This document shows positions 1 through 64,000 of a DNA stretch of 64,000 nucleotides, one piece after another. The stretch comes from Daucus carota subsp. sativus (Eukaryota; Streptophyta; Magnoliopsida; Apiales; Apiaceae): positions 46,436,689 through 46,500,688 of the forward strand of contig NC_030381.2 in the NCBI RefSeq assembly GCF_001625215.2, read 5' to 3'. Position numbers and translations under genes: made by a program. The notes beneath the pieces were generated by a model. The model saw only the letters and a list, made by a program, of their open reading frames with translations, searched no databases and was not told the DNA's origin. Position 1 is the first letter of the stretch. The number at the start of each line of letters is the position of its first letter.

Positions 1-2103
1 TTCCTATTTATACTGTGAGAGGTGACTGTTTGAAGGATGAGTGGGCTGGTTTAATATATGAGTGTTTGAGGTGGAAGGGCTATTCAACATAAGTGGAGGT
101 TAACCCAGATTTTCAAGGATGACATGGTATTGGGATGGCTGCCACGTGTGCATCACCTGCTTGGGTTATGCCTACGGTTTTTCCAAAGAGAACTTGAGAG
201 GTTCCATAAGTGAACACCGTAGGCGAGCATAAGGGCCTACGGATTTGGGAGCCATCAGTCTCCGTCTTAATTAACTGTTCTTATGGATGAAGCTAAAAAT
301 CGCTTATCTGGATGATTACATTCGCCGGGCAATAATACATTGTATACATCACCGAATTTCATATGTCTGTATATGACCAAGGGGGAAAAAAAAGAGAGAC
401 AAGTTTTAGCATACGGATTAGACTACTCAGAAAGGCATGTAGCCCCAGGGATCAATTTGTTTAATAATCCACAGAATACCAAATCTAATAGCTCAATTCA
501 CTCAGCCACCCAACATGTATCTCCTACTGGTAATGAAAGGTTTAAGATCTATATATGATAAGGTGCGATGGAATGGAATGGGGGGAAAATGTCTATAATT
601 TTCATTCATTCTATCATTCCCTTCCAATTATTTGAAGTAGAAATCTACTCGGGAATGCTCATTAAACTTCATCATGTTTCTCTGCAATTTTCATCATAAG
701 AAATTTAGTTTAACTCATATTAAGTTACTATTGTCTCATACTTTCCTTTTTCTCCATAAAACTTCGTTATGAATTTTCATTCCATTCTCTTATCATTCCT
801 CATTCCATTCAATTAGACTTAACATGTTACTTCATGCTTACGATTGATCTGTGCTAAGTGAAAATTATCGGAAAAAGAGACTTTTTTTTTGTTTTCAGTA
901 AATAAGAAATGTTCACACACAAACTCACAGATTAAAGTGTAAGGAGTGCAAATAAAATTAGTTGGCATGGTCCTGTTAGTTATAATAGCAGAGAAAGAAA
1001 AAGTGCTTATTTTGCGTCAACGAAGAAAAGGCTCAACTTCCCCTCTGCATGCAAAACCTGGAATCCGTTATATGCATTACATACTGACGGTGTCATGAAT
1101 ATTTTTTTATAAAGAGAAGAGATAAGAAACTGCTTCAGAAATTGATGGTTTTCGAACTTTTCTGTGGGCGTTTTGTTGCAAGAAACATGAGTAAACACAG
1201 TAGGCCACCCAACTGCTGCTTCGGAAAATAACTTGGCATAAACAACTAGTCCACTGGTATGATTCATATATAACTAATGATATTTTGTTAGCTCGAAACT
1301 ATCAGTTGTTAAAAGTTTACTCTTACCAGAATAACAAACTTGCAGGTTTCATGAAATAATGAAAGAAAAACTTTATCAAGATATTTAGCACCTTTTTGCA
1401 AAGCCTGTATAAAGAAACCACATTTCATTTATCCCAGACAAGTAACATCTATGCAGGCGTTTGGATCATGAGTGGGAATCAGAATCGGGAATGGGAATAA
1501 AGGGTATGGGAGGGGTATGGAATGCATATTAAAGGATAGTGTACGGAATGATTTACCATTCAAGTGAGATTGTGGTTCTCATTCTATGTCACAAAATTAC
1601 TAATCCAAATACCAACAAAGGTTTGAGATTCCGATTCCCATTAACCGGACTCATTAACCATGAAGCAAACGCGTCATATATAAATTCAATCCGTGTAGAG
1701 TCGGCAAAAGAGTTTGGATTACCATTATCTGAATTTAGATTCAAGTATATATAATTTTCAACAAGAGAAGGTGGTTTGTTTTATCATGAGATCATGACTT
1801 CACAGAACCAAGTGGGACTCATAACTTTACACAGGCTGGTACATAACCAAAATGAGCACAGCCATGTGAAGATGAGTTGGGTCATGGCAGACTATTTTTA
1901 GTAAAAAGTTCTTACCAGACATCTCATTTTCTGGAATATTGAAAGAATTTAAGTACAAAAGGTACTGAGGTATCTACTATAAATACCAGTGACACCATCA
2001 GTATTTCAACAAACCATAAGTGCTAAGTATATGCAAACTTGAAGTTCTCTGATCCCCTTAGAAGGCCAATATATCTTTGTTTAGCTTCAAGTAGCTGACA
2101 ATT
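1..2103. other. Intergenic region upstream of SAUR, with MITE-like remnants
   Basis: No gene is seen. Bases 1-330 have a more balanced composition and short repeated words (a 'cctacgg' motif recurs near 165 and 235) and look repeat-derived, but I cannot assign a family. About 565-830 is rich in 'ggaatgg' on the left and 'ccattc' on the right, like a worn Tourist-type MITE. About 1455-1675 has weak inverted ends (GCGTTTG / CAAACGC) with 'gggaatc' motifs inside, again like a decayed MITE. Confidence 0.4.
1978..1985 (+). promoter_or_regulatory. TATA box of the SAUR gene
   Basis: TATAAATA lies about 120 bp before the SAUR start codon, a normal distance for a plant core promoter with a short 5' UTR. 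I saw no TGTCTC auxin-response element close to it. Confidence 0.5.
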
Positions 2104-2412
2104 ATGGGAATCGGCGGCATGCCTTCTGTGATTCTTGGTGCCAAGAAAATCTGGAAGCTCCACTCTCTTCTTGCTAAGAATGACTCCAATGTTCCTAAAG
2201 GCTATTTTGCAGTTTATGTTGGTGAAATTCAGAGGAAGCGGTTTATAGTTCCGGTCTCCTACCTAAAGCATCCTTCATTTCAGAACTTGCTGCGTTATGC
2301 AGAGGAAGAGTTTGGCTTTGATCATCCAATGGGAGGTTTAACTATTCCATGCAAAGAAGATGTTTTCATTAATCTTACTGCTAAGTTAAATTTACAACGG
2401 TATAAGTTGTAG
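2104..2412 (+). CDS. SAUR family auxin-responsive protein
   Basis: Single-exon gene for a 102-residue small auxin-up RNA protein. The SAUR core is clear: '[12 protein letters not shown]' near residue 31, '[18 protein letters not shown]' in the middle, and '[17 protein letters not shown]' towards the end. Lack of introns, length and the conserved core all fit the family. Known members are short-lived proteins that inhibit PP2C.D phosphatases at the plasma membrane, which activates proton pumps and promotes cell expansion; the role here is inferred from family membership. SAURs usually sit in tandem arrays, but only one copy is visible. The start is the first ATG downstream of a TATA box at 1978. 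The closest subgroup appears to be the short SAUR15/20-like type, but this was not tested. Confidence 0.93.
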
Positions 2413-2414
2413 CT

Positions 2415-4390
2415 GTAGCAGTCTGTTGTTTGTGTTGATCAGAATTGCCGACTTGGATTGGTTATTGTATATAGTTAATTAGTAAGTATACCTTAGCTCT
2501 ATGGAGACCTAGCAATGTATTTTACTCTGCTGCTGACATTTCTGGGAATATAAAGATCTAATTCCTAGAGAGTTAGAATGTGTAACCTCTTGTAATAACA
2601 AAGCTACTTTCTCTTACGCGTCTTGTGTATCAGTTCTTTATCTTACAGATGCTCAAAGTTTCAAATTTATGCATTGAGATTGTTATTATCAAGAAGAGTA
2701 ATTAGAGGCACTCAAAAATTGAAGCAAAGCAAAAGGCCGAAATTACTATGCCTTTCATTCTTTCATCTGTCTAAGCTCTGTATATCCAAAGGATTTGTAC
2801 AAGTTTCTTTCAGACATGTTTATAGGAGACGCTTTGTGGCAACAATAGCATACTTGAATCATTTCAACCAATGATGAAACTGTAAACATACTATGTTAAG
2901 ATTGTGTTAAATTTTCATAATTGTTTATCAGTAACAATAAATATTCACAAAAATGAATCTCCTGGTTTTTTATGTCTTGATCTGATTTGTTATCATAGTA
3001 TCATGCTCTCCTCAACTATATTGAGGATAGTTCTTTACATACTGTTTTACCAGAATAGCTAACTAGTGAAGCGAAACTGTTGAAGACAATACAACTGATT
3101 GCTGATCAAAAAGTTTATATACCTTCATACTTTTTCTTAATTTATACTGTAACAACTCATTGAACGATGTATTCTCTTGGCCGCTTAAACTAACTTATCT
3201 TGATATTCTTAGCAAACACCTCACCTATGCTTTACACTTAGATGCACACTATATCCAGAAAGGGAGCCCCCCTGCAATTGCAACTACTGCAATAAAGTTC
3301 AAAAATCTCCTCAACGAGCCATAATTAGTACGTTTTCGTACTTTCCAATGGAAGATATAGAACACTGAGACAATATGGTCCATATCAATCAAACCGAACA
3401 GCGTCGGACAGCATCTCAGGAACACTGAATTACGCAGTTGAAATCAGTTTACATGAATTTTCACATTTTTAGGCGTCAAGACAAATTTTTACTTGATCAC
3501 TGTTACGGCCACCACTAACAACAGTAGTCACTCGGCCAGTAGGTTTTCAGTTTCCAGGTGAGATGCTTCTCGACAACAATATATAGTTCAAGTAGTACTA
3601 AGGCTAATAGAATTAGAAAGACTTCTGCAGTACGCCATGCTAACCATTGTCGCTCTTCATAAGCTACCTTCTTTATCTTGGCTCTAGTACATTTCAAATA
3701 CAACTAAGAACCAATGCGAAAATATGTCTCATTCTGTTGCCTTCAACGCCCATTATCAACTCTTTCAGAGAAGCCGTGAAATTTCACAAAATTTCAAAAG
3801 TATTACAGCTAAATCCTCACAGTCTGTGCCAATATTTATGTCATAAATATCAAGAACATGATAAAATTCGAATACACACATGACAACAAACTCAAGTATA
3901 TTTGAGCCACCGATAAGACCAACCAGAATGTTGGTGCGGTGGTTGAGCTCTTATACCCCGCACGGGTGTGCCTGTGTAATCAGTGCCAAAAAAAAAAAAG
4001 ACCAACCAGGATTACATAAAATCTCCACAAATAGCAGGGAATCCTATATATACGAGGACACGAAACACAAGTGATTGTGGTTAATCATAATTAATATTCC
4101 GAATAAAAATCCAATTATGCCCGCCAAAATAATATAACTACGAAATAACTGGTCGTCCATCAACACAACTCTCCCTCCATTATTTATACATGCATGAATT
4201 TTCATTTGTGCATTAAACCAAATCCACATCTCTTGCCCATTAAACTCCCTCCATTCTATCGTTTTTCTCCACTGCCTGCAGGTGGATTTTATTCATTCAT
4301 TTTTCTTTTTTAATTAATGTATTTTCCTTAACGTTTGATTTTCAGATTATTATGATTTGATTCGATATTTGTTTGTGATTCATCAGAAAA
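2415..4390. other. Intergenic region, SAUR to HVA22
   Basis: About 2 kb of AT-rich sequence. The short open frames here (2623-2874, 3647-3883, 3880-4074) show no family motif and no convincing splice or promoter context. I see no gene. The last 150 bp before 4391 is pyrimidine-rich and probably contains the HVA22 5' UTR. Confidence 0.5.
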
Positions 4391-5368
4391 ATGTTGGGAA
4401 CATTACTTTCAGGAGTCCTTTTGTACGTCCTCAACTCCAACTCATCATATTTTAATTTATTTCGTTAATTAAATTTAGGTTTTATTAAATTTGAAGAATG
4501 CTTAATTAATTATCTTTCGTGTTTGTTAAAGGTCGGCTTTTGGGTATCTTTACCCAGCATACGAATGCTTCAAGGCAGTGGAGAAAAATCCCCCAAATAA
4601 GGAGCAACTTATCTTTTGGTGCCGCTACTGGTATATTTTAGTCCCGACTCTCTCGAAATCCTGGTTTCCGGTTATCGTAAATATGATTTTTTTTTTTTTA
4701 CTTATACTGCAATGTGTTTGCTGAAATTTTGTAGGATTTTGGTTGCACTGCTAACAGTTTGTGAGAGATTCGTGGATGTGTTTGTATCATGGTAAAGGAT
4801 TTCGTATTGCAAGTTTGCATTTGAAGTCTCATAATATAGAATGTCGTTTTATTTTTAAAAAATTTAATAACGCTTGTTTATTTTTCTGTCCTGCAGGTTA
4901 CCCTTGTATGATGAAGCTAAGCTAGTGTTTATTATATACCTATGGCATCCCAAAACACGAGTAAGTTGTCCCCCGTATACATATGTCCGTGTATATGGTC
5001 TGTTTTTCTCGGCTTAAAGTCCGGACTTTAAGTCATATTTAATTTTAAGCTGAAAAATGTATGTTTGTGTAATAAGCCAAATGGTCTCACATCCATTCAT
5101 GATTTTTCAGGGGGCGGAATATATATACGAAAATATACTTCGACCAGTTTTAATGAAACACGAGAAGGAAATCGACAGAAAATTGATGGAAGTATGGGTA
5201 CGGGGTAAAGATTTTGCTGTCCAAAACATGCAGACTGTCATTTATTATGGCCAGATCAAATTTTTTGAGATTATGCGGTTTCTTTCAACTCAGGCCGCGG
5301 CAACTCAGGCTGCAGCAAGCCAGGCTGCACCTGCAGCTGCAGCAGCAGAAAGAGAAAAAGCAAAGTAG
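4391..5368 (+). CDS. HVA22-like protein (TB2/DP1/REEP family), i/j type
   Basis: Five exons join in frame: 4391-4422, 4532-4630, 4735-4791, 4897-4960 and 5111-5368, all with GT-AG introns, giving 169 residues. The N-terminal part carries the TB2/DP1 domain: 'GYLYPAYECFKAVEKNPPN', then 'WILVALLTVCERF' and 'SWLPLYDEAKLVFIIYLWHP', two hydrophobic hairpins typical of ER-membrane-shaping reticulon-like proteins. The conserved 'YIYENILRPVL' follows in the last exon. HVA22 was first described as ABA- and stress-induced in barley, and DP1/REEP proteins curve tubular ER; both points are family knowledge. The C-terminus is a low-complexity Ala/Gln tract made of repeated 'TQAAA'-type units and ends in charged residues. 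Intron 4 carries MITE-like sequence close to the last acceptor (see findings). Confidence 0.93.
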
Positions 5369-5876
5369 ATGATTAAATTAGGTGGTTTCTTCTATATCAG
5401 TTCACATAATCCTGTTCCCCAACAGGCCCTCGTGCCATTTTGTTTTTGATAAATATACGTTTGAGAGATGTGAAAATGATTAGAACGTCGACATTTATCT
5501 TATATTGATCTTATTATATCAATGATGATTGTTTTTATTTTTCTTGTTTTGATATAAAAATTTGGTCAGCTTGTAATATACCAAGTTAAACGATGGTAAT
5601 CAAAGATTATGGACAAAGAGACGGACTAGAGTCCAGAATTACAAAGCTCTGCAAGTCTGCAACACATAGAAAACAGAATACTATAAAACAATAAGTACAC
5701 AGAGGAGATTGTATTACTTAACTACTGTGTTTCCTTGTTTTTGATTTCCTATTTGGAGTTAAAACCAAGGATTTTAGGAGTAAATACAGTTTAAAGTACA
5801 AGTAAACAACATATTGACAAAGTAAACATAATTCTAAGCCTTAACAGTAAGCCTTTTCACAGGCCAAGCAATTACT
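5369..5876. other. Convergent 3' region between HVA22 and XIP
   Basis: The HVA22 (+) and XIP (-) genes converge here. The 500 bp is AT-rich and must hold both 3' UTRs and polyadenylation signals. No further gene is seen. Confidence 0.5.
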
Positions 5877-7307
5877 TCAGTGCCCACCATTTGAACCTCC
5901 CAGAGCCCTCAAAACATTGAAGAAGTCATGTTTCTCATACCCTACAATATGAAAATGTTGGCTTGGAATGATCTTAATGTAGATATAGAAAGCTACACAT
6001 GCAGCTGCAGGTCCGGCCCAAAAGACCCAATGACCATCCCAGAGATGGCCTCCTCTGACAAGGGCCGGACCTATGCACCTAGCTGGATTGATCCCGGCAC
6101 CTGCATAGCCCTTTTGCCCGGTTACAGTTGTGGAAATGAAAACCAGAAGACCTAGCACAAGTCCAATGATGGTGAAAACCAAAACAAGGCCTAGTTCATT
6201 TCTTTGACGGTGATCATAAGCCATCCAGATTGAGGCAAACAGGAAAATGAAGGTACAAATAAACTCAAGCCAGAAGGCCTGTTCTGTTTCGAGGCCTACT
6301 GTAAGAGGGCCATTAGGGCCTGGTGCAATTACAGTGAGTGTGCAGCCACCAAGTGAGAAAGCATTCTGAATTTGGCTGCTGACCACAGCTTTGAGGGCTA
6401 GTGCACCTAGTACACCACCAGCACATTGTGCTAAAATGTAGACAACAGCACGCGACATTGAGATCAGGCCAACGAGAGTTGCAGAAAAGGATATTACAGG
6501 ATTTATGTGGCCTCCGGAGACAGGGTGGACAGCTAGAAGTAAAATTGTGACCGTAATTCCGATGAGAAATGACAGTAACAAGTTTGGTGTTTTTGTTTCC
6601 GTGTGGATGGATGAAATGACTATGGTGTCTATTGCAAAGACAAGAACCGCTGATCCAAGAAGCTCCCCGACGGATGCTCGCCAGAGCTGTTGAATTAAAA
6701 GAAAAATTAGGTGATTTCAGTTCAAAATAACTTTTTTATCAGTGATCACATAATTAAGTCACATCTATTGATAAATGACAGATGCCCTCTGAATTCTCTC
6801 CACAGCTTTTGAAAACAAAAGGAAAAAAATACATCAGGTGGTCTCAGTTCACAGTTATCTCCTTTTAAATTGAGTCACATCTTTTGATACATGACACATA
6901 CCTGCTTATACACATCTCTATTAGCGGAGAAATGAGTCATGAGTGCGTGAGTATTTTAATTTCCGACATCCACAAAAACCCAAACAACACACATTGCCTA
7001 TCCTAAACATGTGTAATGAATCAAGTTAAAGTTGTTGCATGGATGCATACATTTAAGGTAAAAAGCTCATCCAATCCCAGCCTCTCTCCCAAAGTAAATG
7101 ATGTTTGCCTCTTCTCTCCATTCTCTTTCCAATGCTCTGACCTGCAACACACAACACTAATCATAAGTACACAGCACTTATCACAAAAAAAGTGCAAATA
7201 ATAATGACTTAAAAAACTTGCTTTGGAGTAGATGAAACAGGTTGGATCCTTGTTCCATTGGAGAGATTTTCTTCATCCACAAAAGCCTGCACACCAACTG
7301 AACCCAT
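5877..7307 (-). CDS. XIP1: XIP-type aquaporin (X intrinsic protein)
   Basis: Three exons on the minus strand: 7307-7222, 7141-7051 and 6686-5877, giving 328 residues. The short acidic N-terminus ends in 'SSTPK', typical of XIPs. Six hydrophobic segments follow. The first pore motif is NPV instead of NPA (about residue 121) and the second is NPARC (about residue 249); this pair, with the Cys after NPAR, marks the XIP subfamily. XIPs sit in the plasma membrane and are reported to pass uncharged solutes such as glycerol, urea, boric acid or hydrogen peroxide, often better than water; the substrate here is not known. The subfamily is absent from monocots and Brassicaceae. Intron 1 fits only with a GC donor: exon 1 ends two bases into a Lys codon before GCAAGT, and exon 2 begins with the completing G. 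Intron 2 is GT-AG. Confidence 0.93.
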
Positions 7308-10300
7308 CTCAAAGCCTGAAAAACAAAGCCTTGGCTGCTTGTTTACTGACCCAAGTTTCTCATCTATTTATAGTCAACCTCACGTTATGTTTTCAACTTT
7401 TCATATCGAAATTTTGATTAAACAAAAAATAATATCTACATTTAAGTAAGCAGTTGTAAACTTTTGGCATGAGATCTGTGCATGGTCCCTCCTGCATTAA
7501 GTTGATCTCTCGGAGTCACCCATTTCTCAATTATTTATACATAATAAATTGCATAAATTATTGGTTGGACTTGTGTCTTTTTTTATTGTATTTTTTGAAA
7601 TTTGAAAATAAAATAGGAAAAAAAAGAGGATGCAATAAAAGGGGCCAGTTATGGATGGAGTGCTTTAAATTTGGGGAGGGAGGAGCAAAGTCGTCTTAAG
7701 TATGGATGATGGCAGTTAGATATTCAAGTCATGCCGAGGCAGTTGTCCCATATCTCCTCCTAGCTACTTGTTTTTTCAACTCCATTATCTTCCCTACATT
7801 TCCGACTTTTTTTTGTATTCATTGTCCATCCACTTTTGCATTAATCAAACCAACTAGATCACAAAAAAAAAAAAAAATGAAATCTAAATTTTGTATTATT
7901 TTTTGCCAAGTAAAGTAAGCATGGCACTTTTGTGTGCAAGTGATATGAAATGCAGGCTTTTAAAGAAAATCACTCTGTCTTTTTGTGTGTTTTGCTATTG
8001 CAGAAAATCTATATTGTATATGCAAGTTTTTCCCTTTTAGGATTACTTGTGTCAGTATTTTGTGCTGAACGACTCCTTTTATATCTCCTCGACGAGATGA
8101 CAAAATCTAGTGGATTACTGGCTTAAAGAAGTGTATGGGCAGGCATGTACAGATATTTTATTGAAGGATTACCAATTATCATTGTCATCGGTCTATTTCC
8201 TCCATTAATATGGACAACTAAAACTTCATAGATTCCTAAAATAATTTCAATTTCCATCAATTGTTATTAAAATAATATTAATTTCATTTTAAAATTATTA
8301 AATATCAAATTAATCATAATATAATTATATATAAAACAATAATATTAATTACATGTTTAAATTTTTTAAATGTATGTAGAAGTCAAGATGACATATAAAA
8401 AATGAGTGAATATTTAATTAAAGTTGATATATATAATTATTTAATATTTGTTGAAATTGGACTTCAATTAACACATCTAACATCCAGACTAATAAGTGTA
8501 TAGCACAAAGATTATTATTCATACATACATATTAATGGTCAGGAGATTTAACAAATGACTCTGTCTAATGTTTAGACTATATTTGTTTCAAGTATAGATA
8601 TTCTCATAATTATTATAAGCGATAAGTTGGTAAACTCTTTGTTTTAAACTATTGGTGAACTCTTTCCTTCACGGCTTTCGGTTGGTGTTTAACAAAGTGT
8701 GTCCTAAACGTTGTTAAGATTTGAAACAAGTTGTATTCTTATATGTTAATCATACTAATCACAACTTACTTCAACATAAAAACAGGAGTTTGTTCACATA
8801 AAAACCAAGTACTTGTATTCCTTACAATTTAGCCATTTAAACTTATTTTTATGTCGAATAGATCATGCTAACCTTTATTAATAATGCACTACAGCACTGA
8901 TACTTGGGGCCTGAGAATTAAAATCAATTACTCGTACACATAATAATTATTTTTGTCGTGTTGTCTATAATCATGCACTAATTTGATAACCAAAATTTAG
9001 ACTTCCACTTATATATATAACTTAAAAGTTGAAACAATTAGCAAAGTAATACATGTTTTAACGTATCAACTTTTTTTTCTCAATTAAATATCAAAGGGAA
9101 TTAACAACGTATATCATTAATTAATTGATTTTAACAATTTTTTTAATGTCGTTTTGATATTAGTGGCCAATCTGATATATGAAACTCACTTGAGTGATTC
9201 GCTTGATGATACATCCCCTTATAAAGAAGATTGCTAAAATTACACAAAAGAGAAATATATCATTGGGTTAAAATCTTTTTATGCACAATGTTTGTAGTTA
9301 TTATTAATAGTATATCTTCTTAATTATTTTAACTAAAAGTTTTGTAGGTTGGAAATATTTTAATAAGAGTGATAATAATGTTTAGTTATTTAAAAATAAA
9401 ATGTTATTAAATTAAGTAATTATAAATATAAAATATTATTTTCATATAATAAAATACAAATATCTTAAATTTCGACAAATATAATCAATATTACGGGTTG
9501 GCTAATTTGTTGGAGAAATATTCTTACATTTATATTTATGACATATTTTTATTTATTTGATTAAAAACGTTAGTGGCCCGAGAATTATAGTTTTCTAGTT
9601 TAAGAACACGCTGATGTTGTGCTAAAACATCGTATGAACTCTATAGCGTCCCGTTGAGCAGGTAATCACAAGTCATATTCCATTGCATTCAGACCGCAGA
9701 TCATTAGAATCAAGGTCAGCTATGTTTTCATGCTCATAAATAAGAAAAACTAAGTTCACAAAGAACTACTAATCGTTTATCAATCATCTTTTATTGCAGT
9801 GTTACCCCATCTTTGTTATTCTATCAAAATAAAATATGAAGATTTGTATATATACGGTCAGCGTTCATTCCGCTATGTTTAAGAAGTCCAACTTCAAAAT
9901 ATATCTATTATACCAAGTCTTGGCTGTATTTAAAAAATTCAGCTTCTTAGGCCGAAAATATATTATTATATTAAATGTTTGGATTTTTCTTTACGAACAA
10001 TAAGATTTTATTAATATAAAATACTAGAAAACAGTCAGGACAAACCCCCAAACTGACCACTATAACCTTATTGTAAAACAAAATGCGAGCTAAGCAAATA
10101 GTCGTTTTGTTTTTAGATTGCTTAATCGATAGAATATAAGTATTCTACATAATAAAAATGATTACAATTGTTTTTCGAACAATCCGGTCGTCACCAACAT
10201 CCTGAAATAATAGAATCACACAATTGACTTGCGTACATAAAAAACCGATGATAGCCAAGTGTTCATGCACATCAGTTACACTAACTGAGGTTGGGATACA

Positions 10301-11109
10301 GATATCCCATATATTATCCCATATATTGAACAATCCTTTATTGTGTGAGGTAAGCTCTCGCGATAATCACACAATTCCAAATTTGAAGCGGGTTACCCAG
10401 ATCTCCCGATACACTGCAGAAATTATTCTTAACACAACATGACGACAAATAAAAAACACACTAAAACATACACCAAAATATTGGGGACAATCAACAACCC
10501 AAAAGAATGGGCACCACAACAAGATCACTCCCCGAAAAAATTAGATCTCGATTTTATTAAAAACCTAATAAATAGAAATTAAAAATTCAGAAATGGAGGA
10601 AATGGGATGAGGGGATGATTGGGGGCGGATGTGAGTTGATGGAAGGATGAGACGATGACAGATGAATGAAAATTATGGATGACGACCGACTCTTAGTTTC
10701 TCTCCGGATTGATTTCTCTTGATGTGTGGATTTTTAAAAAATTATAAATTAATAAATTATAAAAAGTTGAAAATATTTATTTTTATTTCAAATTTAATTA
10801 GAGAATTGATAAATAATTTCATCCTTCACTAATAAATTTCGTATAGAAATTTTATATCACAACTATCAATATATTTATATATTATCGGTTCGGGAACAAA
10901 TTTAATATAATTTTAAATTAGGGCCAATCTTAGATTACTATAACTAAAAACACAAGTACAGAAAATACTGTTTAAGAATAGGATTACATGGTCTTGAAAA
11001 TTAATATACTACCAGTCACGACTGGAAAAGTAGTACGAGATACAGACACTTGTCCTTAATTATTAATCTCATCTACCCTCCGGTTAACCGGAGATAATAA
11101 TCCGGCGGT
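7308..11109. other. Long AT-rich intergenic region between XIP and MTN
   Basis: About 3.8 kb between divergently transcribed genes. 7308-7950 should contain the XIP promoter. 8150-9950 is very AT-rich with no open frame of note. 9990-10730 is less AT-rich and may be an old repeat or retroposed remnant: open frames at 10145-10333 (-) and 10224-10442 (+) overlap each other and match no family I know. The last 200 bp holds the MTN promoter and 5' UTR. Confidence 0.45.
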
Positions 11110-14100
11110 ATGGCTCCTCCCCATGATGACACCAACTTGAAAGCTTCCGAGGAGTCTCGTCCTGTTTCTACCATCCTCATCATCATCGGTAACTCCATCT
11201 CTCTCAACTATTGTTACATTTATGTTTGTTTTTGTTCAATGTTGTAATTGATTTTGTTTTGTTCTGATTTGATTTGGGCAGCTATGCAAACTGAAGCTAT
11301 GCCGCTAGTAAACAAGTTTCAGCTTTCTCAAGCTGTTGATTCTGTGTAAGCCCTATTTTTTTTTAATCTTTGTGTGCTATATCTATTTGTTAGCCCACTT
11401 GCTTGCTTTTTACTATTTTTGGAATATGCAATTTGTTGGGTTATTGATGCATTATGCTGATGTAAGAAAACAATCAATATATATTTTTATGTAAAGTGTT
11501 TGTAGACCATAGTTGGAGTTTTCGTGTAATCACTACCTCATTTTAGTTCAGGCAAAGAAAACTTGAAATGTTAGATTGAAAAGGGGATCTTCCCATCCGG
11601 TTTAGTGCCTTTAGTTGTTTGTTGGTGCTGGAACTAGAGATTTCTGCGTGAACCGTCTTCGGTCTGCGACGGATGATCCCCGATTCACCTCCAGTGTGAG
11701 AATAAGTTAACCTGGAATAGGTACTAGCTATGGACGTACAAGAGCTTGTGAATATGAAATTGTGTATATATTATAATCAAACCTGAACCAACTTATTTAG
11801 TCATTCCTCCCCACTTCATTCGGTCGGTGCCTCATGGTCAGGAAAGTGGGAAGTGGGTGAAGGTGAATGTGGAGTAAAATCAGGAGAGTGGCAGTTGTGT
11901 CCTCTATTGTCTGTCTTGACCCAGTTTTTGGGGCTTCCTCAAACAGAACATACAATGGCTCTTTGGGATGGGGCTGTACAACCTGTCCCGAAGGGGCCTG
12001 TGCTCTGTCGGGCCCTATGTAATGGGCTCGGTAAGACGGGCCTCCAACAGTTAGTACAGTCAGTCAACTTGTGTGTGCCTACTTTTACTCGGTGAAAGTT
12101 CTTTTAAAATGTTTTCGCCGTGATCTGTGATCTGTTTGAAGTAAAGACTGATGTTAAGAGATTTTTTTGTATGTGTGACTAATTTGATTTGTCATCACGT
12201 TTTGTGCAAAGTATTGGCACCAGTTTTTTAGTTCATTGTGATTAATTTGAATGATATACTCTGCAGGTTCCCAAAAGGCGTTCCTTGGGTCCGTTATCAT
12301 GGAACTTACAAAGATTTGAATATTAATATCATCTGGCCGGGGAAGGATGAAGTTCTCGGTATGTTCTTCTTTCTTGCATGTAATGTCTTATTCTGCAAGG
12401 GGACATAATATGATTATCCTGTTTGTTTAAAGCTCCGAACTATTCCATATGACTTGGCCCTGTATTTTACCGTACTGTCTATTATCCTGCTGCTATTTCC
12501 TCTATTGTCATTTTAATAGATTGTTTTCATTAACAGAAGTTATAGTGTGTTAATAGGTCCAGAGCCATTATATTTTGGTGTCCCGATCTCCGAGCATTTT
12601 TTATACATATGCAATTTTTTTTGATTTTTTTTTTTGCATAGCAAGCTTTTCCAAGACCTTACTGATTGGTTTTCTAAATTTTTTACATTTATATGTGCTT
12701 GTCTAGGGCTACCTGTCAGTTTGTGATATAGCATTTCCCTCTACTTTCTTTTCATCTTACTCATATTAAATCCCCAATTGAGCTTTAGTTTTTTCTTTCT
12801 GAATTGATTTCATTCTTCAAATTATTTTATGTAAACTTCTAGATCCCTGTCTTTAAATTCTGTGTCTTGTTTTCCAGGGGTTGACAGTGTGGGTACTGTT
12901 TCTTCCGCACTAGTGACTTATGCATCTATTCAAGCTTTACAACCTGACCTTATTATCAATGCTGGTACCGCGGGTGGCTTTAAGGTAAGGCTATTTTGCT
13001 TGTCCTCCAACCTTTCTGGTTTGTTTTCCTTTATTTCTTTTGCCTTTCTTATTTCCTACATACATCATTTGATGACTCTTCTTTCAATCTATATCTCGAT
13101 GTTGTGTGGGTGACGGCCCTCAAAGTCACTATGCTTAACACAATGGACCTGAAAGTCACAATTGAAATAAATGGCCCACAATGTCACTTCAAAACGCCAC
13201 TTAAAAAGGTGTTTTGGTCAAAAACGTGATTGCGCTTCACGTTTAGCTTATGTTCAGGAATGAAAAGCGGAAACGTCAATAGAACTACCGTTTTGGAGTC
13301 AAAACGTATGTTAATGTCACGTTCATGGCATGTGCATTATTTTTTTTAATAAACTGAAACGTTTCTTTAAGTAACGTTTAAAGGTTAAACGTGACATTAA
13401 GTTGCGTTTTACAGCCTAAACCCAACTTAAGGTTGCGTTTTGATTTTTTTTTATTTTTAAAATTAATTTAATTTCAATTATAAATAAATTATTCTAAAAC
13501 CCAAATATAAACCCTAAAATTTTAAAAATTATTAATCTATGTTTTTAAGATTAATTGTTTAATTTGGTTCCTCGGCTTTAGGGCCTCACAGCCTAAAGCC
13601 TCGAATTAATTAGGGTTTAGGCTCGAAGGATTAGAGCCTAAAGGCCCTAAACCCTCAATCCCAAACCCTAACCGTCCGTCAATTTAATTTAAAGTATAAA
13701 TTAATAATTCTAAAACCCAAAAGTGAACCCTAAATGTTAACGATTATTAATTTATTTTATTAAACCGGTTCCTCGGCTTTAGGGAAGGCCCTAAAGCCTC
13801 GAATTAATTAGGGTTTAGGCTCGAGGGATTAGGGCCTAAAGGCCCTAAACCCTCAATCCTAAACCCTAACCGTCAGTCAATTTAATTTAAATTATAAATT
13901 AATCATTCTAAAACCCAAAAGTGAACCCTAAATGTTAAAAAATGCAAACCATTTTTTGTTCCGGTTTCTCGGCTTCCGGGCCAACCGGCCCTGAAGCCTC
14001 GCATTAATTAGGAATAGGGTCGCGTGTTTAGGGCCTAAAGGCCCTAAACCCTAACGGTCGTCGGTTACTGTAAAGCGTGCGCGCATCATTCTAAAACCCA

Positions 14101-17100
14101 AAGGGGAACACTAAACCCTAAATGTTAAAAAACGCAAACTATTTCTTGTTCCGGTTGCTCGGCTTCCGGGCCTCCCGGCCCTGAAGCCTCGCATTAATTA
14201 GGGTTTAGGGCCTAAAGGCCCTAAACCCTCACCCCTAAACCCTAACGGTCGTCGGTTACTGTAAAGCGTACACGCGACATTTTAAAACCCAAAGGGGAAC
14301 ACTAAACCCTAAATGTTAAAAAACACAAAATATTTCTTGTTCCGGTTTCTCGGCTTCCGGGCCTCCCGGCCCTGAAGCCTCACATTAATTAGAGTTTAGG
14401 CTCTTATCTTGCTTTGTTTTGGTGGAGTGTTTTTTGTTACTTCCAGAGATGTAAATTACTAATACGCATGTATAATTAAAACAATAATATGTTTTTGTGG
14501 AAACGCTGTTTAGTCTGGCGTTATGGGTTTATTTAAAAATAAAAAGTGTAAAACGGGGTTGCGTGTGGCGTTAAGGAAGTTTTTATAAAACGCTGCTTTA
14601 AGCCCAGTTCTGGAGTGACAGGGGAGGGCCATTTTTTTAAATTGTGCCAACTGGGGCATTCTGTGTATAAAACAAGACACTGAGGGCCTTTTCTCATGTT
14701 ATGGTCCAGAAGGTTAGTTAAATATCAGGCCTCTTCTGTATTGCTTCTAAAATTCCACTTTGACAAGAAATAAATCTCTACTATATAGTTGGCATGTGAT
14801 TTTTTTCCTTATAGGTTTTCTATATATAAATGTTTATGACTTTGTAGGTAGTTCTACTTGTGCTCAGAAGATTTCCCCACCAAACATTATTAAAAATATA
14901 GTCTCTCTTTTTCATTCTTAATACCTAATTCATCGTTTTGTTGAGCGAGATCTGTACTCCATCGACTGTCTATAGTAATCCCTCTCTTCAACTCGTGTGC
15001 ACAGTTCACATGGTTCTTTGGAAAAATGATCTTACTTAAATATTTAATTTAACAGGCAAAGGGTGCGTGCATTGGTGATGTGTTTCTTGTGTCCGAGGTT
15101 GCCTTTCATGATAGGAGGATACCTATCCCTGTAAGTTTCCAGCAGTTTTCATTGATGTACTTTTTAGTTTCCTGAGAGTTATATTTCAATCATTGATGCA
15201 TTTATCTGTGCCACAGCTGGTGCTCGATTATAACACCAAAAGTTTGGTGATGTTAATATAGTGGTCTTTGGTAAGTAAAAGCAGGAAATCTAAATACCAT
15301 AGTTTGTCCTCCTATTTTTTGGTTTCTTGGACAACTACTTTGTAATAAATATAATTAATATATGTACCTACTTGTGTACACATTTTGCATAAAAATATAG
15401 CTTTGGTCTCTTCTGCGAGATCTTCCTTAATTAAAGATTTAAAATAGGGTTGTATCCTAGTATTTTGCAGCTTACATATTCTTCTTTCTTATATTGGTTA
15501 AGCATAATCAAGATGTGGCCATGTGCCGCATAATATTTCCAGAGGATCAGCCATTACAATCTGCCGGGGATTAATTTATTTATTTTTGATATTCAATTAA
15601 ACATGAGCGTAGTAAAGATACCAGTGAGCAATCAATCAAACAGCGGCAGTTCATGAATTCCAGTATCTGCGATTGCATTGCAGTGCAAAGAAAATCCATT
15701 TACCTACTCTTAAATTTTTAATTTCTTTGATGGTCGAGTGATCTGTTTGAATTGTGTTGGTACTTGGTCATCAAGTCCCCAAATAGTTTTGTTCTTTGGC
15801 TAAAAAAATATCAAGTAACTCTTTCTTAGTTAAAATTTAATCCAGGTGGTTTATGATTTTTGTAGTTATTGTTCTCTTTCATGCAAACTTTGTTCTGTAT
15901 TATCAAAGTGAAACTTTACCTAAGACTCTTTCCTTCTAGGTGTTTGATCTCTACGGAGTTGGTCTCCGACAGACATGCTCAACACCAAATATATTAAAGG
16001 ACCTCAATCTGAAGGTAAAGTTCTGTTCTATACACTTCTACGGCAACTATAAATTTCTTAAAGTGTAAATGACTTTATTCCTTTTACTAGTGGACCTTTT
16101 TTAAATTGTTAATTGTCTCTCGGGGAACAGTTTAAAAAAAAGTTTTAATGACGTAATGTTAGTCATTAATGTAAGCATGCATGACTGCACGTGGCCATGT
16201 GCATCCGGAGATACTTAGGTATATGTTTGTGTGATATTGCCTTAGTGCTTGTTTGGTTAACGATGGGAAGTAATTTTGTATGTAATTAATTACTATGGAA
16301 ATTGTAATAAATGGGAAGTTAAAATTTATGTTTGGTTGGTACATAGGTTTTAACTTCCTACAGGAAGTGCAAGTTACGAAGGGGGACCTAGGTGAGTAAC
16401 TTCCCATGATTGATGGGTATTCAAAGTTCCAGGGAATTTACATTTCCCTAATTAATGTCAACCAAACAACTTCATCAAATGCTACTCTCTGGGAATTTCA
16501 ACTTCCTACATATCTGAATGTTAACCAAATAACCACTTATTTTTCCTTAAATTACGTACTGGTTTACCTGATCTAAATTTTAACTGAAAGTGAATAACTA
16601 CATCCCAATTTTGCAGCCGTCTAATATATTGATCCCATTTGTTACCTTTTACTATAGGATTTGTTAATGGAAAATAAGGCATTTTTAAGTTTATGGATTT
16701 CTGAAGCTGATTGAAATTTACAATGTATTATGTTGAATGAAAATAAGTTATGCTTTAGCTGAGTGATGGAGCATGTTTCAGGTTGGAAAACTGTCTACCG
16801 GTGACTCCTTAGATATGTGCACGCAGGATGAATCATCTATCATTGCCAACGATGCAACAGTTAAAGACATGGAGGTAAACTTTTAATTGCTAATCATGAT
16901 TATATTAAGCATTATGAACCATTCTTTGGAATCTTCTAATTAATTATAGTAATAGTCTAATCCAGCATTGGCAGTCATTTGTTTATCATATTAACACACA
17001 GCAAAAGCTTTAACAGAGTGGTTCTTCTGCATTACTGGGTCATGGTATATTGCTTCTGGTAGTGGTTCAGTGATTGCATTGTATTTAAAAAAATTGAAAA

Positions 17101-18501
17101 TTCAAAGTTCTCAATACACTTCCTCGTATTACATAGTTGTGACGTCTGGATTATTATAGAATAACACCTATTTTGTTACAGGAGAAGGAAAATAAAACAG
17201 TACAACTTGCTAGATACTCTAATATAGACCAAACCATTTTTATTAAAATTGGGGACTTGGATTGCATTAGTGATCTGTTTTTGTAACAAGTTTAGCAAAC
17301 CACACTAAACTTAGCGAGTATTCCAGCTCCGAACTAAGGTCTGAGGAAGGTGAGATGGAAGACCTTGTCAGTACTCCTAGGGAGAGTGAAGGGACTGTTT
17401 CTGTGAAGAACCCAGGTTTCGGAGAAATGTTTAGAAGTCTTGGGAATTCTTGAAATTTATTGAATTTATGTGTATAAGCTATTAGTATTCAGTGTTTGTG
17501 TGCAGGTTGTCCATGAGGATAGTAGGCCTCTTTTTTTTTATATGAGGTAATAGGTATTGAGATAATGTCAAAGCTTCTATTAAAGCAAGCAGCCCTGAAG
17601 TAGTCTGTGATGTTACAGAAAGGTTCGCAGAACAGTGCACTGTCGGAAACTATCAAGAAAAATATTTTCCCTCACATGTTTGTTTTCTAGAGTCTGCCAT
17701 GGGAAATTGTTTCTGATGCAAACAGCATATGTGTCTAGACCAATTTATTTTGCCTTCAATGCCTTGTTAAGGATAGACAAGATGGATTTACTTGCGTCCT
17801 TTATCTCTTATGTGTTCTAATCCTGTTTGAAGTGGTAAGCTTGCATATCCTATAATTTAGAGCTGGCTTTATTTATTTATAAAAATTCAAACTGGCCCTT
17901 GACATCAATAACATTTTGCTGTAATAATATGGCTTGTGAATAGAGGGATAATTTAAGGATAAACAAGATGGATTTAGTTGCGTCCTTTATCTCTTATGTG
18001 TTCTCATCCTGTTTGAAGTGGCAAGCTTGTATATCCTATAATTTAGAGCTGGCTTTATTTTTCTAAAAATTACAAACTGGCCCTCGATTCTTTCTTGTTT
18101 AAGAAAGAATGTTTTACAACCCCCCCCCCCCCCCCCCCCCCTCCCAAAAAAAAAATTCGAGCTTCCATAAATTTCATCTGTTACCATTTTTTGCTGCTGA
18201 TTTATAAATGAGAATGACTTCCAACATATTGTTGGCTGCTCATCTGACATTGCCTTCTGAACTATTTTACTGATCAATTGATTGCAAAATCTTATGTTGT
18301 CAGGGGGCAGCTGTTGCTTACGTGGCGGATCTTCTAAAAGTCCCTGCAGTATTTGTAAAAGCTGTGACAGATATCGTTGATGGTGAGAAGCCTACTAGTG
18401 AGGAGTTCCTGGAAAATTTAGCTGCAGTTGCTGCTGCACTTGAGCAGGCAGTTGCCCAAGTCATTGATTACATCAGCGGGAAGTGCATCTCAGAACTCTA
18501 A
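11110..18501 (+). CDS. MTN1: 5'-methylthioadenosine nucleosidase (MTN)
   Basis: Eight exons with GT-AG introns: 11110-11188, 11282-11345, 12267-12358, 12878-12984, 15056-15130, 15940-16014, 16782-16874 and 18304-18501; they join to 260 residues, the usual length. The enzyme hydrolyses 5'-methylthioadenosine (and, for some isoforms, S-adenosylhomocysteine) to adenine and the thioribose. This feeds the Yang methionine cycle and clears a by-product of ethylene, polyamine and nicotianamine synthesis in the cytosol. By alignment with bacterial MTAN (Glu12, Glu174, Asp197), the catalytic residues are Glu31 in 'AMQTEAMP', Glu195 in 'DMEGAA' and Asp218 in 'AVTDIVD'; the 23-residue gap between the last two is preserved. 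'NAGTAGGFK' and 'LYGVGLRQ' are family signatures. Introns 4, 6 and 7 contain repeats. The gene is intact. The paralogue number is a guess. Confidence 0.95.
11349..12266. other. MTN intron 2, mixed composition
   Basis: About 920 bp of intron. Bases 11620-12070 are noticeably richer in G and C than other introns here and include an unassigned open frame (11853-12095). This looks like inserted repeat DNA, but I saw no terminal repeats and give it no family. Confidence 0.3.
13115..14688. mobile_element. TIR DNA element with internal tandem repeats, in MTN intron 4
   Basis: The ends form a degenerate inverted repeat of about 80 bp: left GGCCCTCAaaGTC, later AAATGGCCC..TGTCAC; the right end read on the other strand gives GGCCCTCAgtGTC and AAATGGCCC..TGTCAC at matching spacing. 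No coding region is present. Inside are about four diverged tandem units of roughly 200 bp (about 13560-14400), each with 'ctaaaccct' and 'ttcctcggctt' motifs. It is probably a non-autonomous, Mutator-like element; no clean target duplication was found, so the superfamily is open. Confidence 0.6.
13560..14400. repeat. About four tandem ~200-bp units rich in 'ccctaaa'
   Basis: Each unit has the order: 'cggttcctcggctt', 'ggccctaaagcctcg', 'attaattagggttta', 'aaaccctaaccgtc', an AT-rich spacer, then 'attctaaaacccaaa'. The first two units are AT-richer and the last two carry GC-shifted versions, so the array is diverged. The 'ccctaaa' words resemble plant telomere units but are scattered in a longer unit. 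Confidence 0.7.
16245..16536. mobile_element. Tourist-like (PIF/Harbinger) MITE in MTN intron 6
   Basis: Terminal inverted repeats GTGCTTGTTTGGTTAAC and, on the other strand, GTGGTTATTTGGTTAAC bound a 292-bp element. It is flanked by TTA on both sides (16242-16244 and 16537-16539), the target duplication of PIF/Harbinger elements. There is no coding capacity. Confidence 0.85.
17765..18080. repeat. Imperfect direct duplication in MTN intron 7
   Basis: A block beginning 'aaggatagacaagatgg' at about 17769 recurs at about 17955 with a few mismatches; the period is about 186 bp and about 130 bp is shared. Both copies contain 'cctataatttagagctgg'. It is followed by a long C run. Confidence 0.8.
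18119..18142. repeat. Poly-C homopolymer run
   Basis: Roughly 23 consecutive C residues, followed within a few bases by a run of A. Such a run is rare in AT-rich plant introns; its length may be unreliable in assembly. Confidence 0.8.
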
Positions 18502-18749
18502 TAATCTTATCATATTGTCCTGTAGCCGAGGCACATCAACACTTTTGATTTACATCTACATGGTCATACTTATAAAACAAACGATTTATGTAACATAGCC
18601 TATTGATTATCACTATATTAAAGAGGGGTATCTATATTTCTGGTCAGACACATAAATATCATTGAGCATGTTCATCTCACTGCTAGCATGTGCACAAGAA
18701 TTTCTGTTATGTTTCAAAAACCGAAACAAGTTGCTGGTTACATATACAT

Positions 18750-19036
18750 TAGGGGTCCAGGTCCCTGGCATATTACGTCAAAGGTCTCTTAACCAACACA
18801 CTATTTTCTGGCCGTTGGATGAAATATCTAGCGGCGAGGAATATAACAAAAGTTTTATACATCCGGCGCTTTTTAACCGCTGGACGGGGCGGTTAAAAAG
18901 CGCTGGAATTGCCTCGTCCAGTACTACTTTTTAAGCCTTGGATGTAGGTTATAATTTTGGCCGCCGGATATTCATCCCTTGCCCATGGTGGTTGGATAAG
19001 AGGTCCCTGGCATATATGCCAGGAACCAGTACCCTA
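18750..19036. mobile_element. MITE with long imperfect inverted ends, downstream of MTN
   Basis: The left end TAGGGGTCCAGGTCCCTGG matches the reverse complement of the right end (TAGGGTACTGGTTCCTGG) and the pairing continues for about 50 bp, including 'CTCTTA(A/T)CCAAC'. The interior has 'ggaatataac' and two copies of a 'ttttaa..cgctgga' block. The interior is shared with the sequence near 61750-61975. No target duplication is clear and the superfamily is unknown. Confidence 0.65.
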
Positions 19037-19769
19037 TACGTTATTGTGCCCTTAGTCTTAGATAACTGCATTATATGTGACTTTTCATTTCATATAAAAA
19101 CCTGAAGACTGATAGCCGACTTTTTATGTTGTCTTGAGTACCTGTTTCGGACATTCAGACATAGGTATGGATACTCTGTCACCTATCTTCGGTCAAATTT
19201 AGAATATCGCTGAGTCCGACACTTGGACATGTATCCATGTTGGTGGATACTTTTATCCGGGTAATATTGCTGATATCTGGTATAATTATGTTCTTTCTAA
19301 TATCTTTTAGATCGGCTGGTTTCGTATTTCTCCTGGACGGTCGATGTATTTTCTCGTAAAACATGAACCCATTGTTCCTTCCCACAAATATTTTAATTCG
19401 AACACGTTTGATCACGAATGTTGGATCTATCAGTCTTGCCCAGGTGTATATACACACATTTAAACTCACAATACAGAATATCTGAAGAACAATAATAAGA
19501 TAAAACATTTTCAGTGCTATATAATTTAACTTTGACAAGCTCATCATTTATATCATTAATAATATTAATAGATTACAAACAATACAAAATGAGCTAGCTA
19601 GTAGCTAGCTAGCACATAATTATCAAATGAAAACTTTAATAGAATATACATACATACTGAACAAGAGCACCGGAAGAAAGAAAACATGTATGAACTATAA
19701 AGCCCATTTATTGACGATTAATCATCGGAGATTAAGCTAATTACTTGGGATTAATTATATAAGTTGAGT
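19037..19769. other. Intergenic region between MTN and the GASA locus
   Basis: About 19140-19440 contains words such as 'gtccgacacttggacatg' typical of a common dispersed plant repeat. The 122-residue open frame on the minus strand (19547-19179) lies over it and has no recognisable domain. I see no gene. Confidence 0.4.
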
Positions 19770-19798
19770 TTAGGGGCACTTGCGCTTGTTATTGTGAG

Positions 19799-20073
19799 TA
19801 GGGGTGGCAGTTTCGGGTAACGGGTCGTGTTCGTGTCTGCAATCGGGTCAATTTCGAGTCGATTTCGGGTCAAGCTAAAATCACTTTAAATTGAATAAAA
19901 CTGAAAATTGAAGTTATTAGAAACGAAATTAGAATTTCGGGTCATGTCGGGTCCATTTCGTGTCAAAACGGGTGATTTTCGGGTCACTTTCGGATTTTGT
20001 CTCAGTAAATCGGGTTACGGGTTTGGGTCGGGTTCGGGTCGAGTTCGGGTCGTGTCTGATATTGCCAGCCCTA
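19799..20073. mobile_element. hAT-type MITE inserted in the GASA coding sequence
   Basis: A 275-bp element with ends TAGGGGTGGCA and (other strand) TAGGGCTGGCA. It is flanked by a perfect 8-bp direct repeat, ATTGTGAG, at 19791-19798 and 20074-20081, the hallmark of hAT insertion. The interior is rich in 'cgggt' words, a pattern seen in many plant hAT MITEs. It has no coding region. It splits the last exon of the GASA gene. Confidence 0.92.
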
Positions 20074-20608
20074 ATTGTGAGTGGTCATATTGGCATAACA
20101 AGCACAAGTGTCCAAGTTGCCGGACGTTCCTGCCGGGACGCAGTTACAGCGTGCGCAACATGTTCCACAAGCCCTCTTACACAATCTCGGCCTAGATGAT
20201 AATATGCACCTTGCTGCGCATGCTCCTCCACAATCTGTACAAAGATTTTTTTTATTTTTTTTACAATTAATAAAAAACTTATATTTACAATAACCACAAA
20301 CTAAAAACAAAAAATTACCCATTTTTCCCTTCGGATAACTTGTCACTGATGACTCCGAGTTGCTCCCCTGCATACGTATAGTTAGTGAATTAAGCTTGAA
20401 AGTAAAATCAAGAACAAACCGAAAATAAATCGAGAAACCGAAAATAAATCGAGTAAGTCCGATTTCCGATTTTTACGATCTCCCTACATATTTAAGTACG
20501 GGGAGGGGGTGACATGGAAGTACATATTACCATATCTGTTGCGTGAACAAGATGGAGAACAAACAGAGAGACAAAGAGTGCAGCAATCACAACTTTGAGA
20601 ACGGCCAT
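20071..20608 (-). CDS. GASA/snakin cysteine-rich peptide, C-terminus lost to a MITE
   Basis: Three exons on the minus strand, 20608-20531, 20367-20319 and 20234-20071, encode 96 residues. Exon 1 is a clear signal peptide (residues 1-23 or so). Exon 2 is a short polar linker. Exon 3 carries the GASA domain: 'CGGACAARC', 'CKRACGTCCARCNCVPAGT' and 'CACYANM', with 11 cysteines in the right spacing. The family has 12, the last in a terminal 'KCP'. Here the reading frame runs into the first bases of a hAT MITE, whose TAG ends the protein. Beyond the MITE (19790-19770) the old ending is still readable as N-K-R-K-C-P-stop. GASA peptides are secreted, gibberellin-responsive or antimicrobial. The loss of the twelfth cysteine breaks one expected disulfide, so the product may be misfolded or altered. 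Confidence 0.9.
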
Positions 20609-20696
20609 TGCTATGTGTTTTGCAGGGAAACCAAGTTGATAAGATCAATATAGAAGATGGATGTATTTGTTTGCAGTGAGCAGAAAGATGTAGTTG

Positions 20697-20704
20697 TATT
20701 TATA
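20697..20704 (-). promoter_or_regulatory. TATA box of the GASA gene
   Basis: TATAAATA on the minus strand, about 90 bp upstream of the GASA start codon. A well-formed core promoter suggests the gene could still be transcribed. Confidence 0.5.
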
Positions 20705-20923
20705 GACAGTGTAGAGATATGTTACAATAAGTGTTTACATTAAAATAAATGTGAAATTTGTATTAAAAAATTGAAAGGACGCGTAAGGTTGGCATGCATG
20801 GGGATCAAAGTCGAGAGACAAGAAGTATATGTGGATTAAGCTTACTCTGGCAATATGGCCTACTCACCTAAACCTAGCTATATTTCATTGGCTCTTTATC
20901 CGGCGTTGTCTTAATATTATATT

Positions 20924-21056
20924 AATCGGGCATCCAATTTATTGTTTCTGAATATCAAACTTTATATTATCAATAACCACGTATATATATAATAATCGGT
21001 CATCCAATTTATTGTTTCTGAATATCAAATTTTATATTATCAATGACCACGTATAT
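20924..21056. repeat. 70-bp tandem duplication upstream of GASA
   Basis: Two adjacent copies with a 70-bp period, starting at 20924 and 20994, differ by only a few bases ('aatcggGcatcc' versus 'aatcggTcatcc'). They lie 316-450 bp upstream of the GASA start, in its likely promoter. Confidence 0.85.
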
Positions 21057-21777
21057 TCGTAAGGTAAAAATATGGATATCATATAAATACAAAGAATGAA
21101 CCAAAAAATTAAGATACAAATTTACAATTTCTTTTATGTGTTATAGTTTTATCGTTTGTAATTTATGTTTAAATTTTATTTTTGAATAGAGAGTTAAATA
21201 TGGAAGTTTTATTTTGAAAAAGTATAAATTAAAATAATTTATCAAATTATATTTTATTGAAATTTGCGTGTCAAGTCTTCTATCTTTCATATGTAAACAA
21301 TTCAAGAAGATAGAGGAAGCAAGATTTTATTTCTTGTGCAAAATATGGATTAATATTAGATTTATTTTGTCAATAATTTTAACATCTTAAAATATTATGA
21401 TTCGATATCTATTGATATTTTTATATTAATATTTATATTTGAAATTTTAATATATTATTGTCGGAAATGAAACATAATTATACATAAGAAATGTTATATT
21501 TAACTATTCGAATCAAATCAAATGAAGTTGGAAAATTTTATTGGATGAACTCAAAAGAGTAAGAGGACATTACGAATTATATATGTGTGTGTGTAAAGTG
21601 CAGGGATTGGATCAGTGATGATGTTATTTTTGTAAATTTATAACGCAAAAAAATTATATCCAAATTTTTATATCTCATCCTAAAAAATTATTGGAATTAG
21701 GATTAGAGGTGTCATTTTTAGCAAAAAGTATTAATTTTTTTACTAATGATTATCCTAACAATTAATTAAATAAAAAG
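21057..21777. other. AT-rich intergenic sequence
   Basis: Very AT-rich and without open frames of note. No gene or clear element is seen. Confidence 0.5.
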
Positions 21778-21779
21778 TA

Positions 21780-22083
21780 CTCCCTCCGTCCCCCTCAATT
21801 GTTTACATTGGAGGGGGACACGGAGACCAAGACAATGTATGAAAAATGAGTAAAGTTAGATGAAAAGTGGGTAAAGTGGTGGGACCTACCAATATTTAAT
21901 AATAGATTTGAGATAGTGGAGGAAAGTAGTGGGTGTAATAGTAGTTTTTATTGTTAAATATGAGATAGTAGAGGAAGATAGTGGGTGTAATGATGGAAAA
22001 AACTTACTATTTATAGTAACGTAAAGAAATGAGAGGGACATCCCAAAATAGTAACCGTAAACAAATGAGAGGGACAGAGGGAG
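21780..22083. mobile_element. Stowaway MITE (Tc1/mariner)
   Basis: The ends CTCCCTCCGTCCC and GGGACAGAGGGAG are the classic Stowaway inverted repeats, and both sides are flanked by TA. Length 304 bp, no coding capacity. The interior has a short internal duplication of a 'gagatagt.gagga' block. Confidence 0.93.
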
Positions 22084-23208
22084 TAATAACTTTATCTTGA
22101 TGGCATGATAGAGCCAAATATGTTACTAATTAATACATGTAGTGGACATATAATTGGTATATATTTTATCTGAAAGAATATAAGCAAAATCTTTTCAATA
22201 AAACAATTAAAAGTTGTTGGTTAAAATTTAAACATATGATATTAGAAGTAATAATTGTACTGCTAACTAAAGTTAAATAATACGTGTATGAATTGGTAGC
22301 ATCATTCGTGGACCAGAGTTTGGAGAGCTCAAATGGTGGCAAACAGCTGTGACAATGGGGAAGAAGAGTGAAGCCAGGTTGGCATAAAAGTTGATGTAGT
22401 TGGAGATGTATAGTAGTATAAGGAGAGTAGTTCACAGGTCACTATAAAATTGAAAAACATAGGTCACAGATATCATCTCATTTTTTTAGGATTTGTTTGG
22501 TCAATTTTGAAAAAAGCCTCTATGTATGTGGATTGTGGGTCTGCTATTTTGAGAAGCTCGTATCAATTTTCAACGTGTGACTCACGCCCCGGTTTCAAAG
22601 GCATGTTTCATTTACTATATTAATCCGGGATTAATCCCCGATCGGTGCCTTCACTGATCCGAGATGAGCCTAGCTCAATTTTTTCTTCAATTGAGCTCAG
22701 ATTTCTTTTGAGCCTGAGATTAAAAGTAATCGATAGGAACGTGCTCAACTAGGATGATATACGAGTCATGTTCAAGTCGTTGGCGAGTTTCCGAGTTTAA
22801 CAATCTTTTAATGAGTCATCGTTATTTTTCAAGTTTAAGAAAAGCTTGAGTCGAGCTGAGTTAATTGAACCGAGCTCAGAAAAGCTCAGCTCAAATTACA
22901 GCTCTGTTCAAAGCAACACAATAAGTTCAAAAATCATTATTCTGAGATCTAAAGTTAAGCAGATTCAGTGTAAAGATAATAATGGCTGAAAAGATTCCAT
23001 AATTAGGACAAGTATTACTTCGAAATCGGGAAAATGTCAGACTATAATTTAAGAGCCCATCAAATTCCATATTCCCATCTTTACAAACCATCCACTCCAC
23101 TGATTTGCAGTCATCACAACATTGAAAATTCTCAATCAACATGGATTTTTCGGGGCAAAAACAAAAAACTAATCACCATATTTAAGTTAACTTTCGTTAT
23201 ATCCTCCT
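22084..23208. other. Intergenic region downstream of the ERD2-like gene
   Basis: About 22560-22910 is full of 'gagctc', 'gctcag' and 'cgagt' words, as in a common dispersed plant repeat. The 89- and 71-residue minus-strand frames here show no domain. The last few hundred bases should contain the ERD2-like 3' UTR. Confidence 0.4.
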
Positions 23209-26200
23209 TTAAACTACTCCAGATGGAAGGCGCAAGACAAGTTGTCCCCCGAAAACACTGCAAGAAGAAAGAACAGAAAACGTGCAAAGCAAGAACATGT
23301 TATTATAAAATTCCATAGTTGTAGATTGATCCCAGCATAGAAGCTTAATGAAATTTCACCTTTTAACATAGTAGTAACAGAAGTCTGCTAGGATAAAGGT
23401 TTGAACTATTTCTGAAATCAGAACCATAGAAGGCCATAGTCCATATCCCAGAGCAACAAGTAGATGGCCACGAGTGTCCAGCACCTACAACACAGAAATA
23501 ATTTTACTCCATAGTACTTTTCATTGCTAAATAAACCGCATCAAATTAAGTAGGCATTCCAAACCATATACTCCAGAGAAGTTGTACGCCTCTTTCTATT
23601 ATTTTTATTAATATTATTTTTGTTGTTGAAGTTGTTGTTATTATTATTTATTTTGCAAAAATAGTCATCAATTAAATTGTTTGGGTTAGGTGGAATTCGG
23701 AAAATTCCAATTAGACATGATTAGGCAGTCAATCTTGAAGAGGCACTCAAGATGGGGGTATAAATTTCAATTACAAATTTTTGAAAGATACTTATTACAC
23801 AGAACTAACTTGTATAAAATTTTCTTTATTTGATTTAGTGGGGATTATTTTACTTGTATATAAGATATTGTTGATACAAATTTTATGCTTTATATATAAA
23901 TAATGTTTAAATACATCCGATTAATCTCCACCTAGCCAATTAATCAGTACTAAGTTGTATAAAATTTTCTTTATTTGATTTAGTGGGGATTATTTTACTT
24001 GTATATAAGATATTGTTGATACAAATTTTATGCTTTATATATAAATAATGTTTAAATACATCCGATTAATCTCCACCTAGCCAATTAATCAGTAGAAGGT
24101 AGTCTTGAAACCTCGACCCGCCATATATCTATCTTGAAACCCCTGTACCCAAGATTGTAAAGAACATGCTGAATGCAGTATTAAGCTATAAGCAAGCACA
24201 AACCTGGAGAACCCAGTGGGCACAGCTCAAGAACCTTGCAACACCCAAAGCGAACACATAATGAGCTGTAAATGGTTCAACAATCTGAAACCAGAAAGAA
24301 AGAGAAGTCAGACCAATAACAATTACTAATGTTGTGTTTGGTTGGGGAGAATAAATGAAATTTGAACTATATTATGGACCATTGTTTATAATTTTCATTC
24401 ATTCCCCCATTCCATTCCTTACATCCTATACTAGAAGTCACACCCCCAATTTGGGAAGGAATGCTCCATTTTTGATATACACAATTTCTTCTCAAACTCA
24501 TCATAAAAGTTTTGTACTCAAGTCTTTCTCAAAGCTTCTCTCTTACCTCTATTTTCTATTTTTATTTTTCATTTTTACTCATTCAATTCTATTCCATTCT
24601 ATCCTCCCCAACCGAACACAACATAAGGGGAACAAACTCCTCATCAGCATTCTGATAGTTACCTTGGTATTTTGCATAACACGCAGTTGGGGGAGCACAG
24701 AGACAGATTCCAAATATACACAGAAACCCCAGAAGAATCTGTTAATGAAGTTGTGTGATGTAGATGGATGGACTAACATTGCTAATACTGCGCAAGGAAT
24801 CACCTACAATACAAGGCAAATCAAGCTAAGTCGGAAATATAAACATCAGAACAATAAGTTACAAATAAGCAACCAAATTATGTTCTGCCTGCATGTCCAT
24901 GTAAATTAAAACAACCTACGATAGCACGTAGTAAAAGGTAACCAAGCAGCATGACGCACTTGAGGATATGTCCTATCTGCCTTTAAGGGTGAATGACAAT
25001 ACGCAAGGAGAAGGAGCTAAGTTTAAACTGTTCATACTAGTAGCACTTAAAAATTTGCTTTATTTAGTAAAAAGAAGTATTTGCCTAAGAGTCTGAGATG
25101 AATCATTCAGAACAATCGTTAGGCAAGTTCCCTCAGGTTTCTGGGAAAATTTCATTCTAACTCCTTGGATGAGCAGTTTCTGACTGATGTCTACTGGAGA
25201 CCGGAGAGTATTTAGTCTTACTTCCCCTTTGTTATAGGCTATTTATATCACTTTACCATAAGATCTCTTTCAAGGTTTCCATACAATGAATTGAAGAGAA
25301 AAAAAATGCATATATGAAGTATTGTAGTCTATAATTACTGTCTCGAAATATTAGAAGATAGAAGAATGGAGTTCATTGTTTATTGTAAGAAAAGGTTTAA
25401 CGTTTAAGACCATGCTGCAGAAGCAAAACTTACCACATAATATATTGCAAAATTGTCTTTGTCCTCCATATAGCTTGACCGCAGTTTGAAGCGAATCATA
25501 TATATGACCCATAAGGTTGTACCGAGTGTGGCTAAATCAAGCAAGGTATGGATGTCATATTCCATGACAAAACTACAGTACAGTCTGACAGCCAAAAACA
25601 AAGCTGTCAATTCCTGGGATTTAAGTGAGAGTCCTGCAGTAATTTGAAAAAATAAATTCAGTGGTTTAAAGCAAGACTGATAGTAACTAAGGTTTAAATA
25701 TATACAAAGAGTATAGAGCACTGATACATTGGCCTAAAGTTCCCAATGGTAAGCTAAAATCAATCATGATAACTAAGGCATCCTTCTGAATGTTTGACCT
25801 TAACCAAGAAAGGCACAGATCCTTAACAAGCCCATCAAATATAGGAGTTAGAAACAGCAAGTATCTCTTTTTATTGGAAAATATAAGTATGTTAGAAGGC
25901 AGAACGAGGTTCTCCCAAATTAATGAGATTAAGCTTTAGTAAAATTTGGTATCTATAGCAAAGACCGAAAACTGTATACTTTTACACCCAAAATATACAA
26001 ATATAATTCAGATTTCACCCAAATTCATTACAATCAAACAAACCTCATATAGCAAAGTAACAGGCAATAACAGAACACTAAAACTACAATTTTTTACAAT
26101 TACACCCACAGGTCTGCTGAAACAAAAAAACTCTCTCCGAAGCTCTCATCAGAATTCCAAAACCCCAAAATTCAAACAAGGAAATAACAAACACTAACTT

Positions 26201-26594
26201 ACTACAGAAAAGTAAAAACTGAAAATTGAAAACCCCTAAATCCTAAAACACACCAATTTCATCAAGATCTGCCAAGATTCATCAAATCAAAGTAGCCCTT
26301 AATCTCAAAAACCCATATCAACAAAAACAAGAACTAAGCATAAATTGAAGTAATTAATAATAATATACCAGCACAAGTTTTTTCTTTCATTAGCTTATAG
26401 ATAAGGACGGAGATGCCAAGAGAATGAACAGCTTCAGCAGCAACAAAAAGGGTATCATGATCATGAACAATAGCTCTGAGCAAAACAAGAGCGGCCATGC
26501 CAGCCACTACACCCAGAAAAGCTTTAACCTTTGGCGGCTGTCTCCTCAGCCATGATGTTATCATTTGGATCGGTCTCTTTGGTGCCCCTCTCAT
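23209..26594 (-). CDS. ER lumen protein-retaining receptor-like protein (ERD2/KDEL receptor family)
   Basis: Six exons on the minus strand: 26594-26369, 25633-25434, 24803-24663, 24284-24204, 23484-23360 and 23257-23209, giving 273 residues with all GT-AG introns. The protein has seven hydrophobic segments and the ERD2 signatures 'EAVHSLGISVLIYKL', 'GLSLKSQELTALFLAVR', 'WGFCVYLESVSVLPQLRV' and 'ALGVARFLSCAHWVLQ'. It ends in 'LRLPSGVV'. The N-terminal 'RRQPPKVKAFLG' extension marks the ERD2-like branch rather than the canonical 215-residue KDEL receptor. Canonical ERD2 cycles from Golgi to ER to retrieve K/HDEL proteins; whether this branch binds HDEL is not established. The start at 26594 gives the usual length; the frame stays open upstream but has no ATG. 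Intron 3 carries a MITE next to the exon 3 donor and intron 4 carries a 145-bp tandem repeat. Confidence 0.93.
23810..24094. repeat. 145-bp perfect or near-perfect tandem duplication in ERD2-like intron 4
   Basis: The block beginning 'ttgtataaaattttc' at 23810 recurs at 23955; about 140 bp appears identical, through 'ccaattaatcagta'. High identity suggests a recent event or recent homogenisation. Confidence 0.9.
24330..24623. mobile_element. Tourist-like (PIF/Harbinger) MITE in ERD2-like intron 3
   Basis: Ends TGTTGTGTTTGGTTGGGGAG and (other strand) TGTTGTGTTCGGTTGGGGAG; one mismatch in 20. TAA flanks both sides (24327-24329 and 24624-24626). Length 294 bp. It lies about 40 bp from the exon 3 donor. 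The 184-residue open frame over it (24355-24909) is chance. Confidence 0.92.
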
Positions 26595-26654
26595 GGTTCT
26601 AACCTTAAACAACTCAAAGTCTTCTTCTTGTTCTTCAGTTGTCAAGATAGACAA

Positions 26655-27624
26655 AAGGGTTAACTTTGTTTCTTGCTCCCTCTTGTATGTTTCAGATTCA
26701 AGTCTTTCAATTGCACTACCAAACCCCTTTGAGCAGTAGGATGTAGATTATGACTTCTTGTTTTTTTTTTTTTTAATCTCTTTTATCTTTCCTTTTTTCC
26801 CGTCAAAAATATAATAAATAAACCTTTTTCTTTTCTCATCCTTTTGTTTCTCCTTTTCATATGTGAATTATGTTTAGGTTTGTAATTGAATTCGATATTT
26901 GATCTGACTGAACCAAGACTTGCATAAATGAATAGGAAGTCTATCCAATCTATTATTAAATGAACCGATCAATTTAATATTTTTATGATCCGACTATATT
27001 TACTTAGATAATATGCGTTATATGATATTTAATATTTATATATGATATAATAATTTTAAATTTAAAATTGTACATATAATTCAATTTATACCAACAAAAA
27101 TAAGTTCATCTTTTGAAAATTTTGTAATGTGCCGAACTAGATAAAATTAAATATATTTATTTATGAAATTTGGATTGATTCGATTTAAATACAATTTGTT
27201 CAAATTAATAATTTCAAACATTTCATATACTAGTTAAAATTAATAGCTTTAACACATTCTATATGCAAGAATCTTTTAATAAGATGCTACACTTTTTCTT
27301 TTTCTTTTTGCTAAGTTTTTTTTAAAAAAATTGCCAAGTAAGATGCTACACTTTGGTTTTTTGAGTGTGCAATTTATAGTCTTTTTCTCACTACTTTCCC
27401 CCATCACTCAACAAACTGGAATTCTTCTACACATGACATCGGTGTGCAGAATAGTTAGATCATGCAAAACGCAGAGACACATCAACTGTCCTTCTTACTA
27501 GATCTTACCAATGTAGTCTATGATAAAAATTCAAACTCAAAAATAAAGTGCACCTGTAAATGTAATGGATTATACTACAGACAATATTTCAGTTCTTCTT
27601 GATTCTTCATCCATCAGAATCCTG
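26655..27624. other. Intergenic region between the ERD2-like and invertase genes
   Basis: Holds the ERD2-like promoter and 5' UTR at its left and the invertase 3' UTR at its right. The middle is AT-rich. No further gene is seen. Confidence 0.5.
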
Positions 27625-30600
27625 CTACTTTGTTCTCCGCAATTTATCATCAATACTGCATGAGGCTGCTCTTCGCCTCGGTAACTTCATGGGAATGTCT
27701 GCCCCCAGAGATATCATGTTCATATGAGAAGGGTCTTCCAACAACTTCTTTGCTACCAAGTAACCAGCAATGGACCATGTCTGCTGCTTGCGTGCTTGTT
27801 TTCCAATGTAGCGACCAGTCTTGCCATCATAATATTCTGGCCAACCATCTCCCGAAAGCCTCTTTTCAATTAGCTCAATAGCTTCCTTTGCTATTTTAAG
27901 ACGTCCGGTCTTGATAGATGCAGCTGTAAGGAGCCACACAAGCACTGGAACCACAACAATTTAAGAGCATGGAAGTCATCAATCAGGAGTGTACATGTTA
28001 GAAATTTATAAAGGGAGTCTTATTTATTTGTTTGATGACTCTGTCCAGAATGTATCTGGAAGAGTACATTAAGACACTAAAGAGTTCCTGCAACGTAGAT
28101 AGTACAAAAAAGTGAAGTAAAGACCCCCTTAGTCCAACATTATAGAGTTCCAGCAATGCAGTAAATCAGATATGATCAGAGCAGGTATTCAAATTAATTT
28201 TATTAGCACTGTAAGGTGAGGGTAAACTATGACCAAGACCCCTAGCCCTCAAAGAAGAAAAATCTGGAAATGAAGGCTTCCAGAAAGTTTATAGAAAACC
28301 CAGGGTAAAAAATGAGCTGCCATATGAATTGTAATGTTACCTGGCCAAGAACCGCCATTGTGATAACTCCATCTTGTATTCTTTGGATCACATCCTGTCA
28401 AAATCTTCCACTCTTTACCTTCTATAGCCGGATAACAGGCCTTCACAGGCATTTCTCCAATCAACTCTGCCCAACGTGCTTCAATGAGGTCCATGATTGC
28501 ATTGGACTGATCACGATCTGCTAAGGATGCCAAAATCGCCACACAGTTACCCAAGCAAAACCAACGAAAATCCATTTTGGAAGGACCAACATTCCCGATG
28601 AAGTAACCACCACACTGTGGCATAAAATCAAAGATCCATTCTGGAAGAGAATCTGGAATCACATTGAACTTGTTGACAGCAGTATGAGAATATTCTTCTG
28701 TTTTATACCTATATATATCATTCAGCTGCTTAAAATCTAACCAAAAGTAACTTCTCATGTGATATTTTAATGCATCAAGACGCTTCCTTATTCTGTCTAC
28801 AAATTCCTTCCCCTCAGCATCCTGCTTCAGTAATTCTTGAGCACATCTCAAGGCCATAAAGAAAAGTGCCTGTATTTCAATTGGATACCCATATACACCC
28901 TGCAATACATATAATGTATATAGTCAGATGAAGAGAATAAAGAATATACTGAAAAATACTTTGCAGGTTGTGCTTTGTGAAAAATCAAGGTCTTTTAGTA
29001 CATGATACAACATAGTGCATGCCCAAATTAATTGAAGACCGACTATTCTCAAGTCAGAAAATGCTGAGAGCAGGATTAACCTCGTAAAGTAAATTTATTG
29101 GAACGTGTAAATTGTTTTAGAGCAGACCTAAAGACAGACAATCTACATACACCAAATAGCAAGTACATTCTAAAGTTGACATGAAATCTTGGACCCAGAA
29201 TCTAAATTCAGCAAATAGTTTATGTTAATGCATCATAAATTGCTAAAGTAACATCAGAACTTGGAAGTAAAAGTTTAAATGCATAGTAATAGCATTGAAA
29301 ATTACTAATAAAAAAGTATGAAAATTTTCGAATGGAAGACCTGGTATATGTGTTACTGCAGAGCCAGGAGCATGACATGTGCAAGTTAAATTCGGAACTG
29401 AAATTTGATCTCCTTACTAATTTATTAACAAATGACCAGCTTACACATGGTCCCAGATATCTGTTTGCAAAGATGCAGACAATTTACCCAATACAGTAAA
29501 AATCTGGGATTTTAGATGACTTGAAATGGAATTAAGAGCATAGAGTGAAATATTCATAACACATAGGAGTATTTAGAAACTTACCATTCTCCTATCAATC
29601 ATACAGCATCCATCAGCACAAAGAAGAGTAGGGAATGTGTCAAAACCCTCTGAAAGGCATAGACTCAGTATTAAGCGCATACCCTTCTGGCATTCAGGCT
29701 TTTCAGCCAACGAATCGTCTCCTGTTGACTTTGTGTATGCTCGTAGTAATATGATCCACCAGAATCCGGAATCAATAGGCGCCACTCTTCCAATTGCACT
29801 CTCACCAAAATCAGCCACTAAGGTTTCTTTGTTCTTGACAGGGTCATTTACTACTTTAAAACTAGCAGGCATCACACCCTCCCCAAGATGAAAGCAATCT
29901 ATCTTTTTCTCTGAAGACTGGAGGCGAATAGCCTTCAAGAGAAAATTCTTGACAATCTCCGCCTCTTTATGCATTAGAAATGCCAGTGCACTAGGGACAA
30001 AGTCTCTGACAAACACCTGAAGAAGTTGAATGAATAAAACAAGTCAACATTTTCATTCCACCAAATATATAAAAAGCAGAATATTGCAGGGAGGGAATTG
30101 GATAATTATGAAATTGGCTAACTTATCGAACATGTATGAAATTTGAAGGGGTTGGGGGAGGGAGCAACTTCGTTCAAGACATATAATGTTAGAGAGCTCT
30201 GATATGGCCAATCATATAATCTCATAAAAAAAAAGCCTACAGTAATTGAAGGTGCAATTAATAGTAAAAACTTTGCACCAGTAATAGATCGAAGCCTCGT
30301 AAACAAACATGATAAAAATGTAAGACCGACCAAAAGGCAATGAACTGTGACTATGATAAACGCTAATGGCCTTGACAAGGATAAGGCATGCATAAATTAC
30401 CTGATCATAGTTAAGTTTCTCCTCAGAACTATCCATTGCTGCAATAGTCCCAATTGCTTTGCCGCGAAAATGCAGTTTTGCACGCTTCAGTGCTTCCCAA
30501 GCCTCAGAAATCATTGGGGAAGTTTCATGCCCCTCCGCTGAACTTGTAGTATCAGAATCAGACTTCACAGTGGAAGAAGGCAAGGCATCAGAATGGGGTA

Positions 30601-30835
30601 GTTTGGAAGTGCTGTCTGTTTCGGATGACATTTGATATGAAAAGCATTTCAGATCAGAAAATGATATTTTATCTAAGGATAGCCGGCTTCCCAGCCTATC
30701 CCCTTCCTTTTTTAATAGCCTTGGCTGTTGAGGGAATTTCGAGAAATCAAATTCATCAAGTTCAGACACAGTACATGGTGTCTCCACATTATTCACAAAC
30801 TCAGTTAGAGTCACATCTGCTGAAGGAGTAGTCAT
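27625..30835 (-). CDS. Alkaline/neutral invertase, cytosolic type (GH100)
   Basis: Four coding exons on the minus strand, 30835-30401, 30016-29585, 28899-28341 and 27944-27625, give 581 residues. It hydrolyses sucrose to glucose and fructose at neutral pH. The N-terminus lacks a transit peptide and has the '[11 protein letters not shown]' motif of the cytosolic (beta) clade. The GH100 core is complete: '[15 protein letters not shown]', '[15 protein letters not shown]', '[16 protein letters not shown]', '[19 protein letters not shown]', '[20 protein letters not shown]', '[19 protein letters not shown]' and '[18 protein letters not shown]'. The basic tail '(K)LPRRRA' is usual. The first ATG in frame is at 30835; the open frame continues upstream without ATG. 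A non-coding exon (about 32097-32190) and a 1.2-kb 5' UTR intron (32096-30876) are likely. No break is seen. Confidence 0.95.
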
Positions 30836-32200
30836 TCCGGAAATTTCAATTGGCAAATTCAGTTACCTCCAGAATCTGCATATATTGTACAGGAAAACAG
30901 AATTTAATTATACAGACCTATGCAAACATAACTTTAATGATGAGATACTAACTACTAAACATTTAAACATGTTGTGAGCATTAAAATTGAGTCTGTAAAC
31001 AAATAAACTTTTCCTCTCAAAGCTTTTCATCTAACAATGTATAATCATGAAATCTTACGCAAGATTGTACATACAGAACCACAAAACCGATCGCATCCCT
31101 CAATATGCATATTCTACCATTGACAAGACTACTTTATGTCTTTCTTCGTATAGTCTCAACAAGACAATAACTGTGAAAACTAGAATTAAGGTGTACATGC
31201 ATCATTGTAAGAATGTACTAACTAAAAAGCCTCTAACAATTTGCAAGCAATTAAAACTGAATCTCACAACAATACAAAAGATTTCCAAAATACACATACA
31301 TCTGTGATCAAACAATGTGTTAATCTTGAAATTTTACACAACATCATAATGATAGAACCGTTAATTAAAGCCCATTACAGAGACATTTCTGTCATCAACA
31401 AGACTACTTTACGTCCTTTTTTGTGTAACTAGAATTTCTTTTTTCTTCAAAAATTACAAGTCCAATGAGGATCATGCAAATATCATAGAACTAGTTATAT
31501 TGTCATCACCTTCAATCTCTACCCAAAAAATTGAAATCCCAGAAGGTTATACAAGAATTATATCAAGATAACAATACCCCAGAACACAAAAAGCTCAGAA
31601 ACACAATTATGAAGCAAGAAAATATGGCAAGAAGGAAAAAAAATGTAGAAAATCGATATAAATAACTTATACTACTAGTAAGAGTCCTTGTACATATAAA
31701 TATACACGAGAAACATGCAAATAGTAGTACAGTATCATATATCACCTTGAATCTTACTAAAAATGAAATACCAGCAAATTATACAAGGAATTGAATCAAG
31801 ATAACATAACCCCATAAAGCAGAAGAAAAAAAAACAGAAGAACGCATATCAAAAAAGAAATTCAAGAAAAGATGGCAAGAATGAAAAAGAAAATGCAGAG
31901 TGAAAATAGGAGCATACTAGTAAGGATCATGCAAATAGCGTGCAAGTAGTATATACGTTGTTATCACCTAGAATCTTGGCAGAAACGCAGAAGATTATAC
32001 AAGATTGATTCAAGATAACAAAAACCCAGAAGGCAAACAACTTAAAAACACAAGAGAAATCAAGTAAATGCAGAGTGATGAAAATCAAGAACTTACAAAA
32101 GGTTTGGAGAGAGGCTTTGAGTGATCACTATTGAGAGAGAGAGACGGAGAGAGATATCTCTCTGGGGGCGAGAGAGAGATCACGTCCAGGGTCCAGCTTG
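30836..32200 (-). other. 5' UTR of the invertase gene with a leader intron
   Basis: On the minus strand a GA/CT-rich leader around 32190-32098 ends in a good donor (CTTTT then GTAAGTT, exon end 32097). A good acceptor (TATGCAG, exon start 30875) lies 40 bp before the ATG. The intervening 1.2 kb is intron-like, with no coding sequence. A TATATATA stretch at 32222-32230 would be the TATA box. Leader introns often raise expression of housekeeping genes. Confidence 0.6.
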
Positions 32201-32239
32201 TGAACTTATATAGCAATGGGGTATATATATAGAGGTCAG

Positions 32240-33220
32240 TCAGGAGGTGGGGTGAAAGCATAGATACACGTAAATTGTATACTTTTATATTGCGTCACCC
32301 CTTTTCTGCGGAAATTAAAAAAGGTTCGGAGTTTTTCGGCTAATTTAACTGAATGGACCTTTATTTTATCTATCTGGTTTTCTTTTCCCTTAATATTATA
32401 AAAAATTAATTTACATAAGAGCTACGGTATATATTTTTACCATAATTTTATTAAATTAGATGTAAATATTTTTTTCTCAAGAATCATCGTTCTAGGTAGA
32501 TATATTATTAAAAAAACCCCAATTTAATTGATATTTCATTATTCGTGAATACAAATTATAATTTTTATTTATGTTGTAGAGGATCTATTTGATATTTTTC
32601 TCTAACATGTTAGAAATTTATTACATGTACCGATTTTCAGTATGATATCACACCTTTGGTCTTGAAATTTTGATTATTGGATCCTGAAAATTCTAATGAG
32701 AAAAATGTTGAAATATAACATAACATTTATTTTTTCTTATAACATCTTAAATTTTATATGGACTCGTCTACAATTTAAAATTAAGGAATCGTCTTTGTAA
32801 TTGATTACTAATATTTTCTAGAACCAGCTCAGACCAGACTCGAATATCTCTGCCCTTGTGGAGCAGGATGTCATTGTTAATTATGTTTTTTCTGCTAATT
32901 CCTGAATCCTGATGGATACTATGAACAGGGATACTGCTATTGATTGAGTGTGTAGTCATGTATATCTACTTGTTGCTATCTTTCTGGGCCATGGAGGGTA
33001 GATATACAATTAAGATACATAATAATGTGCAAGCCAAGAGAGGCCTACATGTAACAAGTGGACATCACCTCTAACACTCTTCAAAATTCAAGAATACTTC
33101 AACTATACTATTAACAAACTACCAAATCTCAGTACCACACGTTAATATTGTAAGTGACATATGATATTCAACTCCTTTAAACTTGCTTGAACTTCCAGTT
33201 CTACTCTAAGAAAGAAAAAG
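32240..33220. other. Intergenic region
   Basis: AT-rich. It contains the invertase promoter at the left and the promoter of the 33221 gene at the right. The 63-residue minus frame at 32959-32768 shows no domain. No gene is seen. Confidence 0.5.
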
Positions 33221-33604
33221 ATGTCTCATAAGAGAAGCAGGACATCCCAGGTGATACAAGTGTTCTCACTGAATCCCATGCCATATCCAGTGCTTCTGAT
33301 ATTAGCTGTGATCTTTATCTTTCTTGGTATTCAATGGTTTCTGTCGTATGAGTCTATGGTGGAGAGCGCGGAAGAAAACTTTGGCTGGATACTGATGGCC
33401 ACACCAGTAGTTCTAGTGTTTGCTGTGAAATGGCTGTCTTCTGTAGAGAATCCAGAGAGCTTTTTTGGGCAGGACAGGCGTCGCAGGATGAATTATGCTG
33501 GTTCGTCTGAAGGAGGTTTTCCATGGGGTGTGGCCGCGATGATTGTGCTGGTGCTTGTGCTGCTGCAATATCAATCTAGCTTTCTTGAAAGTTGGTTTGT
33601 TTGA
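33221..33604 (+). CDS. Small three-helix plant membrane protein (paralogue A)
   Basis: A single-exon gene for a 127-residue protein. Three hydrophobic segments lie at about residues 22-42, 55-72 and 102-118. The C-terminal third, 'GFPWGVAAMIVLVLVLLQYQSSFLESWF', is strikingly conserved with the neighbouring minus-strand gene at 34583-34170. The segment between helices 2 and 3 is basic ('DRRRR') and probably faces the cytosol. I recognise this as a plant-specific uncharacterised family but know no function. It has a clear ATG, and no signal peptide is needed because the first helix can act as an anchor. Confidence 0.8.
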   Translation: MSHKRSRTSQVIQVFSLNPMPYPVLLILAVIFIFLGIQWFLSYESMVESAEENFGWILMATPVVLVFAVKWLSSVENPESFFGQDRRRRMNYAGSSEGGFPWGVAAMIVLVLVLLQYQSSFLESWFV

Positions 33605-34169
33605 TACTGCCTCAAAGATCAGGTAGCCTTGCTTCGAAAGTTACTTAAAATGATGATCAGTTGTTGTCAGTTCATTTTGTGAGCTATGAAATTTACTTTG
33701 CTTCTGTACTATCAAAGATTCTTACTTCTATCTTCAATTGTATGGCTGATATTGTGTAGAATCTTGGTTTGTATCAGAGTTATAACAAGACAGGTTACTC
33801 AAACTAGTTAATTAGGTTTTCTTTAGTAAAGACTCTTTAGGGATAGAAGATATTATAAATTTATAATCTGTCTTTTAAGTTATACTACTCAACAATTAAA
33901 AGCATGTTAAAGAACTAAATCAAGCATATCCAGTATATTACACCGCTAGGTAGAACTAGGGAGGATAAAATGTAAGCGGACATTACCCTTACATGCAACA
34001 AATAATTTTATCGATCTATAGTACAAGCAATTCAATATATAAACACGAAAATGCTCAAGCACAAAGGTTGCAGACTTGCAGACCCTAAAATACTTTAACT
34101 GGAATCAAGAAGTTTAGTCCGGAAATAACATGTATACAGAGGGAAACAGCAGCTTGGTTTCCTTATAAA
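33605..34169. other. Convergent 3' region between the two membrane-protein paralogues
   Basis: 565 bp holding both 3' ends. No inverted repeat long enough to suggest a recent inverted duplication is obvious. No gene is seen. Confidence 0.5.
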
Positions 34170-34583
34170 CTAATAATCTGAGCCGAACCACTTTGAATGG
34201 AATGAAGACTGATAAGAAACCAAAATCAGAAGCACCACCAGCAGAACAGCGACGCCCCAGGGGGAGGCCCCTGACCGCTGTCCCAAATCCTGCCGGGGTT
34301 GTTGAATCCTCCCCCAGAAATTAAATTTTCCACTGGGAATGAGACTAGAACGCATAAGAAAGATCAAAAAAACTGGGACCAGTAAGAGGACAAACTGAAA
34401 ACTTATCTTATGATTGTTGAGCTGAGATTTAAAGGTTGTGTATTGAGATACTGATAACAAAAAGATGACAATGGCAAAAATTGCAAGCAGCGGGAGTGGA
34501 GGACTAGAGACGTTGTACAGAGTTTGAGTCGTCCAGCTTTGTTTCCATTCCGGACCTCTTCTCTTCGGATACACCCAGTCCAT
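34170..34583 (-). CDS. Small three-helix plant membrane protein (paralogue B)
   Basis: A single-exon gene for 137 residues, starting at the ATG at 34583 ('MDWVYPKRRGPEW'). Hydrophobic segments lie at about 30-48, 62-80 and 112-127. The C-terminus 'ASPWGVAVLLVVLLILVSYQSSFHSKWF' matches paralogue A residue for residue at most positions ('PWGVA', 'QSSF', 'WF'). The two genes face each other tail to tail and are separated by 565 bp. Both lack introns. The function is unknown. The conserved C-terminal helix with 'YQSSF' probably defines the family. Confidence 0.82.
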   Translation of the reverse strand: MDWVYPKRRGPEWKQSWTTQTLYNVSSPPLPLLAIFAIVIFLLSVSQYTTFKSQLNNHKISFQFVLLLVPVFLIFLMRSSLIPSGKFNFWGRIQQPRQDLGQRSGASPWGVAVLLVVLLILVSYQSSFHSKWFGSDY

Positions 34584-34589
34584 CTCTCT

Positions 34590-35344
34590 CAATCTCTCTC
34601 TCTAATCTCTTTCTAGTTCCTCTCCCTTATGTGCCTGATGCATATAGAATATATAGATAGGAATAGACTGGGCTTACTTTGTATCCGAGTAGCCTTTGGA
34701 ATATATGCTAGGAGTAAGGATTCTATCTTGCTTTATCTTTGAACTGATTCCCACTCAAGCAGCTATTTCTTAACTATATATAAATGGACTACTGAACCGA
34801 GACAACTCGACAAAGTTCTACACAATATTCCTTTATTATCAATTTATCATGTGTAATCTATAATATCATACTTTACATTTGTAATCTATAACATCAAGGT
34901 TCTGGAATGCTTAAACCAGGTGGCTACCTAAAGGCATCAGGCATCACTACTTATTCTATCATTCCTTTACAAAAGAGTAAAGGATTATCCTCCTCTTTTT
35001 CCCTTATAGATCAATTCTACTAGGATATTTAATGCATCACAAAATCATAAAATTTATAATTTTTTAATATAGTCGCAGTTCATCTCAGTAACAGCCAACA
35101 TACAATTCTCATTTAAACAGTGCAGCACGCAATGGCAGTAATTAAACTCCCATTCATTCTATTTCGTGAACACTTTTCAGTTATAGGGCTGAGCAGCTCG
35201 GCTCATATCCCAATTGGTTATTTTTTGGCATGAGGAAGGGGGAGAAAAAATTATTAAAACCTAGCAAACTAGTTTGTTCTTCGCTTGATGCATACATCTG
35301 AAGAAGGCTTTTTAACAAACTTTGAAATCAAAACACCACAAAGA
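34590..35344. other. Intergenic region between paralogue B and TPI
   Basis: Carries the leader of paralogue B (CT-rich, 34584-34625) and, at its right end, the TPI 3' UTR. No gene is seen. Confidence 0.5.
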
Positions 35345-41116
<5,772 letters not shown>

Positions 41117-42381
41117 TGGTGCAAGCTGAGGGAGGCGAGTGTTGTCTGTGTGTGTGTTTGTAAAAGTGGTTGTACGCTTTGGGGGAAATATGTGGCGTTT
41201 GTATTTTGTGGATATATAGGGGGTTGGATCCTGTCCAGTGTCAACCCTTGAAACTTTACACTGCTGTGTTCAACTTTTATTTTCCAGATTTTTTTTTTGA
41301 AATATTTGAATATTCGATTCGTTAGTATTTTCTAATATGAATATTCAATTCAGATTTCAATAAATCTTAAATTGGGAAGTATTTAATATATTTTTAGGAT
41401 TATAAGTATTAAATTTTAATTGAAATAACTAAATATCTTATTATTTTTATGAATATTATATATTTTGAAAAGTTCATGGTATTTCCTATTAAATCCCTCG
41501 ATTAGAGTTAAGTTTAATGTAGAACACTTTTTTTAAAAAAAACATGGAGACCACTTATGTTATGCACGTAAAATATTTCATAAAAACATTGTAAAATGTA
41601 TAGTTTTGCAAATCATGTTCTACGAAATCATTATTTCATTTAAAATCTCGAATATGATATAAGTTTTACATGATGTGGAACATTACAAAATATTTTGTTC
41701 TGTGAAATATGTTAATTTGCAGAACATTTGTTCAACTTGCAGAACACACATTATTTACTTATTAAACATAGATGATATTCAACAATTTTAATGAATACAT
41801 CATATTTGTGAGACATATTTTACAAAACAATGTATTTTATCGTGTTTTGATTAAGAACATACGTGGTCTCCGAGGTTTTCAGCAGTCTTCATAAAACTTT
41901 CCTCTAAATAAATGATTAGATATATAAGAATAATATGTGAAGCAAGAGGGAAGTTCACAGTTCAGCAATTACGATCGAGAAAGCCAATTCATTTGAATAA
42001 AGTTTTTGTACTTTTAAAATCTTATCGTATAAAGATGTAAAATTAGATGTTTAAAACTTGATTTATGAAATTTGTAAGTAGATATTTCCTTTACCAAATT
42101 GAAAAATACTCTTAATCAAATTGGTGGTTTAAGAAATATTGACACTCAAACCTGAATTACCTAATTTTTATACATTCAATCTGGACACAAATGTCTAAGA
42201 GAATGTTATATGTCCTTAAAAACAGTTACAGACTACTATTAATGACACTATAACATTTCAAGTGTGACATTATAATGTTATGTCATTCAATCTCGACACA
42301 AATCTCAAAAAGCGTTATATATCCTTAAAAAAGGTTATAGAATTTTAATGACGCTATAATATTTCAAGTGTGATATTATAA
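41117..42381. other. Intergenic region upstream of TPI
   Basis: 41117-41300 holds the TPI 5' UTR and promoter. 41480-41900 has several 'gttctgcaaa', 'agaacat' and related words, in both orientations, like an old MITE. 42140-42370 has an imperfect duplication of 'acactataatatttcaagtgtga' with about 120-bp spacing. No gene is seen. Confidence 0.4.
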
Positions 42382-42970
42382 TATTGTGTTTGATTGAAAT
42401 GAATAAAATGAAATAGTGAATTAAAAGGAAATGATAAGGGGTAGGAGGAGGACTTAGAAAAAAAGTGAATGGGTATATTTTTTTACGTGAGAGTGGGAGT
42501 TTTTCTATTTTGATTTACTCCACTGCCGTGATTGAACGAGAATCAAGAAGAGGCTCGTGGGATTGACGCGAGGGGGTAGGGATGACTATAATTTTGGGAG
42601 CGAACTCCAGATAAATATGAAGCGCATGGATACAAGTTAGGCCTTGGAATGAAAGACAATTTCAAATCCGTTTTGTCTCCGAACAAGGAAGTTATAAGTA
42701 ATGCAACTATGAATCTCATGGAGAATTCGATCCTGGTTCACGATGAACGCTGACGGCATGCTTAACACATGCAAGTCGGACGGAAAGTGGTGTTTCCAGT
42801 TTGACAGAGAATATGTATAATTAAGAATGAAACATGCATTCACAAAATTGTGAGTTTGAGCTTAAAGTGTTAGGAATGGAATAAAAATTATAAACATTAC
42901 TACTATATCATAATTTAGATTTCATTCCATTCTATTCCCTCATTTTCATTCACGCAAGTCAAACACAATA
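42382..42970. mobile_element. Tourist-like MITE containing captured plastid DNA
   Basis: Ends TATTGTGTTTGA and (other strand) TATTGTGTTTGA, flanked by TAA on both sides (42379-42381 and 42971-42973). At 589 bp it is about twice the size of the related MITE at 24330. The extra length is a 280-bp plastid-derived block (42518-42800) in the middle. Confidence 0.85.
42518..42800 (+). pseudogene. rrn16: Plastid rrn16 promoter, leader and 5' end of 16S rRNA (NUPT)
   Basis: From memory of plastid genomes, this matches the Prrn region ('gaggctcgtgggattgacg', 'gggagcgaactcc'), the leader ('gccttggaatgaaagaca', 'aagtaatgcaactatgaa') and the first ~85 bases of 16S ('catgcttaacacatgcaagt', 'ggtgtttccagt'). 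It then stops abruptly at 42800. Differences from the plastid version that I could see in the 16S part are mostly G-to-A or C-to-T, as expected for methylated nuclear copies. It is not a working rRNA gene. Confidence 0.9.
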
Positions 42971-42973
42971 TAA

Positions 42974-43582
42974 TAGTATGTTGTTAGAAAATAAAATATA
43001 CTAATTATATAAAATTTGCTATATCTACAAGACATTTGTCTTCAATCATATTGATTATATTTTAATTTTAATAATTAATATGTAACTATTATTTTAGATT
43101 GTTATAAATATAATATATCACTTGAATATTGTAATAAGTGATATGAAATCTTCTTACAGTTCTCTAGAGATTCAACAAATACATCCGACTATCAATATCA
43201 AACACTGGCTAAAAATATTGTCAAAAAGTCAACAGCACAATCCTACTGGAGTTATTTTTTTCATAATCTCTATAATTTCTTAAAATAAATATTCCTTATT
43301 TATAGCTAAATATTTTGTACGATTCGAGAGAACAAATTGACAAATTCAAAGTGTATTCCTCATCATACATCAATAACACACTAAACAGCAAAAATATTTG
43401 ATATTTTTTAAAATTTTCTAGTAAATTAATAATTTATCTTAGCATAAATTAAAATTATAATTGTCACTATTAAAACTGCCCTCAACACAACAAACTGAAA
43501 TTATAATATTATTCAAATACTTTTAATAAATAGAGTAATAGATAATCTATCTATAATTATACAGAAAAGCGTCTTAATTGGA
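42974..43582. other. AT-rich intergenic sequence
   Basis: No gene or clear element is seen. Confidence 0.5.
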
Positions 43583-43586
43583 GTAC

Positions 43587-43790
43587 TTTTTTTTTTTTTT
43601 TTGACAAATATGGCTTATAGCCTTACATATGAGTATCTGTTCTACGAAACTCTCGGGGTGAGCCAGGGTCGAACCCATGACCTGGGACGACATTACTGCT
43701 ATAAAAGCCTAAACGAAATCAGCCAATATCACGGTGACACGTCAATATTACTCGTCACAATTTTCATATTTTTACTAGTCAACAAAAAGA
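43587..43790 (-). mobile_element. SINE-like element
   Basis: On the minus strand a B-box-like motif (GGGTTCGACCC at 43686-43676) is followed 75 bp later by a 16-base poly(A) tail (poly-T at 43587-43602 on the + strand). This is the order of a tRNA-derived SINE. The A box is not clear and target duplications were not found, so the left limit is uncertain. Confidence 0.45.
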
Positions 43791-43891
43791 TTTAGTAGAA
43801 TAGTAGGTATCGATCGGCTCACTAAAATTCACATCAGACAGAAACACATCTCTCGTTCTTCTCGATTTCAGGCTGCAACTCATCTCAAGTC

Positions 43892-46879
43892 ATGTCGATT
43901 AGGGTTTTATTACTTGTCGCTCTTCTCCTCTTCTCCGCTCCTCCTTTTCTCCGAGGTATAACTATCATTCTCAGATCTATATTTACATTGTTGTCTTGAT
44001 ATGACCCGATGCGATTTCGAATTTATTTGTTTATTTTATTTGTGTTGGATGAATCGGTTCAATTCAGTAATTCACTAATCAGACTATTATCTGGAATTTA
44101 ATTATTTGTGTTTGGCGGCGATTTAGTTGTTAGATGTCAATCTGAGTCTGACACTGAGGTAGAGGTAGAAGCTGCGGAAGATGGAGGCGAGCTTGGGATT
44201 GTGGATGATGAGGTCCAGGATTATGGCGGTGGAAGTTTCGTTTCAGCTCCCGGTGTCGAAACAGTTTGCGTTTTCCCCAAAAATCCTTCTAAATGTCAGT
44301 AGGATAGTTTCGTTTGATTTTTTTCTCGTTTAACTAGATTTGTCTTTGTCGTATGAGAGACTTATTCGTATCTGTTTGTATATTTGCAGCTGTCGTTGCA
44401 GGGGAACCAACTGATCTTTTAATTGGACTGAAATATGAGGGTGATTTTTATTATCTTTGCAGTGGAATTCGTTGCTTTTGATGTTTCTATTTTGTTTTAG
44501 TATATTGTATTTACTTGGTAATAGTATATTACTTGGCTGATCTTTAATGTCCGCTTTATCAAAATGGGGTATTCACTATTGGGTTTCTTTTCTGTGATTT
44601 TTTATGTTTGTTATTTGGAGTGTTACTAAATCCATCCACGGCATGTGATTTCTCTTTTGACTATTGGATGCTTGAAACAGGTGAATCAAATCTAAATGTT
44701 GTTGCTGTTCAAGCAAGTATCCATCTTCCTTATGATCATAATCTGCGGGTTCAGAATCTTTCTTCACAGGTACTTTTGGAATCACTTAGTAGTGCATGCA
44801 TATATCTTTTACTTGCATAATCTGTGTGTAAGCCCAGAAATTCTTTCGTAAAACTTTTTTTTCACAATTAAGTTGCAGGGTACATAAGTTCCCAACACCT
44901 ACAGTTGAACCTCAATTAAGTAATAATCGATGAAGTAATATCCTCGATAAAGTAATAATTTTTTCTGGCCCCAACATAGTGTAGATAGTGTAATTTTACT
45001 CTTAATAAAGTTATAAACTCGAAAAAGTAATATTTTTCGTTGGTCCCAACGTTATTATTTTAAAGAGGTTTAACTGTATTTTATGCAATCATATACTCAA
45101 TATCACTGGGAAGCTGTTAACATACATTATTTAATATCTTAATCATCACAGCTGAAGTAAGAAGGCAATCATAGGAACCAGAAATATAGACACATGATCA
45201 ATTAAACTGGATTTTTCTGTAGAAATTATACTACTAAAATATTTTCCGTCTCAATTAAAGCTACTGTGAATCCTCGCATACAATGAGGGTGTTTGGTATT
45301 CCGCTAAGAGGCAAAAGTACCTACAAAGGTACACCCCCCTCTTGTAGGAAGAGGGTTCCTCAGAATCCCCTCTATATAAGCATTGGTAATTTGGACATAA
45401 TTTCTCTGTTATTTAAGGTAGTAGTGGATGTATTTTCATTACTTTATAATGATTTTTCTGACATTGTTGCTCATGCATACCTCTTTCCTCCATGATAGGC
45501 TTTCAACAACGCCTCACTTTCTGCTTCAGCCCATGCGACGTTCCCATACACTTTTGCAGTCAGCAAATTTTTGCAGGTGGGTAATTTTATTCTTTCTTTT
45601 GAAGTGAGCATTCACTATCTTTTGCTTCCATGAGGACAACTCACCGATAAGTTGTTTTTGGGTAAGTGCTCAGTATATTTTTTTATTTGCAGGCTGGGAC
45701 ATTTGATCTTGTGGGGATCATTGTTTATGAGATAGACTCTACAGCATACCAAAGTACATTTTACAATGGTACCATTGAAGTTACTGAGGCTGGAGGTCCT
45801 CTAAGTGTTGAATCTGTATTTCTCTTCTCTCTTGCGGTAGCCTTGCTTGTCCTTCTTGGTTTGTGGGTTCGTACTCAGATTTCTCAATTCTCGAAGGTGA
45901 TTTTTATGAGCTTTTGCTAAATTTATCCTTAATTTCAAGTTAACCTTGGGCAACTTCTGACTTGTAAGTCAGAATCTACTTATTTGTACCGTTTGTGTAA
46001 CAAGTTAATTTCTAAATTATAAGCTAAAATCTGAGCTGAAAATCCTAACTCTTATTGCTGACTTGTTTTAATTCTTAAAATTTGACTTTAGAAAAATATA
46101 TATGATCACATTAAAAGATGGTTTATAATATTCTATCATCATATCGCTTTTTTATACCTAATGAGTTGTAAATTACTAATGAATTTGTCCAAACAGATAA
46201 ATTAGAAGTTACTTTTCGCTTATAAATAACTTTTTACTTATAAGTTATAAGTAATAAGTAACTTTTTACTTATAAGTTATAAGTAATAAGTAACTTTTTT
46301 TAAGTTAAGCCAAACGGCCCTTTGATATCCCACTTGCACTAGTGTTAATTCTACAGGGTACTGCCAGTAATCATGGAGAAGAAAGGGTTCTTTTATTTTC
46401 TTTCCTTATTAATGCCACACAAGAATTACAAATAACTAATGGGGAGGGGAAGTGGGAGGAGGGGGATTGGACCTGTCACTTCACTTTTAGTTTGTTTCCA
46501 AAAATTTTCAGATATAAGGAAATCATTTTAACAGTTCATGTCATCTATACTTCTTATCTTTTCCTTTACTTAGAAAACCAAGAGGGTGCAGAAGGTGGAA
46601 GTTGGCACTGAAACTACTACTGCTTCCATGGATGAATGGCTTGAGGTTTGTACAAGATGCATTATTAAATTTGGATCCTAGTTCTACTTTTTTAGCCTGA
46701 CTATAAATTTCTCAGTATCCGCTTCTCAGAAATTGGAAATTCAGAGTAGACTACCTTTTTAAACAGCCAAAAAAAAGTCTATGAATTTTAAGAACATGCA
46801 GACATCTTATTATTTTACATGTCTTTTTGCTCAGGGAACTGCATATACTCAGTCTAACAAATCAAAGAAAAAGAAGTAG
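43892..46879 (+). CDS. Translocon-associated protein subunit alpha (TRAP-alpha/SSR1)
   Basis: Eight exons: 43892-43955, 44127-44294, 44390-44440, 44681-44769, 45499-45576, 45693-45896, 46574-46645 and 46835-46879, all GT-AG; 256 residues. Residues 1-22 are a signal peptide. An acidic lumenal stretch ('DTEVEVEAAEDGGELG') leads to the conserved 'GVETVCVFPKNPSK', 'HLPYDHNLRVQNL', 'SAHATFPYTFAVSKFLQPGTFDLV'-like region (here 'FLQAGTFDLVG') and 'STFYNGTIEV'. One transmembrane helix ('SVFLFSLAVALLVLLGLWV') precedes a basic cytosolic tail ending 'NKSKKKK'. TRAP sits beside Sec61 in the ER membrane and helps import of proteins with weak signal sequences. Intron 4 holds a small mariner-type MITE and intron 6 a MITE with short tandem repeats. 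The gene is intact. Confidence 0.95.
44902..45076. mobile_element. Small mariner-type MITE in TRAP-alpha intron 4
   Basis: Ends CAGTTGAACCTC and (other strand) CAGTTAAACCTC, flanked by TA on each side. 175 bp, AT-rich, with repeated 'aagtaata' words. This 'CAGT..AACCTC' end type is common in plants. Confidence 0.8.
45945..46322. mobile_element. MITE-like element with 34-bp tandem repeats in TRAP-alpha intron 6
   Basis: The right end 'taagccaaacggcccttt' and 'cttataagt' words throughout mark a common MITE type. The block 'actttttacttataagttataagtaataagta' is repeated about twice between 46215 and 46300. The left border is uncertain. Confidence 0.5.
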
Positions 46880-49072
46880 ATCAGTTTTGAGGCCTGGTTT
46901 GGCTGACGGAATCAGTACAACTGATCTCTAGATTCTTGTAACTCAAGTTAGCCATATAGAAAGATTAAGGAAGCATCAAGGTGAAAGTGATGAAGGGGAG
47001 AGAGAGACTTGAATAGACTTGCCTTGCTGTTGTAGCATGACATAGAATCTTCTATGCTTTATTAGTTTCCACCTTGTAAAAGTCTCGAGTATTTTTCTCT
47101 CAACACAGAATTAACGTAAATTTCTTTTAGAAAAGATACAATTTTGTAAAAACTTGTTTATGCTGAGTGTGCCAATTTCTAGTTTTAGTTGGAAGTTAGT
47201 TTCTGCTTCAAACTGATGCTTGCCATTTACCAAACTTACTGTGTATGATGATTGATAGTGTTGGATGGAATAAGGGCGTGTTAAATAATTGGTTCTTACT
47301 GTAGTGGACCTATGTAAATGATTTTGTTCGCTGAGGCGGAGAAAAGAGAAAAGTAGTTGAGTGTTTGGTATACATCAAAATACACTCCTGATTGACGAGA
47401 CTGAAAAACCTAAAGAAATGAACAGAAAAGGCCCGTTTTAAATATTTGGGAGAAGTTGAGAGAGTTTCAAGAGTAGAGGATTAAAAGGAGGTTAATAATG
47501 CGGTACTTTCCGAAGAACAAGTCGAAGATTATGAAATTGTATTAAAAGGATTTTTCACAAGATAGGTGTGATGAAACGTATAACTTTTTGTTTGATTTAT
47601 TGTGGAGTAACATTCGGAAAATGATATATCCAGAACAACTTTTTAATTTTCAGAGCAATTTGTAGGAATTTATATTGAAAGTGTATGATTTGTGCAGATA
47701 AAGGGGGATTGAGCATTAAATTTGCTCTGGAACTTAACAAGTTGCTCTGGAAATAACATTTTTCATAATATTCTCATTAGTAATAGTCAAGGGAATGGCC
47801 CCCTGACCTCTGATATCCATATAAAAGACACGACGAGCATAAATACCCTCTTTTAAATTCTATTCTGACAGACTGAATATCCTTTATAAGGAATCGTAGG
47901 AAGATGCGACAATTTTTTCGAGGGAATCCCCAACGGTACAAATCTTCTCATTTTCCAAGTCAATCTGATCCACTCATTCGTAGAGGTATTTACTCCATCG
48001 CATGACAAGAAAAGATGATATAATTTAAAGAATTATAATTGCTAGAAATAAACACATGACCGTCTCAAAAAAATACACAGCTTAGTAAAACAGGATTGGT
48101 GGAGACGAAATCTGTTCACCAATATGAAAGCAAAAACAAGATGTTGAGAATAGAGTAATGTTATTTGGCTGTAGGGGGAGGGCTAGCTAGTAATGAACGA
48201 TAGTGGTAGTAGTATTAAACAGCCTCACCAATCCGTTCACCAAAAAAAGTTGCTTCATAATAGCATTGACAAAATCACAAATCTACCTATTAATTAAAGA
48301 TCCCACCGTAAGTAATCGCAATCAGACATATATCATGGGGTTGGAGATCCATTGTCCACATATCTTGCCATGAAATTATACTCGTAGAAATCATTCACAT
48401 GCTATTCAATGCCATCATGCTGTCACTCACTTTGAAAAATATGTCCATTGCCCAAATTATCTTTGCAAGGTTACTGCAAAAGAACAAACAAAACCCAACT
48501 AATACCCACTCATTCATATCCTCATAATGCTTTCCAGGGATAATAATAATCAATTCTTTTCTATAAATTTAAGTACTGGGTAAATTCTGCAAGTCTTTAC
48601 AGCTTAGATTCACCCAGGTAGCCCTCCCACAATCTTGTGAGTTTGTTTTTTGAGCGGAAGCCTCGTTTGAGATATTTTTTTCAGTTGAAATTCTTTTTTG
48701 ATAAAAGTTATCCTAAATCATAAGTTACTAATAAATCAATTTTTTTTTGTCGTTTCAGTTTTAATAACACATAGTCAAAATTATCTAAACAGTCCCAACT
48801 TATAATTTAAATCATAAAGTTACAATTTAAACTCAACCAAACACCCTCTTAATAGTCATGCAGACTCATCAGGTCGCAGCAAAAATCAGGCTTTCATAAC
48901 CGTGTTTCCACCTAATTAAACAATATCAATCAGCAAAACCCTGAGACAAAGATGTTTAACTATAAGCTCTACTTAGTCAACCTTGTCTCTGTGAAAGAGA
49001 GATTTCTGAATCAGACCTCTTGACAGATGTTCTGATAATCTCTAGCATAATGATCATCCGTACATAGAATCA

Positions 49073-49172
49073 GTTGCAAAAAACACTGTCAATAATATAC
49101 TCTGTTGCAAAACACACTGTCAATAATATACTCTGTTGCAAAACACACTGTCAATAATATACTCTGTTGCAA
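49073..49172. repeat. 31-bp tandem repeat, three units
   Basis: Units beginning 'gttgcaaaa' at 49073, 49104 and 49135, and a partial fourth at 49166; the last two full units appear identical. It lies about 600 bp upstream of the first PRP gene. Confidence 0.9.
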
Positions 49173-49687
49173 AATTTCCAAGTGATCTAATGCATCAGGG
49201 TTCTAAGTGCCTGATAAGTTGACAAGCACCTGATTTCTTTTAGTTTTTTGGATATTGCTTTACATTTTTACAGACTCAAAATTATCTCCTTCTCCTCAAA
49301 TCCTAACTGCGATGGAGATGTGCCGACTAGGATTAGTCTGGTTTACGTATTTAAAGACTTACTTCCAACCTTTACCACTCGGAACAGAAAGGTTCAATCA
49401 GGCAGCTAAGAACCACACACGGTGACCACACATAGTTTAGCCCTTTTCGCAATGTGGTTAACGTATTTAATGAGAGGTGGTAAGTAGGTTTACAACCATA
49501 GAGTCACATGAATACAGAGTGTGCACTGTATACAGTTGAGGTCATTAAGGTATTGATAATGGCCGGTTTCATTGAGTGATTTGCTGGCAAAATCTACAAG
49601 AGTAAATCTAGCACCATGGGCCCCTGGCCTTAGGCGGGCTTGACAATTTTGTGTCGGTTCTAAATTCAAGCCAGCCAGCTTCATCAG

Positions 49688-49695
49688 TATATATA
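49688..49695 (+). promoter_or_regulatory. TATA box of the first PRP gene
   Basis: TATATATA about 95 bp before the start codon at 49790. Confidence 0.5.
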
Positions 49696-49789
49696 GCAAT
49701 GCTCCTTGTTAGTCCAATACATAGTAGTCACTTATAGAAGCTCATAGCTTCAGATCAAGCCTGCACATTTCTTTCAGGAGTGATTCCCA

Positions 49790-51383
49790 ATGCGGATTCT
49801 TTCTGTTTCCCGGGGTCTGCCAACTGCTTTGTTGGTTACGTTGTTGGTGTCCGTGAGCTTCTGCTATGCGGATGACAAAACAGTTGAGGTTGTCGGGCTA
49901 GGAGAATGTGCAGACTGTAAAGAAAGCAACATTCAGACTAGCCAAGCCTTTTCTGGTATAGACATATAACTTCTTTCCTCTATTATGTTGTTTGAGTACA
50001 TTATATTTTTCATTGTCAAGTTAATATGCACCAAAATGGTTCTTGTGGCTTTACATATCGACGAATTTTATAGTTTGACAAAGAATATTGATGACTAATA
50101 TACTGACTAAATTTTTGCATGCAGGGCTTCAAGTGACAGTCGATTGTAAAACGAGTGAGGGACATCTCCAAAGAAGAGGCGTTGGAGAGCTGGACAAAGA
50201 AGGAAAATTTAAGGTTAATCTTCCAAAAGAGATGTTGGAAGATGGAAAACTGAAGGAGGAATGCTATGCACAACTTCACAGTGCATCGTTTGCTCCTTGT
50301 CCTGCTCACGGTGGCATTGAATCAATGAAGATTATCTTCGAGTCCAAAACAGAAGAAAAACACACCTTTAGCACTAATGGAAAACTAAAATTCTCAGCAC
50401 AAGTGTGCACCTCAGCTTTCTTGTGGTCACACCCATGGAAGAAGTACCTTCCACCATTGACTCCTCATCCTTGGAAGAAGTACCTTCCACCATTGACTCC
50501 TCACCCGTGGAAGAAGTACTTTCCACACCCCTGGAAGAAGTCACCAGTTTATATGCCTCCAGTGTATTCATCCCCACCAACTCCAGTTTATACCAAGCCA
50601 CCAACCCCGGTTTATACCAAGCCACCAACGCCAGTTTATACTAAGCCCCCAACGCCAGTCTATACTAAGCCACCAACGCCAGTTTATACTAAGCCCCCAA
50701 CACCGGTCTATTCTAAGCCACCAACGCCAGTTTATACTCATCCACCTACGCCAGTTTATACTAAGCCACCAACGCCAGTTTATACACCAAAACCAGTTTA
50801 CAAGCATCCACCAAAGCCAGTATACTCACATCCCCCGACTCCAGTCTATACACATCCACCAAAGCCCGTTTATACTCATCCCCCAACTCCAGTTTATACA
50901 CATCCACCAAAGCCGGTTTACACTCATCCCCCAACTCCAGTTTATACACATCCACCAAAGCCAGTTTATAGTCACCCCCCAACTCCAGTATACACACATC
51001 CACCCAAGCCGGTTTATACTCATCCCCCAACTCCCAAATACTCCAAGCCACCAACGCCAGTTTATACCAAGCCACCAACGCCAGTTTATACACATCCACC
51101 TACGCCAGTATATACTAAGCCACCAACGCCAGTTTATACACATCCTCCAACGCCAGTTTATACACATCCTCCAACTCCGGTTTATTCACATCCGCCTATC
51201 TATAAGAAGCCTTGCCCGCCCATTGTTCCTCTGCCTAAGCTTCCTCCAAAATATTTCCACCACCCAAAAGTACCCAAGATTCCTAAAAAATTCTTCCCCC
51301 ACCCAAAAGTACCCAAGATTCCTAAAAAATTCTACCCCCACCCTAAATTGACCTTCCCACCGCTACCACCTTACCACCCTTGA
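49790..51383 (+). CDS. Ole e 1-domain proline-rich cell-wall protein (PRP2/PRP4-like)
   Basis: Two exons, 49790-49955 and 50125-51383, encode 474 residues. Exon 1 gives a signal peptide and 'KTVEVVGLGEC'. Exon 2 starts a pollen Ole e 1-like domain (about 56-155) with 'GLQVTVDCKTSEG', 'LKEECYAQLHSAS..PCPAHGG' and 'KLKFSAQVCTSAFLW'. Then come three 'HPWKKY' units, about 30 'PPTPVYTK/H' or 'PPKPVYTH' units, and a tail 'PPIYKKPCPPIVPLPKLPPK' plus two 'HPKVPKIPKKF' repeats. This matches the Arabidopsis PRP2/PRP4 layout. Such proteins are secreted and locked into the wall; hydroxylation of prolines and cross-linking through Tyr are expected. Repeat copy number is easily mis-assembled. Antisense frames over the repeat are shadows. 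Confidence 0.94.
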
Positions 51384-52753
51384 GGCCTCCATGATATTTC
51401 TGTTTTTATTTGAAGTTCACATAAACTGTTGTTTTCTTTTATTGAAAGATTTCGGGTAATATCCCTTGTTCCAGCAATAATAAATACCTTTCTGGATATA
51501 GAGATATAGTTGAAGATTGCAGATTAGTGCCGAGTGATTGTGGTACTACCTGATAAAAGAACGTTAATATCAGTCATGTATTTACATTACACGTTGAATG
51601 TTTATTTCAAGATTGTATTTGTAAGCTTTTGCTTCTATTTGTAAAGTTGAAATACAATGCATTTGTCCTGGTTATAATTTTATTAATTAATGCATTCATT
51701 TGTTCTTATTTCTTTAATACCAATGCAGTCTGTTATAAGCACCTGAGATTAATAAAAAATGGAAGAACAGTTAAAGGCCAATCTGGTAAACGATAAGTCT
51801 CATTCGCTACAATGTATATTCCAATTAGCGTTATAGGAAGAATTCTTAGAACGATGATGATGGTTAATACCTAGGTGGTTATCTAGCAAAATCACAGAAC
51901 TTAGCTCGTGAAGTTAAAAATGCCCCAGTGCCTGGTGGTTAGACGTACTGAAGGTGATTCCAACTCGGAAATAATAAACGTCTGCAACTAAATTCTGCAT
52001 AAATAGAAAGAAGTATATAAATACGGGGTAACAAATCAACAACTAGTTCTGCAGTTAATCAAAAGATAAAAATTAGTGCATCTGTAATTGTATGAAACAG
52101 AGTAGCAATAAAATTGATTAACAGTGTTCCAGTAACATCACAGTATTAGTATAAATTTCTTGTTGTATTTCCAAGTGTACGCTCTTTTACCAGAACTGCT
52201 ATGTTTTATGTAGGATTGTCAAAGAATTCTGCCGTTCCAATCAGCAGACAATGCGTTGTACTGCAAATGATTTTCTGCAGTCCGCAGAGCATAAAGTACA
52301 AAGAGCATAAACATGAGAATTGTGTATGACACAGTTGTGAAGTTTAATGCTTACTCCTATGTAATTGTATTCCGCTTGACAATAGAAAAGGTAGGTTGAT
52401 AGATCTTGAATGAGGCCATGCATGAAGCAATTTTACCTACTATAGTGTGCATATTATAACATTCATCTCCTCTGCTGGAAAGCCTCATTAAAATTTGAGT
52501 ACACCTATCAGCTAAAACGGTGGTCATTATTATGACAATATTACTTTTTGCTATACTGTCAGAAGTGACCACTTAAGCATTCATGGAATCCTTATCTCAC
52601 TGTCCCAGCATCTGTGAAAAACTTGTCATATGCCTATAAATTTACGCTACCACTCATTTCATACTTGCATCACATAGGAACTTGCTTCGAAGTATAAGAA
52701 AATGTGCCTCAAGGATCTCAAGTCTTAGGTAGCCCTTCATTGTTTTCTAAAGT
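51384..52753. other. Intergenic region between the two PRP genes
   Basis: 51384-51700 is the 3' region of the first gene. About 52400-52560 resembles the sequence upstream of the decayed third copy (54900-55070), so it is part of the duplicated unit. No gene is seen. Confidence 0.5.
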
Positions 52754-53953
52754 ATGACGGTCACAATGCAGGGTCTGCAGCTTCACAGAACTAAAACTAT
52801 CTTTTTCTGGCTATCATTGTTGTTTACAGCAATTTGCTGTCGCAACATAGATGAAAAGCTTGAGGTAGTAGGATTCATAGAACATTCGGATTTCACAGGA
52901 AGTAATATCAAAGTTAACCAGACCTTTTCAGGTATATACTTCTGAGTCCGATGCAAGTTCTGGTTTTTATTGGTGAAATAATACATTTAACTTATATACT
53001 CCTAGCTAATAGTAATTCTGTGCTTGCATCATGCAGGATTATATGTTACAATTGTTGGCAGGTCTGCAGATGGAAAGCTTAAAACAATGGGATCTAGTAA
53101 ACTCAATGAAGAAGAAAAATTTAAAATATTTCTTCCCCAGGAGACTGTCAAAGATGGAGTGATCAGAAAAGACTGCTATGCGAAAGTCCACGGTGCTTCA
53201 GATTCATCGTGCCCTTTAGCCAACAGCGAAGAGACCTCAGTCATTATATTCCAATACAAGAGTCAAAAGAAAAATACTATAAGCCACTCCGCAAAGCTTA
53301 ACTTGTCTCCAATTACTTGCACTTCTAAGTCCTTCTGGCCATTCCAAAGACCTAAATGGTTACCTATTCTACCGCCACGTTTTAAACATCAAACTCCACA
53401 AGCACCAATCTTAACACCAGAAACTCAACTGGCACCCTCTTTTTCACCTTCCGATCAGCCAGTTTCATCACTTTCTCCACCATTATCACAGCCAGATGAT
53501 GTACCACCAGCAGTTAGTCCTGCATCTGACAACCCTCTACCCAATACTCCAGTTCCAGTATACAAGCACTCATCGCCAAGTCCATCACCTATATATCTCC
53601 CACATAAACATTACCCACCAGCATCCAGTGCTCCTTCGATTCTAAAACCAAAACAGCCATCTAAAGACCTTTCTCCAGCTCCTGCACCAAGTTCTGACAC
53701 TGAAGCATCCCCACTACCAGATGGACCATTGCCATCAAGCCCATCACCAACTGGAAATGCAGGCCTCTCTCCAGCTCCAATTCCAAGTTTTCACAATCTA
53801 GCATCCCCACCACCCAATGAAGCATTACCATCAGGTCTATCACCACCCCCTTCGGCTAACAATAATCCACGTCCACCCCATGCTCCAAGGTTTAGAATAC
53901 CACAACCTCCACCAATTCCAACAATCACCAGGCCATCTCCCCCTGATTCATAA
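52754..53953 (+). CDS. Ole e 1-domain protein with arabinogalactan-like Pro-rich tail (PRP paralogue)
   Basis: Two exons, 52754-52931 and 53037-53953, encode 364 residues; the exon phase is the same as in the gene 1.4 kb upstream. After a signal peptide come 'EKLEVVGFIEHSDF' and the Ole e 1-like domain ('GLYVTIVGRSADG', 'KDCYAKVHGASDSSCP', 'KLNLSPITCTSKSFWP'). The tail differs from its neighbour: no VYT repeats, but 'SPAPAPSSDTEASPLPDGPLPSSPSPT'-like Ser-Pro and Ala-Pro repeats, typical of arabinogalactan glycosylation. An in-frame second ATG at 52766 could also be the start. The role is probably in the cell wall; the exact function is unknown. Confidence 0.9.
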
Positions 53954-54880
53954 AACTTCAGATTATATTTGGAACAGCCTCTTTCTTCCACCTGACGAAT
54001 TATTGGAAATAATGAATCTTCCTGTAGTAGATTTTCTATAACCAAAAAAATCGTGAACTTGTGCTACATTGTGGTGTGACATGCATTGAACTATTTTTTT
54101 CAGAAATAAACACATGTGACTATTCATCTGCTATGTACTTGATATCTTTGTTGTTTCAGTGAGGCCAACATCATCAAGCAACACATATAGTGTGATAGTG
54201 TAACTAGATGGTGATAGATGTGATTTCAATTATTGTCTTTAATTATTTTCAAAATGTCACAATTATTATGAATATAATAATCACATGAAATTTCATCGTA
54301 CTCATCCGCAAACATCCTAATCACAATTACCACTCTAATCCACTTCATTAATTCATCACTCTCGCCCACATTCTCATTACCATCCTCAGGTGTTAAAAAG
54401 ATGCTTTAGCTTGGTCATAGCTTAACATCACTCCAAAACTTATTTTTGGGAATACTGGAGTAGGAGGTAATTAAACTCGAAAGCACTCTTAGCCTGAGTT
54501 CTAACTTCCAATACTATATATTTAACAAAGATATTTCACTCTTACGCTGGTGAATTTTGAAATATATATAACCTAGATTATTGTTAACTTTATCAACAAA
54601 ATCAGACATGAATAATTCTTATAATTCTTGGTTTTTACTAGATATAATCTCCCTTGCCTTGTGCAAGGCGCGCAGAACTCACACCCATGATGGAACTCTA
54701 TGCGAAGAAGTAAACAAGATACTCGTTACATACATCCTTCATAGTTGCAAATCTTCAAAATAACGATCAACGGAAGTTAATAAAAGAATACCTCTTTCCA
54801 TTACAGTTTTGGAGATTAATTGCTATTACTTCCTTTATTTCAAGACTGAAAAGCATGAACACATATCTGGTGCAATATCT
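53954..54880. other. Intergenic region after the second PRP gene
   Basis: AT-rich 3' flank. The frame at 54581-54763 has no domain. No gene is seen. Confidence 0.5.
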
Positions 54881-54884
54881 AACA

Positions 54885-55645
54885 TCTTAAAACATTGGAA
54901 ATGGCAGGTTCATACCATGAATGAGCAAATATGAAGCAATATTGTCACCTACTAGAGTGTGCATGTTAACTATTACGACAATCTTCTTTGCAAGGACAAG
55001 ACTCGTAAATTTCACATTTCAATCTATCAGCCAAAGCGGTGCTCATTATTGGAACATTATTGTTTAATTGCAGCGATTTGCTGTCGCAACAAGGACGAGA
55101 AGCTTGAGGTAGTTGGATTCAGAAAAGATTCAGATTTTGTAGAAAGTAGGATTTAACATTTAACATTTCAGTTCAATAGTATACTTTATGCACCATTTGC
55201 CATTTTCATCACCGAAACATTTTCCACTTAAACATTACGGGCCAACAGTATTTAATTCTCTTTCAATCCCAAAATCAAAGCAGGCACCATTACTAGAACA
55301 TAAAGACTTTTCACCAGCTTTAAGCTTTAACACAGATATGATTGCCCCCAAGCTCAGTACCTAATGGCAATGAAGACTTTTTATAAGGTCCAGCTCCAGG
55401 TTTCGACACTCAAATCATCACTAAATAAGACATATAGCCATTCGGCCTATCACCCAATGTCAACAAAGGCTTTCCTCCAGCTCCTAGTTTCGACACTCCA
55501 GCATCAGCACCTAGATAATGGCTAATGGCTAATGGCAATGAAGACGGTTCTTTCTCCGACTCTCCCAGTCGTGGACAAACCAGCAATATTCCCACTACAA
55601 GGCGAGCCATTGCCGTTAGGCACATCAAATAATGTCAATATAGAC
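54885..55645 (+). pseudogene. Decayed third copy of the Ole e 1/PRP gene
   Basis: 55070-55150 matches exon 1 of the gene at 52754: 'CCRNKDEKLEVVGFRKDSDF' against 'CCRNIDEKLEVVGFIEHSDF'. The upstream part (54930-55065) matches that gene's 5' flank ('acctacta.agtgtgcat'). After a stop in the exon the Ole e 1 domain is missing; what follows (55270-55640) is a remnant of the Pro-rich tail, with 'tttcgacactc' and 'ccagctcc' blocks and several stops and frameshifts. It encodes nothing and is a dead tandem duplicate. Confidence 0.8.
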
Positions 55646-55758
55646 ATGTCAGAAGTAAAATCCTACATATTGATGGTTGAAGAGTGAGGTGCTGAATAAT
55701 TTACTGTACAGCATAGATTGTGGATGATATATAGATTGTTGGAAACTTAACGGGCTTA

Positions 55759-56073
55759 GAGCATCTCCAATGTCGTTGGCTAAATTGGATCAGTAAGATA
55801 TCATGTAAAATTTGCTGAACCCGTAAGACATTGACTATATTGGTTGGCTATAATTTAAAAATAGTATTTTATTAATATTTAGATTTTTATAAATAGAATA
55901 AATTAGTTTAATATGATAATAAATAATTTGTAGTAATCAGCGGGAAGAAGGAAAATAAACTGTGGGAGATGACGTGGAATTCATTACAGATCTGTAGTGG
56001 TTCGACAAATATAGTCATCCATTGGGGGATGACAATAATTATAGACAAGGGTTTGGTACGGTTGGAGTGCTGT
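55759..56073. mobile_element. MITE with GAGCATCTCCAATG end
   Basis: Left end GAGCATCTCCAATG preceded by TTA; right end pairs as CAGCACTCCAACCG on the other strand. The internal block 'atgtaaaatttgctga' is shared with the sequence at 63755. Probably PIF/Harbinger-like. The right border is uncertain. Confidence 0.55.
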
Positions 56074-56111
56074 TTTTTTTTGGGTATTGGCTATAATTTT
56101 TAATTTGGGTA

Positions 56112-57161
56112 AGCCAACTTAACCGACGCTCTTGGGGCTATTTGACCGACGCTGAAAGTCCAGTTTGTACTACTCTTGGTCAGGCTATCACTAGTACAAA
56201 ATGAACTTTCAGCGTCGCACTTTCAACGTCGATTTTTCATTGAACGTGGCTTATAATACTTAATAGCGTCGGGTTTACCTTTAACAACATATTTTTTAAT
56301 AACTAAGCGTCGGCATTTTATATAATCGATGCAAATGGTCAGACCAATAGCGTCGGTTTCTAGAACCGATGCAAATGGTCAGACCAATAGTGTTGGCATT
56401 TTTCAGAACGGACGCAATGGGTAAGATCAATAGCCGACATTTTTCAGAACCGACGCAATTGGTTAGAACAATAGTGTCGGCATTTGTAAGAACTGACGCA
56501 ATTGGTAGAATAATAGCGTCGGCATTATCGACTATGGACACTAATAGTCAAGAGCATCGCCAACTTAACCGACGCTGTAGGCCTATACCTATAGCGTCTC
56601 CTACATTTGCTACGCCACTTAACCGACGCTCTTGGGGCTATTTGACCGACGCTGAAAGTCCAATTTGTACTACTCTTGGCCAGGCTATCACTAGTACAAA
56701 ATGAACTTTCAGCGTCGATTTTTCATAGAACGTATACTTAATAGCATCAGGTTTACCTTTAACACTATATTTTTTAATAACTAAGCGTTGGCATTTTATA
56801 TAACCGACGCAAATGGTCAGACCAATAACGTCAGTATTTTCTAGAACCATGCAAATGGTCAGACCAATAGTGTCAGCATTTTCCAGAACCGACGCAATGG
56901 ATAAGAACAATAACGTCGGCATTTTTCAGAACCGACGCAATTGGTTAGAACAATAATGTCGGCATTTGTAAGAACTGACGCAATTGGTAGAATAATATTG
57001 GCGGCATTATCGACTATCGACACTAATAGTCAACCAAGAGCGTCGCCAGCTTAACCGACGTTGTAGGCCTATACCTATAGTGTCTCCTACATTTGCTACA
57101 CCACTTAACCGACGCTCTTGGGGTTATTTGACCGACGTTGAAAATTCAGTTTGTACTAGTG
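56112..57161. mobile_element. Non-autonomous CACTA element in head-to-tail tandem
   Basis: CACTAGTACAAA starts at 56189 and again at 56689, and the inverse TTTGTACTAGTG ends at 57161. The unit repeats with a period of exactly 500 bp. Before 56189 is a further partial unit end (from about 56112). The interior is made of alternating 'GCGTCGG' and 'CCGACGC' motifs every 30-45 bp, the subterminal repeats of CACTA elements. There is no transposase. Confidence 0.88.
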
Positions 57162-58068
57162 TACAGAGGAGATTTTCTAACCATAATCAAACACTTTAAA
57201 GTTTGTGGATGAATTGCCATGATCAAAGAACATGAGGTTGGAGGTCTTTTTTTGTCATGAAGAAGGTAATTCTATTAATAGAAAGAATTAAAGATACAAT
57301 GTTCGGAAAAAACAGAGTTTCCATCGTTCAAACAAGTATATCATCTAATCAAGAGTAAGTAAGTACTCCCGGCAATTTAGACAATATCTTCAATGTCTGA
57401 AAAGATAATCCAGCTGAAAAGGCCTCTTTAAAACCCCACAAAAGTAAAATTCCAGGAAAAAAACTCAAGTTGAAAAAAAGTGCATTCAAAAAAGAAATAC
57501 ATCGGTTCCAATAGGCTAAAGAGATGAAACTATTATCTTCTAACAATTATATGAAGTCCCTTTCATCAAAATTGTAGTTAAATTGTCTTGTACATCGAAG
57601 TACATGAGCCTTTCAGAAATCTCTTTCAAACATCCTGAAAATGAAAATAAGATCAGACAGAAATAAAAAAACATGAGTCAATATATAAAATTGATACGTA
57701 TTATATAAAATAAGAAAAATAAGGAAAACTAGCGTTGGAATCTAATTATTATTATAATATCGATGAACATATATTTTGGTCTATATTATAAAAATAATAA
57801 TAAATATTTAATATCTAACATTACATCACCAAAAACAAATTCTTAACTCATAGATATTTAGTGGTATGATAAATTAATGATAAATATTTAACATCTAACA
57901 CTAATTTGCTAGAAATCATATTATTTATATTTCATTAAGAGGTCAACCTGTATACTCTTACACATCCTCCACAATTTTGAAGCTTATGCACATATAAAAA
58001 AAATAAAAAATAGTGAAGGAAGGACTTACATAGATGTGGACACCGAGTTTTATTTTGAAAATGTTGCA
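57162..58068. other. Region downstream of the SUVH gene
   Basis: 900 bp between the CACTA element and the SUVH stop codon. It should hold the SUVH 3' UTR. 57760-57920 repeats 'taatatctaac' words. The minus-strand frame 57546-57349 has no domain. No gene is seen. Confidence 0.45.
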
Positions 58069-60360
58069 TCAATACATCCTCCCTTCGCACTCCGCCGTCC
58101 CACAATAACATTTCTTCTCCTTGATATTTCCATTCGAGTCACGAACTTGACCAATTTTGTAATTATAGTCATAAGTTAACTCTTGTAAAGGACGTATGTT
58201 TTGCGTAGCGAATAACATCACATGAGGCATCATCTTGTCATTGTGATCATAAAGAACATCTTGAGCATACAAGTTTGGTGAGCAACTATGATTCACAAAT
58301 CTTCCAATGTTCCCGATTTTCGCAGCATCTACTGCAAAGCCATCTTCCTCTCCTATATCAAACAAATACTCATCCGAATCGATTCTTTCCTCGGCTTCTT
58401 TATCGGTTAGCAACTCACCAATGTACTCGCATATGAAACTTCCGGATGAAATATAATTTCTTGACCGAACACCCCATCCCTTTGATTTCGTCTTAAAGAT
58501 CTCTAACTGGAATTTTATACCATGTTGGCTTACTCTGTTCTTGCAAGACGGGGGACATTTGCACGAAGGACCACACTCGTGGACAATACTTGTTGGCTTC
58601 GTTTCTAGGAGAGCTCCGTTTTTGTTGAATGGTAATGTGCCTCCGTTCTTAAGGATGCACGAACATTGCAGATCATCCGAACAACCATCAATGCAGTGGC
58701 AACCACTCGTCTCCACAAGAATATCATCGAGTCGTGGATATACCATTTTGGTTGTGTAAATAAAACTTGGAGGTTTTTCATTATCTACATCATTAACAGC
58801 CCGGATGGATATCTTCTCTTTTCCCTCAGAAATATCATTCATCAATGCCAGACCATCGCGAGATTTAGATTTTACAAACCTTTGCAATGTACTTGACTTG
58901 ATTTTTGGCTGACCATGCATTCTCTCCAGTTGAAACATGTACACCAATTTTCCATTTTCTGCTCTCTCTTGCCAAAACTTGCTCACAAAGTACAAACCAT
59001 CATAAGTAAATGTGGTGGTTTTCCATGATCGTCGACCAAGGATAACCCTCACTGGAGTTTTTTCGTCCATGCTATTCTTTAAGGCAAGGTTACCTCGTAC
59101 AAGTTCTTGGTCTTTAAAATTCTTCTCACCCTTTATTTGGTTCCCCCCTTGACCAGAATAGATCAGCACATCTGAAAATTCTTTCCCACTGGAATAACGA
59201 CCAGAGGACACTATGCTCGTGGCAATCTTCTTGCCATCCTTTTCCATGTAATCTATACCGGCACTAAACTGTTTATGCAATCCAACAATAACAAGTTCAG
59301 CCCTAAAATGAAACTGGTCACCAACTTCAACGCCAGGAATAGCCCCCAAGAGTTTTTGATCCATATGAATCCACTTTTTTTGTTTCTTGAGTACCATTGC
59401 AATATTTGTATAAAGATTTGATATAGTGTTTTTGCTTTTAGGCTTTTCGCGTTGCATCTCCAGCAACCGCTCTTTGAGGATCTGTTCAAACAGATTCAGA
59501 ATCTCCTGCGTGCGGCTTAACGCTTCCTGATGACTGCTGTTTGTCAAAGCATATGACTGTTTCACTAAAAGAGCACCATTTTGTTCCTGATCCGGCAATG
59601 CCTTAGTTTTTGTATCAATGCCTTCCAAAAGTAGATAGTGCTGCGATCCATTAATATTGCACTTTTGATAACCGCACTCATCAGTCGTGCCACCTGTTGC
59701 GACTATGCAATCTTCAGTAGTCTTTACTCCCAACTGATCAGTGGCAGGCACAATACTACCATCTGCATGTGCCACAGTTATAGACTCATTCATCGATGGG
59801 CACACCGTGACACCAGTAAATCCAATTTTGTTTTCCGGACTTTTGGCTACATCGTTTTTCATTTCTCCTTTCTCAGCTTGAAGCCTCCTTCGCTCCTCAT
59901 CCACAGAAACATCATTGGTCAAAGCATCATGTTTAGCAGACACATCAAGGTTGGTTCTTCCACAACCTCTTGGAAAATCCCGAAAGACGGTAACTCCTTT
60001 TCGGGGTTTCAGAGACAGATTCTTTTTAGAAATTATATCAATATGCTTGGGTATAGAATCCTGGTTCCCCATTACCAACTCAATTTTCTCCGGAACTTCT
60101 TGTAATATTTCAGCATTTGGCTTGCTCGGTGTGGTTTCCGTCCTTTCATCCGAAGTCTTGACAAGAATCCTCGCCTCATTAAATGCTTCGCGAACCTTGG
60201 AAGCAGCTGGACCACAACCAGGAGGAAATTGTCGAATTGCGGAAACCCTAGGCCGCTTCAAACCACGTAGAAAACGACTGCCACCAGTGCCATTTTCAAA
60301 AGAACGTTTGCCGGGAAGCATTTTGACAGGACTTCTCTCACTTAATAAATTAGTCATCAT
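58069..60360 (-). CDS. SUVH5/6-like: Histone H3K9 methyltransferase, SUVH5/6 type
   Basis: One intronless coding exon for 763 residues. Two N-terminal 'FP(P/R)GCG' motifs (about 45 and 129) are typical of SUVH5/6. The SRA/YDG domain covers about 341-485 ('GVEVGDQFHFRAEL', 'GNLALKNSM', 'YDGLYFV') and binds methylated cytosine. The pre-SET Cys cluster (about 554-608), SET domain ('GWGVRSRNYISSGSFICEY', 'GRFVNHSCSPN' at 686-696, 'ELTYDYNY' at 727) and post-SET 'CYCGTAECEGRMY' follow. All zinc and catalytic motifs are intact. The enzyme puts mono- and dimethyl marks on H3K9 at methylated DNA and silences transposons. The first ATG is at 60360; the frame is open 21 codons further upstream without ATG. 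An acceptor at 60426 suggests a 5' UTR intron. Confidence 0.96.
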   Translation of the reverse strand: MMTNLLSERSPVKMLPGKRSFENGTGGSRFLRGLKRPRVSAIRQFPPGCGPAASKVREAFNEARILVKTSDERTETTPSKPNAEILQEVPEKIELVMGNQDSIPKHIDIISKKNLSLKPRKGVTVFRDFPRGCGRTNLDVSAKHDALTNDVSVDEERRRLQAEKGEMKNDVAKSPENKIGFTGVTVCPSMNESITVAHADGSIVPATDQLGVKTTEDCIVATGGTTDECGYQKCNINGSQHYLLLEGIDTKTKALPDQEQNGALLVKQSYALTNSSHQEALSRTQEILNLFEQILKERLLEMQREKPKSKNTISNLYTNIAMVLKKQKKWIHMDQKLLGAIPGVEVGDQFHFRAELVIVGLHKQFSAGIDYMEKDGKKIATSIVSSGRYSSGKEFSDVLIYSGQGGNQIKGEKNFKDQELVRGNLALKNSMDEKTPVRVILGRRSWKTTTFTYDGLYFVSKFWQERAENGKLVYMFQLERMHGQPKIKSSTLQRFVKSKSRDGLALMNDISEGKEKISIRAVNDVDNEKPPSFIYTTKMVYPRLDDILVETSGCHCIDGCSDDLQCSCILKNGGTLPFNKNGALLETKPTSIVHECGPSCKCPPSCKNRVSQHGIKFQLEIFKTKSKGWGVRSRNYISSGSFICEYIGELLTDKEAEERIDSDEYLFDIGEEDGFAVDAAKIGNIGRFVNHSCSPNLYAQDVLYDHNDKMMPHVMLFATQNIRPLQELTYDYNYKIGQVRDSNGNIKEKKCYCGTAECEGRMY

Positions 60361-62045
60361 TTTAGCCTTTTCAAAAATCAAATACCGACTCCAGTAGTCA
60401 TTACTCTTTGAAGAACTAACCAAGCCTATATAATTTAACCATGTTAGCCAAAAAGTTAGAAGGTTTTACAAACTGAAAATAATTAAAAATAAAAATTAAG
60501 TTAATGCAAATATTAAAAAAGATAGAAGGTGATATTATAAGAGGTTTGGCCCCCATAATTACTGTATCTATCATTAAAGTCCTCAATATCACGGTCATAA
60601 AAATAGTGCCGAATTCCATTTATTAACACTACATCGTGTATCATTTTGGATGTTCATAAAAAACGCTACGTATATCGTCTGACATTCTGTTAGTGTTAAA
60701 AGAACAGAACACTAGTTTATGTAGCATTCTGTTAGGGTTAAAAAAATGAAACGCTACATCGTGTAGCGTTTTATTCGGGTGAAAACAATAAAACGCTACA
60801 CAATCTCGTGTTTTCTTTCAAAATTAAAAACAATCTAGCGTTAATTTCCAATCTTGTTATTTTGGTCATTACTTAGATTTTGTGAGATATGTGGTCATTT
60901 TTCATGATATTTCATTGATAATGACATATCATTCAACTGATCTAGGATACTATTTACTAAATATTTGTATTTTAGTAATATATTGACTATATATTGTTGA
61001 AAATTGGATATTTTGGGTTATATTAATACTACTTACACGGTATATAATTTCAAGTTAAAATTTTAAAATAAGAATATGATAAATCCAAATAAATTATTTT
61101 AAAAATATTTTTGAATATATTTCAATAACCTAAAATTACATATGAATCTATTTTACACCCTGTAATTATTAATGATAAATATAATCAAATTATCTAAAAC
61201 AAAATATTTATAAACTAAATTAATAAATTTTAATAACATAAAAATTATATAACCTAGCATATGCTGCCCTAATTTAGAGTATGTTTGTCTGGATTTAAAA
61301 CCCGTATTTTAAGTCATTTTCGATTTTAAACCAATTTTTGTAATAAGTCAGAACTCGGCTTAAAATTAGAACTAAGTCAAAAACTGACTTAAGATTAGAA
61401 GTTAATTTGAAGTACTTTTACGGTGACTTAATTTTTTCAAACTTTTCTTTATATAAAAATTACCCATAAGATATAAATTACTCATAAATCATTCATAAAT
61501 CATTTTTATTTTAATTATTATATTTTTAATAACTAATAAGTCATTAATAATTCAAAAATAATTCAAACAAACATTTTTAATTCACAACTTATCATATATA
61601 AATATAAGTCACGTTAAGTTAAAAATCATATTAACTCTTAAGTCATAAACTCATACTAGACCGCCGGTGGCTAAACAAACTTACAATCCGAAAACACAAG
61701 GGCCAAATAACATATACTATATATATATACCAACATATATATACCAACAAAAGAGTCTTGGTCACTCTTAACCGATATATCAATTTCTGACGGCCAGATG
61801 AATATTTCACGATAAGAAATATAACAAAAATTTAATATGTTTAGTATTTTTTAATCGTTGGATGGGATCTCGTCCAACGCCTTAAAAAGCGCTGGACGTA
61901 GGTTATAATCCTGGACTCATCCAGGACGTATGTTATATTTATTCAACAACTAGATTATAGTATGCTGGTTAAGGGTTCTCTGACACGCGTATGCCCTTGA
62001 CCATGACCCGAAGCAGAAAATCCCTAGCGAAGTTCAATTAATAAA
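60361..62045. other. Region upstream of SUVH: probable leader intron plus repeats
   Basis: If the noncoding exon proposed at 62083-62160 is real, this 1.7 kb is the SUVH leader intron. 60640-60820 repeats 'aaaacgctac' words. 61270-61690 is MITE-like ('tatgtttgtctgga...cttaaaa'). 61745-61985 is related to the MITE at 18750. No gene is seen. Confidence 0.4.
61748..61980. mobile_element. Relative of the 18750 MITE
   Basis: The order 'gatgaatattt', 'gaaatataacaaaa', 'ttttaatcgttggat', 'aaaaagcgctgga', 'gtaggttataat' follows that of the element at 18750-19036. The ends 'ggtcactcttaacc' and 'gctggttaaggg' pair weakly. It is a diverged family member. Confidence 0.6.
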
Positions 62046-62305
62046 CATACATAAAAAATAATTAAGTGACATAAAATAGTACCTTAAGGGCGCGCTAGAA
62101 GCTTGAAGAAAGCTCGCCAGAAAGTTGCTTGAATGCAAGTCAGAGAGTAACCGGAAGTGATTAATATGATTCACTCATACATAAAAAATAATTAAGTGAC
62201 ATAAAATAGTACCTTAAGGGCGCGCTAGAAGCTTGAAGAAAGCTCGCCAGAAAGTTGCTTGAATGCAAGTCAGAGAGTAACCGGAAGTGATTAATATGAT
62301 TCACT
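62046..62305. repeat. 130-bp tandem duplication, apparently perfect
   Basis: Copy 1 is 62046-62175 and copy 2 is 62176-62305; I saw no difference between them. Each contains, on the minus strand, a possible exon end with a good donor (CCCTTAAG then GTACTAT, exon ends 62083 and 62213). The copied segment may be a noncoding first exon of SUVH. Confidence 0.92.
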
Positions 62306-64000
62306 AAGTAAGGTAACTGCAAATAAATATCATCCTGGACTTGTAGTAAGAACAGCACAGATAAAATCTCATGAAAGCCTTACCGGCCAGTTACCTCTAA
62401 GAAAAAAAACAAGTCTTACCGATTAAAAACAGTCGTCCCATAAAGACTATTTATCTTTGATTGATACGATAATTTCGGATGCAAACAGAATCCTAATATT
62501 ATTTGATTACAGATCGCTTCCGGATAATTTGCACCTTCTTAAATTTGAAATAAAATTGATGGACCTTGGACCGCAAGTTTAGGAGCGGCAACTTATGGTA
62601 ATTACCTATTTGGATACCTAAACGCTAACTACTCGATTTAAATACCTATTTTAGATAAATTTATTAAATTTCAGCTATTCAATTAATTATTATTATTTAG
62701 TCTAATATAAATATAATTGTATAAAAATATAATAATTTTGTTTTAAATTATACATATATGAAATAATTTATTATGTATATATGAAGATAATTAATACATG
62801 ATTTCGGTGTATAAATCATATTATGTAAAAATTTAACCTTAAATAAAATATTAAAATTTTTATAAAAACATGACTATTTACTTGAAAATATGATGGGTGA
62901 AGAATATAATCTTCAGGTGTTCGAATTGAATATAAACCATAGATCATATTCAAATATTTAGGTAAGATCTTTTCATAAAAAATAATATAATATCTAATCT
63001 GAACGAGTATCTGAGTAATCATATATATACAAGATCATATTTTATTTGATCTTAATATTCTCGCCAGATTTGATATATCACATATGACATGAATATCATA
63101 TTTTTGGGTCGAAATAAGTTGAAATATTAAATAAACTGAATCAATTATAGACTTATAGTCCTAAATAACTACTAATTTAAACTCCTGCAAAGCACAAGCA
63201 GTCTTTTTCTTAATATTTATATCGTAATTATAATCAATTATATTTGATATGAAGCCTGTTGTTTTGTCGGAGATTTTGTTGGTGTTTGTGTACGGCTTAA
63301 AAACCGAGCTTCTGGGTTTACAAATTAGAAGCACTTATTCGTATCGTTTGTATAAAAAGTTGAAAAGCATTTATAAAAAGTTAGGAATGCTAACTTTTGT
63401 TTCAGGAATTCTACTTTTTTCCCAAACACTTTAATTACTTATAAGTCTTAATTTGCTTCTAACTTCTACTCTATTTTTTTATTTTAAGCAATAAGTATTT
63501 ATTTTAATCTCATCCAAACGGCCCCTTTGTTAGGCGGTGTCACACGTGATATCGATAATGTTTGTTTCGAGTCGAGTCCGACCAAGGCTGCACGAATTTG
63601 GTTTTGTCCTTCCGTCAAAAGGTCTCATGCTTTTGATACTTTGATACTTATGATGTTTCAGTGAAACGTGGTTTCGCTTATTAATAAATAAGTTTTGATT
63701 AGAGCATATACAACAGATAGCTATAATGATTAGTTAAAATAATATAAAATAATTATTATGTAAAATTTGCTGAGCGTATTGTACTTTAATGATATTAGCT
63801 ATAATGATTAAATATACTGTATATTATTATTATTTTTAGTACTTTAACATATTATTATATTATAGTTTTAGTACTTTAAAATTTTAATTTGACCGTAGAT
63901 GATGTGGAGCTGACATGAGAATTATAGATAATGGGATGGAGATCAAAAATTTAGAAGAGCAGCTTCTGCTTCTGGCTTCTGTTTTTCTTAACCCGTTTGT
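62306..64000. other. AT-rich right edge of the window
   Basis: No gene is seen. 63270-63535 is MITE-like, with 'cttctaactt' words and a right end 'catccaaacggcccctttg'. 63700-63970 shares 'gagcat', 'atgtaaaatttgctga' with the MITE at 55759 and may be cut off by the window end. Confidence 0.45.

Follow-up and report, generated by a model that had tools for sequence, protein, structure and literature searches.

Depending on the species, plastid-derived sequences of plant nuclear genomes (NUPTs) have been reported to be located nearer to certain transposon superfamilies than expected, and their association with DNA transposons as a class was significantly positive in 3 and significantly negative in 22 of 30 species (PMC12572781). 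Tourist-type MITEs surveyed in carrot (PMC8227079) have a mean length of 319 bp, create 3-bp TAA/TTA duplications and occur in many copies. The family described here resembles them in its duplications, its copy number and its consensus of ~310 bp, and its terminal inverted repeat (TIR) has the core TGTTTGG, as in a table of Medicago PIF/Harbinger TIRs (PMC2213677). Unlike Tourist-type MITEs in general, the element at our locus contains a 307-bp plastid block; it also has TGTTTGA where the family core is TGTTTGG and is 72% identical to the family consensus. In the main text of three papers on transposon capture or plant MITEs (PMC13317346, PMC8903248 and PMC12595863), the strings 'plastid', 'chloroplast' and 'organell' occurred 0 times, and among the papers listed in literature searches, made mostly outside subscription journals, none was recognised as describing plastid cargo in a MITE.

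Here, we analysed a stretch of 64,000 nucleotides of carrot DNA (the window), in which a Tourist-like MITE with matching 12-bp ends and a TAA target duplication had been predicted. The element was found exactly where it had been placed, to the base, at 42382–42970 (589 bp, including the plastid insert). Read outwards to outwards, it consists of TAA, TATTGTGTTTGA ... TCAAACACAATA, TAA, with an inverted repeat that agrees at 12 of 12 positions; the target site duplications were read directly from the sequence at 42379–42381 and 42971–42973 and carry no strand. On the plus strand, the left MITE part (42382–42493, 112 bp) opens with the 12-bp TIR TATTGTGTTTGA and corresponds to approximately nucleotides 1 to ~126 of the 310-nucleotide consensus, and the right MITE part (42801–42970, 170 bp), delimited by the TIR search and the family alignment, ends in the inverted 12-bp TIR. 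When the 12-nucleotide ends of every TAA...TAA pair 150–1000 bp apart were compared across the whole window, two pairs agreed at 11 or more positions, namely 42382–42970 (12/12) and 24330–24623 (11/12). Dinucleotide shuffles of the window yielded a 12/12 pair in 0 of 40 cases and at least one pair of 11/12 or better in 14 of 40; thus the 12/12 repeat is meaningful; the 11/12 pair is accepted solely for having the repeat of 42382–42970.

This second pair delimits a cargo-free family member of 294 bp on the minus strand (24330–24623), flanked by TAA at 24327–24329 and 24624–24626, and its ends (TGTTGTGTTTGG / TGTTGTGTTCGG) form a repeat almost identical to that of the element. Aligned with this member, the right MITE part scored 37, against a mean of -12 and a maximum of 5 in 300 shuffles, and is clearly homologous; the left part scored 14, which is within the range of its shuffles (maximum 18). 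The member was absent from both lists of scored genome matches described below. Lying in opposite orientation, it contributes to a 184-amino-acid open frame (24355–24909) without a Pfam match.

With the right MITE part as query, 39 other matches were listed (the best 40 of 91 candidates having been scored), 69–78% identical to it, and all 39 were retrieved with their left flanks. Our own end-finder placed the element ends 262–336 bp apart in 38 of these relatives and 185 bp apart in one, its calls being poor in several (e.g. L035, L045, L046 and L066–L068). Identical 3-bp duplications flanked 26 of the 39, a count that leans upward, as does that of TAA or TTA duplications, because the end-finder scored identical duplications higher. 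Three characteristics of the Tourist type were seen: a 3-bp TWA duplication (TAA at this locus; TAA or TTA in 23 of 39 relatives), a PIF/Harbinger-like TIR common to the family (TGTTGTGTTTGGTTGGGGTG; the two ends of this element agree with each other at 12/12), and short length with many copies (a 310-nucleotide consensus and at least 39 relatives). Scoring was limited to the best candidates in both searches (40 of 120 and 40 of 91), and therefore more relatives exist. Two of the copies, L045 and L046, both lie on C6 (near 2.94 and 0.55 Mb); over the element they showed no difference, with a tree distance near 0, which suggests that they were duplicated recently or are a repeat of the assembly.

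Once the plastid block was removed, the element aligned from end to end with the 310-nucleotide family consensus, at 72% identity over 278 columns, which placed the block after approximately consensus position 126 and indicated that at most a few MITE bases were lost or duplicated. This full-length alignment bears on an alternative raised with the original prediction itself, in which the terminal repeats would be due to chance and the locus no more than a NUPT surrounded by ordinary intergenic DNA. That 14 of 40 shuffled windows contained at least one pair of 11/12 or better, and that the left part compared with the second window member scored within shuffle range, speak for it; the absence of any 12/12 pair from the 40 shuffles, the 39 listed relatives of the right part, the alignment of the block-free element with the consensus of those relatives over its full length and the cargo-free member in the same window speak against it. 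We rejected it on the shuffles at 12/12 together with the family alignment, and consider its probability negligible.

The sequence enclosed by the two MITE parts is plastid-derived. Here the prediction was right about an insert and short about its size, since ~280 bp had been proposed and comparison with nuclear plastid copies gave a plus-strand block of 307 bp at 42494–42800. Its predicted content was also confirmed, as it comprises the promoter region of the rRNA operon, the leader and the 5' start of 16S rRNA, with an abrupt end. Positions 42715–42800 (plus strand) matched positions 1–86 of the Rfam family SSU_rRNA_bacteria (RF00177) with an E-value of 5.4e-13 and 46.5 bits, under the gathering score of 50, and the 16S sequence is cut at the right junction; this match was seen only with a scan piece cut at the junction, uncut scans giving nothing. 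With an antisense frame across the right junction, 3 of 3 candidate proteins (from Helianthus, Musa and Melia) matched up to the junction and then diverged. Positions 42518–42800 were identical at 254 of 283 sites to a putative tobacco plastid stretch. Plastid origin was judged from the Rfam match, the antisense frames and this stretch. For the 42-amino-acid frame over the left junction, a homologue search found none.

A total of 18 other places in the same nuclear genome matched the block, and these copies (L009–L026) were used to fix its ends. The left end was reached by five copies, all of which ran upstream into a common sequence (~11 nucleotides or more; ending AAACCCAA, AAACGCAA or AAATCCAA) that is not in the element. 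Likewise, the right end was reached by five copies, and all five continued as 16S (GGCGGACG or GACGGACG), L021 for 8 nucleotides only, at a point where the element reads TTGACAG instead. Because the nuclear copies run on into plastid sequence and the element does not, the block extends over 42494–42800 and both of its ends are junctions. One copy, L010, looks mosaic at 1083–1390, as in rearranged NUPTs, with the promoter region coming after another stretch that we take to be antisense 16S. Searches with plastid patterns in viral_contigs and genome_contigs gave 0 matches, and the matches listed for the plasmid, E. coli and phage collections were confined to the 16S end of the block.

The same comparison touches on where the block came from. 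An indirect source, such as a plastid-derived stretch of the mitochondrial genome or an older NUPT, would be compatible with insertion of plastid DNA into a MITE and would alter the source only. One G>A change is common to the block and nuclear copy L022; a single site of the C>T/G>A type may easily arise in parallel, and both block ends are unique to the element relative to the 18 other copies examined. We regard an indirect source as unlikely.

Within the block, TTGACG and TATAAT are separated by 18 nucleotides at 42563–42592 (plus strand), forming a -35/-10-like pair of the sigma-70 type with 11 of 12 consensus letters that we take to be Prrn. The element contains four -35/-10-like sites, against 1.8 expected from shuffles, and this pair is the best of them. 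A plastid promoter is expected to have no role in the nucleus, and to our knowledge the plastid polymerase is not expected there. The promoter sequence letters were also sought in paper text and were not found.

The original prediction had left two options, insertion of plastid DNA into an existing MITE or a transposon that captured an organelle promoter and multiplied it, and had proposed a genome search for further copies with the same plastid block. We searched an assembly of 441 Mb in 11 contigs, with the window in C1 (56.3 Mb). C1–C9 are chromosome-sized (33–65 Mb each), and C10 and C11 are small; of four stretches read from C11, three were N and the fourth was partly N, and the one stretch read from C10 was half N. 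With the 589-bp composite as query, 41 matches were obtained (best 40 of 120 candidates scored in its own genome), comprising its own locus, 18 places where the plastid block alone matched and 22 where only the MITE did, and no second full-length match was present among them. The MITE-only matches listed comprised 21 right parts and 1 left part, and the latter sits 30 bp from a right part at C3:60505731–60505974. The plastid block was found in 0 of the 39 listed relatives at an E-value threshold of 1e-3, and at the same threshold no MITE family sequence was found around the 18 other plastid-block places, each taken with at least 1.1 kb on either side. As a positive control, the same MITE-family search did detect the element and L027. 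With a query spanning the right junction, 7 of 7 candidates were scored and the only one crossing the junction was the element itself; at another candidate, C7:38160012, the match stopped inside the block.

The proposed search therefore found no further copy, and the multiplied organelle promoter received no support: with the composite whole at its own locus only, 0 of 39 relatives carrying the block and the single crossing among seven right-junction candidates being the element itself, we rejected multiplied cargo. A cargo that recurs between the same ends, or is shown to have moved, would mark a Pack-type element; neither sign was seen among the right-junction candidates and the 39 listed relatives. 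Because no second copy of the combination of MITE and block was found, we favour a nested insertion over a spreading transposon.

The divergence of the two components points in the same direction. Measured against a majority consensus built from the 18 nuclear plastid copies, the block had 22 differences in 304 positions (~7%), of which 17 were C>T or G>A, the bias expected of NUPT decay, and 4 were transversions. The MITE part had 77 differences in 278 positions (28%) from its family consensus, including 29 transversions; the relatives behind the MITE reference may be of another subfamily, and the block reference is built from nuclear plastid copies. The difference between MITE and block was significant by Fisher's test both for all changes (p 5e-11) and for transversions (p 1e-6). 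When nine less decayed plastid copies, picked after the first comparison had been seen, supplied the consensus, the block had 23 differences in 307 positions and the MITE/block ratio was 3.7 (bootstrap 95% 2.5–6.1). Among the relatives listed, the nearest over the whole MITE was still 26% different and one was 22% different over 104 nucleotides of the right part; the terminal branch of the element measured 0.34 in a tree built before the last 18 relatives were added. Because the block is far less diverged than the MITE, we infer from this contrast that the plastid DNA entered after the MITE lineage had split off.

The TIRs qualify how this order is to be read. At both ends, the element deviates from the family TIR TGTTGTGTTTGGTTGGGGTG at positions 2 and 12 (G>A), which suggests, on comparison of repeats, that it may belong to a distinct subfamily. 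Since the same changes occur at both ends, part of the 28% may predate the last transposition of this copy; thus the contrast would date the block after the split of the lineage, not after the arrival of the copy at this site, and it is therefore compatible with later movement of the composite as well as with none. At TIR positions 13–24, the arms of the element agree at 6 of 12 positions, against 12 of 12 in the consensus arms, and this decay suggests that the copy is probably not recent. If about seven changes accumulate per kb in a million years (PMC7037861), a divergence of 0.077 would correspond to a block age of roughly 11 million years, and the age is probably lower because methylated C decays faster.

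These observations were also weighed against capture, in which the MITE would have acquired the block elsewhere, for example by gap repair after excision, and the composite would then have jumped to this site and possibly multiplied. Intact TIRs and TAA duplications enclose the composite, and its outer 12 bp match at 12 of 12 positions despite the strong divergence of the rest; the composite therefore owns the ends that transposition needs, and maize has Pack-type PIF elements that carry host cargo (PMC8903248). Such a history is, however, hard to reconcile with the lack of a second copy by the 589-bp, right-part and right-junction queries or among the 39 listed relatives, with a block less diverged than the MITE lineage, and with TIR positions 13–24 that have decayed differently at the two ends. 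We judge capture elsewhere to be quite unlikely, and multiplication after it is contradicted as far as was searched. A related possibility is that a PIF/Harbinger transposase moved the composite at least once after the plastid DNA had entered, so that a MITE would have relocated an organelle promoter. Since cut-and-paste transposition does not raise the copy number, finding one copy is no proof of immobility; we hold such a move to be quite unlikely.

Overall, the locus is very probably a NUPT inserted into a diverged Tourist-type MITE, probably at a repaired break. Insertion into an existing MITE, the first of the two options originally offered, is thus supported by a composite matched in full at its own locus only, by the 39 listed relatives, of which 0 carry the block, by a right junction that the element alone crosses among seven candidates, and by a block several-fold less diverged than the MITE around it. 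The sequence of events would begin with a Tourist-type (PIF/Harbinger-related) MITE of the ~310-bp family inserting here with a TAA duplication, and the strong divergence of its lineage from its relatives would precede the plastid insertion. A 307-bp plastid fragment would then have been pasted into the middle of the MITE, after approximately consensus position 126, most likely as filler when a double-strand break was sealed by end joining, with loss or duplication of a few MITE bases at most, and the block would subsequently have decayed, mostly by C>T/G>A changes. Integration of NUPTs is ascribed to end joining, with blunt junctions or 1–7 bp of microhomology (PMC6215612). At this MITE break point, where those are the features by which end joining would be recognised, the alignment has an uncertainty of a few nucleotides and the junctions are decayed; the end-joining route is what we infer for the entry of the block.

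Two diverged tandem units of ~106–111 bp (42162–42389) lie directly left of the element, with the MITE at the end of the second. A neighbouring tandem unit (42239–42283, plus strand) looks like the insertion site with no MITE in it, a weak and paralogous empty site: right of the insertion point it matches at 8 of 13 positions, and 1.4% of the 13-mers of the window do equally well. The composite lies ~1.27 kb upstream of the predicted start of a plastid-type triosephosphate isomerase, whose minus-strand exons occupy 36039–41116 (two frames match Pfam TIM); a putative plastid-transit-like first exon starts near 41116, in a frame without a Pfam match. Elsewhere in the window, a SUVH-type protein had its best named matches in Heracleum, Apium and Daucus, and positions 56117–57158 hold 2.1 copies of a 486-bp tandem unit, each with arrays of 43-bp subunits. 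Two proline-rich open frames at 50088–53953, one with a 24-bp-unit tandem array at 50574–51193, presumably encode cell-wall-type proteins.

This locus is a clean nested insertion, in which a MITE with intact ends and duplications surrounds a plastid fragment delimited with an accuracy of a few bases. Family alignment, junction queries and the divergence of the two components relative to each other show here how a candidate for capture can be told from a nested NUPT. Multiplied cargo, had it been true, would as far as we know have been a novel means of spreading organelle DNA within a nucleus; as it stands, the locus adds one more case of co-location of a NUPT and a transposon and changes no principle. 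Compared with NUPTs, the block is similar in being a short plastid stretch with arbitrary ends at a single site and in its C>T/G>A-biased decay (as described for NUPTs in PMC7037861), and it differs in lying inside a MITE; of the 18 other block copies examined, none is in a MITE of this family. Pack-TYPE (Pack-PIF) elements (PMC8903248) share with the composite the ends of a TIR transposon around foreign sequence, but the cargo here is organellar, and the searches gave no evidence that it had moved or multiplied. Finally, OsRpl6-1 of rice (PMC2631504) likewise has organelle-derived nuclear DNA beside a PIF/Harbinger-type element; in that case the transposable element was proposed as the source of the 5'-UTR of a transferred mitochondrial gene, whereas here non-coding plastid DNA lies within a MITE.
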